Below the pieces are notes generated by a model. The model saw only the letters and a list, made by a program, of their open reading frames with translations. It had not been told where the DNA came from and searched no databases. A DNA stretch of 62,553 bases. It comes from Flavobacteriaceae bacterium. Lineage in GTDB: Bacteria; Bacteroidota; Bacteroidia; Flavobacteriales; Flavobacteriaceae. Positions 1 through 62,553 of the stretch are shown piece after piece; the stretch's first letter is position 1; each line of letters opens with the position of its first letter. The DNA is taken from contig JAQWFV010000003.1 in assembly GCA_029238555.1 (NCBI GenBank), forward strand, positions 1 to 62,553. Direction: 5' to 3'. The position numbers and the translations under genes are program-made.

Positions 1-129
1 ATGTGTATGATGATGAGAGGGGTACAAAAGCAAAACTCTGTTACAACAACTTCTGGATTTAGAGGGCTTTTCGAAAAAACAGCTACGAGAAACGAATTCA
101 TGAAATTGATTAGCAGTAGTCTGTCTTAA
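1..129 (+). CDS. folE: GTP cyclohydrolase I, C-terminal fragment (partial at window edge)
   Basis: The frame is open from base 1 to a TAA at 127-129 and encodes 42 residues beginning [16 protein letters not shown]. This matches the conserved end of GTP cyclohydrolase I (a C-M-x-M-R-G-V-Q-K stretch, then a G-x-F segment and a short C-terminal helix). The enzyme converts GTP to 7,8-dihydroneopterin triphosphate, the first step of folate/pterin synthesis, in the cytosol. The Cys of the first codons corresponds to a zinc ligand in this family. The 5' part lies outside the window; the ATG at base 1 is an internal Met, not the start. Confidence 0.85.
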
Positions 130-183
130 AAATGACAGGAACATTATTATCAATGATTTTTCAGCGATATTGGTGAAACATTC

Positions 184-212
184 TTTGGCTTTCTTAAAAA
201 TGAATAAGTTTG
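184..212 (+). promoter_or_regulatory. Bacteroidota-type promoter for the fatty-acid hydroxylase
   Basis: TAAGTTTG at 205-212 fits the TAnnTTTG -7 element. A TTTG at 184-187 lies 17 bp upstream and can serve as the -33 element. Only four bases separate the -7 element from the ATG at 217, so the transcript should start at or just before the start codon. Confidence 0.55.
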
Positions 213-216
213 TTAT

Positions 217-1083
217 ATGATTGAGTATGTAGACGTTATTGTAAACACCATAAGCGGTAGTTTTCGTTGGTTTTATAGATCCATCATTTTCGATGTTCCT
301 TGGAATCAAAATTATTTTTGGGGGCTAACATTAATCTCCCTTGTTGTGTGGGGTTTGGAACTACTATTTCCATGGCGTAAAGAGCAGAAGGTTTTTAGGA
401 AAGACTTTTGGCTGGACGCGGTATATATGTATTTTAATTTCTTTGTGTTCTCAAGTGTTATTAGTGGCTTATATGTCATTCTGGGGAATCTTTTTTCTGC
501 CTATGGTATGACCATCCACTCTATGGCCTTAATAGATGTAAATCAATTACCGGCTTGGTTGGGTCTTTTGGTGTTCTTTGTCCTTCTAGATTTTGTTCAA
601 TGGTTCACGCATATTACGCTTCATAAGGTTCCGTTCTTTTGGCAGTTCCATAAAGTGCATCATTCCGTGAAAGAAATGGGTTTTGCAGCTCATTTGAGGT
701 ATCATTGGATGGAGAATATTCTTTACAAACCATTGAAGACCTTGGCCATTATGTTGTTGGGAGGCTTTGAGCCTGAACAAGCCTTTGTTGTTCATTTTAT
801 CTCTATTGCCATTGGTCATTTAAATCATGCGAATTTAGCCCTTGATTGGGGTCCTCTAAAATACTTAATCAATAACCCAGTGATGCACCTTTATCACCAT
901 GCTAAATCACTTCCTAAAGGTCGTTTTGGTGTGAATTTTGGAATCAGTTTAAGCATTTGGGACTATCTATTCAATACGTATTACTTACCCAAAAAAAATC
1001 CCCACCTAACCCTGGGATTTGATGGGGATGAAAATTTCCCAAAAGACTTTATAAGTCAAAACCTAAGCGGTTTTAAAAAGTAG
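217..1083 (+). CDS. Sterol desaturase / fatty acid hydroxylase family membrane protein
   Basis: An integral-membrane di-iron oxygenase of the fatty acid hydroxylase superfamily (288 aa, usual size). The histidine boxes are visible: HITLH (132-136), HKVHH (145-149), H159 and H163, HLNH (201-204) and HLYHH (224-228). Several hydrophobic helices occupy about residues 33-125 and 172-200. The family hydroxylates or desaturates lipid substrates using O2; the substrate here cannot be read from the sequence. It lies downstream of folE, but a promoter at 205-212 suggests separate transcription. It converges on the lipoprotein gene at 1087 with only 3 bp between stops. Confidence 0.85.
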   Translation: MIEYVDVIVNTISGSFRWFYRSIIFDVPWNQNYFWGLTLISLVVWGLELLFPWRKEQKVFRKDFWLDAVYMYFNFFVFSSVISGLYVILGNLFSAYGMTIHSMALIDVNQLPAWLGLLVFFVLLDFVQWFTHITLHKVPFFWQFHKVHHSVKEMGFAAHLRYHWMENILYKPLKTLAIMLLGGFEPEQAFVVHFISIAIGHLNHANLALDWGPLKYLINNPVMHLYHHAKSLPKGRFGVNFGISLSIWDYLFNTYYLPKKNPHLTLGFDGDENFPKDFISQNLSGFKK

Positions 1084-1086
1084 TTT

Positions 1087-1629
1087 TTATTCTACAGAAA
1101 CACTAAAAGTAACTGCTACATCTGTTTCTCCACCAGCATCTAAAATTCCAGTATTTGGTTTTTTAGGTTCATGTCTCAGTGTAAGTCCAAATGATGCATT
1201 TCCAGCGTTTCCTGTCGTTAAAGTGAAAACGAGTCCCAATGGGTTCCCACTTGAATCTGTATCTGAAGTTGCCACTGAACTGATAGGCGAAGTAAATGAG
1301 TAAAATACTTGGTGTTCTTCTGCTTCTTCTGCAACTTCTTCTGTAATATCTTCCACAGGAGATATAGATTCATTTAAAAACTTAACAGCACCAGAATAAG
1401 TGGTGTCAGATTTTAATGAGCCTTGTACCGTTATTACAGGTTCGTTTGGCCCGTCTCCATCTAGATCCACTGAACTTAAAGTAACTGTGTCACTTCCAGC
1501 TTGAAGCGTTACAATTACCGAGGTAATAACTTCTTCCTCTTGGATAAGTTCAGGGCTATCATTGTCACTACAAGATAAAAATGATATCAATAGCGAAAGG
1601 GTTAATAGGGTAGATAAAATCTTTTTCAT
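1087..1629 (-). CDS. Small lipoprotein of the TonB-receptor locus
   Basis: A 180-residue protein with a type II signal peptide (MKKILSTLLTLSLLISFLSC; Cys20 would be lipidated). The rest looks like a beta-rich secreted domain with an acidic stretch (EDITEEVAEEAEEHQ) near residue 95-110, and no catalytic motif. It starts 19 bp downstream of the TonB-dependent receptor on the same strand, so the two are probably co-transcribed. A surface or periplasmic accessory lipoprotein for the receptor is the likely role. I do not recognise a named family. Confidence 0.75.
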   Translation of the reverse strand: MKKILSTLLTLSLLISFLSCSDNDSPELIQEEEVITSVIVTLQAGSDTVTLSSVDLDGDGPNEPVITVQGSLKSDTTYSGAVKFLNESISPVEDITEEVAEEAEEHQVFYSFTSPISSVATSDTDSSGNPLGLVFTLTTGNAGNASFGLTLRHEPKKPNTGILDAGGETDVAVTFSVSVE

Positions 1630-1648
1630 AAGATGTGATGTAGTTTAA

Positions 1649-4030
1649 CTAAAAATTGATTTGAAATTGTAATTGAAAGTTTATGCCCAATTCATTCGAA
1701 AAATATCGAAGTCTATTGAGGTAATTTTGATAATTTAAATTGGTGAGGTTTTCACCGCTAAGTCTTATTTTATATTGGGTGGTACCGCTTTTGGGAAATT
1801 GGTACGCTACTACAGATGAAAGTAAAAAATAGCTGTTAGGGGCTTTATTAATTTCTAGTAGCTGTTCTTTTTGTGTGTACGGATTAAAAATCATGAAATC
1901 TTCAGGCACTTCGTTTTGCCTAAAATTGTATTCCCCAGCGAATTGAACACTAAGTCCCTTGATGTTTTTAAACAAATATTCTAATTCATGTTGGGTGCTC
2001 ACAGGGGGGATGTTTGGAAAAGGGGCATTGTTTTTTAGGTCAATTGCCTTTACTAAAGAAGCTCCATTGGTGAATTTTAGTTCGTTTGAAAAACGCTCCG
2101 TCCATTTAAAGTCTACGCCAGTAAAGTTTGCATTGGTTTGCTGGTATTCCCAAACTGGAAACGCACCCCTTATCGTGAATTCTAGTCCTGAGGGAATAAG
2201 TGCCATAAAATCGTTTATACGATTAAAATAAGGGGCTAATAAAAAAGTTCTCTGATCAGAACGATAGCTGTATTGAATCCCTAATTTATGTGCTTTCTCT
2301 TTCCTCATTCTCAAAGAGCCTAATTCAATTCTAGCTGCAGAATGGTGTAGACCTTCACTAAACAACTCCGCTGGATTAGGCGCTCTTTCTATGTATTGAA
2401 GGTGCGTGCTAAGACGGTGCTTTTCATGGTTAAAGTGAACACTTAGTGCAGCAGATTGGGTGTTGAAATTCAATTTTGCCGCTGTAAGTATTTGGGTGTC
2501 AAAGTCTGCAACAACAAAATCTGAAAAGTCAATATTATAGCCCAAAGACGCCCATCTTGAGGTTTTATAAAATTTATCTGCATTTATTTGTACCCTGTCT
2601 GCTCTTATGCTCCCTTCAATCTCCCATGCAGATGAGAGGGTTTTTAATCCATATAAATAAGCGCCAAAATTTAAGCTGTTGTAATCTGGTATGAGTCTTT
2701 TAACACCAGTTGCAGGGTTAGGAAAATGTATCTGATAGGCTGTTTCTACCCCAAATTCGAGTGCCTTGTCGTAAGAGGTGTCTAATTTAAAATTAGATTG
2801 AACAGCATGGGTTTGTAGTTGCAAATCTGTTCCAGGTAGTTTATTTCTATCGCCAAGCCTGAGGTCGAACTCTTTTCTATTATTCTGCTGAAAATCGTAT
2901 TGAAGGGTCCATTTAGCTAGATTTTCAAAATGATAATAGGCAGAAATTTTGGCCAATATATGAGAAACTTCCTGTCTTGGGTTTTCTATATTATAGGTAA
3001 AATCTCCAATCGGAATAGTGGTGTCTCCATTGATCTGATTGATTAAATCTTGAAGATTACCAATATGAGAGTTTCTAAGGATACCATTATTAGCTTTAAA
3101 ATAAGAGATATATGCATCTATTCCTTTGTGGGCCAAATGCCAACCAAAAGGAATTGAGATACTGGTTTGTTCTAATCCAGTATTTAGTAAGTAACCATCA
3201 GTATTTTGATTATTCCCCGCTTTTTTAAAGCTCGCTTGAATTCCATAAAACAAACCATTTTCAAAATCTCTCTCGAATTTTTGACTACTCAAAATACCCA
3301 AGCCATTGGAATAAGCAGAAAAAATGGCAGTGTGTTTTTGACTGTTTTTAAAAACGGGTTTTCTAGGATCTAGGACAATCACACCACCCACAGCATCTCC
3401 ACCATATTTAAGCGCCTTTGCACCAACGGCAAGTGACACCCCTTCTACACTAGAAGTAGCTATATTTGGTGCGTGTTCTGCGCCCCATTCCATATCCTGC
3501 ATTCTAACCCCTTGGTTATTGGTAAGCACTCTACTCCCGTACATTCCTTGGAGCAATGGTTTAGCAATAGAGTTACCTGTCTTAAGGGTGCTAATGCCTT
3601 GTATTTCAGTCAGTGCCTCAGCAAAACTTTGGCTGATTTTATTTTCGAAAACAGTCGCATCTATAGTTTGTTGTTCCAATAAATTATTAGCTTTCTTAAT
3701 AAGCGCTACCTCATTCAATGCTTCTACATGATGCTCTAGATAGAAGGTCTTGGTAATGTTTTCCGTTAAATTTATAGGAATAAATTGAGTCCCACAGTCA
3801 ATATGAGACACTTCAATTTCATAAAAACCACGGCATAATCCTTGTAAGACAAAGTCTCCATTTTCATTTGAAAACACTTCTTTTTCGAGACCATAAATAG
3901 CTATAATAGCGCCCTTTAGGGGTTTTCCATTGTGCTGGTCAATCACCTTACCTTTAATGACCAAATGGCAGTCTTGTGCATGGGCATAGCCCAATACAAA
4001 TGACATAAATAATAATAAAATATATTTCAT
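1649..4030 (-). CDS. TonB-dependent outer membrane receptor
   Basis: A 793-residue active-transport receptor of the outer membrane. Order of parts: signal peptide (1-18, ending YAHA), carboxypeptidase-regulatory-like beta domain (about 22-100), plug domain (about 120-225, including LKYGGDAVGGVIVLDP, the usual plug end), then a 22-strand-type barrel ending in the aromatic terminal strand LQFQINF. It would move a ligand inward using TonB-ExbBD energy. The flanking genes are a lipoprotein downstream and a Cys/His-containing exported protein upstream. They suggest a metal or metal-complex substrate, but that is inference; no ligand site is readable. Confidence 0.85.
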   Translation of the reverse strand: MKYILLLFMSFVLGYAHAQDCHLVIKGKVIDQHNGKPLKGAIIAIYGLEKEVFSNENGDFVLQGLCRGFYEIEVSHIDCGTQFIPINLTENITKTFYLEHHVEALNEVALIKKANNLLEQQTIDATVFENKISQSFAEALTEIQGISTLKTGNSIAKPLLQGMYGSRVLTNNQGVRMQDMEWGAEHAPNIATSSVEGVSLAVGAKALKYGGDAVGGVIVLDPRKPVFKNSQKHTAIFSAYSNGLGILSSQKFERDFENGLFYGIQASFKKAGNNQNTDGYLLNTGLEQTSISIPFGWHLAHKGIDAYISYFKANNGILRNSHIGNLQDLINQINGDTTIPIGDFTYNIENPRQEVSHILAKISAYYHFENLAKWTLQYDFQQNNRKEFDLRLGDRNKLPGTDLQLQTHAVQSNFKLDTSYDKALEFGVETAYQIHFPNPATGVKRLIPDYNSLNFGAYLYGLKTLSSAWEIEGSIRADRVQINADKFYKTSRWASLGYNIDFSDFVVADFDTQILTAAKLNFNTQSAALSVHFNHEKHRLSTHLQYIERAPNPAELFSEGLHHSAARIELGSLRMRKEKAHKLGIQYSYRSDQRTFLLAPYFNRINDFMALIPSGLEFTIRGAFPVWEYQQTNANFTGVDFKWTERFSNELKFTNGASLVKAIDLKNNAPFPNIPPVSTQHELEYLFKNIKGLSVQFAGEYNFRQNEVPEDFMIFNPYTQKEQLLEINKAPNSYFLLSSVVAYQFPKSGTTQYKIRLSGENLTNLNYQNYLNRLRYFSNELGINFQLQFQINF

Positions 4031-4076
4031 GAATACATATTCAAATTACAACTAGTGCTATTAAGCACTTCAATAT

Positions 4077-4379
4077 CTATGAATTATAGTCAGACGGTGG
4101 GGGTCTGGACCAGATATTGGTGTAAGCTGAATATTTTAAAACTTGCGCTGGTGTTTGCTTGCATTGTTTTGAAGTAACAATAGCAAAATCATTGTTAACA
4201 ATACAATCTATTTCAGCGACTAAAAGTAAAGGAGATTGTAGTTGTTGTATTTTACAGGTCTGACAATGACTTGTTTTATCTGTATGGTTACTATCGTGGG
4301 TATAAGCATGAAGCGTACTGCTTTTTAAGAAAAAAAGTAGCACAAAAAATATCCCATACAATCCACGAGTGGTAAACAT
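4077..4379 (-). CDS. Small exported Cys/His-containing protein, possible metal-related
   Basis: A 100-residue protein with an N-terminal hydrophobic signal or anchor (about residues 8-25) followed by a short polar segment rich in His and Cys: HDSNHTDKTSHCQTC, with a CxxC motif, plus two further cysteines near 59 and 73. It is the first gene of the minus-strand unit leading to the TonB receptor, 46 bp upstream of it. Such a composition suits binding of a transition metal or a disulfide in the periplasm. No family is recognised with certainty. The start fits a -7 element just upstream. Confidence 0.6.
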   Translation of the reverse strand: MFTTRGLYGIFFVLLFFLKSSTLHAYTHDSNHTDKTSHCQTCKIQQLQSPLLLVAEIDCIVNNDFAIVTSKQCKQTPAQVLKYSAYTNIWSRPPPSDYNS

Positions 4380-4384
4380 AGTTT

Positions 4385-4392
4385 CAAATATA
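4385..4392 (-). promoter_or_regulatory. -7 promoter element of the TonB-receptor unit
   Basis: On the minus strand this reads TATATTTG, an exact TAnnTTTG. Five bases separate it from the ATG at 4379, so the transcript would have almost no 5' leader. No clear TTG -33 element is visible. Confidence 0.5.
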
Positions 4393-4435
4393 TGGATTTA
4401 GGGATAGAGATAAATCTTAAAGAATTGTTAAATGT

Positions 4436-4771
4436 CTATTTAAAAAGAAATCCTAAGCCCATTCTCTTGAGCATTTTCTTCTCAAAATTCCAAAAGAACT
4501 TGAACTGACCAAACAACCCACCAATAGCTACAAGCAATACTTGATAGATTGGAAAAATAATTAATATTCTCAAAGTCCAGTAAAAAATTAAGGTGTACCA
4601 GTGGTCTTCAAAAGCACTGCGCTCCAATCCAACAAAATCCAAAACAGGTCTGGCCAGTTTTAGAGCGCTACTTCCAGTAATTGAAAAGACTATAAAAATA
4701 ACAACAAGTGCTCCGTTAGAAGAAACCGACCATTTCTCTTTTAATTTTGAAAAATAAGAAGGCTTATGCAT
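4436..4771 (-). CDS. DUF6787-like membrane protein
   Basis: A 111-residue protein with a basic N-terminus (MHKPSYFSKLKEKW) and two hydrophobic helices (about residues 20-42 and 60-90), ending in a basic amphipathic tail. The ATG at 4771 overlaps the last bases of serA by 8 bp and is preferred to the TTG two codons upstream. It is translationally coupled to serA-serC. I recognise it as a small conserved membrane protein found next to serCA in Bacteroidota, now called DUF6787; the function is unknown. Confidence 0.7.
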   Translation of the reverse strand: MHKPSYFSKLKEKWSVSSNGALVVIFIVFSITGSSALKLARPVLDFVGLERSAFEDHWYTLIFYWTLRILIIFPIYQVLLVAIGGLFGQFKFFWNFEKKMLKRMGLGFLFK

Positions 4772-5717
4772 TGTCAAAAGAAATAATTTGTTTGGCTAAA
4801 GAAAGCCCTATTTTCTCCTGAGCTTCAAGAGTGGCGGCGCCAATATGAGGTGTCAATGATATATTTGGATGCATGAGTATTTTTATTTCAGGATTTGGTT
4901 CAGACTCAAATACGTCTAATCCAGCAAAAGCTAGAGTTCCGTTGTCTAAAAACTCAATAAGAGCTACTTCATCTAGGGCATTTCCCCTCGCTGTATTGAT
5001 TATGCCAACCCCTTTTTTTAATAATCCAAATGCCTTTCTATCTATACAATATTCACTTTGAGAGGGAACGTGTAGGGAGATAAAATCAGATTCTTTTAAG
5101 ACATTTTCTCTGCTGCTTCCTTCTAGTGAAAAGGAAATTTTTTCCCCATTGAAAAACTCTAATTCAATAGAGGCGTTTTTTATTTCAGGATCAAAAAAGA
5201 GTACCTTCATACCCATAGAAAGTCCCATCTTAGCGGTTTCTTGGCCAATATTGCCAAACCCAAAAATACCCAAAGTTTTTCCCTTTAACTCAATACCAGT
5301 AGCATAAGATTTTTTCAGATCTTTAAAATGGGTGTCCCCTTCTAAGGGCATATTTCTGTTGGCATCATAGAGAAATCTTGCACCAGATAACAAATGAGCG
5401 AAGCTTAATTCCGCTACAGCTCTAGCAGAAGCATCTGGGGTGTTTATAACTTTAATTCCTTTAGATAAAGCGTAATCTACAGCAATGTTGTCCATGCCAA
5501 CACCTCCTCTTCCAATGACTTTAATACTTTGACATTGGTCAATGATATCTTCTTTTATCTCGGTTGCAGATCGTACTAAAACTACCTCAATTTGCTGTTC
5601 ATTAATGTAATGGGCTAATTGTGACTGAGATACTGTAGTAGTATCTACTTGGTGTCCAGCTTCTTCTAAGTATTTAATGCCACTTAGATGAATACCATCA
5701 TTCGCTAAAATCTTCAT
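4764..5717 (-). CDS. serA: D-3-phosphoglycerate dehydrogenase (short form)
   Basis: A D-2-hydroxyacid dehydrogenase of 317 residues, without the C-terminal ACT domain of long SerA proteins. It oxidises 3-phosphoglycerate to 3-phosphohydroxypyruvate with NAD+, the first step of serine synthesis. Seen: Rossmann motif GIFGFGNIG (about 149-157), catalytic Arg in NTARG, Glu in ESEP and His in TPHIGAAT. It lies 3 bp downstream of serC, so the first two serine-pathway enzymes are made together. Absence of the ACT domain suggests it lacks direct serine feedback by that route. Assignment within the 2-hydroxyacid dehydrogenases rests largely on serC linkage. Confidence 0.88.
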   Translation of the reverse strand: MKILANDGIHLSGIKYLEEAGHQVDTTTVSQSQLAHYINEQQIEVVLVRSATEIKEDIIDQCQSIKVIGRGGVGMDNIAVDYALSKGIKVINTPDASARAVAELSFAHLLSGARFLYDANRNMPLEGDTHFKDLKKSYATGIELKGKTLGIFGFGNIGQETAKMGLSMGMKVLFFDPEIKNASIELEFFNGEKISFSLEGSSRENVLKESDFISLHVPSQSEYCIDRKAFGLLKKGVGIINTARGNALDEVALIEFLDNGTLAFAGLDVFESEPNPEIKILMHPNISLTPHIGAATLEAQEKIGLSLAKQIISFDNA

Positions 5718-5720
5718 TTT

Positions 5721-6785
5721 TTATGCTTTTCTTTCTAGATCACTCATTATATCTACCAGTACACCCACGCTTTCAAGTGAAAGTGCGTTGTACATAGACG
5801 CTCTATACCCCCCAACGGATCTATGACCGTTTAAACCATTTATCCCTCCAGCAGCGCACATTTCATTGAAGCGTGTCTCTAAGGCAGGGTCAGCTAGGGT
5901 GAATGTCGCATTCATATAAGACCGGTCTTCTTTATTTGCATAAGCTGTAAATAAAGGATTTAGATCTATTTCAGAATAGAGTAATCTGGCTTTTTTTCTA
6001 TTAATTTTTTCAATTGCTGCAATACCTCCTAAGTCTTTGAGCCATGTCATAGTTAACATAGATACATACACAGGAAAAACCGCTGGTGTGTTAAACATAC
6101 TTCCCTTATCTATATGGGTCTGGTAGTTTAACATTTCTGGAATATGTCTAGAAACTTTTCCAAGAATCGATTCTTTAACTACTACAAGAGTGGTACCCGC
6201 AGGGCCCATGTTTTTTTGTGCCCCCGCGTATATTAAGTCAAAGGCAGAGAAATCCATAGTCCTCGAAAAAATATCAGAACTCATATCACAAACCATAGGG
6301 ACGTTCACTTTTGGAAACTGTTGAAATTGTGTCCCGTAGATGGTATTATTAGAGGTGAGGTGTAAATAGTCTACGTCTGCAGGCACTTCAATGTTTTTAG
6401 GAATATACTTGTATCCCTCTGATTTTGAAGACCCTACTTCAATTACTTCACCAAAAACTTTAGCCTCTTTAATGGCTTTGTCACTCCAGGTTCCTGTATT
6501 GATATAGGCGGCTTTTGTTTCTAATAAGTTATAGGCAACCATTAAAAATTCCAAACTAGCGCCACCGTGAAGAAATAGGGCTTTGTATCCCTTGCCTTCC
6601 AAATTTAAAAGTGATAAGGCCAACTCTTGTGCTTGATCCATTACCGCAACAAAATCCTTTGAGCGATGAGAGATCTCTAATAAAGAGAGCCCTGAGTCGT
6701 TAAAATTCACTACTGATTGAGCTGCTTTATCCAAAACTTCTTTTGGGAGTATACAGGGTCCAGCACTAAAATTATGTTTTTTCAT
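5721..6785 (-). CDS. serC: Phosphoserine aminotransferase
   Basis: A PLP enzyme of class V (354 aa, normal size) that transaminates 3-phosphohydroxypyruvate to O-phosphoserine and also serves pyridoxal phosphate synthesis. Seen: the family N-terminus HNFSAGPCILP, the PLP lysine in AGAQKNMGPAG, and the C-terminal NGLNGHRSVGGYRASMYN. It leads the serC-serA-DUF6787 unit. On the minus strand GACCTTTG, one base from TAnnTTTG, lies about 30 bp upstream of the start and may be its promoter. serB is not in the window. Confidence 0.95.
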   Translation of the reverse strand: MKKHNFSAGPCILPKEVLDKAAQSVVNFNDSGLSLLEISHRSKDFVAVMDQAQELALSLLNLEGKGYKALFLHGGASLEFLMVAYNLLETKAAYINTGTWSDKAIKEAKVFGEVIEVGSSKSEGYKYIPKNIEVPADVDYLHLTSNNTIYGTQFQQFPKVNVPMVCDMSSDIFSRTMDFSAFDLIYAGAQKNMGPAGTTLVVVKESILGKVSRHIPEMLNYQTHIDKGSMFNTPAVFPVYVSMLTMTWLKDLGGIAAIEKINRKKARLLYSEIDLNPLFTAYANKEDRSYMNATFTLADPALETRFNEMCAAGGINGLNGHRSVGGYRASMYNALSLESVGVLVDIMSDLERKA

Positions 6786-6860
6786 GAAAGTTTCTTTAGT
6801 AGAAATTCAGCGTACAAAGGTCTTATAATTAATCTAAAAAGTAAGTGCTTTAAGAGAATT

Positions 6861-7907
6861 TTATAAGGATAAAATAAAATCCATTGTGTCTACTCCATCT
6901 GCGTAATCCGTCAGGCTTGGTTTTTGGGTTTCTCCAAAACCAATACTGTTCAAAAATCCAGAGGGCCCTACAATACATTGAAGTAAATCAGCTTTTGCTT
7001 TCAGCTCTTTTTCCAATGTTTCTAAAGTCTGGTAGTATTCAAAATGAAGTGATCCTATAGGTGAGGTGAGGCCGCTGTCTTCTTTGATAATTAAAAAACC
7101 ATTGTCTAGTATTTTAAATAAACTCATGAGATACACCGCCTTGTTATAATCGTAATTATTGCTGTATTTTTCATATTCAATAAGGTCCCTATATCCATAA
7201 AGTGCTTTGAATAGTAAGTCAAAATCATATCCTTCAGGCACATATATCTTAGAGACAGACCTACAACCTAGACCAAAATACCTAAAGACGTCTTCTCCAA
7301 GTTTTTCAAGTATTTCAGGACTTTCTTTTCCAGTAATTACAGCAACGGAATTTCTGTTTTTTCTTATAATATTAGGTTTGTGTCCAAAATAATGCTCAAA
7401 ATATCTGGCGGTATTGTCACTACCTGTAGCAATTAAAGCGTCATATGGCGCATTTATTTTCTCCAATACTTTTACATGATCTGGGTCTTCTTGGGTGTGC
7501 GCTTGCAAGAAGTTTAAAATCCAAGGAAGTAATACTTGATCGTTTGAGGCTAATTTTATTAAGATCTTGGCATCGGCCAGGTAGGCCGTTAAAAAGTCAT
7601 GAAAACCCACCAAAGGAATATTCCCAGCCATGATTAAAAGCACAATGGGTTGTTTTTTGGGAGTGGGGTAGGAAGCCACCCATTTTTCAAGCTTTTCAGT
7701 AGTCAATTCTTTGGCCCACTGTGCGGTGGCATACCAAATATTTTCCTCCGTGAACCAACCATTTTTATGACCCGCAAGAGTAATGAGTTTTTCCCAATCT
7801 TCTAGGTGAGGGATATTGCGCTTATTTTCCTCTTTAGCCTGTACCATAGCTTGGAGTGTTTTTCCAAAAGCAACAACAGCATTAAATCTATTTTGATATG
7901 TGGGCAT
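6861..7907 (-). CDS. LuxC-family acyl-CoA reductase
   Basis: A 348-residue member of the LuxC acyl-CoA reductase family, related to aldehyde dehydrogenases. Seen: nucleotide-binding region PIVLLIMAGNIPLVGFHD (about 89-106), an ATGSDNTARYFEHYF segment, and the probable nucleophile Cys in FGLGCRSVSK. The family reduces fatty acyl groups to aldehydes with NADPH. There are no luciferase or luxDE genes nearby, so a role in light emission is not indicated; lipid or wax metabolism is possible. It is divergent from a ferredoxin gene with which it shares a symmetric promoter region. Confidence 0.85.
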   Translation of the reverse strand: MPTYQNRFNAVVAFGKTLQAMVQAKEENKRNIPHLEDWEKLITLAGHKNGWFTEENIWYATAQWAKELTTEKLEKWVASYPTPKKQPIVLLIMAGNIPLVGFHDFLTAYLADAKILIKLASNDQVLLPWILNFLQAHTQEDPDHVKVLEKINAPYDALIATGSDNTARYFEHYFGHKPNIIRKNRNSVAVITGKESPEILEKLGEDVFRYFGLGCRSVSKIYVPEGYDFDLLFKALYGYRDLIEYEKYSNNYDYNKAVYLMSLFKILDNGFLIIKEDSGLTSPIGSLHFEYYQTLETLEKELKAKADLLQCIVGPSGFLNSIGFGETQKPSLTDYADGVDTMDFILSL

Positions 7908-7935
7908 AATATTTGTTTGAGCGGTTTTTAGGTTT

Positions 7936-7953
7936 TACCTTTGTGCAAAAGTA
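7936..7953. promoter_or_regulatory. Symmetric divergent promoter pair, luxC-type gene / ferredoxin
   Basis: TACCTTTG (plus strand, 7936-7943) and TACTTTTG (minus strand, 7946-7953) are two -7 elements facing each other across 2 bp, giving the near-palindrome TACCTTTGTGCAAAAGTA. The plus element has TTTG -33 candidates at 7912-7915 and 7916-7919 (20 or 16 bp away). Predicted starts are near 7949 rightward and 7940 leftward, each inside the other promoter, so occupancy should be mutually exclusive. Confidence 0.6.
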
Positions 7954-7976
7954 ATCAATACACCCGATTAACTTAA

Positions 7977-8336
<360 letters not shown>

Positions 8337-8389
8337 GACATCTGTATTTTACTTCCCTTTTTTTATAGGCTTTTTTAAAAGCTTAATCT

Positions 8390-8397
8390 TATATTTG
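8390..8397 (+). promoter_or_regulatory. -7 promoter element of ychF
   Basis: TATATTTG is an exact TAnnTTTG, 22 bp before the ATG at 8420, in the 83-bp gap after the ferredoxin gene. No good -33 TTG at standard spacing is visible. Confidence 0.5.
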
Positions 8398-8419
8398 CCA
8401 CCAATTTAAACCCAAGCAT

Positions 8420-9514
8420 ATGAAAGCAGGTATTGTTGGCCTTCCTAATGTAGGAAAATCTACCCTTTTTAATTGTCTCTCAAACGCTAAAGCGCAGAGT
8501 GCTAATTTCCCTTTTTGTACTATTGAACCCAATATAGGGGTAGTCAATGTGCCAGATCCAAGACTAGAGAAATTAGAATCTTTGGTGGATCCAGAGCGTG
8601 TTATTCCAGCGACTGTTGAAATAGTAGATATTGCTGGGCTGGTTAAAGGAGCTAGTAAAGGAGAAGGTTTGGGAAATCAATTCCTTGGAAATATTAGAGA
8701 GACAGACGCACTTTTACATGTACTTCGTTGTTTTGACGACGACAATATTGTGCATGTAGACGGCCATGTAAATCCAATCAGAGACAAAGAAACCATAGAT
8801 ATGGAATTGCAGCTCAAAGATTTGGAAACTGTAGACAAAAAACTGGACAAAGTAAAACGTGCTGCCAAGACAGGCAATAAAGAAGCCCAGAAAGAAGAGG
8901 CTGTTTTATTAGCCCTTAAACAAGGTTTAGAGGCAGGTAAGTCCATTAGAGCGATTGAATGTTCTAAAGAAGATAGGGAAGCTTTTGTAAAACCACTACA
9001 ATTTATTACAGACAAACCAGTGATGTATGTGTGTAATGTGTCTGAGGACGCTGCAGTTAGTGGCAATGAATATGTAACCAAAGTAAAAGAAGCTGTGGCA
9101 GATGAAAATGCCGAAGTGATTTTTTTAGCGGTTGGAACAGAGGCAGATATTACCGAGTTAGAAAGCTACGAAGAGCGTCAAATGTTTTTGGAAGATATGG
9201 GCTTAGATGAGCCTGGATCTGCAAAACTCATTAGAGGCGCCTATAAATTATTAAACTTAGAGACTTATTTCACTGCAGGCGTTAAGGAAGTAAGGGCTTG
9301 GACCATTCCTGTGGGTGCTTCCGCACCACAAGCAGCAGGCGTTATTCATACAGATTTTGAAAAAGGTTTTATTAGGGCAGAAGTTATTTCTTATGCAGAT
9401 TACGAATCCTATGGCAGTGAGGCCAAAGTAAAAGAAGCAGGGAAAATGCGTGTAGAAGGCAAAGAATATATTGTGCAAGATGGAGACGTCATGCATTTTA
9501 GATTTAATGTGTAG
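8420..9514 (+). CDS. ychF: Ribosome-binding ATPase YchF/OLA1
   Basis: A 364-residue Obg-related P-loop protein of standard length. Seen: G1 GLPNVGKST (7-15), G3 [20 protein letters not shown], and the non-canonical G4 NVSE in place of NKxD. That change is what gives this family its preference for ATP over GTP. The C-terminal TGS domain ends [13 protein letters not shown]. The protein binds the 50S/70S ribosome and is linked to translation and stress responses. It is a single gene closed by an intrinsic terminator. Confidence 0.97.
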
Positions 9515-9537
9515 AACACAAAAGTACCTATCAACAA

Positions 9538-9589
9538 AAACCCAATCACTATTGTTAATTACTTTAGCCTGATTGGGTTTTATTTTTTT
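9538..9589 (+). terminator. Intrinsic terminator after ychF
   Basis: AAACCCAATCA (9538-9548) pairs perfectly with TGATTGGGTTT (9570-9580), an 11-bp stem with a 21-base loop, followed by TATTTTTTT. It lies between ychF and parE. Confidence 0.8.
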
Positions 9590-9632
9590 AAAGACCTCAC
9601 TATATTAGCTCCCTATCCCTTTGCTATAAATT

Positions 9633-11504
9633 ATGGAGCAACAAACGCAATATACAGAAGACAATATTCGTTCTTTAGACTGGAAGGAGCATATTCGTAT
9701 GCGTCCTGGTATGTATATTGGTAAGTTGGGAGATGGCTCTTCTGCAGACGACGGTATTTACATCCTTTTAAAAGAGGTTATAGATAACTGTATAGATGAA
9801 TTTGTCATGGGAGCCGGTAAAACCATTGAGATTTCCATTAAAGAAACTGAGGTTGCTGTAAGGGATTACGGAAGGGGTATTCCACTTGGAAAAGTGGTAG
9901 ATGTGGTTTCTAAGATGAATACTGGAGGTAAATATGACAGCAGGGCTTTTAAAAAATCTGTTGGACTTAATGGAGTAGGAACAAAAGCGGTGAACGCACT
10001 CTCCTCCATGTTTGAGGTTTCTTCCAGTAGGGATAATTTATTAAAGACCGCCACTTTTGAGGCTGGAAATTTAGTTTCAGAGGAGGGACCTTTGGAAACT
10101 TCTAAACGAAAGGGTACTAAAGTTCGTTTTATTCCAGATGCAGCCATATTTAAAAATTATAAATACAGGGCTGAGTATGTAATTCGCATGCTCAAAAACT
10201 ATGTTTACCTCAATCCTGGTTTAACGATTGTTTTTAATGGAGAAAAATATTTCTCCGAAAATGGGCTTAAGGACCTTTTGGAAGATAATAATGCTGCAGA
10301 AGACATGCTTTACCCAATTATTCACCTTAAAGGTCCAGATATTGAAGTGGCTATTACCCATAGTAAAACACAATACAGTGAAGAGTATCACTCCTTTGTG
10401 AATGGACAACACACTACTCAGGGGGGGACCCATCAAGCTGCTTTTAGAGAGGCTATTGCCCGAACGATTAAAGATTTTTACGGAAAGAACTACGAGGCAG
10501 CAGATATTAGAAAATCCATTATTTCTGCCATTTCTATAAAGGTCATGGAACCCGTATTTGAGAGTCAAACTAAGACCAAACTCGGTTCTACTGATATGGG
10601 TGGAGAAATGCCTACCGTAAGAACCTACATCAATGATTTTATTGGCCAATACTTAGATAATTTTTTACACAAAAATCCTCAGACTGCAGAGGCATTGCAA
10701 AGAAAGATTGTTCAAGCAGAAAGAGAACGAAAAGAGCTTTCTGGTATTAGAAAACTCGCTAGAGACCGTGCTAAGAAGAGTAACCTTCACAATAAAAAGC
10801 TACGAGACTGTAGGGTACATTTACCCGACACAAAAAACGATCGATGCTTGGAGAGTACCCTTTTTATTACTGAGGGAGATTCTGCTTCTGGATCTATCAC
10901 AAAGTCCAGAGATGTGAATACCCAAGCGGTATTTAGTCTAAGGGGGAAACCACTCAATTCCTATGGAATGAGTAAGAAGATTGTGTATGAAAATGAAGAG
11001 TTTAACTTACTGCAAGCGGCCCTAAACATTGAAGACTCCATGGAAGATTTGCGCTATAACAATATTGTTATTGCAACAGATGCAGATGTAGACGGCATGC
11101 ATATTAGATTGTTGTTAATTACCTTCTTTTTGCAATTTTTCCCTGAACTGATTAAAGACAATCATTTGTATATTCTTCAAACGCCACTGTTTAGAGTTAG
11201 AAATAAAAAAGAGACTTATTATTGCTATACGCCAGAAGAAAAAGAGGCTGCAATGTTAAAAGTTGGGGCTAAGCCAGAAATAACAAGATTTAAAGGGTTG
11301 GGAGAAATTTCACCTGATGAGTTTAAGCATTTTATCGGTCAAGATATTAGGCTTGAGCCTGTGATGTTAGACAAGAAGATGTCTATTGACCAGCTCCTCG
11401 AATTTTACATGGGAAAAAACACCCCAAAACGACAAGAATTTATCATAGACAACCTCAAGGTAGAGCTTGATGTTATCTCCGAAACAGCACCCATAAGCGA
11501 ATAA
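9633..11504 (+). CDS. parE: Type IIA topoisomerase subunit B (topoisomerase IV ParE)
   Basis: The ATPase subunit of 623 residues. It has a GHKL ATP-binding fold (RMRPGMYIG near 22-30, the GRGIP motif, the [14 protein letters not shown] lid), the transducer domain, and a TOPRIM domain with TEGDSASGS and [10 protein letters not shown] metal-binding motifs. The length lacks the large insert of many proteobacterial GyrB proteins. Paired with parC 3 bp downstream, it forms the A2B2 enzyme that decatenates daughter chromosomes. ParE rather than GyrB is inferred from the direct pairing with a ParC whose C-terminal half lacks a clear GyrA-box and from the size. Confidence 0.88.
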
Positions 11505-11507
11505 TTT

Positions 11508-14201
11508 ATGGAAGAATTTGAGCAAGAAAACTTTCCTGATTCACAGGAGGAACTAAATACAGAAGAAACCCTTACTAAGGTTTCTGGTATGTATAAAGAT
11601 TGGTTTTTAGATTATGCATCCTATGTGATATTAGAACGTGCAGTGCCTGCTATTGAAGACGGTTTCAAACCTGTTCAAAGGAGGATTATGCATGCTTTAA
11701 AGGAATTAGATGACGGTAGGTACAACAAAGTAGCGAATGTTGTAGGACATAGTATGCAATACCACCCACATGGAGATGCTAGTATTGCTGACGCTATGGT
11801 GCAAATAGGTCAGAAAGACTTGTTAATTGACACCCAAGGTAACTGGGGGAATATATTGACAGGAGATAGTGCAGCAGCTTCTAGGTATATTGAAGCAAGG
11901 CTTTCTAAGTTTGCTTTGGCCGTGGTGTTTAGCCCTAAAATTACTGAGTGGCAGAGCTCTTATGACGGAAGGAGAAAAGAGCCTATAAATTTACCGGTGA
12001 AATTTCCTTTATTACTTGCGCAGGGAGGAGAGGGAATTGCCGTAGGATTGTCTACAAAGATTTTACCCCATAACTTTAATGAATTAATAGACGCCTCTAT
12101 TAAGCACCTTAAGGGCCAAAAATTTACTTTAGTCCCAGACTTTCCAACTGCTGGAGTGATTGACGTGAGTCAATACAATGACGGTTTAAGAGGAGGGAAG
12201 ATTAGAGTGAGGGCTAAAATTGGGCAAATTGACAAAAACACCTTGGTGATTACCGAAATTCCTTTTGGAACAAACACCTCTTCATTAATTGACTCTATTT
12301 TAAAAGCCAATGAGAAAGGGAAATTAAAAGTCAAGAAAATTGAAGATAATACCGCCGCTCAGGTGGAGATTTTAATCCATCTTCCTGCGGGTATTTCACC
12401 AGACAAAACCATAGATGCTCTATACGCTTTTTCGGCCTGTGAGTCTTCTATATCTCCTTTGGGCTGTATCATTGAAGACAATAAACCACTTTTCATTGGA
12501 GTGAGTGATATGTTAAGGCGTTCTACGGAAAGAACGGTGGCCTTATTAAAATCTGAATTAGAAATTCAATTAGAAGAGTTGGAAGCCCAGTGGCATTTCT
12601 CTTCTTTGGAACGCATATTTATTGAGAATAGAATTTATCGAGATATTGAAGAAGAAGAAAGCTGGGAAGGTGTAATTAGTGCTATTGACAAAGGATTAAA
12701 GCCTCATATAGCCCATCTAAAAAGAGCTATTACAACCGAAGATATTGCCCGTTTAACAGAAATTCGAATCAAAAGAATTTCTAAGTTTGATATTGATAAA
12801 GCGCAGCAGTACATTAGTAGTTTAGAAGATAAAATGGCCCAAATAAAACATCATTTGGCTCATTTGATAGACTTTGCGATTGACTACTTTAAAAACCTAA
12901 AAGAAACCTTTGGAAAAGGTAGGGAGCGCCTTTCTGAAATTAGAGTATTCGACGACATTGAAGCGACCAAAGTTGTGATGAGGAATACAAAGCTATATGT
13001 CAATAGGGCAGAGGGCTTTGTAGGGACTTCCTTGAAAAAGGAAGAGTATGTGACTGATTGCAGTGATATTGACGACGTGATTGTTTTTACAGCAGACGGG
13101 AATGTCATGATTACAAAAGTAGACAGCAAGACTTTTGTAGCTAAAAACATCCTTCACGTAGCCGTGTTTAAGAAAAAAGACAAACGCACCACCTATAATT
13201 TAGTCTACAAAGACGGTAAAAACGGCCCTAGTTACATTAAGAGATTTAATATAACAGGGGTTACTAGAGATAGAGCTTATGACCTAACTAATGGTAATTC
13301 TGGCTCTGAGGTGCTTTATTTTAGTGCCAATCCTAATGGAGAGGCAGAGATAATTACGGTTTTACTAAGACAGGTAGGCAGTATAAAGAAATTAAAATGG
13401 GATATTGATTTCTCTGATGTTTTAATCAAAGGAAGAAGCTCAAAGGGAAATCTTGTGTCTAAATACGCGGTGAAACGTATAGAACTTAAAGAAAAAGGTG
13501 TCTCTACCCTTAAGCCCAGGAATATATGGTTCGATGAGGTTGTTCAACGTCTTAATGTAGATGGTAGAGGCACTTTATTAGGTGCATTTAAAGGAGACGA
13601 CTTACTTTTAGTGATTACACAAAAAGGGGTGGTAAAAACCATGTCACCAGAACTTTCCCTTCACTTTGAAGAAGATATGATTGTTTTGGAAAAATGGATT
13701 CCATCTAAACCAATTTCTGCAATTTATTATGATGGAGAAAAGGACAAATACTTTGGAAAGCGTTTCTTAATTGAGCAATCTAATAGAGAAGACTTGTTTA
13801 TTACCGAACATGAGAATTCCTATTTAGAGATTGTGTCTACTGATTGGAGGCCTGTTTTTGAAATAGAGTTCAATAAGCCTAGGGGAAAAGAAGCCAAGCC
13901 TGCTGCGCAGATAAATATGGAGGAATTCATTGCTCCTAAAGGAATTAAAGCCTTAGGGAACCAGCTAAGTACCGAAAAAATTAAAAATTCAGCAGCGCTG
14001 GATCCACTACCATATGAGCCTGAAGGAGATCTTGAAGCAACAGACATGGAGGTAGAAAATCCTGAGGAAGTATCTGAAAACCCTGATGGGATGTCCAAAA
14101 ATTCTGAAGAAGTATCTGAAAATTCTGAGGAAGTATCTGAAAACACAAAGCCCTCTGCGTCTAGTGATGGAAAAGCAGGAAGCCAGCCAACATTGTTTTA
14201 A
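11508..14201 (+). CDS. parC: Type IIA topoisomerase subunit A (topoisomerase IV ParC)
   Basis: The DNA breakage-reunion subunit, 897 residues. The winged-helix region carries HPHGDASIADAMVQ (87-99) and the active-site tyrosine Tyr127 in AASRYIEARLSKFA. A coiled-coil tower and exit gate follow (about 330-460), then a divergent beta-pinwheel C-terminal domain. The last about 45 residues form an acidic low-complexity tail with heptad copies of EEVSEN(P/S/T). The position equal to E. coli GyrA Ser83 / ParC Ser80 is Ala91, and the acidic QRDR partner is Asp95. It is co-transcribed with parE and overlaps the stop of terC by 4 bp. Confidence 0.9.
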   Translation: MEEFEQENFPDSQEELNTEETLTKVSGMYKDWFLDYASYVILERAVPAIEDGFKPVQRRIMHALKELDDGRYNKVANVVGHSMQYHPHGDASIADAMVQIGQKDLLIDTQGNWGNILTGDSAAASRYIEARLSKFALAVVFSPKITEWQSSYDGRRKEPINLPVKFPLLLAQGGEGIAVGLSTKILPHNFNELIDASIKHLKGQKFTLVPDFPTAGVIDVSQYNDGLRGGKIRVRAKIGQIDKNTLVITEIPFGTNTSSLIDSILKANEKGKLKVKKIEDNTAAQVEILIHLPAGISPDKTIDALYAFSACESSISPLGCIIEDNKPLFIGVSDMLRRSTERTVALLKSELEIQLEELEAQWHFSSLERIFIENRIYRDIEEEESWEGVISAIDKGLKPHIAHLKRAITTEDIARLTEIRIKRISKFDIDKAQQYISSLEDKMAQIKHHLAHLIDFAIDYFKNLKETFGKGRERLSEIRVFDDIEATKVVMRNTKLYVNRAEGFVGTSLKKEEYVTDCSDIDDVIVFTADGNVMITKVDSKTFVAKNILHVAVFKKKDKRTTYNLVYKDGKNGPSYIKRFNITGVTRDRAYDLTNGNSGSEVLYFSANPNGEAEIITVLLRQVGSIKKLKWDIDFSDVLIKGRSSKGNLVSKYAVKRIELKEKGVSTLKPRNIWFDEVVQRLNVDGRGTLLGAFKGDDLLLVITQKGVVKTMSPELSLHFEEDMIVLEKWIPSKPISAIYYDGEKDKYFGKRFLIEQSNREDLFITEHENSYLEIVSTDWRPVFEIEFNKPRGKEAKPAAQINMEEFIAPKGIKALGNQLSTEKIKNSAALDPLPYEPEGDLEATDMEVENPEEVSENPDGMSKNSEEVSENSEEVSENTKPSASSDGKAGSQPTLF
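14064..14147 (+). repeat. In-frame tandem 21-bp repeat in the parC tail
   Basis: Four 21-bp units at 14064-14084, 14085-14105, 14106-14126 and 14127-14147 encode EEVSENP, DGMSKNS, EEVSENS and EEVSENT. Units 1, 3 and 4 are nearly identical in DNA; unit 2 has diverged. The preceding DMEVENP may be an older unit. Confidence 0.8.
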
Positions 14202-14983
14202 TGTTTCTTTCGAATATTCATATTTAAGAACTCTACCATGAGTGAAAAAGCTATGGAGAAATAAAGGTATCCTTTAGGGATGCTTCCAATGCTTTGATCA
14301 AACACAACTAAATGAGACAGGTGAGCCGCTTCAGTGGTTAGCATAAAACCTATCAAAATGAGAAACGATAGGCCTAATATTTGTATAGTAGGGTTTTTAT
14401 TGACAAAATCTCCTACTGGCTTTGCAAACATCATCATAATCAGCACAGAGATTATTACAGCTATGACCATAATCACTAGAGCGTCATTGGGATTGCTTGA
14501 AATCCCATTGGTCATTCCAATTGCGGTGAGTATAGAGTCAAAAGAAAAAACAATGTTAATGACTGTGATTTGAATAATAGCGGCTCTTAGAGATTTGGTC
14601 TGATTAGATGCTACCTGATTGGCATCATGTGACTTGTCTTCGATTTTTTCATGAATTTCTTTGGTGCTCTTGTACAGTAGAAACAATCCTCCAAGAAACA
14701 ATATGATTGCTTGCCCGCTAATGCTCCCTTGTACCCATTTAGTGTCTAATTGAAATAGGGGTTCATTTAGAGCCGTTAAAAGAGAAATACCCAATAGTAA
14801 TAGAATTCTAAGCACCATAGCGAGAACCAAACCTATGTTTGTTGCTTTTTTTCTATCTCCATCTGCGAGTTTTCCAGCAGCAATTGAAATGAAAATAATG
14901 TTGTCTATACCCAAAACAATCTCTAAAAAAGTAAGGGTTAATAGTGCGACCCAGGCGTCTGGACTTAATAGAATTTCAAACAT
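14198..14983 (-). CDS. TerC family integral membrane protein
   Basis: A 261-residue inner-membrane protein with about seven hydrophobic helices. The family signature acidic helices are present: FLEIVLGIDNIIFISI (residues 19-34) and NIVFSFDSILTAIGMTN (about 143-159). TerC relatives (YkoY/Alx-type) are linked to manganese export, often at the level of protecting exported metalloproteins; tellurite resistance is the historical name. Here it follows a small lipoprotein gene by 2 bp, so the pair is co-transcribed, and it converges with parC with a 4-bp overlap. Confidence 0.9.
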   Translation of the reverse strand: MFEILLSPDAWVALLTLTFLEIVLGIDNIIFISIAAGKLADGDRKKATNIGLVLAMVLRILLLLGISLLTALNEPLFQLDTKWVQGSISGQAIILFLGGLFLLYKSTKEIHEKIEDKSHDANQVASNQTKSLRAAIIQITVINIVFSFDSILTAIGMTNGISSNPNDALVIMVIAVIISVLIMMMFAKPVGDFVNKNPTIQILGLSFLILIGFMLTTEAAHLSHLVVFDQSIGSIPKGYLYFSIAFSLMVEFLNMNIRKKH

Positions 14984-14985
14984 GC

Positions 14986-15357
14986 TTAGTCAATTTTTAC
15001 GGCGGTTCCACGAGCTTTTTGAGCACTTCCAACTGTAGCATACTCAAAAGTGTAACCATTGTCAGATGTGGTCAGAATTTTTATTAACAGAGGTGTTTCT
15101 TCAGCGGCATTGACTGGATGAAGGTTTTTAAGAATATACTCACAATCGTTGACCCATTTAATGCTGCTACTGTCAATTTTCCCATTGAAGTTTTCAACTT
15201 CTAAGGTGTCGTTTCTAAAAAATGAGGTAGTTATTGTTTCATCATTAATAGTTGCAGTAAACTCAAAACGCCCCGTTTTAAAATCTTTGCAATTTCTTTG
15301 AGGTGGGTTGCAAGCTAATACTACAAACGCAAATAATAGGATATAGATATATTTCAT
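14986..15357 (-). CDS. Small lipoprotein upstream of terC
   Basis: A 123-residue protein with a lipoprotein signal (MKYIYILLFAFVVLAC; Cys16). The mature part, beginning NPPQRNCKDFKTGRFEF, has two more cysteines and looks like a small beta-barrel or sandwich (alternating hydrophobic strands, lipocalin-like in feel). I do not recognise a named function. It is the gene directly before terC, 2 bp apart, and may act with it in the periplasm. Its closeness to parEC reflects position only and is no evidence of a topoisomerase role. Confidence 0.65.
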   Translation of the reverse strand: MKYIYILLFAFVVLACNPPQRNCKDFKTGRFEFTATINDETITTSFFRNDTLEVENFNGKIDSSSIKWVNDCEYILKNLHPVNAAEETPLLIKILTTSDNGYTFEYATVGSAQKARGTAVKID

Positions 15358-15382
15358 GATATAAAAATAAGCACAAATGTCC

Positions 15383-15826
15383 TTAATCTAAGTTTTTATA
15401 AGATTTAAAATTTCCATTCTTATAGCAAATTATAACAGCCTCTATTTCATCTTGAGTATTGTTGTGAATAGAATGGAGCATTGGCTCTTTTAAGGGCTTA
15501 GGCATTTCTGTTGTTTTTTCATTGCTCAAGCGTTCACTTTCATTATTTCCTTCTGAACTAATTCCAAACTGGCTTTTAGACGCGTCAGATTCAGATAGGG
15601 CAGAAGGGAAGTTTCCCGTTCCATTGAGAAGCCAGTATAAATTCACCTCAGGAAATTTTCTGACAAGTTTTAAAACAAACTCGAGTGAAGGTTTATTCCT
15701 TCCAGATAATAAATGTGAAATACTAGACCTTTGCACCGCTATTTTATCTGCTAAAGAAGCGGCTGAAAGTTGGTAATGATCAATGATTATTTGTAATCTT
15801 TTTATAAAATCTTGACTGTTTATCAT
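15383..15826 (-). CDS. XRE-family helix-turn-helix transcriptional regulator
   Basis: A 147-residue DNA-binding protein. The N-terminal lambda-repressor-like HTH covers about residues 7-62, with the recognition helix in LADKIAVQRSSISHLLSGRNKPS. It is followed by the YWLLNGTGNFP end common in Flavobacteria regulators. The C-terminal half is polar and probably disordered, with a short conserved end (EIEAVIICYKNGNFKSY). It is divergent from an M14 peptidase gene across 266 bp containing four palindromic sites; it is the obvious candidate to bind them and to repress itself. It is followed by lipoprotein and terC genes 25 bp downstream. Confidence 0.85.
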   Translation of the reverse strand: MINSQDFIKRLQIIIDHYQLSAASLADKIAVQRSSISHLLSGRNKPSLEFVLKLVRKFPEVNLYWLLNGTGNFPSALSESDASKSQFGISSEGNNESERLSNEKTTEMPKPLKEPMLHSIHNNTQDEIEAVIICYKNGNFKSYKNLD

Positions 15827-15976
15827 TGTAACTTAAATATGTGAATATCGATTATTGTGATGCTGTATTCGGATCATTATGGTGAGAATTTTGCAACTTA
15901 AACTTTAATTAAACACAATTAAAATATTGAAATTAAGTGATTTACGTAATTTTAATAATGATTCAATTTTGATTGA

Positions 15977-16078
15977 TAACAAATGTAACCAAAACAGCTT
16001 TTATTTGGCCCAAATAACAATACAAATGTAAACAAAAAGTATTTACAATTGTAAAAGCTGTATTTGTTACATTTGTAA
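15977..16078. promoter_or_regulatory. Array of four palindromic operator-like sites (TTACAWWTGTAA)
   Basis: Sites: 15977-15988 (TAACAAATGTAA), 16020-16031 (ATACAAATGTAA), 16043-16054 (TTACAATTGTAA, perfect palindrome) and 16067-16078 (TTACATTTGTAA). Start-to-start distances are 43, 23 and 24 bp, close to whole helical turns. Each non-central site also contains a -7 element: sites 1 and 2 read TACATTTG on the minus strand toward the XRE gene, and site 4 reads it on the plus strand toward the M14 gene. Binding would therefore block sigma access directly. The rest of 15827-16092 is very AT-rich, with a lone TTACGTAA at 15942-15949. Confidence 0.65.
16068..16075 (+). promoter_or_regulatory. -7 promoter element of the cytosolic M14 peptidase, inside operator site 4
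   Basis: TACATTTG, an exact TAnnTTTG. The predicted transcript start is about 16081, some 12 bases before the TTG start codon at 16093. Confidence 0.5.
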
Positions 16079-16092
16079 TTAATAACTATATT

Positions 16093-17211
16093 TTGATAGA
16101 ATATCTTTCACACCTCAATTATAAAACTCATTCCATTAAAGGCCGCTATTTGCCATTGACAGATTTAAAACCAATCACAGATTACTGGGATAGTTTTTTT
16201 GTCAAAGATCTCAATGGAGAATCTGTCAATGGGACGCCTATTCCTGTTTATCGTTTTGGATCTGGAAATAAAAAGATTTTGATGTGGTCTCAGATGCACG
16301 GCAACGAATCTACCACTACTAAAGGTTTGGTAGATTTTATAAATTTTTTGAACACTTCTTCAGAAGCCTCTAGTCATATACTTGAGCAATGTACCCTTAT
16401 TGTGATACCAATTCTTAACCCAGATGGCGCATTTGCATATACAAGGTTTAATGAGAATCAAGTAGACTTAAATAGAGACTTTCAAGATTTTTCTCAACCA
16501 GAAAGTGTTTTTTTAAAGACTGTATTTGATTATATATCTCCTGATTTTTGTTTTAATCTCCATGATCAAAGAACTATTTTCAGTGTTGGATCACCAGCAA
16601 GGCCTGCAACCATGTCTTTTCTGGCGCCTTCTGCAGACAAGAATTGTTCTCTAACACCGTCTAGAGAAGTAGCGATGAAGCTCATAGCGGTCATGAATGA
16701 CACATTGAAACAAATGATTCCGAATCAAATAGGAAGGTTTGACGACGCTTTTAACAATCAATGCGTTGGTGATTATTTCCAAGAACTTGGTGTGCCAACA
16801 ATACTATTTGAAGCTGGCCATTATTCAGAGGATTATCAAAGAGAAGTTAGCAGAGCAATGGTTTTTCACGCCTTGTTTTCTGCGGTAAATGCTATTTCTA
16901 GTGAATCATATTTAAATTATACTATAGCTTCCTATTTTGGTATTCCAGAAAATCAGAAAGAATTTCTTGACCTTGGTGTTAAACACCCTCATTTAGTGAA
17001 TAAAAATATCCCTCATGACACTATGGTAGGTATTCAATACAAAGAGGTGTTAGAATCTAATAAAATTATTTTTGTACCAGAATTTTATGCACTTGATCAA
17101 GAAAATAAGTTCTCTTTTCATAAAATCATAGATTTAGCTATTATTAATTCTGATTTGCAAGCTACTGTTTTTCAAAATATTAAGGATATTGTGGCTGGTA
17201 TATGTGTCTAA
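16093..17211 (+). CDS. Cytosolic M14-family zinc carboxypeptidase-like enzyme
   Basis: A 372-residue protein of the M14 (carboxypeptidase A / succinylglutamate desuccinylase) fold, without a signal peptide. The zinc ligands are His69 and Glu72 in SQMHGNEST and His157 in FNLHDQR; the catalytic Glu is probably Glu240 in ILFEAGHY. LNPDGAFAYTRFN and VDLNRDF are also family hallmarks. The start is a TTG; no in-frame ATG occurs before the zinc motif, and the promoter and operator region ends just upstream. It is probably controlled by the divergent XRE regulator. An exported paralogue is encoded at 59680-61149. The substrate is unknown; a peptide or N-acyl amino acid is likely. Confidence 0.83.
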   Translation: MIEYLSHLNYKTHSIKGRYLPLTDLKPITDYWDSFFVKDLNGESVNGTPIPVYRFGSGNKKILMWSQMHGNESTTTKGLVDFINFLNTSSEASSHILEQCTLIVIPILNPDGAFAYTRFNENQVDLNRDFQDFSQPESVFLKTVFDYISPDFCFNLHDQRTIFSVGSPARPATMSFLAPSADKNCSLTPSREVAMKLIAVMNDTLKQMIPNQIGRFDDAFNNQCVGDYFQELGVPTILFEAGHYSEDYQREVSRAMVFHALFSAVNAISSESYLNYTIASYFGIPENQKEFLDLGVKHPHLVNKNIPHDTMVGIQYKEVLESNKIIFVPEFYALDQENKFSFHKIIDLAIINSDLQATVFQNIKDIVAGICV

Positions 17212-17255
17212 ATAGTTAAGAGTATTGCATTTTTATTAAAAAAATCTATATTTCA

Positions 17256-17286
17256 TTGAATTATATCTATTTCTGTATTATTTTTG
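17256..17286 (+). promoter_or_regulatory. Promoter of lrp
   Basis: TATTTTTG (17279-17286) fits TAnnTTTG, and a TTG at 17256-17258 lies 20 bp upstream as the -33 element. The ATG follows at 17309. This is one of the best-spaced promoters in the window. Confidence 0.65.
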
Positions 17287-17308
17287 CATTATCATTTAAG
17301 AACTACCA

Positions 17309-17788
17309 ATGAGCAAGATAAAGTTAGACGAAATAGACCACCAGATTCTAGATATGTTAATAGACAACACTAGAACACCATTTACAGATATTGCCAAAAA
17401 ACTGCTCATTTCTGCAGGTACTGTTCATGTTCGTGTAAAAAAGATGGAAGAAGGTGGTATTATTTTAGGGTCTTCACTTACAGTGGATTATGAGAAGTTA
17501 GGATATGCTTTCATTGCATATGTAGGAATCTTCTTGGAAAAAACACACCAGACTAAATTTGTTTTAGAGCGATTAAATCTCATTCCTAATGTTACTGTTG
17601 CTCATATTACTACAGGAAAATTCAATATCTTTTGTAAAATAAGAGCAAAAGATACCAAACATGCTAAAAACATCATTTTCAAAATAGATGATATTGATGG
17701 TATTAGTAGAACAGAAACTATGATTTCCTTGGAAGAGAGCATAAACGATAAAAAGCGTTTAATGCATACTATATTCAATGAATTGTAA
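17309..17788 (+). CDS. Lrp/AsnC family transcriptional regulator
   Basis: A 159-residue regulator of usual size. An N-terminal winged HTH (about 6-55: LDEIDHQILDMLIDNTRTPF, then the IAKKLLISAGTVHVRVKKME helix) is joined to a C-terminal RAM/ACT-like ligand domain (about 70-150). The family senses amino acids and forms octamers. It has its own promoter and overlaps the start of the DinB-like gene by one base (TAATG), so the two are translationally coupled. The targets cannot be read from this window. Strong similarity in layout to flavobacterial Lrp proteins supports a global or amino-acid role. Confidence 0.93.
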   Translation: MSKIKLDEIDHQILDMLIDNTRTPFTDIAKKLLISAGTVHVRVKKMEEGGIILGSSLTVDYEKLGYAFIAYVGIFLEKTHQTKFVLERLNLIPNVTVAHITTGKFNIFCKIRAKDTKHAKNIIFKIDDIDGISRTETMISLEESINDKKRLMHTIFNEL

Positions 17789-18327
17789 TGTGCTTATTAA
17801 ACAAGATTACAATTGCTGATTTAAATTCAGAAGACTTTAACCCTTTTTATCAATCCTATATAGACAATAATGGAGACAATACTCTTCTAGAAAGTCTATC
17901 TAAAGGTTTTTCTGATATTGATGACTTGTTTTTAAAACTGACCGAATCTAAGCTGCAAGATGCTTATGCTCCATTAAAGTGGACTATTGCAGAAGTTTTA
18001 ATTCATTTGGCAGACACAGAAAGGATTTTCCAATATAGGTCTTTGTGTTTTTCTAGAGGAGATACTAACGCTCTTCCTGGATTTGATGAAAATGCATATG
18101 TACCTAATTCAAATGCTGCTCACCGCAATTTAGCTTCAATTAAAGAAGAGCTTATCTCTGTTAGAAATGCTACTTTATCACTTTTTAAAAGCTTTTCCTC
18201 TCAGCAACTGAACGCCAAAGGCTTTGCTAGTGGATCTGAAATGGGTGTTGCTGCCACAGGATTTATATTATCAGGACATTTGACCCATCATTTTAATATT
18301 ATTGAAACGCGTTACTTGAAAAAGTAA
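17788..18327 (+). CDS. DinB-like (DUF664/YfiT-type) four-helix protein
   Basis: A 179-residue protein of the DinB/YfiT-like putative metalloenzyme superfamily. The metal-binding histidines are visible: one in WTIAEVLIHLADTER (about residue 75) and the pair in SGHLTHHFNIIETRYL near the C-terminus. Bacterial relatives are often thiol-dependent transferases (bacillithiol, mycothiol) or have unknown function. It is coupled to lrp by a one-base overlap, which suggests shared expression. It converges with aroB 5 bp later. No signal peptide, so cytosolic. Confidence 0.8.
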   Translation: MCLLNKITIADLNSEDFNPFYQSYIDNNGDNTLLESLSKGFSDIDDLFLKLTESKLQDAYAPLKWTIAEVLIHLADTERIFQYRSLCFSRGDTNALPGFDENAYVPNSNAAHRNLASIKEELISVRNATLSLFKSFSSQQLNAKGFASGSEMGVAATGFILSGHLTHHFNIIETRYLKK

Positions 18328-18332
18328 GTCAT

Positions 18333-19397
18333 TTAGTTTTCTAAATAAAATGAAAATGCTTCTCTGATGGTTTCTTCTTGAACCAATATATCTATAGCTG
18401 GCGCTCCTATATTAGACAGAAGGGCAAATTTCACCTCTCCGTGGCTGTTTTTTTTGTCAAATTTTAAATAATCAATGCATTGGTTTATGTCCTCCTCCAT
18501 AAAATGCACCTTACTAAAATGGGCGTTAAATACGTTTTTGATTTCTACTGCGGTTTCTTGTGTTAGGCCAACTGTTTTATAGGAAATAAACCCTTCTAAA
18601 ATCATTCCAATCGCAATAGCCTCACCATGTAATAGTGTTTTTATTTCCTTGTTTTCAAGACAGTAAGACTCTATAGCATGACCTAAGGTGTGCCCAAAAT
18701 TTAACATCTTTCTTAGGTGTTGTTCTGTGGGATCTTCAATAACAACAGCCGCTTTAATTTCAACAGATGTTTTTATTAATGCTGATAAGTCTCTATAATG
18801 GTTTGTTTTGGAAAGGATTTTCCAATACTCATGATTTTGAATTAGTCCGTGCTTAAGCATTTCTGCAAACCCACTTTTCAATTGTCTCTCTTCTAGGGTA
18901 TTTAAAAATTCAGGCATAATAAGTACCATTTCTGGTTCTGTAATAACCCCTATTTGATTTTTTAAAGCCCCAAGATCGATACCGGTTTTGCCCCCAACAG
19001 AAGCGTCTACCATAGATAAAAGTGTGGTAGGCACGTTAATAAACTGTATACCTCTTTTAAAAGTAGCTGCAATAAAGCCACCCATGTCCGTCAGAACACC
19101 ACCCCCTAAATTAATTATTAAGCTTTTCCTATCTGCACCTAATTCAGAAAGTACGCTCCAAACCTGAGTACAGGTTTCAATGTTTTTATTCTCTTCTCCA
19201 GACTCTAATTCAATAATTTCTATTGCTGCATCTGTCTCTACTTTGGGAAGGAACAATGGCAAACAGTGCTCATGTGTGTTTTCATCTACAATTATAAAAA
19301 CGTTAGAGTAATCTGTTTTACTTAGGTGAACATTCATTTTTTCAATGGCAATGTCGGAAAAATGAACCATTGAATTAGGGGTTTTTATGGACTTCAT
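18333..19397 (-). CDS. aroB: 3-dehydroquinate synthase
   Basis: A 354-residue NAD- and metal-dependent enzyme that converts DAHP to 3-dehydroquinate in the shikimate pathway. Seen: LGGGVLTDMGGFIAATFKRG (NAD site), the PTTLLSMVDASVGGKTGID stretch, GFAEMLKHGLI and NFGHTLGHAIE with metal-binding histidines. The ATG at 19397 (MKSIKTPN) is chosen over an ORF extending 13 codons upstream, because the extension is hydrophobic and unlike AroB. It is divergent from proline dehydrogenase. The length is typical. Confidence 0.94.
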   Translation of the reverse strand: MKSIKTPNSMVHFSDIAIEKMNVHLSKTDYSNVFIIVDENTHEHCLPLFLPKVETDAAIEIIELESGEENKNIETCTQVWSVLSELGADRKSLIINLGGGVLTDMGGFIAATFKRGIQFINVPTTLLSMVDASVGGKTGIDLGALKNQIGVITEPEMVLIMPEFLNTLEERQLKSGFAEMLKHGLIQNHEYWKILSKTNHYRDLSALIKTSVEIKAAVVIEDPTEQHLRKMLNFGHTLGHAIESYCLENKEIKTLLHGEAIAIGMILEGFISYKTVGLTQETAVEIKNVFNAHFSKVHFMEEDINQCIDYLKFDKKNSHGEVKFALLSNIGAPAIDILVQEETIREAFSFYLEN

Positions 19398-19458
19398 AAT
19401 ATGGGCTATTGGTACAAAATAAAGATAAAAAATCACTACAGATTATAAATTCTGTACT

Positions 19459-19466
19459 TATATTTG
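19459..19466 (+). promoter_or_regulatory. -7 promoter element of proline dehydrogenase
   Basis: TATATTTG, an exact TAnnTTTG, 22 bp before the ATG at 19489 in the 91-bp gap between aroB and this gene. No clear -33 TTG. Confidence 0.5.
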
Positions 19467-19488
19467 ATCACTTGACAAATTGTTATAA

Positions 19489-20658
19489 ATGAAGCGAATT
19501 TTTGAGGATACTGCAACTGCTTTTTCAGTAAAGTCAGATACGGCATTAGAACGTGCTTATTTCTTATTTAAATTGATTTCAAAGGAGCCTTTGGTTAAAA
19601 TTGGAACTGCCGTGACTAATTTTGCGCTAAAGGCCAACCTGCCAGTAGAGCGCTTAATAAGAGCTACTGTATTTGATCATTTTTGCGGTGGCGTAAATGA
19701 GCACGATTGTGAACCCGTGATGGATGCAATGCATGAAAAAAATGTTTTTTCTGTGTTAGATTATTCGGTAGAAGGTCAGTCAAATGAGGCTTATTTTGAT
19801 CAGGTTCAACAAAAAATTGAATCTCTAATAACATTTGCTACTACAAAAAAGCATATTCCTTTTGTGGTTTTTAAGCCCACGGCATTGGGACGTATATCCC
19901 TTTATGAAAAAGCAGGACTAGGCGCCACTCTTTCAGATCAGGAAAAACAAGATTGGTCTATGGTCAAGACTAGATTTAGGTCTATTTGTTTAGCAGCGAA
20001 CAATCAAAACATTCCCTTGCTGATAGATGGTGAAGAAAGCTGGATGCAAGACGCTGCTGATCAGTTGGTTTGTGAAATGATGCAAGAGTTTAATAAAGAC
20101 AAAGTTTTAATTTATAATACCTTGCAGGCATATAGATGGGATAGGCTTAGCTATATTAAAGGTTTATACGATTATGCTACGCTTCATGATTTTAAAATAG
20201 GCATTAAAGTAGTTAGAGGAGCATATATGGAGAAAGAGCGTGTTCGTGCTGCAGAAAAGGGGTATAAAAGTCCCATTTGCGTGAATAAAAACGCCACAGA
20301 TGAAAATTTTAACACGATTGTAAGTTTTATGCTATCTCATATAGATAGAATAGCTGTTTTCTTGGGAACTCACAATGAAGAAAGCACTTATTTATTAATG
20401 GACGCCATGGAGAAAAATGGTATTCAAAAGAATGATTCAAGAATATGGTTTGGTCAATTATATGGAATGAGTGACCATATATCCTATAATTTAGCTGCCA
20501 ACAATTACAATGTGTCTAAATACCTTCCTTTTGGACCCGTTAAAGATGTTATGCCTTATCTAATGAGGCGTGCGGAGGAGAATACTTCTGTAGCTGGGCA
20601 AACAAACAGAGAATTAGATCTTTTAGCTGCAGAGCGGAAAAGAAGAAAAATTCAATAG
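19489..20658 (+). CDS. Proline dehydrogenase (monofunctional)
   Basis: A 389-residue FAD enzyme with a PRODH TIM barrel. It oxidises proline to pyrroline-5-carboxylate and passes electrons to the quinone pool. Seen: PFVVFKPTALGR (about 124-135), IPLLIDGEESWMQ, YNTLQAYRWDRL, the GIKVVRGAYMEKER motif, and the C-terminal YLPFGPVKDVMPYLMRRAEEN with the conserved Tyr and paired Arg of the active site. There is no P5C dehydrogenase domain, so that step must be encoded elsewhere (not in this window). It has its own promoter. Confidence 0.93.
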   Translation: MKRIFEDTATAFSVKSDTALERAYFLFKLISKEPLVKIGTAVTNFALKANLPVERLIRATVFDHFCGGVNEHDCEPVMDAMHEKNVFSVLDYSVEGQSNEAYFDQVQQKIESLITFATTKKHIPFVVFKPTALGRISLYEKAGLGATLSDQEKQDWSMVKTRFRSICLAANNQNIPLLIDGEESWMQDAADQLVCEMMQEFNKDKVLIYNTLQAYRWDRLSYIKGLYDYATLHDFKIGIKVVRGAYMEKERVRAAEKGYKSPICVNKNATDENFNTIVSFMLSHIDRIAVFLGTHNEESTYLLMDAMEKNGIQKNDSRIWFGQLYGMSDHISYNLAANNYNVSKYLPFGPVKDVMPYLMRRAEENTSVAGQTNRELDLLAAERKRRKIQ

Positions 20659-20665
20659 ATCTAGA

Positions 20666-21058
20666 TTAATCTTCTTTAGTCCATTCAAATTCTTGAACTT
20701 CAAGCTTAGAGGGGCAATTTTTAACTGTTAGCAATGCCTCCTTATGTTTAATTTCAGCTTCTATGACGTAGGTCTTGCATGGAACAGATTTTGTATCGCT
20801 CAAAGAGAAATTCACATCTCCCTCCAGAAAAAAGTAATTAATGGTAAGGCTGTCTAAAGTTTTATTCAATAAATCTTGGTCAATACTTTCAGAAAAATAC
20901 AGCGGTTTACTCCTCATATCTTTTAAAACCCTACAATTGGGTAAATAGCAAAACGAGGTGCCTGTTTCCTTGGTTTTTTTATTTAGAAAAAAAGCTAAAA
21001 AAACCAAACCAATAGATAATCCAAACAAGAAATAACCTAATCTCTTTATAAAGGGCAT
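20666..21058 (-). CDS. Hypothetical single-pass membrane protein
   Basis: A 130-residue protein with one N-terminal transmembrane helix (about 8-25, LGYFLFGLSIGLVFLAFFL) after a short basic start, then a soluble domain with cysteines at about 37, 42, 94 and 115. It starts 1 bp after the alanine dehydrogenase stop, so it belongs to the tsaE-ald unit. I do not recognise a family; the topology suggests the soluble part is periplasmic. Confidence 0.7.
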   Translation of the reverse strand: MPFIKRLGYFLFGLSIGLVFLAFFLNKKTKETGTSFCYLPNCRVLKDMRSKPLYFSESIDQDLLNKTLDSLTINYFFLEGDVNFSLSDTKSVPCKTYVIEAEIKHKEALLTVKNCPSKLEVQEFEWTKED

Positions 21059-21059
21059 A

Positions 21060-22256
21060 CTAGAATATTAAAAAATTAATGTCGTTAAATGGCAATTCAT
21101 ACCATTCTGCTAAAGCAGCATTTGTTAGAATACCGCGGTAAAGATACAAGCCATTCCTTAGACCATTATCATATCTAAGGGCATTTTCTAAACCACCTTT
21201 TTCTGCAATTTCCAAAAGGTAAGGAAGACAAATATTGCTTATTGAAACAGAGGCTGTTTTAGGGTACCTAGCTGGAATATTTGGAACACAATAATGAATT
21301 ACACCAAACTTTTCAATGGTTGGCTTTTGATGGGTGGTGAGTTCGGAAGTTTCAAAGCAACCTCCCTGATCAATACTCATATCTATAATAACGGCTCCCT
21401 TTTTCATATGAGATACCATAGATTCTTGTACAATAATAGGGCTGTGGTTTTTACCCATTTGAGCCCCTATAGCTACGTCACATCTTCTAAGTGCTTTAAG
21501 TATGTTTTTGGGCTGAAGGGTAGAAGTGAAAATAGGGACATTTAAACGGTCCTGTAAAGCTCTGAGTCTTGAAACAGACGCGTCAAATACCTTTACAGAA
21601 GCTCCAAAATTAAGGGCAGACTCTGCTGCGTAGCTCCCAGCAGTACCTGCACCAAAAACAACCACCTCTACCGGCGGTATTCCGCTCATATTACCAAAAA
21701 GAAGTCCTTTCCCGTTGTTGGAAGAAGACATTAGTTCCGCCGCAATATGAACAGCAGCAGTACCTCCAATTTGACTCAAAGATTTTAAAACAGGAAAGCT
21801 TCCGTCTCTATCTGTGATTAGCTCAAATCCAATAGCAGTGATTTTCTTAGCTTCTAAAGCAGTGAAATAAGCTTTATTTTGTGTTTTTTTTTGAATGGCA
21901 GATATGAGTAAGCTATTGGGTTTAATCAAATCTATTTCAGAAAGGCTAGGTGGGGACACCTTTAAAATAAGTGGACACTCAAATACTTCTTTTTTGAATT
22001 TAGTTACTAATGCCCCTGCTTTAATATAATCTTCATCTGAAAAGCTAGAAGCTGATCCAGCACCAGATTCAATAAGAACCCTGTGGTTATTTGAAATTAA
22101 AGCAGAAACTGCGTCAGGAGTAAGGCAAACCCTTTTTTCAGAAGCAGTATCTTCTTTGGGAACCCCAATATTCAAGTCTCCTTTTTTACTGAGAATCTCT
22201 AATCGTTCTTCTTGTGTTTTGAGTTCTTCTGTACTAAAAGGTGAGGTAGGATTCAT
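21060..22256 (-). CDS. ald: Alanine dehydrogenase
   Basis: A 398-residue NAD-dependent enzyme interconverting alanine and pyruvate plus ammonia. Seen: the substrate-binding N-terminal region IGVPKEDTASEKRVCLTP (about 30-47), an Ald/PntA-type GFELITDRDGSFPVLKSLSQIGG stretch, the Rossmann motif VVVFGAGTAGSYAAESALNFGA and the VIIDMSIDQGGCFETS loop. The N-terminus is about 28 residues longer than the Bacillus form, as in Bacteroidota relatives. It sits 2 bp downstream of tsaE in a three-gene unit. The transhydrogenase alpha subunit is related, but this protein lacks its membrane part. Confidence 0.9.
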   Translation of the reverse strand: MNPTSPFSTEELKTQEERLEILSKKGDLNIGVPKEDTASEKRVCLTPDAVSALISNNHRVLIESGAGSASSFSDEDYIKAGALVTKFKKEVFECPLILKVSPPSLSEIDLIKPNSLLISAIQKKTQNKAYFTALEAKKITAIGFELITDRDGSFPVLKSLSQIGGTAAVHIAAELMSSSNNGKGLLFGNMSGIPPVEVVVFGAGTAGSYAAESALNFGASVKVFDASVSRLRALQDRLNVPIFTSTLQPKNILKALRRCDVAIGAQMGKNHSPIIVQESMVSHMKKGAVIIDMSIDQGGCFETSELTTHQKPTIEKFGVIHYCVPNIPARYPKTASVSISNICLPYLLEIAEKGGLENALRYDNGLRNGLYLYRGILTNAALAEWYELPFNDINFLIF

Positions 22257-22258
22257 GA

Positions 22259-22672
22259 TTATTGTATGTAAAGTTGTCTTGTTGTGTGATCCAAGATACT
22301 TATTTCTAAAAAAGTAACATTTTTAGGGAGTAAACTTTTAATTATTTCAGGCCATTCAATAAAAATCCATCCATCAAAATCAAGGTATTCTTCTATGCCA
22401 AAATCCATAGCTTCCTCTAAGCTGTTGAGCCTGTAAAAATCAAAGTGATAAGCTAAGGTATTCCCATCAACATCTGGATATTCATTGACAATTCCAAAAC
22501 TGGGGCTTTGGCCACTGTCAGATGCCTCTAGCGCTTTCAAAATAGCTTTTATGAGTGTTGTTTTTCCAGCACCCATTGGAGCCTCAAAACAAACGATTTT
22601 GGAGGGCAATTCTTTTATTAGTACTCGAGAAAGATTTTCTAAATCAGACTCTTTATAGATAATATCTAGCAT
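22259..22672 (-). CDS. tsaE: tRNA threonylcarbamoyladenosine biosynthesis ATPase TsaE
   Basis: A 137-residue P-loop protein. The Walker A motif is in APMGAGKTTLIKAIL (residues 32-46), followed by SPSFGIVNEY, a conserved switch, and HFDFYRL and FIEWPE, the family hallmarks. TsaE is the ATPase of the TsaBDE complex that makes t6A37 in tRNAs decoding ANN codons. It is the first gene of the tsaE-ald-hypothetical unit and has a -7 element about 65 bp upstream. Confidence 0.93.
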   Translation of the reverse strand: MLDIIYKESDLENLSRVLIKELPSKIVCFEAPMGAGKTTLIKAILKALEASDSGQSPSFGIVNEYPDVDGNTLAYHFDFYRLNSLEEAMDFGIEEYLDFDGWIFIEWPEIIKSLLPKNVTFLEISILDHTTRQLYIQ

Positions 22673-22736
22673 TTAATCGAAAAAATGAGCTTTTGTGATG
22701 GAATTGAAAAATTGTGTGTCATATTGTTAAAACATT

Positions 22737-22744
22737 CAAATATA
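22737..22744 (-). promoter_or_regulatory. -7 promoter element of the tsaE-ald unit
   Basis: On the minus strand this reads TATATTTG, an exact TAnnTTTG, in the 160-bp gap before tsaE. The predicted transcript start is about 22731, giving a leader of some 60 bases. Confidence 0.45.
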
Positions 22745-22832
22745 GGAACTGTTTTTAAAGTATTATAATTTCTTTAGTATGATCACCATAGCCTTATTAA
22801 TTATCCAAACCATTTGTGTTTTTTATTAGTTT

Positions 22833-24377
22833 TTATTTAGGTACTAACACCACAAAAGGCACCATCATTTCTTCCATGGAAATACCTCCGTGTTGATATG
22901 AATTTCTGTACTTATCTGCGAATTTGTTAAATTCATTAGGGTAAACAAAGAAAGATTTGTTTTTAGCAAATACATAGGTGCTAGCCAAGCTGCTTTTAGG
23001 AAGGCCAATATTTTCTGGAACATCTACTTGGAAGCTCGATTTTGCGCTGCTATTTATTCTGTGGCCGTTTTTATATCTCAAATTATCTGTATGGTCTCTA
23101 TTTCCTTTTAGCATGCTTGGATGTTCTACCTGAATGGCTCCGTGATCTGTGGTGATAATTAGTTGAATATTATGATCTATAGTCAGCTTTAAAATTTCTT
23201 GTAGATATGTATTTGAAAACCAATTCAATGTAGTTTCTCTGTAGGCTTTGTTGTTGTGTGTTATGTCATTTATGATCTGATGGGTTGTTTTGGCGTGAGA
23301 AAGCTGATCTATAAAGCCAACTACAGCAAAATTCAAATCATTTTTTGCTATTTTTTTAAAATCCTTTATGTAATCAGTTGCTTGTTTATTATGATTAATT
23401 TTTACGTAAGAATGGGATATTTTTAAGTTTTTTCTTTCACAATAATCTTTAAAAAATAAAGCTTCAAATTCATTTTTCAAGCCTTCTTCAGTGTCCTCTT
23501 TCCATTGTTTGGGATAGTTGTTTTTAATTTCAATAGGAAGTAATCCAGAAAAGATAGCGTTTCTAGCGTATTGAGTTACTGTGGGTAAAATAGCGGTATA
23601 AAACACATCTTTTACCACATTAAACTGTGCTTCTAAAACAGGTTTAATAGTTTGCCAATGATCTACTCTTAGATTGTCTAAAAGCAACACCAATGTTTTT
23701 TTCTCTTTGGTTAAAGGGATGATTTTTTTGTCTAATAATTGATGAGAAAAAATGGGGCCATTGGCGTGTTGAATCCATGATTCATAGGAGTCTGTCACCA
23801 ATTCTGAAAATTTTAAATTGGCATTTTGGAAATGCCCCTCTAGCATATCTAATAATAATTTATTATGGCTGTTTTCAAACTGTATTTGCCATGCTACAAG
23901 GGATTGGTACAAGCGATAAAAGTCATCTATACTATTAGCCTCATAAATAGCCTCCGATATTTTTAAATGACTGCTTAGAAAATCTGCTTGTTTTTTGTCG
24001 TTTGTGATTAGTTTTTGTTCCAATACTTTTTTAACAGAAGCATATACTTGATTAGGGTGTATGGGTTTAAATAAAAAATCAACAACACTATTGGAAAGCG
24101 CTTGGTTTAAAGTGTATTCTTCCTGGTTATTAGTAATCATGATTACGGGGACATTAATTCCCTTTTCACTTATAATTGTCAAGGCTTCCAAACCAGATAT
24201 GCCAGGCATGTTTTCATCTAATAAAACAATACTCACTTCATTTTGCTCAAGATAGACTAGTCCTTCATGGGCACTGTTAAAGCCAATAACATCATAGCCT
24301 TTTTGATTTAAAAAAAGGAAGTGTGGTTTTAGATAATCTACCTCATCATCTATCCATAAAATGCAGTGTTTATTCAT
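22833..24377 (-). CDS. porX: PorX-type response regulator with PglZ (alkaline-phosphatase-like) output domain
   Basis: A 514-residue protein. The receiver domain (1-120) has the acidic pocket Asp10/Asp11, phosphoacceptor Asp54 in IVLLDENMPG, and Lys in FLFKPIHP. The output PglZ domain carries metal-site motifs VLLLDNLRVDHW, LPTVTQYARN, ITTDHGAIQ and HGGISMEEM. PorX is the response regulator that, with sensor PorY, controls type IX secretion genes in Bacteroidota; its PglZ domain hydrolyses oligonucleotides in studied homologues. The ATG at 24377 gives exactly this domain layout and is preferred to an upstream start 22 codons earlier, which would run into the divergent promoter. No porY or T9SS structural gene is nearby. 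Confidence 0.9.
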   Translation of the reverse strand: MNKHCILWIDDEVDYLKPHFLFLNQKGYDVIGFNSAHEGLVYLEQNEVSIVLLDENMPGISGLEALTIISEKGINVPVIMITNNQEEYTLNQALSNSVVDFLFKPIHPNQVYASVKKVLEQKLITNDKKQADFLSSHLKISEAIYEANSIDDFYRLYQSLVAWQIQFENSHNKLLLDMLEGHFQNANLKFSELVTDSYESWIQHANGPIFSHQLLDKKIIPLTKEKKTLVLLLDNLRVDHWQTIKPVLEAQFNVVKDVFYTAILPTVTQYARNAIFSGLLPIEIKNNYPKQWKEDTEEGLKNEFEALFFKDYCERKNLKISHSYVKINHNKQATDYIKDFKKIAKNDLNFAVVGFIDQLSHAKTTHQIINDITHNNKAYRETTLNWFSNTYLQEILKLTIDHNIQLIITTDHGAIQVEHPSMLKGNRDHTDNLRYKNGHRINSSAKSSFQVDVPENIGLPKSSLASTYVFAKNKSFFVYPNEFNKFADKYRNSYQHGGISMEEMMVPFVVLVPK

Positions 24378-24385
24378 TAAGTGTG

Positions 24386-24393
24386 TATATTTG
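24386..24393 (+). promoter_or_regulatory. -7 promoter element of the HD phosphohydrolase
   Basis: TATATTTG, an exact TAnnTTTG, lying 8 bp beyond the porX start on the opposite strand. The predicted start near 24399 rules out ATG 24361 as the HD gene's start and supports TTG 24412. Confidence 0.55.
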
Positions 24394-24411
24394 TTTAAAA
24401 TAATCTGGCTT

Positions 24412-25635
24412 TTGAAAACCAATTTAAAACAATACGTATTCAACGATCCAATTTACGGATTTATCAGGATTAATGACCCCCTAATTTTGGAACTTATTGA
24501 AACGCCTTATTTCCAGAGACTTAGAAGAATAGCTCAGGTGGGCTTATCTTCTCTAGTCTATCCTGGTGCACACCATACAAGGTTTCATCATGCCTTAGGT
24601 TGTGTACATCTCATGCAGCAATCTATTAGTGTTTTGCAATCCAAAGGCGTTGCTATTAACAAGGAAGAATCAAGGGCTTTACAAATAGCCATTTTATTGC
24701 ATGACATTGGCCATGGCCCTTTTTCTCATGCCATGGAGCATAGCATAATACCCAAGATTAGTCATGAAACACTTTCTTTAAAGTTCATGCATATTTTAAA
24801 CGATCAGTTTAATGGCGCTTTAAGTTTAGCCATAACAATTTTTAAAGGAGAAAGCGAAAGGTTGTTTTTTAATCAACTTGTTTCTAGTCAATTAGATGTA
24901 GATAGGCTTGATTATTTAAAAAGGGATAGCTTTTACACTGGCGTAGCTGAAGGAAATATTAATTCTGAACGATTGATCAGTATGCTTAATGTAGTAGATC
25001 AGACTCTAGTGATTGAAGAAAAAGGACTTTATTCAGTTGAAAAATACCTCATGGCCAGACGTTTTATGTACTGGCAGGTATACTTGCATAAAACAGGTAT
25101 TGCAGCAGAAGCCATATTGATTAAAATTTTTGAAAGGGCAAAGACCTTACTTAAGCAAGGAGAGCATTTACAAGCAACAAACGCTTTAATGTATTTTTTA
25201 AATCATCAGGATGGCATACAATTGTCGGATGAGACTATGGAGCAATTTTCAAAATTAGACGACACTGATATTTACGCAGCTATAAAGACTTGGAGCGATC
25301 ATAAAGATGTTGTTTTGTCGCATTTATGTGGGATGATATTAAACCGTAGTTTGTTGAAAATTAAAATTAAAGAAACCCCATTTTCTGAAACAAAAAAAGC
25401 TACGAAAACAAAACTATTAGAGGCAGCAGGCTACGAAAAGGATACATGGCCTTATTTTGTGTTCTCAGGAACCTTTTCTAATCTGGCCTATAATCCATTA
25501 AATACGCCCATCTATATGATCAAAAAATCAGGCAAAAAAGTCAATATTGCTACCCAATTAGCCCCTTCGTTTTTCGAAGCATTGACCCATAAGGTGGAGA
25601 AGTATTATATATGCTATCCTAAAAAAGGCTTTTAA
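24412..25635 (+). CDS. HD-domain phosphohydrolase (SAMHD1/dGTPase-like)
   Basis: A 407-residue HD-superfamily enzyme. Metal ligands are visible: [12 protein letters not shown] (first His), [17 protein letters not shown] (HD pair) and [16 protein letters not shown] (last Asp and the family's DYxxRD). Relatives hydrolyse dNTPs to nucleosides and triphosphate. The TTG at 24412 (then [17 protein letters not shown]) is chosen because the longer ATG form starts inside porX, upstream of the promoter. It is divergent from porX, with starts only 34 bp apart, and lies 23 bp upstream of lpxD. Confidence 0.87.
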
Positions 25636-25646
25636 GTATTATTTCT

Positions 25647-25654
25647 TACTTTTG
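25647..25654 (+). promoter_or_regulatory. -7 promoter element of the lpx operon
   Basis: TACTTTTG, an exact TAnnTTTG. Only four bases lie between it and the ATG of lpxD at 25659, so the mRNA should begin at or next to the start codon. Confidence 0.55.
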
Positions 25655-25658
25655 CACT

Positions 25659-26672
25659 ATGAAATTTACAGCGCGCCAAATTGCTTCGATCCTAGAAGGT
25701 GAAGTAGAAGGCAACCCAGACGTGGAGGTTCAAACGGTCTCTAAAATAGAGGAAGGAGAAAAAGGGAGTTTAACCTTTTTATCCAACCAGAAATACACGC
25801 CTTATATATATAAAACAAATGCGTCCATCACTATAGTGAACGACACCTTTGTACCAGAAAAAGAGCTGCGTACAACATTGATCAAAGTTCCAGATGCCTA
25901 TGGTGCATTTTCTAAGTTGTTGTCTTATTACGACAGTATTAAGAAAACCAAATCTGGTATTGAGTCTCCGAGTTATGTAAACAAAGAAGCTACCTATGGA
26001 AAGAACCTATATTTAGGGGCTTTTTCTTATATCGGAGCCCACACTAAAATAGGCAATAATGTAACGATTCATCCCAATGTTCATATTGCAGAAAATGTGA
26101 CTATTGGGAATGAGGTGACTATTTTTCCGGGAGCGAGAATATGCTCAGATACTGTGATTGGAAATCATTGTGTTATTCACCCCAATGCTGTGATTGGTTC
26201 AGATGGTTTTGGATTTGCGCCCCAAGAAGACGGTAGCTATACAAAGATTCCACAAATTGGTCGTGTCATTATTGAGGATCACGTAGATGTAGGTGCAGGA
26301 ACAACAATAGACAGGGCTACCATTGGTGTCACTCTAATTAGAGAAGGGGTTAAATTAGATAATCAGATTCAAATTGCACATAATGTAGAAGTTGGAGCAC
26401 ATACAGTCATTGCTGCTCAGACCGGAATAGCAGGTTCTACCAAAATTGGAAAACACTGTATGATCGGAGGCCAAGTAGGTATTGTAGGCCACATTACCAT
26501 TGGTGATTATGTGAAAGTACAGGCCCAATCAGGAGTAGGAAGAAATGTAAAATCTAAGGAGGTCTTACAGGGATCACCAGCTTTTGGATATCAAGATTTT
26601 AATAAATCTTATGTCCATTTTAAAAATTTGCCAAAAACCATTCATAAACTAGATACAAAAGATTATTTGTAA
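25659..26672 (+). CDS. lpxD: UDP-3-O-(3-hydroxyacyl)glucosamine N-acyltransferase
   Basis: A 337-residue left-handed beta-helix acyltransferase. The N-terminal uridine-binding domain spans 1-100 ([18 protein letters not shown]). Hexapeptide repeats run from about 105 to 300, with the catalytic His in [16 protein letters not shown], and a short C-terminal helix follows. It adds the second 3-hydroxyacyl chain in lipid A synthesis. It shares one base with the next gene (TAATG). It is the first gene of the lpxD-lpxC/fabZ-lpxA-efp-lpxD2 operon. Length matches the E. coli enzyme. Confidence 0.94.
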
Positions 26673-28072
26673 TGTTAGAAAAGACAGTTGCACAAACTAC
26701 CATTGCTAAAGAAGTAACACTCACTGGAGTAGGGTTACATACAGGAGCAGAAGTGACCATGACTTTTAAACCAGCCCTGGAAAATACAGGCTACAGATTT
26801 AAAAGAGTAGATTTAAAAGAGACGCCTACTATTCAAGCAGAAGCACAATATGTAGTGAACACCCAAAGGGGTACAAATTTAGAAAAAGACGGGGTGAGTA
26901 TTCAAACTTCAGAGCATGTACTCGCTGCCTTAGTTGGTTTGGAAATAGACAATGTTCTCATTGAATTAAACGCTGCTGAACCACCCATTATGGATGGATC
27001 TTCAAAGTTTTTTATTGCTGCTTTAGAAAGTGCTGGTATAGAGACTCTAGAAGCGCTTAGAGAAGAATTTGTAGTGACTGAAGTGATTACTTTCACAGAT
27101 GAAACTTCAGGATCTGAAATTACCTTAATTCCTGCGGATCATTACCAAGTAACCACCATGGTAGATTTTGGCACTAAAGTATTAGGTACTCAAAATGCTA
27201 CTTTAAACCATATTTCCGAATTCAAAAGTGAGATTTCAGAGGCTAGAACCTTTAGTTTTTTACACGAATTAGAAACCCTACTAGATCATGGTTTAATCAA
27301 AGGAGGAGATCTAAATAACGCTATTGTTTACGTAGACAAAGAGATTTCTCCTGAAACAATGCTTAAGCTAGAAAAAGCGTTTAACAAATCTAAATTATCT
27401 GTAAAACCAAATGGAATTTTAGATAATCTCACTTTAAATCAACCTAATGAAGCAGCCAGACATAAGTTATTAGATGTCATAGGAGATTTAGCGTTGGCGG
27501 GTTCTAGAATCAGGGGTAAAGTGATAGCCACCAAGCCAGGACACTATGTAAACACTCAGTTTGCAAAAAAACTCTGTGCCATGATTAAGGCAGAAAAGAG
27601 AAATCAGGTGCCTAAATATGATCTAAATGCACCACCTTTAATGGACATACATCAGATCATGGATATGCTTCCCCATAGGCCACCATTTTTACTGATAGAC
27701 CGTATTATTGAACTTTCAGACACCCATGTAGTCGGAATGAAAAATGTCACCATGAACGAAGATTTTTTTGTTGGACATTTTCCAGGAGCACCAGTAATGC
27801 CAGGTGTTTTGCAAATAGAAGCCATGGCACAAACAGGAGGAGTTCTTGTGCTAAGTACAGTGCCAGACCCTGAAAATTACCTCACTTTATTCATGAAAAT
27901 GGACAATGTGAAATTCAAGCAAAAAGTCATTCCCGGAGATACATTAATTTTCCACTGTAGTCTTATTTCTCCTATTAGAAGGGGAATATGCCATATGCAA
28001 GCCTATGCTTATGCCAATAATAAGTTGGTTTGTGAAGCTGAATTAATGGCCCAAATTGTTAAAAAGAAATAA
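26672..28072 (+). CDS. lpxC/fabZ: Bifunctional LpxC deacetylase / FabZ dehydratase
   Basis: A 466-residue fusion. Residues 1 to about 305 are UDP-3-O-acyl-GlcNAc deacetylase (TLTGVGLHTG start, TSEHVLAALVGLEIDN with a zinc His, the KHKLLDVIGDLAL-like motif here as RHKLLDVIGDLALAG). Residues about 320-466 are beta-hydroxyacyl-ACP dehydratase (IMDMLPHRPPFLLIDRI with active-site His, HFPGAPVMPGVLQIEAMAQTGG with Glu). This joins the committed step of lipid A synthesis with fatty acid elongation. The fusion is known in Bacteroidota. Both active sites look intact. Confidence 0.96.
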   Translation: MLEKTVAQTTIAKEVTLTGVGLHTGAEVTMTFKPALENTGYRFKRVDLKETPTIQAEAQYVVNTQRGTNLEKDGVSIQTSEHVLAALVGLEIDNVLIELNAAEPPIMDGSSKFFIAALESAGIETLEALREEFVVTEVITFTDETSGSEITLIPADHYQVTTMVDFGTKVLGTQNATLNHISEFKSEISEARTFSFLHELETLLDHGLIKGGDLNNAIVYVDKEISPETMLKLEKAFNKSKLSVKPNGILDNLTLNQPNEAARHKLLDVIGDLALAGSRIRGKVIATKPGHYVNTQFAKKLCAMIKAEKRNQVPKYDLNAPPLMDIHQIMDMLPHRPPFLLIDRIIELSDTHVVGMKNVTMNEDFFVGHFPGAPVMPGVLQIEAMAQTGGVLVLSTVPDPENYLTLFMKMDNVKFKQKVIPGDTLIFHCSLISPIRRGICHMQAYAYANNKLVCEAELMAQIVKKK

Positions 28073-28858
28073 ATGAACCAGCCTTTAGCTTACATACACC
28101 CAGGTGCGAAAATTGCCAAAAATGTTGTAGTAGAACCCTTCACGACCATTCACAATAATGTCATTATTGGAGAAGGCACTTGGATAGGATCCAACGTGAC
28201 TATCATGGAAGGTGCCCGTATTGGGAAAAACTGTAATATTTTTCCTGGAGCAGTTATTTCCGCTCCACCACAAGATTTAAAATACAATGGAGAAGATACT
28301 ACCGTAGAAATTGGAGATTACACCACTATAAGAGAATGTGTGACTATTAATAAGGGAACTACGGATAGAATGAAAACTGTCATTGGTTCAAATTGTCTCA
28401 TTATGGCATATTGTCATATAGCCCATGACTGTTTGGTGGGCAATAACGCTATTTTTTCTAACAACTCTACTTTAGCAGGACACGTAACTATTGGTGAAAA
28501 TGTAGTTTTAGCAGGTCTAGTGGCCGTACATCAATTCGTGTCTATTGGGCAACACGCATTTGTTACTGGAGGCTCTTTGGTGAGAAAAGATGTCCCCCCA
28601 TTTGTCAAAGCGGCTAGAGAGCCACTTTCTTATGTAGGCATAAACTCTGTAGGATTGAGAAGAAGAGGGTTTGACACAGATAAGATCAGAGAGATTCAGA
28701 ATATCTATAGAATACTCTATCAAAGAAATTATAACAATACCCAGGCCGTTCAAATTATAGAAGCAGAAATGGAAGCGACCAATGAACGGGATGAAATTCT
28801 CCAGTTTATCAGAGATTCTCAAAGGGGTATAATGAAAGGATATTTTAGTAATAATTAA
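28073..28858 (+). CDS. lpxA: UDP-N-acetylglucosamine acyltransferase
   Basis: A 261-residue hexapeptide-repeat enzyme that puts the first 3-hydroxyacyl chain on UDP-GlcNAc. Seen: IHPGAKIAKNVVVEPF at the start, the YNGEDTTVEIGDYTTIRECVTINKGT region and the catalytic His in MAYCHIAHDCLVGN, with a helical C-terminal domain. It abuts lpxC/fabZ with no gap and is separated from efp by 12 bp. Its place in lpxD-lpxC-lpxA order puts the first three lipid A steps together. Confidence 0.96.
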   Translation: MNQPLAYIHPGAKIAKNVVVEPFTTIHNNVIIGEGTWIGSNVTIMEGARIGKNCNIFPGAVISAPPQDLKYNGEDTTVEIGDYTTIRECVTINKGTTDRMKTVIGSNCLIMAYCHIAHDCLVGNNAIFSNNSTLAGHVTIGENVVLAGLVAVHQFVSIGQHAFVTGGSLVRKDVPPFVKAAREPLSYVGINSVGLRRRGFDTDKIREIQNIYRILYQRNYNNTQAVQIIEAEMEATNERDEILQFIRDSQRGIMKGYFSNN

Positions 28859-28870
28859 GACAATAAAAAA

Positions 28871-29437
28871 ATGGCATCTACATCAGATATTAGAAAAGGA
28901 TTGTGTATTAGATACAACAACGATATTTATAAAATCATTGAATTTCTTCACGTAAAACCAGGAAAAGGCCCAGCATTTGTTAGAACTAAGCTTAAAAGTG
29001 TCAGCAATGGTAAAGTATTAGACAATACATTTTCTGCAGGTCATAAAATTGATGAAGTTAGGGTAGAGACAAGGTCTTACCAATATCTTTATCCAGAAGG
29101 CGATACCTATCACTTCATGAATACAGAAGATTACAATCAAATTACCCTTCCAGAATCATCATTAGATGCTCCAGGATTATTAAAAGAGGGTACTGTGGTG
29201 ACTATTTTATTTAACACAGAAGACAGCGCCCCATTATCTGTAGATATGCCGGCGAGTATTGTGTTAGAAGTTACTTACACCGAACCGGGAGTAAAAGGGA
29301 ATACCGCTACAAATGCAACTAAACCAGCCACTGTTGAAACAGGAGCTCAGGTAAATGTGCCTCTTTTTATTAATGAAGGAGACAAGATTAAAATAGACAC
29401 CGAAAAAGGTGCCTATATGGAAAGAGTGAAAGAGTAG
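28871..29437 (+). CDS. efp: Translation elongation factor P
   Basis: A 188-residue protein of standard length with three beta-barrel domains: KOW-like N-domain (1-65), OB domain (about 66-125), and C-terminal OB domain ending INEGDKIKIDTEKGAYMERVKE. It rescues ribosomes stalled at consecutive prolines. The tip loop reads KPGKGPAF with Lys32 at the position modified in E. coli. The gene sits in the middle of the lipid A operon, 12 bp after lpxA and 4 bp before the second lpxD-like gene. Confidence 0.97.
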   Translation: MASTSDIRKGLCIRYNNDIYKIIEFLHVKPGKGPAFVRTKLKSVSNGKVLDNTFSAGHKIDEVRVETRSYQYLYPEGDTYHFMNTEDYNQITLPESSLDAPGLLKEGTVVTILFNTEDSAPLSVDMPASIVLEVTYTEPGVKGNTATNATKPATVETGAQVNVPLFINEGDKIKIDTEKGAYMERVKE

Positions 29438-29441
29438 CAAG

Positions 29442-30383
29442 ATGAAGTTTTCAACATCTCAAACACTCCAAGACATTGCTGCAATCATCGGGGTCTCTTA
29501 TATTGGAGACCCCATGTTCCCAGTTACAGGGATGAATGAGATTCATGTGGTGACCCCAGGAGATATTGTATTTGTAGACCATCCCAAATATTATGAAAAG
29601 GCACTACACTCAGCTGCTACCATTGTATTGATCAATAAGGAAGTGCCCTGCCCACAAGGTAAAGCGCTATTAATTTCAGATGATCCTTTTCGTGATTTCA
29701 ATGTACTGAGCAAACATTTCAAACCCTTTATCCCATCCCAAGCCAATATAGCTGCCACTGCTCAAATAGGGGAACACAGCCTAATACAACCTCAAGCCTT
29801 CATAGGCAATCATGTCACGATTGGAGAGCATTGTGTTATTCATCCAAATGTGGTGATTTATGACCATTGTATTATTGGTGATCATGTAACTATTCATGCA
29901 GGTACGGTCATTGGTGCAGACGCATTTTACTATAAAAATAGGGCAGAGGGTCATGACAAACTGGTATCGACCGGAACGGTCAGCATTGAAAATCATGTAG
30001 AGATTGGGGCCCTTTGTACCATAGATAAAGGAGTGAGTGGTACAACCACCATTGGAGCAGGTACAAAATTAGACAATCAAGTACATATAGGGCATGATAC
30101 AGTGATTGGCAAACACTGCCTTATAGCATCTCAAACAGGCGTCGCGGGTTGTGTTATTATAGAAGACCGTGTGACCTTATGGGGTCAAGTGGGTACCACG
30201 AGTGGCATCACTATAGGGGAAAAAGCAGTAGTAATGGGACAAACTGGGGTCACTAAATCAATTCCAGGTGGCAAGTCTTATTTCGGCACACCAGTTCAAG
30301 AGTCAAGGGAGCAACTAAAACAATTGGCCCAGCTAAAACAATTGCCCAAAATGTTGCAAAACAAACAGAATAAAGACCTTTAA
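29442..30383 (+). CDS. Second LpxD-like N-acyltransferase
   Basis: A 313-residue paralogue of LpxD: a short N-terminal uridine-binding-like domain (about 1-90), hexapeptide repeats (about 95-275), and a Gln/Leu/Lys-rich tail (SREQLKQLAQLKQLPKM) that could form a coiled coil. The catalytic histidine is kept (LDNQVHIGHDTVIGKH). The residues around it differ from lpxD (GHDTV against AHNVE). A different acyl chain length or sugar acceptor is possible. It is the last gene of the operon. It is not a recent duplicate, because the two proteins are clearly diverged. Confidence 0.85.
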   Translation: MKFSTSQTLQDIAAIIGVSYIGDPMFPVTGMNEIHVVTPGDIVFVDHPKYYEKALHSAATIVLINKEVPCPQGKALLISDDPFRDFNVLSKHFKPFIPSQANIAATAQIGEHSLIQPQAFIGNHVTIGEHCVIHPNVVIYDHCIIGDHVTIHAGTVIGADAFYYKNRAEGHDKLVSTGTVSIENHVEIGALCTIDKGVSGTTTIGAGTKLDNQVHIGHDTVIGKHCLIASQTGVAGCVIIEDRVTLWGQVGTTSGITIGEKAVVMGQTGVTKSIPGGKSYFGTPVQESREQLKQLAQLKQLPKMLQNKQNKDL

Positions 30384-30409
30384 ATTTTTAATTTTCCCTT
30401 ACAAAAGGC

Positions 30410-30417
30410 TATTTTTG
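30410..30417 (+). promoter_or_regulatory. -7 promoter element of sucD
   Basis: TATTTTTG, an exact TAnnTTTG, 23 bp before the sucD ATG, in the 57-bp gap after the lpx operon. Confidence 0.5.
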
Positions 30418-30440
30418 CTTAAAATTTTTAAAATATAGAT

Positions 30441-31313
30441 ATGAGTGTTTTAGTCAATAAAGATTCAAAGATTATCGTTCAAGGTTTCACAGGAGGAGAA
30501 GGTACTTTTCATGCGGAGCAAATGATCGAATACGGAACGCAATTGGTAGGAGGAGTTACTCCAGGTAAAGGAGGACAAACCCACTTAGGGAAACCTGTTT
30601 TCAATACAGTTTCAGATGCAGTTTCTCAAGTTGGCGCAGACACTTCTATTTTATTTGTTCCTCCGGCCTTCGCGGCCGATGCCATTATGGAAGCGGCAGA
30701 TGCAGGAATTAAAGTAATCATTACCATCACTGAGGGGATTCCTGTAGCAGATATGGTAAAAGTAAATGATTATATTAAAAATATGCCTACCAGATTAATT
30801 GGACCAAACTGCCCTGGGGTGATCACACCTGGAGAAGCTAAAGTAGGTATTATGCCTGGTTTTGTTTTTAAGAAAGGTACCGTGGGTATTGTTTCTAAGT
30901 CTGGAACCTTAACGTACGAGGCAGCTGATCAGGTCGTAAGACAAGGATTAGGTATTACTACTGCAATTGGAATTGGTGGAGACCCAATCATTGGAACTAC
31001 CACAAAGGAAGCGGTGGAATTACTCATCAATGATCCAGAGACTGAAGCAGTTGTAATGATTGGAGAAATAGGAGGTCAATTAGAAGCAGACGCAGCTAAA
31101 TGGTATAAGGAAAGTGGTAGTAAAAAACCAATCATTGGCTTTATTGCTGGTGAAACAGCTCCTGCTGGAAGAACTATGGGACATGCAGGTGCTATAGTTG
31201 GTGGTTCAGATGACACCGCACAAGCTAAAAAAGCTATTATGAGAGCTTCTGGAATTCACGTAGTAGATTCTCCCGCAGAAATTGGAAAGAAAGTAAAAGA
31301 AGTTCTTGGATAA
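30441..31313 (+). CDS. sucD: Succinyl-CoA synthetase alpha subunit
   Basis: A 290-residue TCA-cycle subunit that carries the phosphohistidine. Seen: CoA-binding Rossmann part ([22 protein letters not shown]), [33 protein letters not shown], and the active-site His in [10 protein letters not shown] near residue 248. The beta subunit (sucC) is not adjacent, so the two subunits are encoded separately, as is common in Bacteroidota. The gene is closed by a strong terminator. Confidence 0.96.
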
Positions 31314-31334
31314 TATTTATTCCAAGTGATATTA

Positions 31335-31361
31335 AATCCCGCTTTTTGCGGGATTTTTTTT
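31335..31361 (+). terminator. Intrinsic terminator after sucD
   Basis: AATCCCGC (31335-31342) and GCGGGATT (31348-31355) form an 8-bp stem with a TTTTT loop, followed by a run of T to 31361. It is a textbook terminator. Confidence 0.92.
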
Positions 31362-31415
31362 GGTCTAAGCTCGGTACTTCTATTATATTTACCACAATAT
31401 ATTTAATACATTATC

Positions 31416-32162
31416 ATGAAATTATTAGAAAACAAAACAGCCATCATTACTGGTGCTAGTAGAGGTATTGGCATGGGAATTGCTAAAATTTTTGCAGCAC
31501 ACGGAGCCAACGTAGCTTTTACATATGCCTCAAGTGAGGCACCAGCGCTAGCTTTAGAAGAAGAATTAACCCAATTGGGGGTTAAAGCAAAAGCTTATAA
31601 AAGCGATGCCTCAAAATTTGAACAAGCAGAAGCTTTGATCACTGCTGTAGTAGCAGATTTTGGCACTATAGATATTTTAATTAACAATGCAGGAGTGACT
31701 AAAGATAATCTTCTCATGCGCATGTCGGAGGAAGACTTTGACGCAGTGATGGAAATTAACCTAAAATCTGTATTTAATATGACCAAAGCTGCCCAGCGTA
31801 CTTTTCTAAAACAACGCTCTGGTAGTATTATTAATATGAGTAGTGTAGTGGGGGTTAAAGGAAATGCTGGTCAATCTAATTATGCAGCGTCTAAAGCAGG
31901 AATGATTGGATTTACAAAATCTATAGCCCTTGAATTGGGTTCTAGAAACATTCGCTGTAACGCCATTGCTCCGGGATTTATTGAAACAGAAATGACAGAT
32001 AAACTGGATGAGAAGACGGTGCAATCATGGAGAGATGGCATTCCGTTAAAAAGAGGAGGAAGTCCTGAAGATGTAGCCAACGCATGTGTGTTTTTGGCTT
32101 CTGATTTATCTGCTTATGTCACTGGTCAGGTTTTAAATGTAGATGGTGGAATGCTAACCTAA
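31416..32162 (+). CDS. fabG: 3-oxoacyl-[acyl-carrier-protein] reductase
   Basis: A short-chain dehydrogenase of 248 residues that reduces beta-ketoacyl-ACP with NADPH in fatty acid synthesis. Seen: GASRGIGMGIA (cofactor motif, about 13-23), NNAGVT (about 90-95), the Ser of INMSSVVG, the YAASK catalytic pair (about 152-156), and the FabG-specific PGFIETEMTDKL followed by VTGQVLNVDGGM at the end. It is flanked by terminator-like sequence upstream; TATATTTA about 30 bp upstream is one base from a -7 element. Confidence 0.92.
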   Translation: MKLLENKTAIITGASRGIGMGIAKIFAAHGANVAFTYASSEAPALALEEELTQLGVKAKAYKSDASKFEQAEALITAVVADFGTIDILINNAGVTKDNLLMRMSEEDFDAVMEINLKSVFNMTKAAQRTFLKQRSGSIINMSSVVGVKGNAGQSNYAASKAGMIGFTKSIALELGSRNIRCNAIAPGFIETEMTDKLDEKTVQSWRDGIPLKRGGSPEDVANACVFLASDLSAYVTGQVLNVDGGMLT

Positions 32163-32202
32163 ACGTACATTTTTATTGTACCTTTATTAAAAATTATCAA
32201 TT

Positions 32203-33018
32203 ATGGACAAGTTGCCTAAAGTGGCCATGCCACTTGTTATTTTATTTATTGTATTAATCGTTTTTGTTTCTAAATCTACTTTGACAATAGGTTCAGGTAG
32301 GGCAGGAGTACTTTATAAGACCTTTGGAAATGGTGTAGTAACAGATGAACCGCCGTTAGGAGAGGGGTTTCATGTGATTGCTCCATGGAACAAAGTGTTC
32401 ATTTATGAAGTGCGTCAGCAAGAAGTTTTTGAAAAAATGCAAGTGCTTTCTTCTAATGGATTGGAAATAAAGTTAGATGCCTCAGCTTGGTTTGAGCCTA
32501 AATATGAATTTTTAGGAAAATTACACCAAGAGAAAGGAGAAGCTTATGTACAAAGAGTATTGTTGCCTACCATTAGATCTGCTGCTCGTTCTGTAGTGGG
32601 TAGGTATACTCCAGAACAATTATACTCTAGTAAAAGGGATGCGATTCAAGCAGAGATTTTTGAAGAGACCAAGAAAATTGTAGATGGGCAGTACATTCAA
32701 TTAAATGAGGTTCTAGTTAGAGATGTTACCTTGCCAGCGACTATTAAAACCGCTATTGAGAGTAAACTAAAGCAAGAACAGGAGTCTTTGGAGTATGAGT
32801 TTAAATTGATCACAGCAGCAAAAGAGGCCGAGCGTCAGATTATTGAGGCACAGGGTAAGGCAGACGCTAACAGAATTCTGAGTGCTTCTCTCACAGATAA
32901 AATTTTACAGGATAAAGGGATTGAAGCTACTATTAAATTATCTGAATCGCCAAATTCAAAAGTGATTGTCATTGGTGGTGGAGATTCAGGAATGCCTATT
33001 ATTTTAGGAAATAACTAA
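32203..33018 (+). CDS. Prohibitin/SPFH-domain membrane protein
   Basis: A 271-residue protein with one N-terminal transmembrane helix (about 8-26, AMPLVILFIVLIVFVSKS), an SPFH/prohibitin domain (about 28-210), and an Ala/Glu-rich coiled coil (SKLKQEQESLEYEFKLITAA). These proteins form large rings in the inner membrane and often modulate FtsH-like proteases. No protease or NfeD partner gene is next to it. A terminator-like hairpin follows. Confidence 0.88.
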   Translation: MDKLPKVAMPLVILFIVLIVFVSKSTLTIGSGRAGVLYKTFGNGVVTDEPPLGEGFHVIAPWNKVFIYEVRQQEVFEKMQVLSSNGLEIKLDASAWFEPKYEFLGKLHQEKGEAYVQRVLLPTIRSAARSVVGRYTPEQLYSSKRDAIQAEIFEETKKIVDGQYIQLNEVLVRDVTLPATIKTAIESKLKQEQESLEYEFKLITAAKEAERQIIEAQGKADANRILSASLTDKILQDKGIEATIKLSESPNSKVIVIGGGDSGMPIILGNN

Positions 33019-33024
33019 ATCTAT

Positions 33025-33055
33025 TTTCAAAGGCACCTCTTTTGAAATATTTTTC
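33025..33055 (+). terminator. Probable terminator after the SPFH gene
   Basis: TTTCAAAGG (33025-33033) pairs with CTTTTGAAA (33039-33047) with one G-T wobble and a CACCT loop, followed by TATTTTTC. The stem is AT-rich and the T tract short. Confidence 0.45.
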
Positions 33056-33125
33056 ACAAGGATTTAGGGGTTTGTGATATTTTAAAAACTATTTAATTAT
33101 CTCATGCCAATTTAAAGGAATTGAT

Positions 33126-33133
33126 TACTTTTG
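33126..33133 (+). promoter_or_regulatory. -7 promoter element of the his operon
   Basis: TACTTTTG, an exact TAnnTTTG. The predicted transcript start is about 33139, just before the ATG of the his leader peptide at 33144. Confidence 0.6.
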
Positions 33134-33143
33134 TACTTTAATT

Positions 33144-33197
33144 ATGACACAAACTCATACACATCATCATATTATATACTGCGCTCAGGCGAGGTAA
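33144..33197 (+). CDS. hisL: Histidine operon leader peptide
   Basis: A 17-codon reading frame encodes MTQTHTHHHIIYCAQAR, with four His codons (33156-33158, 33162-33170), three of them consecutive. It stands between the his promoter and an intrinsic terminator that precedes hisG. This is the arrangement of a classical attenuator: ribosomes stall at the His codons when charged histidyl-tRNA is scarce. The stop TAA is at 33195-33197. It is too short to be reported by ordinary gene finders. Confidence 0.88.
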   Translation: MTQTHTHHHIIYCAQAR

Positions 33198-33262
33198 TGA
33201 TGTATTGTTGTTAACAACCATATTGAAACCCGTTTGAGCAATCAAACGGGTTTTTATTTTTT
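33183..33262 (+). promoter_or_regulatory. his transcription attenuator: antiterminator and terminator
   Basis: The terminator hairpin is AAACCCGTTTGA (33226-33237), loop GCAA, TCAAACGGGTTT (33242-33253), a perfect 12-bp stem, then a T-rich run to about 33262. A competing helix pairs GCTCAGGCG (33183-33191) with CGTTTGAGC (33231-33239), nine pairs including two G-T wobbles, and uses the terminator's left arm. The upstream strand lies in the last leader codons. A ribosome finishing at TAA 33195 would cover it and let the terminator form. One stalled at the His codons leaves it free. GTTGTTAACAAC (33207-33218), a perfect palindrome, lies in the loop and may be a pause hairpin. Confidence 0.85.
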
Positions 33263-33275
33263 TATTAAAATAATT

Positions 33276-34136
33276 ATGAAGAACAGACTTAAAATTGCGA
33301 TTCAAAAGAGTGGACGTTTACACGACGACTCTATTGATTTATTGAAGGCATGTGGAATTTCTATAGACAATGGAAAAGACCAATTAAAAGCCATGGCCAG
33401 AAATTTTGACTTAGAGGTCTTTTACCTAAGAAATGGAGACATTCCACAATACCTTAAAGACGGTGTGGTAGACATTGCCATTATTGGGGAGAATGTTCTT
33501 ATTGAAAAGGGAGAGGGCATTGCTATTGCAGAGAAATTAGGATTTTCTAAATGTAAAGTATCTATGGCCATTCCTAAAGAGACCCTCTATAATGGGGTGA
33601 AAGATTTTGATGGAATAAAGATTGCCACTTCATACCCTAATACTGTTCAATCTTATTTGAAAAAAAATGGTATTCATGCAGACATACATTTAATCAATGG
33701 ATCTGTGGAGATAGCTCCTAATATTGGCTTGGCAGACGCCATCTGTGATATTGTCTCTAGCGGTAGTACCCTGTTTAAAAACAACCTCAAAGAGGTAGAT
33801 GTTATTTTAAAAAGTGAGGCTGTTTTAGCGGTTTCACCTGAACTATCTTCAGAAGTTAGGCCTATTTTAGAAAAGCTTGTCTTTAGAATTAAATCAGTCT
33901 TGAGGGCTAGAGAATCTAAATACGTATTACTCAATGTCCCTAATGAAAAATTAGATGCTGTGTTGAACATACTTCCTGGAATGAAAAGCCCCACAGTGCT
34001 ACCCTTAGCAGAAGTGGGATGGAGCTCTGTGCATACGGTCATTCAGAAAGATTCTTTTTGGGAAGTAATAGATTTGTTAAAATTAGCAGGTGCAGAAAGT
34101 ATTTTAGTGTGCCCAATAGAGAAAATGGTTTTGTAA
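33276..34136 (+). CDS. hisG: ATP phosphoribosyltransferase (long form)
   Basis: A 286-residue enzyme joining ATP and PRPP, the first and feedback-inhibited step of histidine synthesis. It is the long HisG type, with a C-terminal ACT-like regulatory domain (about 215-286, including LNVPNEKLDAVLNILPGMKSPTV) and so no need for HisZ. Seen: KIAIQKSGRLHDDS at the start, and DAICDIVSSGSTLFKNNL for PRPP binding. ATG 33276 is used; a TTG start at 33234 would lie inside the terminator hairpin. It is separated from hisD by one base. Confidence 0.95.
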   Translation: MKNRLKIAIQKSGRLHDDSIDLLKACGISIDNGKDQLKAMARNFDLEVFYLRNGDIPQYLKDGVVDIAIIGENVLIEKGEGIAIAEKLGFSKCKVSMAIPKETLYNGVKDFDGIKIATSYPNTVQSYLKKNGIHADIHLINGSVEIAPNIGLADAICDIVSSGSTLFKNNLKEVDVILKSEAVLAVSPELSSEVRPILEKLVFRIKSVLRARESKYVLLNVPNEKLDAVLNILPGMKSPTVLPLAEVGWSSVHTVIQKDSFWEVIDLLKLAGAESILVCPIEKMVL

Positions 34137-34137
34137 T

Positions 34138-35430
34138 ATGAATGTATATAAAAATCCTATAAAGATAGAATGGGAAGACATTCTAAAAAGACCTACCGCT
34201 TCCTATCAAGATATTGAACCGATTGTTTCTGATGTTTTCAAGAGTGTTAAAACCAATGGAGACAAGGCTATTGCCCAATTTACAGAGAAATTTGACGGTG
34301 TGTCTTTAAGCGATTATAAGGTCTCTACAAAAGAAATTGAAGATGCAAAGCAACTAGTATCCCCTGAGTTGCAACAAGCCATTATTCAAGCAAAAGATCA
34401 AATAACAGCTTTTCACCGGGCACAAATAACTCCTAAGGTATCTGTTGAAAATATCGCAGGAGTGCACTGCTGGCAGGAAAAAAGGCCTATTGAAAAAGTA
34501 GGTATCTATATTCCAGGGGGCTCTGCACCGCTATTTTCTACTATTTTAATGTTGGCCATTCCAGCACAAATTGCCGGTTGTAAAGAGATTTTGTTGTGTA
34601 CCCCTCCAGACAAATCAGGTGCCGTACACCCAGCTATTTTATATACAGCTGCTTTGTGTGGGGTCACCAAAATATTTAAAATTGGCGGTATTCAAGCCAT
34701 AGCCGCCATGACTTTTGGTACTGTTCAGGTACCCAAAGTCTATAAAATTTTTGGACCAGGTAATCAATATGTTACCGTGGCCAAACAATGGGCTACTAGA
34801 TATGACGTAGCCATAGATATGCCCGCAGGTCCTAGTGAGTTACTTGTGATGGCAGACCAAACAGCCAAGGCTTCCTACATTGCATCCGATTTACTTTCTC
34901 AAGCAGAGCACGGTCCAGACAGTCAGGTTATTTTTGTAACTACCTATGAGCCACTCATTGAAGAAGTAAGCCAAGAATTAATGGCTCAATGTGCGGTATT
35001 ATCTAGAAATGAGATTGCTAGTAAAGCTTTGGAGAACAGTAAAATGATTTTTCTGGAAACTAAAGAAGCTGCGGTGTCCTTAATTAACCAATATGCCCCT
35101 GAACACTACATATTGTGTGTCTCAGAAGAAGCCTATTACCTAGATCACTTAAGCGCTGCAGGCTCAGTTTTTATAGGAAATTACAGTCCAGAAAGTGCAG
35201 GTGATTATGCTTCTGGAACCAATCATACCCTACCGACCAACGGATATGCCAGACAATATAGTGGGGTTAATTTAGATGCTTTTTTAAATAGTATTAGTTT
35301 TCAGAAATTGACTGCAAAAGGCTTACAATCCTTAGGAAAGAGTATTGAATTAATGGCTGCTGCAGAAGGCTTAGACGCTCATAAAAATGCAGTAAGCATT
35401 CGCTTAAACGATTTGAGAGATGGAGAATAA
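34138..35430 (+). CDS. hisD: Histidinol dehydrogenase
   Basis: A 430-residue zinc enzyme that oxidises L-histidinol twice to histidine with NAD+, the last pathway step. Seen: EKVGIYIPGGSAPLFSTILM (about 119-138), the KIFGPGNQYVTVAKQ stretch, DMPAGPSELLVMAD, the zinc/catalytic LLSQAEHGPDSQ, and APEHYIL. Standard length. It overlaps hisC by 11 bp, indicating translational coupling. Confidence 0.97.
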   Translation: MNVYKNPIKIEWEDILKRPTASYQDIEPIVSDVFKSVKTNGDKAIAQFTEKFDGVSLSDYKVSTKEIEDAKQLVSPELQQAIIQAKDQITAFHRAQITPKVSVENIAGVHCWQEKRPIEKVGIYIPGGSAPLFSTILMLAIPAQIAGCKEILLCTPPDKSGAVHPAILYTAALCGVTKIFKIGGIQAIAAMTFGTVQVPKVYKIFGPGNQYVTVAKQWATRYDVAIDMPAGPSELLVMADQTAKASYIASDLLSQAEHGPDSQVIFVTTYEPLIEEVSQELMAQCAVLSRNEIASKALENSKMIFLETKEAAVSLINQYAPEHYILCVSEEAYYLDHLSAAGSVFIGNYSPESAGDYASGTNHTLPTNGYARQYSGVNLDAFLNSISFQKLTAKGLQSLGKSIELMAAAEGLDAHKNAVSIRLNDLRDGE

Positions 35431-36475
35431 GAGCGAATTTAATCCCCTGAGCCTCTGTAGAGAGAACGTGAAATCATTGGCTCCATATACCTCTGCTAGA
35501 GACGAATATGTGTCTAATGGGACTCAGATGGTGTTTTTAGATGCCAACGAAAATCCCAATGAGACAGGGGTCAATAGGTATCCGGACCCTTTACAAAGGT
35601 CGCTCCGCAGCAGTGTGGCTTCTTTAAAAAATCTACCTGAAAACCAATTGCTGTTTGGGAACGGTAGTGATGAAGTACTGGATTTATTATTCCGCGCCTT
35701 CTGTGAGCCCAATCAGGACGCTGTAATTACTTTTCCACCCACCTATGGTATGTATGGCGTTTTAGCAGGAATCAATAGTGTTCAAGTGCACGAAATACCG
35801 CTCACAACTGCCTTTGAAATAGACATGGAACAGTATAGAAGTCATGCTTTCACAGCAACTAAAATACTGTTTATCTGTAGTCCCAACAATCCTAGTGGAA
35901 ACCTTATGGATCGCATTCATATAGAAGAAATTCTGAATACTTTTAAGGGTTTGGTAGTGGTAGATGAGGCTTATATAGATTTCACAGATACACCAAGTTG
36001 GGCGAACAGACTGTCAGATTTTCCTAATCTGGTGGTGATTCAAACACTTTCTAAAGCCTATGGTTTAGCTGGTATTCGATTGGGTATGCTCATGGCTTCT
36101 CCAGAAATTATAAATTTACTGCACAAAATTAAACCGCCCTACAATGTCAATGAACTCACTCAATCAAAGGCACTAGAGCGATTGGAGCAAGGAGAACGAA
36201 TCCAGAGCGAAGTAAATCTGATTGTAGCACAAAGAAAAGTCCTCGAAAATGCTCTAAAGGAACTTCCCTTTGTAAAAGAAGTATTTCCTTCAGAAGCCAA
36301 TTTTGTGCTGGCCAGAGTAGATCATGCAGATCTGAGATACCGCCAATTATTAGACCAGGGTATTGTGGTTAGAAACAGGTCTAAACAGCTTCATTGTGAA
36401 AACACCCTAAGGTTTACAGTAGGTACCCCAGATGAAAATAAAAAACTCATAGAAACCCTTTATACATTGTCATGA
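35420..36475 (+). CDS. hisC: Histidinol-phosphate aminotransferase
   Basis: A 351-residue class I/II PLP aminotransferase converting imidazole acetol-phosphate to histidinol-phosphate. Seen: DANENP near residue 43, [17 protein letters not shown], the SPNNPSGN motif, VVDEAYIDF, and the PLP lysine in [15 protein letters not shown]. It overlaps both neighbours (11 bp with hisD, 4 bp with hisB as ATGA). Confidence 0.96.
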
Positions 36476-37605
36476 AAAAAATACTTTTTATAGACAGAGA
36501 TGGCACCTTAATCAAGGAACCCGAAGATTATCAAATAGACGCATTTGAGAAATTGGTTTTTTATCCCTATGTTTTTCAATATTTGGCCAAGATTGCTAGA
36601 GAATTAGATTTTGAATTGGTCATGGTCTCTAATCAAGACGGTTTGGGGACCGATTCATTTCCGGAAGACACCTTTTGGCCGGTTCAAAATTTTATAATTG
36701 ACAGTTTTGAAAGAGAGGGTGTGGTGTTTTCTAAGGTCATAATAGACAAGACCTTTGCCAGTGAGAATAAACCCACCAGAAAGCCTGGGACTGCATTGCT
36801 GTCTGCTTATATGGACGGATCTTATGACTTAGCGAATTCTTTTGTGATTGGTGACAGAATAACAGATGTGGCTTTGGCTAAAAATCTTGGTGCTAAAGCC
36901 ATTTTTATGCGACAAGAAGTAGGTCTTGGCGGCGAAGAACTCTCTGATAATCAGAAAGATTTAGAAGATTTTATTGCTAAGGAAACTACTGAATGGAGTG
37001 AGATATATAGCTTTTTAAGGGCAGGAGAACGCAAAGTTAGCCTCGAGCGTAATACCCATGAGACCCAAATTTCCATAGAGATGGATTTAGACGGTACAGG
37101 CACCTCAAGGATTAAAACTGGGATTGATTTTTTTGATCATATGTTGGATCAGTTGTCCAGACATGGATTGATAGATTTAGATATAGTGGTGACAGGAGAC
37201 TTAGCAGTAGACGAACACCACACCATTGAAGACACCGCTATTGCATTAGGAGAAGCTTTTCACAAAGCACTAGGAAATAAGCTTGGGGTAGAGCGGTACG
37301 GATTCTGCCTACCTATGGATGACTGTGAGGCGCATGTTTCCATTGATTTTGGAGGTAGAAATTGGTTGGTCTGGGAGGCTGAATTTAAACGTGAAATGAT
37401 CGGTAAAATGCCTACTGAAATGTTTGTGCATTTTTTTAAATCCTTTTCAGATGGCGCAAAAGCCAATTTAAATATAAAAGCGACCGGGCAAAATGAGCAC
37501 CACAAGATTGAGGCTATTTTTAAAGCCTTTGCCAAGGCCATAAAAATGGCGATTAAAAGAGATCCGGACAAATTATTTTTACCCTCAACCAAAGGTGTTT
37601 TATAA
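36472..37605 (+). CDS. hisB: Bifunctional histidinol-phosphatase / imidazoleglycerol-phosphate dehydratase
   Basis: A 377-residue fusion. The N-terminal HAD phosphatase (about 1-170) has FIDRDGTLI and VSNQDG, and [12 protein letters not shown] for motif III/IV. The C-terminal IGPD domain (about 185-377) has [24 protein letters not shown] and [14 protein letters not shown], with the manganese histidines. It performs steps 6 and 8 of the pathway. The fusion occurs in enterics and Bacteroidota. TAATG overlap with hisH. Confidence 0.96.
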
Positions 37606-38186
37606 TGAATATAGTCATAGTAGATTACGGTGCAGGTAATATTCAAAGTGTATTATTTGCTTTAGAAAGACAGGGTGTAAAAGCGCTTTTGTCCCATGAT
37701 TTAACAGTCATAGAAAAAGCAGATAAGGTTATTTTTCCAGGAGTAGGTCATGCCGCTGCTGCTATGGAAAAGCTACAAGCCAGTGGGGTAGATCAATTGT
37801 TACCCCAGCTAACACAACCAGTTTTGGGTATATGTTTGGGCATGCAGCTGATGTGTAACCGTTCAGAGGAAGGCAATACAAAAGGATTGGGCATTTTTGA
37901 TGTGGAAGTAAGTGCATTTGAAAAAAAGCTAAAAGTACCTCATATAGGGTGGAATAGCATTGCGCAATTGAAGGGTCCCCTTTTCAATGGAATTGAAGAG
38001 GACGCTTATATTTATATGGTTCATTCCTATTATGCTGGCTTGTCTTCGGAGACCATTGCTGTTTGTCAGTATGATATTCCCTATAGTGCCGCTTTGGCCA
38101 AAGACAACTTTTTTGGCACACAGTTTCACCCAGAGAAGAGCAGTACTGTTGGAAATAAAATTTTAGAAAACTTTTTAGCCCTATAA
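37605..38186 (+). CDS. hisH: Imidazole glycerol phosphate synthase, glutaminase subunit
   Basis: A 193-residue class I glutamine amidotransferase. Seen: [10 protein letters not shown] at the start, the nucleophile Cys in [17 protein letters not shown], and the His/Glu pair in [10 protein letters not shown]. It supplies ammonia to HisF through the HisH-HisF tunnel. It is one base after hisB's stop in overlapping TAATG form and one base before hisA. Confidence 0.96.
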
Positions 38187-38187
38187 A

Positions 38188-38922
38188 ATGAGAATAATAC
38201 CCGCTATAGATATTATTAATGGTCAATGTGTAAGACTTTCGAAAGGAGATTACAACACGGCAAAAATTTATTCCAATGACCCTTTGGAGGTAGCTAAGTC
38301 ATTTCAAGACCACGGAGTAGAATACCTACATTTAGTAGATCTAGACGGTGCTAAATCTCAGGGTATTGTGAATCACAAAGTTTTGGAAACCTTAGCGACC
38401 AAAACAAATTTAAAGATCGATTTTGGCGGAGGGCTTAAAACAGACCAAGACCTTAAAATAGCCTTTGAATCAGGTGCCAAGCAAATTACTGGAGGCAGTA
38501 TTGCAGTGAAGGATCCCCAACGCTTTTTATCTTGGATCAAGACCTATGGGGCGCATAAAATTATACTAGGGGCAGACGCGGCCAATGAAAAAATAGCTAT
38601 TTCTGGTTGGTTAGAAACATCTAAAGAAGACTTAATTCCTTATGTAGCTAATTATATGACAAAAGGCATATCAGATGTTATCTGTACAGATATTTCTAAA
38701 GATGGTATGCTTGAAGGTCCTTCTATCGCTTTATATGAAAAAATGATCAGAGAACTAAAAGACATAAAACTCATTGCTAGTGGAGGCGTTGCAAAACTTC
38801 AAGACCTTTATGACCTGAGTGCTGTGGGCTGTGACGGTGCCATTGTTGGAAAAGCGATATATGAAGATAGAATCTCTTTAAAAGAGATAGAACAGTTTAT
38901 TTTAAATACGCCAACATGTTAA
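38188..38922 (+). CDS. hisA: ProFAR isomerase
   Basis: A 244-residue TIM-barrel isomerase that opens the sugar ring of ProFAR to PRFAR. Seen: catalytic Asp in [20 protein letters not shown] (Asp8), phosphate loops GGGLKTDQD and [10 protein letters not shown], and the second Asp in [13 protein letters not shown]. Normal length. It overlaps hisF by 7 bp. Its sequence is clearly related to HisF, as expected from their common half-barrel origin. Confidence 0.96.
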
Positions 38923-39671
38923 CTAAAAGAATCATTCCTTGCCTGGATATAAAAGATGGGCGTACGGTAAAGGGAGTTAATTTCGTGTCCCTTAGAGATG
39001 CAGGAGACCCTGTAGAACTAGCCACTAAATACGCTGCGACAGGTGCAGATGAACTCGTTTTTTTAGATATTTCTGCTACAGAGCAGGGACGGAAAACCAT
39101 GGCAGATTTGGTGCTCCAGGTAGCAGCAGCTGTAGACATTCCTTTTACTGTTGGGGGAGGTATTAGCAGTGTTGCAGACGTAGAAATACTACTTAAGAAT
39201 GGGGCAGATAAAGTATCCATTAACTCGTCGGCCGTAAGGCGGCCAGCGCTTATTAAAGAATTGTCAGAAGCTTTTGGGGCACAGTGTGTGGTAGTGGCCA
39301 TAGATGCCAAAAAGGTTGGTGATCAGTGGTTGGTTCATTTAGTTGGTGGAAAGCAAGCAACGGATCTAGATTTATTCGATTGGGCAAAGCAAGCAGAACA
39401 ACTAGGGGCTGGAGAAATTTTGTTTACCTCCATGGATCATGACGGTACAAAAAGTGGTTTTGCCAATGAAGCCTTAGCCAAAATGGCAGAAAGTGTTAAT
39501 ATTCCTATTATTGCCTCTGGTGGTGCTGGGAATATGGAAGATTTCTATAATAGCTTTACCTTCGGTAAAGCCGATGCCGCACTTGCAGCTAGTATTTTCC
39601 ATTACGGAGAAATAGGTATTCCAGCATTAAAGACTTTTTTAAAAGATAAAAATATACCAGTTAGACTTTAA
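38916..39671 (+). CDS. hisF: Imidazole glycerol phosphate synthase, cyclase subunit
   Basis: A 251-residue TIM barrel. It has the catalytic Asp11 in [29 protein letters not shown] for phosphate binding, the second catalytic Asp in [14 protein letters not shown], and [12 protein letters not shown]. With HisH it closes the imidazole ring to give IGP and AICAR. Standard length. hisIE starts 3 bp after its stop. Confidence 0.97.
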
Positions 39672-39674
39672 ATA

Positions 39675-40280
39675 ATGCAGATGAACATAGATTTTTCAAA
39701 ACATTCAGACGGTTTGGTTCCAGCAATTATCCAAGATGCCGAGACCAAAAATGTACTCATGTTGGGCTATATGAACCAGGAGGCATTCACACAAACCACT
39801 CAAACAAAAAAAGTGACCTTTTACAGTCGTTCAAAAAAGCGTTTATGGACAAAAGGTGAGGAGAGTGGCCATTTTTTGAATCTTGTAGACATTGCTGTAG
39901 ATTGTGATAATGACACGTTATTAATACAAGTGCACCCAGAGGGGCCTACTTGCCATAAGGGATCAGATAGTTGTTGGAATAAAGCCAACACCCCTACTTA
40001 TGGCTTTTTAACCACTTTAGAAGAGACCATTGTTTCAAGGGTTTCTAATGCTAATGGAGATCAAAGTTATGTGGCGAGTTTATTTGAGAAAGGCATTAAT
40101 AAAATTGCTCAAAAAGTGGGAGAAGAAGCGGTAGAAGTTGTGATCGAAGCCATGGACAATAACCGAGAATTATTTTTAGAGGAGTCTTCGGACCTTTTGT
40201 TCCATTATCTAATGTTGTTACACGCAAAAGAGACTAGTTTAGCAGAAGTTGTTGAACGTTTAGCCTCTAGACAAAAATGA
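39675..40280 (+). CDS. hisIE: Bifunctional phosphoribosyl-AMP cyclohydrolase / phosphoribosyl-ATP pyrophosphatase
   Basis: A 201-residue fusion. The HisI half (1-105) has MLGYMNQEAF, FYSRSKKRLWTKGEESGH and VDCDNDTLL with the zinc Cys and Asp, and CHKGSDSCW. The HisE half (about 112-201) has KGINKIAQKVGEEAVEVVIEA and the acidic ESSDLLFHYLMLL helices. It performs steps 2 and 3. It is the last gene of the eight-gene operon, which therefore encodes all pathway enzymes. Confidence 0.96.
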   Translation: MQMNIDFSKHSDGLVPAIIQDAETKNVLMLGYMNQEAFTQTTQTKKVTFYSRSKKRLWTKGEESGHFLNLVDIAVDCDNDTLLIQVHPEGPTCHKGSDSCWNKANTPTYGFLTTLEETIVSRVSNANGDQSYVASLFEKGINKIAQKVGEEAVEVVIEAMDNNRELFLEESSDLLFHYLMLLHAKETSLAEVVERLASRQK

Positions 40281-40346
40281 TGTTAAACGCTTTTTAATTC
40301 CTTTAAAAAGGCTTTATAATATCTGTGATTTGTAGTATTTTTAGAT

Positions 40347-41501
40347 ATGGCAAATCGCAAGACATTAGGTTTTCGTTTTACTCCCTATAAAGCGCCAAAC
40401 CAAACACCTTTTGAGCGACTTTTTGAAATATTCAAAGAGCTCATTACCCACACCTCAGGTGACTTTGACGAAGCCATTGATTGGCTTAGAGAACTCGATA
40501 AGGAATACGAGCTCACCACTCCGGAATATACCATAGAAGACTTTATTGAAGACCTCAAATCTAAAGGATATGTTCAAGAGGCCTTAGAGCCTAATGATCC
40601 TGAGAACTCTGGTGAAAATGGAGATGAATCTGCCAAAAGGGTCGTTTCCCTTACCGCTAAGATGGAAAGGTTAATTAGGCAACACGCTTTGGATCAAATA
40701 TTTGGCACGCTTAAGAAGGCAGGTTCTGGAAACCATAAAACACCAAAAATTGGAATGGGAGAAGAACCCTCTGGAGATCTGAGGGCCTTTCAATTTGGAG
40801 ATGCCATGTCTTCTATAGACATTACTGAAAGCTTTAAAAATGCCCAGATCAATAATGGGATAGGATCTTTTGAATTAAGAGAAGAAGATCTTGTGGTTAA
40901 AGAGTCTCATCATGCAGCACAAATGAGTACAGTCCTGATGATAGATATTAGCCACAGCATGATTCTTTATGGGGAAGATAGAATTACCCCTGCTAAAAAG
41001 GTGGCCATGGCTTTGGCAGAAATGATCACCACACGCTATCCTAAAGACAGTCTTGAAATCTTGGTTTTTGGCAATGACGCCTGGCCCATAGCGGTGGCAG
41101 ATTTACCATACTTAAAAGTAGGGCCTTTTCATACCAACACGGTCGCGGGCTTGTCTTTGGCCATGGATATGCTTAGGAGAAAGCGCAATACCAATAAGCA
41201 AATTTTCATGATCACGGATGGTAAGCCAAGTTGTCTCAAATTAAAGGATGGCTCTTATTATAAAAATTCATCTGGATTAGATCAACATATTGTAGATCAA
41301 TGTTACAGAATGGCGAGACAAGCACAAAAAGTAAACATACCCATCACCACTTTCATGATTGCTCAGGATCCATACCTCATGCAGTTTGTCCAAGAATTTA
41401 CGGCAGCCAATAAAGGGAAGGCGTTTTACACTGGCTTGAAAGGCTTGGGCGGAATGATCTTTGAAGACTATGAAAATAACAGAAAAAAAAGAATTCGATA
41501 A
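40347..41501 (+). CDS. VWA-domain protein (ChlD/CoxE-like partner of the AAA+ gene)
   Basis: A 384-residue protein with a helical N-terminal part (1-190) and a C-terminal von Willebrand A domain (about 190-370). The MIDAS motif DISHS is in VLMIDISHSMILYG, followed by the conserved Thr region and ITDGKPSC (strand with Asp). Such proteins work with a MoxR/ChlI-type AAA+ ATPase, here the next gene at 0 bp spacing, in metal insertion or protein-complex remodelling. A magnesium chelatase role is unlikely because no porphyrin-chelating H subunit or chlorophyll genes are present. Confidence 0.83.
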   Translation: MANRKTLGFRFTPYKAPNQTPFERLFEIFKELITHTSGDFDEAIDWLRELDKEYELTTPEYTIEDFIEDLKSKGYVQEALEPNDPENSGENGDESAKRVVSLTAKMERLIRQHALDQIFGTLKKAGSGNHKTPKIGMGEEPSGDLRAFQFGDAMSSIDITESFKNAQINNGIGSFELREEDLVVKESHHAAQMSTVLMIDISHSMILYGEDRITPAKKVAMALAEMITTRYPKDSLEILVFGNDAWPIAVADLPYLKVGPFHTNTVAGLSLAMDMLRRKRNTNKQIFMITDGKPSCLKLKDGSYYKNSSGLDQHIVDQCYRMARQAQKVNIPITTFMIAQDPYLMQFVQEFTAANKGKAFYTGLKGLGGMIFEDYENNRKKRIR

Positions 41502-42956
41502 ATGGAAATAACTACACTAAAAACCTTAGGTGAATTAAAGCAATCTGGCTATGTATCGAGATCTATTAAACTAGAACTCAGGGATAATTTAATTACACAT
41601 CTGAAGAATAAAACCACCCCTTTCAACGGCGTCATAGGTTATGAAAATACCGTCCTTCCTGAGTTAGAGCGTGCTATTTTGTCTATGCATAATATTAATT
41701 TACTCGGTTTAAGAGGGCAGGCAAAAACACGATTGGCCCGAGCAATGGTTTATTTATTAGATCCGTTTATTCCGGTAGTCAATGGTTCTGAAATTAATGA
41801 TGACCCTTTAAATCCTATCTCTACATTTGCGATAGATTTAATAGCAGAGATGGGAGAGAAAACACCCATAAGCTGGTTGGCAAGGGAGGATCGCTTTTTT
41901 GAGAAATTAGCTACGCCAGATGTGAGTGTTTCAGACTTGATTGGAGATATAGATCCTATTAAAGCGGCCCACCTAAAACTGTCTTATGCAGATCCTCGCG
42001 TGCTTCACTTTGGAATGATCCCTAGAGCTAACAGGTGTATTTTTGTTATAAACGAAATCCCTGATCTACAGGCAAGGATTCAGGTATCCTTATTTAATAT
42101 ACTGCAAGAAGGAGATATTCAAATAAGGGGGTTCAAGCTTAGACTTCCTATAGATATTCAATGTGTCTTTACCGCCAATCCTGAAGATTACACCAATAGA
42201 GGGAGTATTGTGACTCCATTAAAAGATAGAATTGGTTCTCAAATATTAACGCATTATCCTAAGGACGTTGAAACAGCTAAAAGAATTACAGCCCAAGAGG
42301 CTGGAGCCCTATCACTTCCAATTCAAGTGCCTGAAATTGCCAGAGACTTACTGGAACAAATTTCTTTTGAGGCGAGAGAAAGTGATTATATAGACGCTAA
42401 AAGCGGGGTAAGTGCTAGAATGAGCATTACTGCCTTTCAAAATTTAATGAGTACAGCAGAAAGAAGATTAATTCTCTCTGATGAATCACAAACAACCATT
42501 AGATTGTCCGACTTTACAGGTATTTACCCTGCCATTATCGGCAAAGTAGAATTGGTGTATGAAGGGGAGCAAGAAGGCGCAGAATTTGTGGCTCAACACT
42601 TATTGGAGTCTGCCATTAAAACACTATTTGAGGAACGTTTTCCTAAAATCAAAAAATTAGAGCGAAAAGATGCAGATGGACCTTACGACGCATTGTTATT
42701 ATGGTTTTTTGAATCTGAAGGATTTGAATTATTAGAAGATTTTTCGGACAGTATGTACCGAGATCAGTTAGACCTTATTAGTCCTTTATCTGATCTACTG
42801 AATACGTATACACCAGAGGTAGATAAAGAAACCTCCTACTTTCTTAAGGAATTGGTATTGTGGGGCTTAGTTGCTAACAATAAATTAAGCAAACACAGTT
42901 TTTCCAACGGTACAGAATTTAAAGATCTTTACGGATCATATATTAACGGATTATAA
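41502..42956 (+). CDS. MoxR/magnesium-chelatase-I-like AAA+ ATPase
   Basis: A 484-residue AAA+ protein. The Walker A motif is GLRGQAKTRL (69-78, Lys75). The Walker B strand reads CIFVINEIPDL (179-189), with Asn184 in place of the usual Asp before Glu185. Sensor 1 is in CVFTANPEDYTNRG, and sensor 2 and the arginine finger are plausibly in the DRIGSQILTHYPK region. A helical C-terminal extension of about 150 residues follows. It directly follows the VWA gene, so the pair probably forms a chelatase-like machine. The substrate is unknown. Confidence 0.82.
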   Translation: MEITTLKTLGELKQSGYVSRSIKLELRDNLITHLKNKTTPFNGVIGYENTVLPELERAILSMHNINLLGLRGQAKTRLARAMVYLLDPFIPVVNGSEINDDPLNPISTFAIDLIAEMGEKTPISWLAREDRFFEKLATPDVSVSDLIGDIDPIKAAHLKLSYADPRVLHFGMIPRANRCIFVINEIPDLQARIQVSLFNILQEGDIQIRGFKLRLPIDIQCVFTANPEDYTNRGSIVTPLKDRIGSQILTHYPKDVETAKRITAQEAGALSLPIQVPEIARDLLEQISFEARESDYIDAKSGVSARMSITAFQNLMSTAERRLILSDESQTTIRLSDFTGIYPAIIGKVELVYEGEQEGAEFVAQHLLESAIKTLFEERFPKIKKLERKDADGPYDALLLWFFESEGFELLEDFSDSMYRDQLDLISPLSDLLNTYTPEVDKETSYFLKELVLWGLVANNKLSKHSFSNGTEFKDLYGSYINGL

Positions 42957-42967
42957 TTTTAATCATC

Positions 42968-44293
42968 ATGAAAATAAATTTATTTTTTACTGCCCTATTT
43001 TTGGTGCTATTTCAAAAGGGGATTTCTCAGAATAAAGCTTCTGATGTTCAGTCATTTACTTTGTCTAATGGCATGAAGATTTTGGTATTAGAGGACAATA
43101 GCATTCCAAATGCCAATATGTATTTATTTTGGAAAGTAGGGTCAAGAAATGAATATCCTGGAATTACAGGATTGTCTCATTTCTTTGAGCATATGATGTT
43201 CAACGGGTCTAAAAAATACGGACCTAAGATGTTCGACAGAACTATGGAAGCTGCTGGAGGGAGTAATAATGCCTACACTACTGAAAATTTAACTGTTTAT
43301 ACTGATTGGTTCCCCATTAGTGCTTTAGAAACCATTTTTGATCTTGAGGCAGATCGAATTGGACATTTAGAACTCGACCCCAAGATGGTAGAAAGTGAAA
43401 GAGGGGTAGTATTGAGTGAAAGAAGCACGGGCCTTGAAAATAGTAATTTTAGAAATATATCTGAACAAGTAAAAGGCGCCGCTTTTTTGGCACATCCTTA
43501 CAGATGGTCTGTAATTGGATATGAATCAGATATTAAAAATTGGTCCATAGAAGATCTTCAAACTTATTTTGACACCTATTATGCGCCTAACAATGCTGTT
43601 GTGGTCATTTCTGGAGATGTGAGCCTAGAAGCGGTAAAAAGTTTGTCTAAAAAGTACTTTGAACCCATACCTGCTGGACCTAAAGCCAGACCAGTCCATA
43701 CTATTGAGCCTGAACAATTAGGGCAAAAACGTGTTGTTGTAGAGAAACAAGTGAGTAGCCCGAATATTATGTTGGCTTATCATGTACCAGAAACTAAGCA
43801 TGAAGATTACTACGCATTAGATGTGTTAAGTGCCATTCTATCTGACGGCAATAGTAGTAGGTTATACAGTCAGTTAGTAGATCAGAAATCACTGGCTACC
43901 TCCGTTTTTTCTTATATGCCAGAGAGCATTGATCCAAACCTCTTTTATTTTTATGGGGTAGCCAGTCCAGGAACTTCCCCTGAGCTTTTAGAGTCAGAAA
44001 TGATTCAAATTATCAATGATATTGCTCAAAATGGGGTTAGTGAAAAAGAGCTTCAAAAGGTTAAAAATCAAAAATTAGTCGCTTTATACTCAAGTTTAGA
44101 AACCATAGATGGTAAGAGTAATACCTTAGGTACTTATGAAATGTATTTTGGAGATTACAACAAGATGTTTTCTGCGCCCCAATCATATGAATCCTTAACG
44201 GTAGAAGATATTCAGCAGGTGGCTAAAAAATACTTTACTAAGAATAATAGCACAGTTGGATATTTAATTTCTCCAGAAAACAATACAAAATAG
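42968..44293 (+). CDS. Exported M16 zinc metallopeptidase, catalytic member
   Basis: A 441-residue pitrilysin-family protease with a signal peptide (1-20, ending GISQ). The inverted zinc motif HFFEH occurs in GLSHFFEHMMFNGS (about residue 70-83), with the third ligand Glu about 75 residues later in ESERGVVLSERS. A second, inactive-type M16 half follows, as usual. It starts 11 bp after the AAA+ gene and 5 bp before a second M16 gene lacking the zinc motif. The two likely form a periplasmic heterodimer like processing peptidases. Confidence 0.9.
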   Translation: MKINLFFTALFLVLFQKGISQNKASDVQSFTLSNGMKILVLEDNSIPNANMYLFWKVGSRNEYPGITGLSHFFEHMMFNGSKKYGPKMFDRTMEAAGGSNNAYTTENLTVYTDWFPISALETIFDLEADRIGHLELDPKMVESERGVVLSERSTGLENSNFRNISEQVKGAAFLAHPYRWSVIGYESDIKNWSIEDLQTYFDTYYAPNNAVVVISGDVSLEAVKSLSKKYFEPIPAGPKARPVHTIEPEQLGQKRVVVEKQVSSPNIMLAYHVPETKHEDYYALDVLSAILSDGNSSRLYSQLVDQKSLATSVFSYMPESIDPNLFYFYGVASPGTSPELLESEMIQIINDIAQNGVSEKELQKVKNQKLVALYSSLETIDGKSNTLGTYEMYFGDYNKMFSAPQSYESLTVEDIQQVAKKYFTKNNSTVGYLISPENNTK

Positions 44294-44298
44294 GTCTT

Positions 44299-45696
44299 AT
44301 GAAAACATTTTATAATTTAATTAATATTACTATAGTTATTATTTGTTTAAGCAACTATAGCCTTCAAGCCCAGAGCAATTTTAAAAGCCCTGCCTATGAG
44401 CATTTTATTTTAGGCAATGGTTTAAAAGTGTATATGGTGGTTCAAAAAGAGGTTCCGATGGTACATTTTAGAGCGGTGGTTCCAGCAGGTGTTCGCCAAG
44501 ACTCAAAAGAACAAGCTGGGCTTTCGGAACTCACCGCCAATTTGCTTTCTTCAGGGACCGCTTCTTATGACAAAGAAACCATTGAGACTACTTTAGATTT
44601 TATGGGTGCCTCATATAATTCAAGTTCAAATATGGAAGTAGCAGTCCTAACGAGTAGTTTTATCAATAAAGATTTGCCTCTTGTGCTGCCTATTCTAATG
44701 GAAATGCTTGCAAAGCCTTCATTTGAAGAAGCAGAGTTTGTGAAACTAAAGCAGCGAACAGTAGCTGGCGTAGACCAAAGCAGAGAAAGCCCCAGAAGTG
44801 TCATAAATAATTATTTTAATCAACTGGTGTATGGCGCTCACCCTTATGCCAATATTCCTTCTGGAACCAAACAGAGTATTGGGCGCATTGAATTGAAAGA
44901 TGTAAATAGATTCTACAGTGATCATTACACCCCTAAGGGAAGTGTCATTGCTGTGGTGGGTGATTTTAACCCCACAGAAATGAAAACTCAGCTAACAAAT
45001 TTATTTAGTTCTTGGAGCAATGTTGGAAAAGTAAAAAATAATAGTACGGTTCTTCCAAGCTTAGATTCATCTAAGGTAGTGGTGGTTAATAAAGAGGATG
45101 CTAGGGAAACAACCCTATTAATAGGCGGTCTAGGGGTGCCGAGAAATGTATCTGATTATATTGGTATTCAGGTGATTAATACTATTTTAGGAGGGAGATT
45201 TACTTCTTGGCTAAACGACGAATTAAGGGTTAACTCAGGACTCACTTATGGTGCCAGAAGTGGTTTTTCTGCTCTCAGAGAGGGTGGTAGCTTTAGCATG
45301 AGTACTTTTACAGCCAATGAAACTACTGAACAAACAATAGATTTACTACTGAAAACCTATCAAAAAATTCATGAGACTGGCATAGATTCTAAAACCCTTG
45401 AGTCTGCAAAAAATTACGTTAAGGGGCAATTTCCTCCTGATTATGAAACCAATGCCGCTATAGCAAGATTTTTCACAGACGCTGATACCTATGAGCTCCC
45501 ATTAGACTATATAGATCGTTTTAATGAAGCTGTTTCTTCAATAGACGTAGCAAAGGCCACTCAAATCATAAAGGACTACTTTCCAAAAGAAAACATGCAA
45601 ATGGTATTCATTGGAAAGGCTTCTGAGATTACTCCCATTGTTTCCAAGTATGGTCCTGTAAAAGTATTAGAGATTTCAGAGGACGTATATGAGTAA
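44299..45696 (+). CDS. Exported M16-family protein without zinc motif
   Basis: A 465-residue M16 homologue with a hydrophobic signal peptide (about 1-25, ending LQAQ). Where HxxEH is expected the sequence reads QAGLSELTANLLSSG, so the zinc ligands are missing. It keeps the family's glycine-rich and RESPRSVINNYFNQ/YGAHPYA features and the RFTSWLNDELRVNSGLTYGARSGF region of the second half. It is best read as the non-catalytic partner of the preceding protease. The same active/inactive pairing is seen in other bacterial and mitochondrial M16 pairs. Confidence 0.88.
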   Translation: MKTFYNLINITIVIICLSNYSLQAQSNFKSPAYEHFILGNGLKVYMVVQKEVPMVHFRAVVPAGVRQDSKEQAGLSELTANLLSSGTASYDKETIETTLDFMGASYNSSSNMEVAVLTSSFINKDLPLVLPILMEMLAKPSFEEAEFVKLKQRTVAGVDQSRESPRSVINNYFNQLVYGAHPYANIPSGTKQSIGRIELKDVNRFYSDHYTPKGSVIAVVGDFNPTEMKTQLTNLFSSWSNVGKVKNNSTVLPSLDSSKVVVVNKEDARETTLLIGGLGVPRNVSDYIGIQVINTILGGRFTSWLNDELRVNSGLTYGARSGFSALREGGSFSMSTFTANETTEQTIDLLLKTYQKIHETGIDSKTLESAKNYVKGQFPPDYETNAAIARFFTDADTYELPLDYIDRFNEAVSSIDVAKATQIIKDYFPKENMQMVFIGKASEITPIVSKYGPVKVLEISEDVYE

Positions 45697-45717
45697 TTAA
45701 CTGTTGTTAATGAAGGT

Positions 45718-46158
45718 TTATCTAATCCAATGAGACTTTTTTGCTGTTGTGTTTACTAAAATAAGCACAATAGCAAAAAACATCACAATACTAGGCATTA
45801 TTAAACCCTGAACTAATCCAAAAACACCAACAGCATCAATCATGAAAAAACTGTGTATATTTTGAATAAAAATTCCTGCAAATGAAATTTGAAATAAATA
45901 AACACTTATTTTCTTCTTGAATAACATACAAATGGATCCTAATAAGCCACACCAAACGGCTAATGCAAAAGCTCCATTAACCCAAACAGGGGTGTTGTAT
46001 ATAATGTCTATTTGCGCTTGAGGAAGTTCACTGATCATTTCATCAGTCATATAAACATGAATTAGGTAGGCCCCAACGCCTAAAAGATTCCAAACTAATG
46101 CAATAATTCCTAGTATTGTAAACCACATGGGGGCTTGTTTTTTTTCGATAAATTTCAT
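45718..46158 (-). CDS. Four-helix integral membrane protein of unknown function
   Basis: A 146-residue protein with four predicted transmembrane helices (about 12-32, 54-76, 82-103, 112-135) and charged ends. The N-terminus MKFIEKKQAPMWF and the stretch between helices 1 and 2 (TDEMISELPQAQIDIIYNTP) are polar. No catalytic motif is seen. It is a single minus-strand gene between two plus-strand groups. I do not recognise a characterised family, though similar small proteins are common in Bacteroidota. Confidence 0.7.
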   Translation of the reverse strand: MKFIEKKQAPMWFTILGIIALVWNLLGVGAYLIHVYMTDEMISELPQAQIDIIYNTPVWVNGAFALAVWCGLLGSICMLFKKKISVYLFQISFAGIFIQNIHSFFMIDAVGVFGLVQGLIMPSIVMFFAIVLILVNTTAKKSHWIR

Positions 46159-46284
46159 AGGCTTTACTATTTGGTCATTATTAAATTTAGTTATTATTTC
46201 TCAATTTCAATAAATATGGTATTTAATCTAGTATAGAGTGCTGTTCATGGATTATTTTATATTTTTAAATGACATTAACATGGC

Positions 46285-47097
46285 ATGAAGAATAAGAAAT
46301 TTTATTATTTAGTTCGGGTCTCGTATTTAGGGTTCAGATACAGTGGTTGGCAAAAGCAACCTGGATACAAAACCATAGAGGGAATGCTCACAAGGACCAT
46401 TAAGTTTGTGTTAGGAGAGGAGCGGTCTTTTAAAATACTAGGAGCAGGAAGAACAGATGCAAAAGTGTCTTCTATTGATGGTGCCTTTGAATTATTTATA
46501 GACCATGAGCCACTTGAAAATTTAGATCAATTATTGAATGCCTTTAATTTAAATTTACCAGCAGACATACGTATAGAGTCTATTCAAGAGGTGGCCAATA
46601 AGTTTAATATCATTCACTCTGCAAAAGAAAAAACCTATTGCTATCTTTTTTCATTTGGATCTAAAGCACACCCTTTTTGTGCTCCAATTATGGCGAACTA
46701 TCCGGAGCAATTAAATATAACGCTCATGCAGGAGGCGGCAAAATTATTTGTAGGTACCCACGACTTTAAAAATTTTACCGCTAGAAAGGACAAAAAAAAG
46801 TCTCAAACCTTGAGAACTGTATCATCTTGTGAGTTAAAATTAAATACAACTATTGTGGCAAGTTTCTTTCCAAAAGACTCTTATGTATTAGAAGTTAGGG
46901 GCAAAGGATTCTTGCGGTACCAGATAAGATTAATGATGGGCGCCCTGGTTTGTTTGGGGAGGAATGAAATAAGCCTAGAAAATTTTAAGCAATTATTAGA
47001 GACAGACTTAGATGGATTTGTACCTTATGTAGCTGCTGGATCAGGATTGCACTTAAAAGAATTATTATTCGATAATTCTCTGTATAATGAAAGTTAA
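46285..47097 (+). CDS. Divergent TruA-like tRNA pseudouridine synthase
   Basis: A 270-residue TruA-superfamily enzyme. Seen: VSYLGFRYSGWQKQPGYKTIEG at the start, the catalytic Asp58 in GAGRTDAKVSS, NLPADIRI, and KEKTYCYLF with the conserved Tyr, plus the GKGFLRYQIRLMMGALVCLG basic groove. It departs from the canonical GRTDAGVHA, having AKVSS, so the Gly-Val-His-Ala part of the active-site motif is changed. It is probably a second, specialised member rather than the housekeeping TruA acting on tRNA 38-40. Confidence 0.82.
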   Translation: MKNKKFYYLVRVSYLGFRYSGWQKQPGYKTIEGMLTRTIKFVLGEERSFKILGAGRTDAKVSSIDGAFELFIDHEPLENLDQLLNAFNLNLPADIRIESIQEVANKFNIIHSAKEKTYCYLFSFGSKAHPFCAPIMANYPEQLNITLMQEAAKLFVGTHDFKNFTARKDKKKSQTLRTVSSCELKLNTTIVASFFPKDSYVLEVRGKGFLRYQIRLMMGALVCLGRNEISLENFKQLLETDLDGFVPYVAAGSGLHLKELLFDNSLYNES

Positions 47098-47120
47098 GTA
47101 GTACCTTATATTAAATTATC

Positions 47121-48200
47121 ATGATGACTTTTCCTTCCTTTCACAAAAAATCTAGGCGATATTCAAAATTAGGATTAGCTCCTGGAACCGTAAAATATAT
47201 TGGAGACAGAAAGGATGGGAGACAAATAGTATCACTAGTCGAGTTTGATAAAGACCATTGTAATTCTATGGTTCTTGATACAAATATGGCTGTTGAGTCG
47301 TTTTTTCTGAAAGAATCAGAATCTCAATGGCTCAATATTGTAGGTCTTACAAATGAAACTTTTATAAGAACATTTGGAAATTCTTTAAATCTCAATTTAC
47401 TCACCTTAGAGAGTGTAGTAGACACGCATCAAAGACCTAAAATAGATGACTTTGATCACTATTTATTTGGGGTGTTTAAGATGGTTTATTTTGATGATCA
47501 CGCTTCTCTAAAATACGAACATTTAGCAATGGTGCTTTTGGAGGGTAAACTAATTACTTTCCAAGAGGAAGAGGAGGATGTTTTTAATGGTGTAAGGACA
47601 AGGCTTTCTCAAGAAGCCTCTAGAATTAGACAGCGTGGAGCAGATTATTTGTTTTTTGCATTGTTAGATGCTGTAGTAGATCATTATTTTATTGCTTTAG
47701 AGCAATTGGGATTGAGATTAGACCAGCTAGAAGACTTGGTATATCATAATTCAGAGGCTTCACAAGGGCAGGAAATTCAGAAGCTAAAAAAAGAAATACT
47801 CAAACTTAGACAACATATTTATCCCTCAAAAGATTTGGTCCAAAAACTGCTGCACTCTTCACACCCTTTAATTACAGAAGAGACCAAAGTATTCTTAAGA
47901 GACTTATCCGACCAATGTGCAGAAATAAACGAAACACTTCAGCTATATAGAGAAATGAGTACCAATCTCATGGAATTACATATGAGTACAATGGGAAACA
48001 AAATGAATGAAGTAATGAAAGTGCTTACCATAATGGCGTCAATATTTATTCCGCTTACTTTTATAGCGGGAATATATGGAATGAATTTTGACCATATGCC
48101 TGAACTTCATTGGAAGTTTGGTTATCCTATGGTTTGGATTCTGATGGGCAGTTGTCTTATTGGAATGCTCTTGTATTTTAAAAAGAAAAAATGGATGTAG
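47121..48200 (+). CDS. corA: CorA-type magnesium/cobalt transporter
   Basis: A 359-residue divalent cation channel: a large cytosolic N-terminal domain, a long helix (about 205-300) and two C-terminal transmembrane helices. The signature GMN is in FIAGIYGMNFDHMPE between them. The protein is pentameric in studied homologues and moves Mg2+ inward. Basic end KKKKWM. It stands 23 bp after truA-like and could be co-transcribed with it. Confidence 0.94.
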   Translation: MMTFPSFHKKSRRYSKLGLAPGTVKYIGDRKDGRQIVSLVEFDKDHCNSMVLDTNMAVESFFLKESESQWLNIVGLTNETFIRTFGNSLNLNLLTLESVVDTHQRPKIDDFDHYLFGVFKMVYFDDHASLKYEHLAMVLLEGKLITFQEEEEDVFNGVRTRLSQEASRIRQRGADYLFFALLDAVVDHYFIALEQLGLRLDQLEDLVYHNSEASQGQEIQKLKKEILKLRQHIYPSKDLVQKLLHSSHPLITEETKVFLRDLSDQCAEINETLQLYREMSTNLMELHMSTMGNKMNEVMKVLTIMASIFIPLTFIAGIYGMNFDHMPELHWKFGYPMVWILMGSCLIGMLLYFKKKKWM

Positions 48201-48265
48201 CATTTGTGATTATGAGTTAATACGCTCTAGTATGTTAAAGTGAGACATTTAAAAAAACCTTAATA

Positions 48266-48934
48266 ATGAAAATTTCAAAAGATTGTTTAAAATTCCTTAA
48301 CGAATTGAGCTTGAATAATAATAGGGATTGGTTTGAGGCGAATAAAGCGACTTTTAAATCGCATCAATCAGAGGTTAAAGCTGTTTTAGAGCGTGTCAAA
48401 GAGGGTCTGTCCGAGACGGATATTATAGAAAAACTCAAGATGTTCAGAATATACCGAGATGTTCGTTTTTCTAAAGACAAAACGCCCTACAAAGATTATT
48501 TTTCAGGGTCTTTGTCTCGTATGGGGAAATCTCTTAGGGGTGGATATTATATTCATTTAAAGCCTGGAGATGCTTTCCTAGCTGTAGGATTCTGGGACCC
48601 AAATAAGGAAGATTTGTTCAGAATTAGAAAGGAAATTGAAACAGATGCCAGTGATTTTCACGAACTCTTGAACAATAAGTCTTTTAAAAATATCTGGGGC
48701 AATTTTCAAGGAGACGCACTCAAAACGGCCCCAAAAGGATTTTCTAAAGAGCATCCTGAAATTGGCTTACTGAGAAGAAAAAACTTTGTTTTTATTCATC
48801 CTCTAAAAGATTCAGACATTTGCTCTGAAAATTTTATAACTAATACTGTAAAGGCCTTTGAGGTGTCTAGACCATTTTTAGATCTGATGAGTGACATTTT
48901 AATAACAGATTTAAACGGAGAACCTTTGTTGTAG
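48266..48934 (+). CDS. DUF2461 family protein
   Basis: A 222-residue cytosolic protein. Recognisable motifs of DUF2461: LSLNNNRDWFEANKATFK near the start, FRIYRDVRFSKDKTPYKDYF and GGYYIHLKPGDAFLAVGFWDP in the centre. The family is widespread and has no established biochemical role. It follows corA by 65 bp and converges on a hypothetical gene (1 bp between stops). Confidence 0.88.
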   Translation: MKISKDCLKFLNELSLNNNRDWFEANKATFKSHQSEVKAVLERVKEGLSETDIIEKLKMFRIYRDVRFSKDKTPYKDYFSGSLSRMGKSLRGGYYIHLKPGDAFLAVGFWDPNKEDLFRIRKEIETDASDFHELLNNKSFKNIWGNFQGDALKTAPKGFSKEHPEIGLLRRKNFVFIHPLKDSDICSENFITNTVKAFEVSRPFLDLMSDILITDLNGEPLL

Positions 48935-48935
48935 T

Positions 48936-49331
48936 TTATGGGTTTTCAAATAGCTGTATCTGTGAGTGATAGCGCTGTATGAGCATTTGCATCATTCTCT
49001 TATTGAGTTTGGAGGCATTTTTTTGATACAATGCATACTCTTCCACACTAAACTGACCAATGATTATTCCTTTTAGAGCATTGCGGAATTTTACATCTTT
49101 TTGTACTGCATTCTCAATGTATGAAAGACGTTTCTCAAGTGAGAATGTATAAAAGGTGTTTTTGTGCTTAAAGAAATAATACTTAAGTACTTGTATTAAA
49201 AGATCATTTTGAAATTTTAAAACAGGCCTGAGAATTTTATTTTGAAAGTGAATTTCACTCTCAATATCATCAGATGGAATACTATTTATTTCAGGTCTTA
49301 TAGAAGTTATAAGTGTAGACCTTTCGCTCAT
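48936..49331 (-). CDS. Conserved hypothetical protein in the sigma-factor unit
   Basis: A 131-residue soluble, mostly alpha-helical protein (long helical segments about 25-60 and 80-128), with no signal peptide or recognised motif. It begins 12 bp after the dipeptidase gene on the same strand and is therefore probably the last gene of the rpoD-dipeptidase-hypothetical group. I cannot assign a function. The codon use and position look normal for the region. Confidence 0.65.
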   Translation of the reverse strand: MSERSTLITSIRPEINSIPSDDIESEIHFQNKILRPVLKFQNDLLIQVLKYYFFKHKNTFYTFSLEKRLSYIENAVQKDVKFRNALKGIIIGQFSVEEYALYQKNASKLNKRMMQMLIQRYHSQIQLFENP

Positions 49332-49343
49332 AAAAACTAAAAT

Positions 49344-50627
49344 TTAAGAATTCAATTCTGTGGATATTACTTGAACTTCATCTAATACTCTTAGTAAGTT
49401 TTCTCCCCAAAGTTTATTGATTTGCTCTTGAGTATAGCCCCTTTTTACAAGTTCTGCAGTGACATTTTTAGTTTCAGAAGCATCTGACCATCCTGCAATA
49501 CCCCCACCACCGTCAAAATCTGAACTAATACCCACATGATCAATACCAATAAGGTTTACCATATAGTCTATGTGATTTACAAAATCTACTACTGAAACTG
49601 CTTCAGGAGCATTAGGATCTTGTGCTAACATTTCTTTTCCCTTAGCTAAAACTTTGGGATATATTTCCATGAATGTGGCTCTTTGTTCAATAGACAAAGA
49701 GGAAAATTCACTTCTTTCATACCATTCAAATCCCATTTCATTTGCTATAGATGCGTATAGCTCTTTAGCATAATTATTTCTAGCTTCGTGTTTTTCAGTA
49801 TTTAGATATGAAGAAAAAGCCACGGTTTGTACCACCCCGCCATTTTCTTTTAATAGTAATAATTGTTCGTCGTCTAAATTTCTTGAATGATCACACAAAG
49901 CTCTAGCAGATGAGTGAGATGCTATAATAGGGGCTTTTGAAAGCGCTATCATTTGTTTCATGGCTTCTTTAGATGGATGAGAAATATCTATCATAATTCC
50001 AAGTCTGTTCATCTCAGCAACGGCCTCTTTTCCAAATTCACTTAAGCCATTGTGAAGCCAAATACTGTCTTTCTCTCCTGTGTTAGAGTCAGAAAATTGG
50101 CTGTGACCATTATGTGACAATGAGATATACCTTGCGCCTAAATTGTAATATGTTTCAAAGTTTTCTATATCTAATCCAATTGGGTAGGCATTTTCTACAC
50201 CGATCATAGCTACTTTTTTTCCAGAGTTAATAAGAGTCCTTACTTCTTTTGATGTAGTCGCTAACCCAATTTTTTCTGGTGCTAATTCTTTAGTGAGTTT
50301 TTGAATAGCAGAAAATTTATCTAAGGCATTTATTTTTGCATTTTCATATCCTTCTTCTGTTAATTCATCCTGTCCAGTGTAGACAATTAACCAACTCACA
50401 TCTAAACCACCTTCATTCATCTTTGGAAGATTAACCTGGGTGTCTAATCTTTGCGTATAATTAATACTATCGGTAAAATTAGCCGTGTTAATATCGTTGT
50501 GCGTATCTATAGTAATGGCCTCAGAGTGTATTCTGTCTATTTTATCTTCTAGGCTTTCTGTTTCTTTTGGGGCATTTTTGCATGAGCCTAAAGCAATTAA
50601 TCCTAAAATAAAAAAAGTTGGTTTCAT
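49344..50627 (-). CDS. Membrane dipeptidase (M19 family), lipoprotein
   Basis: A 427-residue renal-dipeptidase-like zinc enzyme with a lipoprotein signal (MKPTFFILGLIALGSC; Cys16). Seen: first metal motif TIDTHNDIN (HxD), the bridging region IGVENAYPIG, SLSHNGHSQFSDS, IDISHPSKEAM with the third His, APIIASHSSARALCDHSRN, and GIDHVGISSDFDGGGG. The family hydrolyses dipeptides, including those with a D-residue at the C-terminal position. It acts in the periplasm, attached to a membrane. It lies 16 bp after rpoD. Confidence 0.93.
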   Translation of the reverse strand: MKPTFFILGLIALGSCKNAPKETESLEDKIDRIHSEAITIDTHNDINTANFTDSINYTQRLDTQVNLPKMNEGGLDVSWLIVYTGQDELTEEGYENAKINALDKFSAIQKLTKELAPEKIGLATTSKEVRTLINSGKKVAMIGVENAYPIGLDIENFETYYNLGARYISLSHNGHSQFSDSNTGEKDSIWLHNGLSEFGKEAVAEMNRLGIMIDISHPSKEAMKQMIALSKAPIIASHSSARALCDHSRNLDDEQLLLLKENGGVVQTVAFSSYLNTEKHEARNNYAKELYASIANEMGFEWYERSEFSSLSIEQRATFMEIYPKVLAKGKEMLAQDPNAPEAVSVVDFVNHIDYMVNLIGIDHVGISSDFDGGGGIAGWSDASETKNVTAELVKRGYTQEQINKLWGENLLRVLDEVQVISTELNS

Positions 50628-50643
50628 AAGTGTGGGTATTTAG

Positions 50644-51507
50644 CTATCCAAGATAGGTTTTTAATAATTTATTTTTGGAACTATGTCTTAATTTTCTAAT
50701 GGCTTTCTCTCTAATTTGTCTGACTCTTTCTCTAGTAAGGTCAAAGGTTAAGCCAATTTCTGCTAAGGTCATTGGAGGTTGTTCTCCTATTCCATAAAAA
50801 AGTTTAATAACATCTGCTTCTCTAGGAGAAAGCGTATCTAAGGCTCTTGTAATTTCAGTGTGCAATGAGCTTTGGAGCAGTGCTTGATCAGGTCTAGGTG
50901 AGTCTCCATAATCTAAAACATCATATAAACTTGAATTTTCTCCATCGATCAATGGAGCGTCCATAGAGACATGTCTTCCTGAGTTTTTAAGCGACTGTTT
51001 TACATCACTTACAGTCATTTCAAGTTCTTTGGCAATTTCTTCTGGGGAAGGAGGGCGTTGGTGTGCTTGCTCCAAATAAGAAAAAGCCTTGTTTATTTTA
51101 TTGATGGAACCAATTTTATTTAAAGGCAATCTAACAATTCTTGCTTGTTCTGCCAATGCTTGTAAAATAGCCTGCCTAATCCACCAAACAGCATAAGATA
51201 TAAACTTAAACCCCCTTGTTTCGTCAAAACGTTTTGCTGCTTTTACCAACCCAACATTTCCCTCGTTAATTAAATCTGGTAGGGTAAGTCCTTGGTTTTG
51301 GTATTGTTTTGCAACAGAAACAACGAATCTGAGATTTGCTGTAGTGAGTCTCTCTAGAGCCACTGCATCTCCAGCTTTGATTCTTTGAGCTAATTCAACT
51401 TCTTCCTGAGCATTGATCAGGTCTATTTTGCTAATATCTTGTAGGTACTTATCTAAGGATTTGGATTCTCTATTGGTAACCTGTTTTACTATTTTAAGCT
51501 GCCTCAT
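50644..51507 (-). CDS. rpoD: Primary sigma factor (Bacteroidota sigma-ABfr type)
   Basis: A 287-residue sigma-70 factor lacking the long region 1.1 and the non-conserved insert, as in the Bacteroidota primary sigma. Region 1.2 is [23 protein letters not shown]. Region 2 contains the core-binding [18 protein letters not shown] and the -10 reading helix [15 protein letters not shown]. Region 3 ([12 protein letters not shown]) and region 4.2 ([18 protein letters not shown]) follow. This class recognises TTTG/TAnnTTTG promoters, which fits the elements found throughout the window. Confidence 0.96.
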
Positions 51508-51690
51508 CTAGGAGTTTTTCTTTTGGGAATTTTATTAAGCTTCATATTACGCATTTTAATAGATTTCACCAAAATTCGAAGCTCAAAACACTTGGCTTTT
51601 AAGAAAACTTTAAGTTTTTAGCCGCTATATTTATAATTGATTACACGATTTAGACAATCATTTGTACTTTTATTTTTTGGAACAACACAT

Positions 51691-52197
51691 ATGAGTAAAA
51701 AATTACTACAAAAACACCTATTTGAATTGCAAAAGGAGCATTTGGAATTAACGGTCCTAGACCTTTATGACAAATTTCCTGAGGTAAAAACATATTTTAA
51801 TTTTGTGTTTAACCCCAACGAAAAAAAACTGTTAGAACAAGCAAGAATCAAGGTAGCTAGTGAGTTCTTTCCTTTAAAAAGGAAACGACCAAAAGCTAGA
51901 AGGTCAGTTGCTCAGAAGTATATAAAGCATTTCAAGACGCTTGGCATGTCTCCAGAATTAATTGTAGAGTTTATGTGGTTTAACATAGGAATAATGCACA
52001 CATTTTGTGAGGAAAGGCCCCAGCGATTACCATTTTTTAAAAGTTTTTGTAATTTTTACAAAGAGGCCCTTCAACTAACCAGTTATCATGGAATAGTCCC
52101 CTTGTATAAAACACAAATCTTAGCAATTTACCACTCAAGTAAAGATTGGGAAAATGCCTATGATTTTGAAATGAGTTTGCAAACTATAGAAGATTAA
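51691..52197 (+). CDS. DUF6155-like protein
   Basis: A 168-residue cytosolic helical protein. The ATG at 51691 (MSKKLLQKHLFELQKEHLE) is preferred to a start 18 codons upstream, because the upstream part is poorly coding and lies in promoter space next to the divergent rpoD. The motif LYDKFPEVKTYFNFVFNPNE and the later basic FFPLKRKRPKARRS match my recollection of DUF6155; the function is unknown. It is divergent from rpoD. Confidence 0.7.
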   Translation: MSKKLLQKHLFELQKEHLELTVLDLYDKFPEVKTYFNFVFNPNEKKLLEQARIKVASEFFPLKRKRPKARRSVAQKYIKHFKTLGMSPELIVEFMWFNIGIMHTFCEERPQRLPFFKSFCNFYKEALQLTSYHGIVPLYKTQILAIYHSSKDWENAYDFEMSLQTIED

Positions 52198-52239
52198 GCA
52201 TCCTAAAATTTATTCGTACAATATACTTTAAACTACCCT

Positions 52240-53166
52240 ATGGCAATATTACTGATCAGACAAGATGGAAAGACCTCCCAATGGCTAAACGCATTTAAAT
52301 CTCAAGCGAGTCAAATTGAATGTTTTGATTATAATAAACCACATCCAAAAGAAAGAATTACAATGGCATTGGTGTGGAAACAGCCCCACGGATTATTTGA
52401 GCAATACAAAAATTTAAAATGTGTAGCTTCTATGGGCGCAGGTGTAGACTTTATTTTCGAAGATCCTTCTTTTCGTCAAGAATTGTTAATGACTAGGGTA
52501 GTAGACCCTTTATTAATAACAGATATGGAAGAGTTCGTTACAGCGCAAGTATATGCTCATATGAAGGGATTGTATCAATATCATTCACAACAATCTTTAT
52601 CACTTTGGAAGCAAAATCCATATTTGAGAAAGAAAGATATCACGATTGGCATCATGGGAATGGGTGTATTGGGATCTGCCACAGCGAAAGCACTAGCGAT
52701 TCAAGGTTTTAGTGTTTTAGGATGGTCTAATTCTAAAAAACAAATAGAAGGAATCACAACCTATGAAAAAGTAGATTTGGATTTATTTTTGGAAAAAACC
52801 AATGTTTTGGTGTGTTTACTACCACTAACACCAGATACAAATGGAATTTTAAATGAATCTCTTTTCTCAAAATTACCCCGTGGAGCATATCTAATACATG
52901 TGGCAAGAGGACCACATTTGATGGGTGAGGATTTAATCCAAAGTATAGACAAAGGACATATTTGCGGTGCCGCAATAGATGTTTTTCCAACGGAGCCATT
53001 GGATACAAAAAGCCCCTTTTGGGGTCATTCAAAAATTCATATTACCCCTCATTGCGCAAGTATTTCTAGTCCAGAAGCTGTCGTTACTCAAATAATAGCT
53101 AATTATAACAGATTAACGAGCCACCAACCGCTTTTAAATCAAGTAGATACTTTAAAGGGATATTAA
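52240..53166 (+). CDS. Glyoxylate/hydroxypyruvate reductase (GhrA-like)
   Basis: A 308-residue D-2-hydroxyacid dehydrogenase. Seen: Rossmann motif IGIMGMGVLGSATAKAL (about 135-151), catalytic Arg in HVARGPHLMG, Glu in PTEPLD and His in ITPHCASISSP. The GVDFIFEDP and LMTRVVDPLLITDM segments are typical of the GhrA subgroup, which reduces glyoxylate and hydroxypyruvate with NADPH. Exact substrate uncertain. It follows the DUF6155 gene by 42 bp. Confidence 0.85.
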   Translation: MAILLIRQDGKTSQWLNAFKSQASQIECFDYNKPHPKERITMALVWKQPHGLFEQYKNLKCVASMGAGVDFIFEDPSFRQELLMTRVVDPLLITDMEEFVTAQVYAHMKGLYQYHSQQSLSLWKQNPYLRKKDITIGIMGMGVLGSATAKALAIQGFSVLGWSNSKKQIEGITTYEKVDLDLFLEKTNVLVCLLPLTPDTNGILNESLFSKLPRGAYLIHVARGPHLMGEDLIQSIDKGHICGAAIDVFPTEPLDTKSPFWGHSKIHITPHCASISSPEAVVTQIIANYNRLTSHQPLLNQVDTLKGY

Positions 53167-53212
53167 TTTAATCTTTTTCGGTGATTCCTTATGCTTAGCG
53201 GTAAAAATCTGT

Positions 53213-53220
53213 TAATTTTG
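53213..53220 (+). promoter_or_regulatory. -7 promoter element of the SF2 helicase gene
   Basis: TAATTTTG, an exact TAnnTTTG, giving a predicted transcript start near 53226 and a 5' leader of about 60 bases before the TTG start at 53286. Confidence 0.45.
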
Positions 53221-53285
53221 TACGTTTGATTTTTTAGAGAAATCTTAAAAATCATTTTACAAAAACCATTAAAAAACACTACTAC

Positions 53286-54797
53286 TTGTCTGTTTCAACG
53301 AAATTTTCTGAGAAAACACTTTACGATTACCAACAAAATGATCTAGATACCATTTTTGACTATCTGGACAGTGCTCCTACTGATACTAACTTGTTATATC
53401 AGTTACCGACTGGTGGTGGTAAAACAGTAGTTTTTTCTGAAATAGCAAAAAGATATATCGCTACTAAGGGTAAAAAGGTAGTTGTGCTCACCCACAGAAT
53501 TGAGTTAAGCACGCAAACATCTAAAATGTTAGAGGGCTTTGGGGTTCATAATAAAATCATCAACTCTGATGTGAAGTCTCTCGAAGACCAAGAAGATTAC
53601 AGTTGTTTTGTGGCTATGGTAGAGACGCTAAACAACAGACTTCAAGAGGAAAAAGTAAGTTTAGATAATATTGGATTGGTGATTATAGATGAGGCACATT
53701 ATAACTCATTTAGAAAACTGATGAAGTTTTTTAAACACGCTGTTATATTAGGAGTTACTGCAACGCCACTCAGTTCAAATATTAAGCTCCCAATGAAAGA
53801 CCACTACAAGAAACTTATTGTAGGAGAGTCTATTACCTCTTTAATTGATAAAAAATTTCTAGCACAGGCGCATTTGTATAACAAAAATGTAAGCTTAAAA
53901 ACATTAAAATTAGGGATCAATGGAGACTATACCGTAAAATCTTCAGATGCATTTTACGGCAACCACTCCATGTTATCACAATTGCTTGAGGCATATGAAG
54001 AAATAGCCTTAGGCTCAAAAACCCTGATTTTTAATAATGGTATAAACACGTCTAAATACGTCTATGAGACTTTTAAAAAAGCTGGGCATGACATTAGACA
54101 CTTAGATAATAAAAATAGTGCTTCTGAGCGAAAGGAAATATTAGAATGGTTTTCTCAAACGCCCAATGCAATTTTAACATCAGTGAGTATTTTAACGACC
54201 GGATTTGATGAACCTAGCGTAGAGACTATTATTTTAAATAGGGCCACCAGATCATTGACCTTATACTTTCAAATGATTGGTAGAGGATCGAGAATATTGG
54301 AAAATAAATCTCATTTCAATGTAATAGACATGGGTAACAATATTGCTAGGTTTGGTCCATGGAATGCACCAATTGATTGGCAAGAGATCTTCCATTTTCC
54401 TGATTTTTACCTAGAAAATATTAAAAATGACGAGGATATTGAAAGAGAATTTGTTTATGAGATGCCTTTTGGTTTAAAGCAAAAATTCAAAAAATCTAGT
54501 GTACTTCAATTTGACGTAAAAGCAGTGTATAAAGAGGTGTTTGCACAAGGTTTAAAGTCAAAGGAAGTCTTAGATAGAAGTATCTCACAACACGCTCAAA
54601 TTTGTTTTGAGAATAGTGAAGATGTGTTTGACGCTCGAATGTTAGCCAAATTGCTCAAAGAAGAAATTGCCTACAGAATAAGACTCTATTCCTATTGTAT
54701 TATGAATAATACAAAAAACTACAAAGAGTGGTTGGAGGAAGACTATGAGAGAAAATTAAGGCTCAAAATATCTCAGATGTTTGCCAAAAAAATGTAA
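53286..54797 (+). CDS. DEAD/DEAH-box superfamily II helicase
   Basis: A 503-residue helicase with both RecA-like domains. Seen: Q-like DYQQND, Walker A in LPTGGGKTVVFSE (Lys46), LTHRIELSTQ (motif Ia), DEAH in LVIIDEAHYNSF, VTATP (motif III-like), a C-terminal SVSILTTGFDEPSVETIIL, and motif VI in YFQMIGRGSRIL. A C-terminal domain of about 130 residues carries no recognised nuclease. The start is TTG; no suitable ATG is near. It resembles single-subunit helicases common in Bacteroidota, not a full restriction enzyme. Cytosolic; the target is unknown. Confidence 0.85.
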   Translation: MSVSTKFSEKTLYDYQQNDLDTIFDYLDSAPTDTNLLYQLPTGGGKTVVFSEIAKRYIATKGKKVVVLTHRIELSTQTSKMLEGFGVHNKIINSDVKSLEDQEDYSCFVAMVETLNNRLQEEKVSLDNIGLVIIDEAHYNSFRKLMKFFKHAVILGVTATPLSSNIKLPMKDHYKKLIVGESITSLIDKKFLAQAHLYNKNVSLKTLKLGINGDYTVKSSDAFYGNHSMLSQLLEAYEEIALGSKTLIFNNGINTSKYVYETFKKAGHDIRHLDNKNSASERKEILEWFSQTPNAILTSVSILTTGFDEPSVETIILNRATRSLTLYFQMIGRGSRILENKSHFNVIDMGNNIARFGPWNAPIDWQEIFHFPDFYLENIKNDEDIEREFVYEMPFGLKQKFKKSSVLQFDVKAVYKEVFAQGLKSKEVLDRSISQHAQICFENSEDVFDARMLAKLLKEEIAYRIRLYSYCIMNNTKNYKEWLEEDYERKLRLKISQMFAKKM

Positions 54798-54815
54798 GAT
54801 TCATAGGTGTTTTGC

Positions 54816-54859
54816 AGCGGAGAACTTTTTGAAATCAAGCGGAGAACTTTTTCAAATCA
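54816..54859 (+). repeat. Tandem 22-bp direct repeat
   Basis: Two copies abut exactly, 54816-54837 and 54838-54859, each beginning AGCGGAGAACTTTTT and ending AAATCA. They differ at one base only (G at 54831, C at 54853). They fill most of the 105-bp gap between the helicase and the glycosyltransferase. No open frame covers them. They could be the remnant of a mobile-element end or a protein-binding site. Confidence 0.85.
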
Positions 54860-54902
54860 ACAGGACTTCATTGCACTAAAAATGCTGTAAATTCGTTTTA
54901 AT

Positions 54903-56183
54903 ATGAACAAAAAGCTCCTCTGTATTAGCACTAATTGGCCCGAAGCCAATGCTACTGCTGCTGGCGTTCGTATGCATGAGTTACTAGCTATTTTTATATC
55001 TCAACAATTTGAAATTACTTTTGCAGCTACTAGTAAACATTTAGACGGGCTACATGCCTTAAAAGAAAAAGGTATTACTACCCAACAAATTCTTGTGAAT
55101 GACCCTTCTTTTGATCTTTTACTAGAAGAAACTACACCAGATATAGTTCTTTTTGACAGATTTATATCAGAGGAACAATTTGGTTGGCGGGTTCGCGATA
55201 TACTACCCAAAGCCCTTACAATTCTAGATACAGAAGACCTACATTGTTTAAGAGTACTAAGGGAGGAACAAACCACATCTTACATTAAACAACATAAAGA
55301 CACACCCTACTCATTATTTAATCAAACAACAGACTTAGATGAATTAAATTCAAGAGGGCTGACCAAAAGAGAATTGGCCAGTATATTTAGGTGTGATCTA
55401 AATTTAGTCGTTTCTTCATTTGAAATGACTGTGTTGGTAGATCATTTCAAAGTTCCCCCTCATTTGTGTTTATTATTACCCATCACTTATCCTAAGCAAC
55501 ATTTACAAGCCCATAGGGCAAGTACAGATTACCACAAAAGATCAGGTTATTTTTTTATTGGCAATGGACTTCATCAGCCCAATATAGACGCTATAAAGTG
55601 TTTGTATTTCAGTATTTGGCCACTGATCAAAAAACAACACAAATTGGCAGAGATCTATATCTATGGAGCCTACTTGCCCCAGCAAATACAGGAACTCCAC
55701 AAGCCCAATATTGGGTTTCACATTCTCGGTGAAGTGAAAGATGTTAAATCGCCTTTTACCAAGCATAGGGTCAATCTAGTTCCGCTGAGATTTGGCGCTG
55801 GAATTAAAGGAAAAATATTAGAAGGATTTGTTTACGGCTGCCCTCACATTACAACATCTATAGGAAAAGAGGGAATGGATTACAGCGTGAATTGGCCTGG
55901 TAAAGTTGCCCATAAAAGTGCAGAATTTGCACAAATGGCAGTAGCGTTATATCAGGATAAAGTTCAATGGCAAACACTTAAAAGCGAAGGACACGAATTA
56001 ATAGATCAGTCATTTGAACGCAGTGTTTATGAAATTAAGTTCTTGGAATGCCTCACTCAAATATCCAATAGTTTAGCAGAGCACAGGGCCAAAAATTTCA
56101 TTGGAATGCTATTGCAAGAACAGCAATTCCAGGCGTCAAAATATATGTCATTATGGATCACAGAAAAAAACAAGAATACGTAA
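54903..56183 (+). CDS. Glycosyltransferase (GT4/GT-B type)
   Basis: A 426-residue GT-B fold protein. The N-terminal domain begins KKLLCISTNWPEANATAAGVRM, with a donor-side GIKGKILEGFVYGCPHITTSIGKEGMD region in the C-terminal half (about 300-325). The GKILEG and E-x7-E-like stretch is the retaining GT4 donor-binding signature. The acceptor is unknown. The adjacent helicase and menB give no glycan context, so it may add sugar to a surface polymer or a lipid. There is no signal peptide; cytosolic or membrane-associated. Confidence 0.75.
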   Translation: MNKKLLCISTNWPEANATAAGVRMHELLAIFISQQFEITFAATSKHLDGLHALKEKGITTQQILVNDPSFDLLLEETTPDIVLFDRFISEEQFGWRVRDILPKALTILDTEDLHCLRVLREEQTTSYIKQHKDTPYSLFNQTTDLDELNSRGLTKRELASIFRCDLNLVVSSFEMTVLVDHFKVPPHLCLLLPITYPKQHLQAHRASTDYHKRSGYFFIGNGLHQPNIDAIKCLYFSIWPLIKKQHKLAEIYIYGAYLPQQIQELHKPNIGFHILGEVKDVKSPFTKHRVNLVPLRFGAGIKGKILEGFVYGCPHITTSIGKEGMDYSVNWPGKVAHKSAEFAQMAVALYQDKVQWQTLKSEGHELIDQSFERSVYEIKFLECLTQISNSLAEHRAKNFIGMLLQEQQFQASKYMSLWITEKNKNT

Positions 56184-56202
56184 CTTGCTAAAAAAATCAA
56201 CC

Positions 56203-57045
56203 ATGGAAAATATTGTTTGGACAGAAGTAAAGAAATACGAAGACATTACTTACAAAAAATCTAATGGTGTTGCTAGAATAGCGTTTAACAGACCAGAAGT
56301 AAGAAATGCTTTTAGACCTAAAACAACTTCTGAATTATACGATGCATTTTATGACGCTCATGAAGATCCATCCATTGGTGTAGTATTACTGACTGGCGAA
56401 GGACCTTCCCCGAAGGACGGTGTATTTTCTTTTTGTAGTGGGGGAGACCAAAGAGCTAGGGGGCATAAAGGATACGTTGGTGAAGATGGAAACCACCGTC
56501 TAAATATACTCGAAGTACAAAGATTAATACGTTTTATGCCAAAGGTAGTTATTGCAGTAGTTCCGGGCTGGGCTGTAGGAGGAGGGCACAGTCTTCACGT
56601 GGTATGTGACCTTACTCTTGCCAGTAAAGAGCATGCTATATTTAAACAAACAGATGCAGACGTTACCAGTTTTGACGGGGGCTACGGATCTGCCTATTTG
56701 GCTAAAATGGTGGGGCAGAAAAAAGCCAGAGAAATTTTCTTTCTAGGAAGGAATTACAACGCACAAGAAGCCTTTGATATGGGCATGGTGAATGCTGTTA
56801 TTCCTCACGATGCACTTGAATCTACCGCATATGAATGGGCACAAGAGATCCTTGCAAAGTCTCCAACAAGCATTAAGATGTTAAAATTCGCCATGAATCT
56901 TACAGACGACGGTATGGTAGGACAGCAAGTATTTGCAGGAGAAGCCACTAGATTGGCTTATATGACAGACGAAGCCAAAGAAGGTAGAAATGCCTTTTTG
57001 GAAAAGAGACCGCCAAACTTTGACAAGGACAGTTATATCGCCTAA
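56203..57045 (+). CDS. menB: 1,4-dihydroxy-2-naphthoyl-CoA synthase
   Basis: A 280-residue crotonase-fold enzyme that closes the naphthoquinone ring in menaquinone synthesis. Seen: RIAFNRPEVRNAFRPKT, the oxyanion-hole region FCSGGDQRARG, the VIAVVPGWAVGGGHSLHV stretch, the TDADVTSFDGGYGSAYLAKMVG loop with the MenB-specific Asp and Tyr residues, and EKRPPNF near the end. ATG 56203 is used; a longer frame would start inside the glycosyltransferase gene and add 34 non-homologous residues. Other men genes are not in the window. Confidence 0.96.
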   Translation: MENIVWTEVKKYEDITYKKSNGVARIAFNRPEVRNAFRPKTTSELYDAFYDAHEDPSIGVVLLTGEGPSPKDGVFSFCSGGDQRARGHKGYVGEDGNHRLNILEVQRLIRFMPKVVIAVVPGWAVGGGHSLHVVCDLTLASKEHAIFKQTDADVTSFDGGYGSAYLAKMVGQKKAREIFFLGRNYNAQEAFDMGMVNAVIPHDALESTAYEWAQEILAKSPTSIKMLKFAMNLTDDGMVGQQVFAGEATRLAYMTDEAKEGRNAFLEKRPPNFDKDSYIA

Positions 57046-57059
57046 AATTGATTGATGTA

Positions 57060-58400
57060 CTATTCAACAGCTGCCACTATGGCTGCAATAAAATCATTGG
57101 CTCGGTAATCTGGACGCTCTCCTAAACCAGTCCTAACGATCACCAAGTCCTTAGAAGGAATGACATAAACATGTTGTCCATCATGTCCATTAGCACTGTA
57201 GAGATCTCTAGGAACATCTTTTAAGTGCCCGTCCGCATTGAGCCAAAAATGAGCGCCATATGATCCATTAGAAGCCTCTGTAGGCGTGCTAATGTAATTC
57301 ACCCAGCTATCACTAAAAATTCTAGAACCATCCCAAACCCCGTTTTGCAAGTACAGTAAACCGAATCTAGCCCAATCTCTTGTGCTGGCCCATCCGTAGG
57401 AGGAACCAACAAAAGTTTGCGCCATATCAGTTTCAATCACCATGGAATGCATTCCAATTTTATCGATTAATTGTGCGTAAGGGAAATCTAAGTATTGCTG
57501 GGCGTCTGAACTAAATGTTTTAAGGTATTTAGATAAAATATTCGTAGTCCCTGAAGAATAAGACCAAATGTTACCTGGTTTTGCTATGCTAGGCCTATCA
57601 ATAGCCACCTGTGCCATATCTGACTCGTTAAACAACATATTGGTCACGTCTGAAATGACCGAATAATCCTCTTCAAAAGCCAAGCCGCTTTGCATTCTCA
57701 ATAAATCATCAATGCTAATAAGAGCCCTTTCATCATTGGCCCAATCTTTCAAAGCCACAGGATCGCTCACTTTTAAATTGCCCTGGTATTCTAGAATTCC
57801 ATAAATTGTTGCAATGATACTTTTGGTCATAGACCAGCCAAGAACGGGCGTATCTGGACCAAACCCATCTATGTATTTCTCCCCGATAAGTTGCCCTTTA
57901 TACAATACGAGTGCAGACCTTGATTTCTGAATATGATTGTCTTCAAAAACGAGCGATAAGGCATCTTGAATGGCGGAGTAATCCACAGTAGGCAACAGGG
58001 TATCTAGTGGTGCTAAATGCCCTATTGGATAGGGTTTTTCAATGGGTGTTAGATTTCTTCTGGGTATTAAAAAATTATCCAAATCAGAAGGAGAAACCCC
58101 TTTAGGCAAAAGAATAGCTCCCAAGCCTTCTTTGTATATGGCTTCGCGTTTTTGTAAACCAAAAACGCGCGCCGATGCTATTTTCATTGGATAATCCAAC
58201 TCATTTGTAGCCAATTTAATGTTGGGGATGTTGTTGTCATTTGCCTCGATATAGCTTTTAGAATGGCCTGAGATAAAAGCTGAACTGGCTATATACTTTG
58301 AACTGTAGCCTGAAATGAGTGTTAGTTTGGGATAATTAAAACCAATAGCGATAACAACCAATAAAAATAAAATTCCAGCAATCCTTTTAAACCATTTCAT
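57060..58400 (-). CDS. Membrane-anchored serine hydrolase (class C beta-lactamase-like fold)
   Basis: A 446-residue protein with an N-terminal signal anchor (about 5-24). The SxxK motif is in VLGWSMTKSIIATIYG, the Tyr motif probably in NIWSYSSGTTN (YSS), and the third motif in YSANGHDGQHVYVIP (HDG region). This group includes penicillin-binding-like esterases, D-aminopeptidases and EstB types; true beta-lactamase activity is not implied. Periplasmic by topology. It converges on menB with 14 bp between. Confidence 0.85.
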   Translation of the reverse strand: MKWFKRIAGILFLLVVIAIGFNYPKLTLISGYSSKYIASSAFISGHSKSYIEANDNNIPNIKLATNELDYPMKIASARVFGLQKREAIYKEGLGAILLPKGVSPSDLDNFLIPRRNLTPIEKPYPIGHLAPLDTLLPTVDYSAIQDALSLVFEDNHIQKSRSALVLYKGQLIGEKYIDGFGPDTPVLGWSMTKSIIATIYGILEYQGNLKVSDPVALKDWANDERALISIDDLLRMQSGLAFEEDYSVISDVTNMLFNESDMAQVAIDRPSIAKPGNIWSYSSGTTNILSKYLKTFSSDAQQYLDFPYAQLIDKIGMHSMVIETDMAQTFVGSSYGWASTRDWARFGLLYLQNGVWDGSRIFSDSWVNYISTPTEASNGSYGAHFWLNADGHLKDVPRDLYSANGHDGQHVYVIPSKDLVIVRTGLGERPDYRANDFIAAIVAAVE

Positions 58401-58442
58401 CTCAGTAATATTTAATACTCTAAAATAGTGAAATAGCTTAGA

Positions 58443-58847
58443 CTAATCTCTTTTTATCCAAATTTTATCAGGACCAATAGTACAAGTTGCCAAGTACTCA
58501 AAGCGGCATTGGGTAGGAGGGATTAGCGATAAAAAATCATTGCCTTGCTTGTCTGAATAAAGGAAGTAAGTTTCTCCTATGATGGGCTCAAAACTAAATT
58601 TTGAACTGTAAATTCTCTTGTTAAAGTCATAGGAATCCATCATTTGAGCGTACTGCTCCTTTAAAGCGTTAAACTGGGCTTTAAACTCATGATTGACTGT
58701 TTGGACTTGCGTATTTTTCCAACTGCTTACATCTGGTGCAGTAATCTGTGGAGCACCAACACCCGTAGCATAGGGTAAAATATGGGCGTTGTATTGCTGT
58801 TTGTCCTTGTCATAAACAACAGCATCTGGTTTTTTTGATTCTTTCAT
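58443..58847 (-). CDS. DUF2452 family protein
   Basis: A 134-residue soluble protein. The ATG at 58847 (MKESKKPDAVVYDKDKQQYN) is preferred to a TTG six codons earlier, because an exact -7 element covers that upstream stretch. Features typical of DUF2452: LPYATGVGAPQITAPD near residue 25-40 and a C-terminal EPIIGETYFLYSDKQGNDFLSLI. The function is unknown. It precedes the serine hydrolase by about 40 bp on the same strand. Confidence 0.8.
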   Translation of the reverse strand: MKESKKPDAVVYDKDKQQYNAHILPYATGVGAPQITAPDVSSWKNTQVQTVNHEFKAQFNALKEQYAQMMDSYDFNKRIYSSKFSFEPIIGETYFLYSDKQGNDFLSLIPPTQCRFEYLATCTIGPDKIWIKRD

Positions 58848-58854
58848 AGCCCTA

Positions 58855-58862
58855 CAAAAGTA
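58855..58862 (-). promoter_or_regulatory. -7 promoter element of DUF2452 gene
   Basis: On the minus strand this reads TACTTTTG, an exact TAnnTTTG, with seven bases between it and the ATG at 58847. It supports the shorter start. Confidence 0.5.
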
Positions 58863-58955
58863 CAATAAGTCAAGTCAATTATAAAGTCTTAAGGGAATAT
58901 TCAAATAGATCTTATATCAAATTATTTGTAGCTTTATAACATAAAAACAATTCGC

Positions 58956-59618
58956 ATGCGGTTATTACTATGTTTTATTGGATTACTTTTTTTAAATTCT
59001 TGTGCCATAACAGTTCCAATTGTAGACAAACCCATAGTTTTTAAGGAACAACGAAAAAAACTTACTAGGGAATACTTAGAGAATAGATATGGAATAACAC
59101 AGGAAAATATTCAAATAAATCCCAAAATGATTGTGGTGCATTGGACAGCAATTCCAACGCTTGAAAAATCATTTGATGCATTTTACAATGAATCTCTTCC
59201 CAATTGGAGGCCGGAACTAGTGAATCAAAGTGCCCTAAATGTGTCTGCTCAATTTCTAGTAGATCTAGATGGCACTATTTATAGACTTATGCCAGAAAAC
59301 CACATGGCCAGACATGTTATAGGGTTAAACCATGCCGCTATAGGTATTGAAAATGTTGGGGGCACAAAAGAAACACCACTGACAAAAGCGCAATTAAAAT
59401 CTAATATAAAATTAATTAAATACTTAAAAACAAAGTATGCAATTAACTATCTTATAGGTCATTATGAATATACTCTATTTGAAAAACATCCCCTTTGGAA
59501 GGAAGTAGACGAGGGGTATAGAACACAGAAAACCGACCCTGGAGAAGCCTTTATGGCAAAAATCAGAAGGGCTACGGCAAAATTAAAGTTTAAGACCAAT
59601 CCTTCTCTTGTTCCATAA
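58956..59618 (+). CDS. N-acetylmuramoyl-L-alanine amidase (Amidase_2), lipoprotein
   Basis: A 220-residue peptidoglycan amidase with a lipoprotein signal (MRLLLCFIGLLFLNSC; Cys16). Zinc-site motifs: MIVVHWTAIPT (first His), AAIGIENVGG (Glu), and the C-terminal LIGHYEY followed by KTDPGEAF, where Amidase_2 usually has a third ligand and catalytic Lys. It cleaves the amide between MurNAc and L-Ala, so it could trim or recycle cell wall in the periplasm. The exported M14 peptidase gene follows 61 bp later on the same strand. Confidence 0.9.
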   Translation: MRLLLCFIGLLFLNSCAITVPIVDKPIVFKEQRKKLTREYLENRYGITQENIQINPKMIVVHWTAIPTLEKSFDAFYNESLPNWRPELVNQSALNVSAQFLVDLDGTIYRLMPENHMARHVIGLNHAAIGIENVGGTKETPLTKAQLKSNIKLIKYLKTKYAINYLIGHYEYTLFEKHPLWKEVDEGYRTQKTDPGEAFMAKIRRATAKLKFKTNPSLVP

Positions 59619-59679
59619 TTATTTATTGAATACAACAGATCAATACTTAGTACAAAAACAGCATCCAAACTATTTATCC

Positions 59680-61149
59680 ATGAGTTCACCCAACAGATCA
59701 GCTTTTTTTATTCCCTTATTGTTACTTTTTGTTTCTATGACAGCCTTGGCACAAGACCAATTGGTCAATGATTTGGTATCACAGTATGAAAACTTTAAAG
59801 AAACTTCCTTAAATAAAAGAAGGATTAAACATAAAGACCTTCAACCTCTTATCGAAAAATACAAAAATCAAGCTGGAATAACAGTCACTAAAGTAGGGGA
59901 GTCCATAGAGGGAAGAAGCCTATCTTTATTGAGCTTAGGAAGTGGAGACACCGATGTTTTTCTCTGGTCTCAAATGCATGGAGATGAGCCTACAGCCACC
60001 CAAGCAATTTTTGACATATTAAATTACTTTTCATCAGAGCAAAAAAACAACGCCCAAAAATTACTTTTAAAGAAATTGAGGTTTCATTTTTTACCTATGC
60101 TTAATCCAGATGGTGCTGAAGTTTTTACCAGAAGGAATGCCTTAGGGATAGATATTAACAGAGATGCATTGGACTTGGCATCGCCCGAAGGGCGAACTTT
60201 GAAAAGGGTTAGAGATAGTTTAGAAGCAGATTTTGGGTTTAACTTACACGACCAAAGTAAGTATTACAATGCAGAAAGGACTGATAAACCAGCGACCCTG
60301 TCTTACTTGGCGCCTGCTTATAATTATGAGAAAGATATTAATGAGGTCAGGGGGAACGCCATGAAAGTAATTGTGCTCATGAATGCATTGGTTCAAGGTT
60401 TTGCACCAGGTCAGGTGGGGCGTTACAATGATGATTTTGAGCCCAGAGCATTTGGAGATAACATTCAAAAATGGGGTACTTCTGCTATCTTAATTGAGTC
60501 TGGTGGTTTTTTAAACGATGCAGAGAAACAAAAAATAAGACAATTGAATTACGTCTCTATTTTAGCAGCTCTTTATAGTATAGCTATAAAATCATATGAA
60601 AAAATTGATTTGGCTGACTATGAGAAAATTCCTCAAAATGATCGAAAATTATTTGATCTTAAAATAGAAGATGTTCAGTATGAATTGTTAGGAAACACCT
60701 ATACCTTAGATATTGGAGTTCATTATTTAGAGGTAGACAACGCCTCTCATTCTAATTTCTATACCAAGGCTCAAATTATGGATTTGGGCGACTTATCTAC
60801 CTATTATGGTTACAAAACATTTCCTGCCAATGGGTATAAAATTATTCCAGGGAAAATATACCATCCAAAAGATGGCGTACTTCCAACAAAAGAAAAGGCG
60901 TATGAATTACTGAAAAAAGGCTATGTATATTGGCTTGGCGCACTAACCATGGAAGACAATGGATTTAATTTTCCCATGCAAGTGGTCAGTAAAAAATTTA
61001 TGCTACCTGACTTTAGACTTTATGTAGGCTTAAACCCGAGTTTTTTGCTGTCAAAAAATGGGGTGATTAGTCATGCGGTAGTAAATGGATATCTCATTGA
61101 TTTGCAAAAGGAGTCCAGCCATTTTAGAAATGCTATTTTCTTGAGGTAA
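59680..61149 (+). CDS. Exported M14-family zinc carboxypeptidase
   Basis: A 489-residue paralogue of the cytosolic M14 enzyme at 16093, with a signal peptide (1-24, ending TALA) and a longer C-terminal domain (about 330-489). Zinc ligands His100 and Glu103 are in LWSQMHGDEPTA, and the third His is in GFNLHDQSKYY. LNPDGAEVFTR, IDINRDA, VGRYNDDFEPRAFGDN and ILIESGG are shared with the paralogue. ATG 59680 is chosen; an ORF starting 24 codons earlier would hide the signal peptide. Next to a wall amidase, it may act on periplasmic peptides. Confidence 0.88.
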   Translation: MSSPNRSAFFIPLLLLFVSMTALAQDQLVNDLVSQYENFKETSLNKRRIKHKDLQPLIEKYKNQAGITVTKVGESIEGRSLSLLSLGSGDTDVFLWSQMHGDEPTATQAIFDILNYFSSEQKNNAQKLLLKKLRFHFLPMLNPDGAEVFTRRNALGIDINRDALDLASPEGRTLKRVRDSLEADFGFNLHDQSKYYNAERTDKPATLSYLAPAYNYEKDINEVRGNAMKVIVLMNALVQGFAPGQVGRYNDDFEPRAFGDNIQKWGTSAILIESGGFLNDAEKQKIRQLNYVSILAALYSIAIKSYEKIDLADYEKIPQNDRKLFDLKIEDVQYELLGNTYTLDIGVHYLEVDNASHSNFYTKAQIMDLGDLSTYYGYKTFPANGYKIIPGKIYHPKDGVLPTKEKAYELLKKGYVYWLGALTMEDNGFNFPMQVVSKKFMLPDFRLYVGLNPSFLLSKNGVISHAVVNGYLIDLQKESSHFRNAIFLR

Positions 61150-61194
61150 TGGATATTATTACGCATTTTTACTTAAAATATGAGAGAACTGACG

Positions 61195-61202
61195 TATATT
61201 TG
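61195..61202 (+). promoter_or_regulatory. -7 promoter element of the cold-shock-domain gene
   Basis: TATATTTG, an exact TAnnTTTG, 49 bp before the ATG at 61252. The predicted transcript has a leader of about 45 bases. Confidence 0.55.
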
Positions 61203-61251
61203 TAACCTATTGGACCTTTATTCATTTGGTTCTTAAAACTTATCAATCGAA

Positions 61252-61710
61252 ATGGCGAGAGCGCAAGAAACCTTTAACAAAAAAGAGAAAGAGAAGAAAC
61301 GTTTAAAAAAACGTGACGACAAACTAAAGAAGAAATTGGAACGAAAAGCCAATGCTGAGAAGCCTAATAGTTTAGAAGACATGTTGGTTTATGTAGATGA
61401 GAATGGTCATTTTACAGACACTCCTCCAGATCCTAGTTTAAAAGTTAAGGTAGACGCTGAGTCAATTGTTATTGGAATTCCTAAAAAAGAAGATAGGGAT
61501 GAAGAAGAAGAAGATCCACTAAGAACTGGAAAAGTTTCTTTCTTTGACTCCTCTAAAGGTTTTGGTTTTATTATAGATGCCGTTTCTCAAGAAAAGCACT
61601 TTGTTCATGTAAGTGGTTTAATTGACGAGATCATGGAAAATGATAAAGTTAGCTTTGAATTAGAGCGTGGTCAAAAAGGAATGAATGCTGTTAAAGTTCA
61701 AAAGCAATAA
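61252..61710 (+). CDS. Cold-shock-domain protein with Lys-rich N-terminal extension
   Basis: A 152-residue protein. Residues 1-40 are highly basic (runs such as KKEKEKKRLKKRDDKLKKK) and likely a coiled, nucleic-acid-binding tail. An acidic linker follows (DRDEEEEDPL). The C-terminal cold-shock domain (about 85-150) has RNP-like motifs KGFGFII and KHFVHVSGL. It probably binds single-stranded RNA or DNA. The basic extension makes it about twice the length of CspA. It ends at a shared hairpin terminator. Confidence 0.9.
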   Translation: MARAQETFNKKEKEKKRLKKRDDKLKKKLERKANAEKPNSLEDMLVYVDENGHFTDTPPDPSLKVKVDAESIVIGIPKKEDRDEEEEDPLRTGKVSFFDSSKGFGFIIDAVSQEKHFVHVSGLIDEIMENDKVSFELERGQKGMNAVKVQKQ

Positions 61711-61747
61711 ATAGATTAATCTGTTTTAAAGATTTTATTTAAATATT

Positions 61748-61785
61748 AAAAAGTCCTGTAAACTTTATTTACAGGACTTTTTATA
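61748..61785. terminator. Bidirectional intrinsic terminator
   Basis: AAAAAGTCCTGTAAA (61748-61762) and TTTACAGGACTTTTT (61768-61782) form a perfect 15-bp stem around a CTTTA loop. A on one side and T on the other make it work for both the cold-shock gene and the M28 gene that converge on it. Confidence 0.93.
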
Positions 61786-61803
61786 TATCATAATGATACT
61801 TAA

Positions 61804-62553
61804 TTACATGCCACCTTTTCTATTTGGAGATCTTGTAGCAGGCCACTCCATTTGTTTACCTGTTCTTTTACTTATGGGCAATACTATTTTTTCTCGAGAA
61901 GTCTTTTCGTTGTCCTCAGAAGCCATATAAGCTAGTATAGCTGTTAGAATTGCATTGTTTCTAACATCGTCAAAAACAATTTTGTCATAAGTATCTCTAT
62001 TGGTATGCCAAGTATAATTCCAATAGGACCAGCTAAGGGAGCTTAAGCTGAATGCTGGTGCACCTGCAGCCACAAAAGAAGCGTAATCAGAGCCTCCTCC
62101 TCCTGGAGTACCAGGAAAATTAGTATCAATGTGTTTTGTAATATCTTGGGGAACTTCATGAAGCCACCTGCCTATATAATCATAGGCATGAAGAAAACCT
62201 TGTCCAGAAATATTTACTACCCTACCTGTACCATTGTCCTGATTAAAAACAGCTTGTACTTGTGAAACAATCTCTGGATGATCTTCAACAAAAGCTCTAG
62301 AACCATTCAAACCTTGTTCCTCACTTCCCCAATGACCCACTAAAATAGTTCTCTTCGGGTTTGGCACTATCTTTTTTAGAATTCTCATGGCTTCCATCAT
62401 AACAAGGGTACCGGTTCCGTTGTCCGTTGCACCTGTACCACCATCCCAAGAATCAAAGTGAGCAGATAGTATGACATATTCCTCTGGTTTCTCAGTTCCT
62501 TTAATTTCAGCAATGGTATTAAAAGTAGGTACTTCACCCAAATCTTTTGATTG
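61804..62553 (-). CDS. M28-family metallopeptidase, C-terminal part (partial at window edge)
   Basis: The open frame runs from the window edge for 250 codons; upstream codons continue as QSKDLGEVP, so the true start is outside. Zinc-site residues: SAHFDSWDGGTGATDNGTGT (His, Asp), GHWGSEEQGL (catalytic Glu pair), and the later YTWHTNRDTYDKI (His). It is an aminopeptidase of the M28 type, probably exported as in related Bacteroidota enzymes, but the signal region is not visible. The C-terminus ends in a basic SPNRKGGM. Confidence 0.9.
   Translation of the reverse strand, partial: QSKDLGEVPTFNTIAEIKGTEKPEEYVILSAHFDSWDGGTGATDNGTGTLVMMEAMRILKKIVPNPKRTILVGHWGSEEQGLNGSRAFVEDHPEIVSQVQAVFNQDNGTGRVVNISGQGFLHAYDYIGRWLHEVPQDITKHIDTNFPGTPGGGGSDYASFVAAGAPAFSLSSLSWSYWNYTWHTNRDTYDKIVFDDVRNNAILTAILAYMASEDNEKTSREKIVLPISKRTGKQMEWPATRSPNRKGGM

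Follow-up and report, generated by a model that had tools for sequence, protein, structure and literature searches.

A predicted ribosome-mediated attenuator with a histidine leader peptide upstream of hisG in Flavobacteriaceae

Introduction

Histidine attenuators of the proteobacterial hisL type combine a short leader peptide containing a run of His codons with an intrinsic terminator and a competing antiterminator. The locus described here shares these three parts and the position of hisG downstream of them; in contrast to hisL, its sequence is different, it has no Rfam match, its 5' UTR is predicted to be 5-6 nt long, and Shine-Dalgarno-like motifs precede only 4 of the 150 family leaders analysed. 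The trp leader of Sinorhizobium meliloti is reportedly leaderless, and resembles the present locus in that the leader ORF of the attenuator begins at the 5' end of the transcript or close beside it; it differs in that it responds to Trp and belongs to the Alphaproteobacteria, whereas in the Flavobacteriaceae a short 5' UTR is predicted for part of the family only. The abstract of Vitreschak and colleagues (2004) is said to name attenuators in Bacteroidetes/Chlorobi, and an earlier prediction of a his attenuator in Bacteroidota may be contained in that work.

Published work is cited by PMC number, in each case for a part of the source. The features of hisL are in part taken from PMC9413887, which also describes His attenuators in Firmicutes (the Bacillus cereus group, Eubacteriales and Erysipelotrichales). 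These share three to five consecutive His codons and alternative terminator and antiterminator structures before his operons, and occur in another phylum, in which they are proposed to have been acquired or to have evolved within the lineages concerned. The word 'Bacteroidetes' has no occurrence in the main text of PMC9413887, and in the available text of PMC8305728, a survey of his genes across the superphylum, 'leader' does not occur and attenuation is mentioned once, for enterobacteria; the text of these two papers, as far as it is covered here, describes no his attenuator for Bacteroidota. The closest report is PMC9723704, the only paper in our literature search in which hisG, flavobacteria, leader peptide and attenuation came together. 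It reports a structured element in the 5' region of hisG from Flavobacterium psychrophilum and further Flavobacteriaceae, and sees strong indications of attenuation by leader peptides before operons for amino-acid biosynthesis; the hisG leader sequence, switch strands and covariation are not given in the text covered here. The mechanism considered here is an ordinary one, in a phylum for which it is little described, and the hisG element has been partly reported before. Here we compare the 5' region of one flavobacterial hisG with its counterparts in related genomes; the comparison strongly supports the reading of this region as a ribosome-mediated transcription attenuator, which we consider highly probable from aligned sequences and modelled RNA folds.

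Materials and methods

The window is the whole stretch of 62,553 nt that was analysed. Family, class and phylum labels (Flavobacteriaceae, Bacteroidia, Bacteroidota) were assigned from the nearest named records; the nearest named relatives are Flavobacteriaceae bacterium M30B78 and Sediminicola sp. Ww92, with HisG proteins 98% identical. The HisG of the window matched 166 of 199 family genomes (165 of 198 genera), and the 150 highest-ranking of these 166 loci were analysed. A leader was scored by pattern when a short ORF upstream of hisG contained a His run (H.?H.?H). Helices were tested in an alignment of 150 rows, composed of the window and 149 family loci. For the class, HisG was present in 89 of 197 genomes, and all 82 loci outside the family were read. 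Outside the class, 23 loci were inspected, of which 3 were taken by rank and 20 were chosen, mostly for higher identity, from 95 genomes with matches. A covariance model was built from 51 sequences, the window included.

Results and discussion

The controlled operon begins with hisG (33276..34136, plus strand; ATG at 33276; PF01634, PF08029) and the gene order after the leader is hisG, hisD, hisC-like, hisNB, hisH, hisA, hisF and hisIE, the hisC-like gene being named from its order and sequence. Two of the genes are fusions, namely hisNB (36472-37605; HAD phosphatase and IGP dehydratase) and hisIE (39675-40280), and bifunctional his genes of this sort are discussed in PMC8305728. The region 33133-33275, directly before hisG, folds better than 200 of 200 shuffles (z -5.5).

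The 17-codon leader that had been read from the sequence alone was recovered at 33144..33197 on the plus strand. It reads MTQTHTHHHIIYCAQAR, starts with ATG, ends with TAA and contains four His codons, at 33156, 33162, 33165 and 33168; its stop codon lies 78 nt before the hisG ATG. The presence of His codon runs in homologous leaders had been named as a check; of the 150 family loci, 142 have such a leader by pattern upstream of hisG, whereas dinucleotide shuffles of these regions yielded one in 11 of 1500 cases and the reverse strand in 0 of 150. In seven of the eight loci without a pattern match the same ORF is visible by eye, its His run interrupted or shorter, and the eighth, L130, is cut by a contig end, so that a related leader is recognisable by eye in 149 of 149 readable family loci. 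The commonest lengths are 17 and 18 codons (65 leaders each), and His is encoded by CAT 545 times and by CAC 59 times. Among the 80 closest named loci, which share some contigs with the set of 150 and are not wholly independent of it, the pattern is present in 79, and the remaining locus, L287, has a degenerate copy.

A promoter element of the Bacteroidota sigma-A type TAnnTTTG, TACTTTTG, lies at 33126..33133 (plus strand). The -7 box is placed at -12 to -5 relative to the start site in PMC9723704, and 4-5 nt from it in PMC6847099; with these spacings, transcription in the window is predicted to start at about 33138-33139, 5-6 nt upstream of the leader ATG. In 149 of 150 rows a similar site occurs no more than 45 nt from the leader start, compared with 34 of 139 control stretches further upstream, under a loose pattern (.A..TTTG, TA..TTTA or TA..TTCG) that was adopted post hoc after a strict one, tried first, had given 81 of 150 against 23 of 139. 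The predicted 5' UTR is 8 nt or shorter in 61 of 149 family loci and 9-30 nt in the other 88, and we rejected a near-leaderless start as a family-wide requirement on the strength of those 88 loci. The earlier proposal of a start about 5 bases before the leader ATG thus stands as a prediction for the window and not for the family, in which it is lineage-specific. As a reference, 5.5% of 890 mRNAs of F. psychrophilum are leaderless (PMC9723704), and 13% of the predicted leaders of F. johnsoniae are 10 nt or shorter (PMC6847099).

Downstream of the leader, an intrinsic terminator with a T-rich tail occupies 33225..33261 (plus strand). The 12-bp stem and T-run first described at 33226-33253 were confirmed: the arms AAACCCGTTTGA and TCAAACGGGTTT pair at 33226-33237 and 33242-33253, and a thirteenth, G-U pair (33225-33254) extends this 3:4 stem to 33225-33237/33242-33254. 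It is the only terminator-like site in 32900-33400 (33225-33254; shuffle mean 0.1). A terminator lies between leader and hisG in all 150 rows, with the left arm 18-46 nt after the leader stop across the family; 98.3% of cells are paired, and 8 of the 12 pairs have double changes.

The left arm of the terminator has a second partner in the leader. The nine-pair competing helix that had been described, 33183-33191 with 33231-33239 (two G-U pairs), was found to be longer, as it continues past a bulged A33192 with three more pairs (33193-33195 with 33228-33230) and encloses inner helices. Segment 2, the left strand of the antiterminator (33183..33195, plus strand), spans the final codons of the leader and reaches into the stop codon by one base, and segment 3, the right strand (33228..33239, plus strand), overlaps the left arm of the terminator. 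With the inner hairpin (33199..33224, plus strand; 33199-33203/33220-33224 and 33207-33210/33215-33218) the composite antiterminator reaches -21.6 kcal/mol. The three pairs past A33192 are common, being possible in 108, 84 and 142 of 150 rows, and are less fixed than the rest of the antiterminator.

Antiterminator pairing is possible in 89.9% of cells, and in 19.0-51.3% when the strands are slid. Covariation in both helices had been proposed as a check, and double-change cells number 34 in the terminator against 3.1 in shuffles, and 14 in the antiterminator against 3.5; because the shuffles retain relatedness, these counts are supportive and are not probabilities. Four antiterminator pairs have double changes, a number reached by 45 of 500 shuffles and hence not exceptional. 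Segment 2 and its own segment 3 form duplexes with a mean of -12.5 kcal/mol, against -6.2 kcal/mol with a shuffled segment 2, and z is below -2 in 134 of 150 rows. In 144 of 150 rows, at least 8 of 10 segment 3 positions are able to pair with segment 2 as well as with segment 4, the right arm of the terminator, and in a few rows all three letters of the switch have changed together at some positions. The inner hairpin is more weakly supported than the other helices, with 78.0% of cells paired and 50 double-change cells against 29.9 in shuffles, while two slid versions reach 67.6 and 69.4% paired. The parts of the attenuator, their conservation and the coupled variation of its three strands are thus observed, as is the geometry in the computed form given below.

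According to the mechanism that these parts suggest, RNA polymerase would start a few bases upstream of the leader ATG, and the 17-codon leader would be engaged by a ribosome. With ample charged tRNA-His, the ribosome would reach the stop codon and cover segment 2 (33183-33195), whereupon segment 3 would pair with segment 4 and transcription would end at about 33255-33261. Under a shortage of charged tRNA-His, the ribosome would wait at the His codons (33156-33170) and leave segment 2 uncovered; free segment 2 would pair with segment 3, no terminator would form, and hisG and the genes after it would be transcribed. That the leader is translated, that ribosome and polymerase are coupled and that the switch responds to histidine is inferred.

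The geometry was computed by folding the RNA as it would be just before the right arm of the terminator is made, with equilibrium folding in place of co-transcriptional folding. The assumed ribosome footprint left the RNA free to fold only from 13 nt beyond the first base of the A-site codon onwards. Under this model, a ribosome placed at the first His codon of a run leaves the left arm of the terminator mostly leader-paired in 145 of 150 rows, one at the last His codon in 144 of 150, and one at the stop codon in 0 of 150. The computation agrees with the idea, first drawn from the sequence, that a terminating ribosome covers segment 2 and a His-stalled one leaves it free. The likeness to proteobacterial hisL is likewise supported by the same parts and logic, although the Rfam models do not recognise the window.

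A candidate 1:2, or protector, hairpin lies over the end of the leader (33169..33203, plus strand); it is weak in the window, and its register in the family is shifted by two columns. The register of the window was rejected as a conserved element, since 55.6% of its cells are paired and 308 of 500 shuffles are as high; of five measures, the covariation score alone was high (reached by 11 of 500 shuffles). In the register two columns away, which was picked after viewing a slid control, 78.6% of cells are paired and double-change cells number 116 against 51.5. In computed folds without a ribosome, the left arm is mostly leader-paired in 53 of 150 rows, and in 70 of 149 when the predicted 5' UTR is included; the untranslated RNA of the window is predicted to antiterminate (0.66) because its protector hairpin is weak. 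The description of the attenuator as complete is to be read with this reservation. Antitermination without a ribosome is predicted for 44 of 61 loci with a short 5' UTR and for 26 of the 88 others (Mann-Whitney p 6e-7, uncorrected for ancestry), but the two 5' UTR groups largely coincide with leader peptide types and hence probably with ancestry.

A terminator with an antiterminator could also be worked by another RNA sensor, such as a T-box, a metabolite riboswitch or an RNA-binding protein, with the ORF incidental. The two structures alone would fit such a sensor, and sub-threshold Rfam matches do exist, for example L10_leader with 20.8 bits (cut-off 44). Against it, neither the window nor any of 20 relatives had an Rfam match at gathering score, the T-box model had no match in the Rfam scan even up to E 10, the most conserved other part is the in-frame His run, and segment 2 falls within the stretch that a ribosome at the stop codon would hide; we regard this alternative as very unlikely. 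The Rfam His leader family, which we take to be RF00514, likewise had no match at gathering score, and the 23 sub-threshold matches with E up to 10 include no His leader. The best of these matches, SNORA68 (E 0.0026), SSRC10 (0.0086) and RefA9 (0.0096), were taken as chance.

Our own covariance model scores the window at 95.1 bits and matched 43 of 60 relatives at E up to 0.01. At 55 bits or more there were 33 matches in 33 different genomes, six of which had contributed sequences to the model; all 30 of those fetched lie directly before hisG, and second matches within a genome score 46.6 bits or below. Additionally, the model matched the minus strand of the window at 33221-33351 (35 bits, E 1.7e-4), which probably reflects the near-palindromic terminator rather than a second element.

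Outside the family, a His-run leader precedes hisG in 69 of 82 class loci, against 18 of 1640 shuffles and 1 of 82 on the reverse strand. Of these 69 leaders, 62 are followed by some terminator-like hairpin, which is at -12 kcal/mol or better in 55, and pairing between segments 2 and 3 is significant at 0.05 in 32 of 62. The switch sequences can differ widely, as in L168, which has CGGTAAGCC instead of CTCAAGCG. When segments were swapped between class loci with terminators, own pairs had a mean of -12.1 against -9.8 for swapped ones (p 1e-4, 10000 permutations), yet only 4 of 55 loci had no better partner than their own segment 3, whose median rank was 12. On these sequences, segment 2 appears matched to its own segment 3 across the class loci with terminators. 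Outside the class, a His-run ORF was seen in 13 of the 23 inspected loci, a count that carries no shuffle control.

The leader could instead act by translation, through reinitiation or coupling that raises hisG translation, or as a peptide in trans. Reinitiation and coupling between leader and gene are proposed in general in PMC4833913, according to which leader ORFs of Bacteroidetes peak 11-14 bp before genes, and 7 of the 69 class leaders have no terminator in the scan, with 7 more weaker than -12 kcal/mol. In the family, by contrast, the leader stops 18-46 nt before the terminator left arm, the terminator stands between stop and hisG, and in the window the gap from stop to hisG ATG is 78 nt and not 11-14; we give a purely translational or trans-acting role very little probability. 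The account that we hold least probable takes the hairpin for a simple terminator belonging to the Band 7 (SPFH) gene upstream, and the His-rich ORF for a chance occurrence: that gene is on the same strand, ends at 33018 and would have this hairpin as its sole terminator-like site in 32900-33400, but the His-run ORF recurs before hisG (142 of 150 loci against 11 of 1500 shuffles), the terminator left arm keeps its second partner in the leader, and 149 of 150 rows have a promoter-like element before the leader.

Attenuation by a translated His leader, as preferred here, is textbook regulation, and the present data extend it, with sequence-level evidence for the switch strands, to the Flavobacteriaceae and, in outline, to much of the Bacteroidota. 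Because ribosomes of Bacteroidia fail to recognise Shine-Dalgarno sequences (PMC9976891), a leader that is translated in step with the polymerase would allow ribosome-polymerase coupling, and initiation close to a 5' end, to be assayed directly in this phylum. Taken jointly, the observations permit a broader and tentative reading, to which we give somewhat less than an even chance: a His-codon leader before hisG could be the ancestral, phylum-wide control of histidine synthesis in Bacteroidota and sister groups, in which the leader was kept, the three switch arms were replaced in step between families, some lineages lost the terminator or replaced it by a different output, and near-leaderless leaders like that of the window are 'default on'. 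If 'default on' is true, RNA without a ribosome antiterminates, and termination would depend on a ribosome starting promptly at the extreme 5' end, in a phylum in which Shine-Dalgarno sequences are ignored.

Several groups of leaders deviate from the arrangement in the window. In one family of Bacteroidia (L228, L229, L230, L231, L232 and L234), His-rich leaders such as MNLILNHHLHLHHRR precede hisG, and a convincing terminator is absent, none being found in L229 and L231 and the hairpins of L228, L230, L232 and L234 lying between 0 and -3.2 kcal/mol; their output must be different or lost. In L194, L205, L211, L213 and L219, the His leaders end in HHSS and are followed within a few bases by a GGAGGAA- or GAGGAA-like sequence, and the scan did not find a strong terminator; in L194, L205 and L213 the sequence following the leader forms an inverted repeat across the stop codon. 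Outside the class, L347, L348, L349 and L350 have very His-rich ORFs with a GTG start, such as VNWKNTHTTHHHSGAHHPHHWHHCA, and no obvious terminator before hisG was seen by eye.

Four leaders have 14 codons, three short of the usual 17: L016, L259, L262 and L281, the last three being known as truncated peptides alone. In L016 a TAG replaces a glutamine codon inside segment 2, the switch strands being otherwise kept, and a terminating ribosome should still cover the switch strands despite the early stop.
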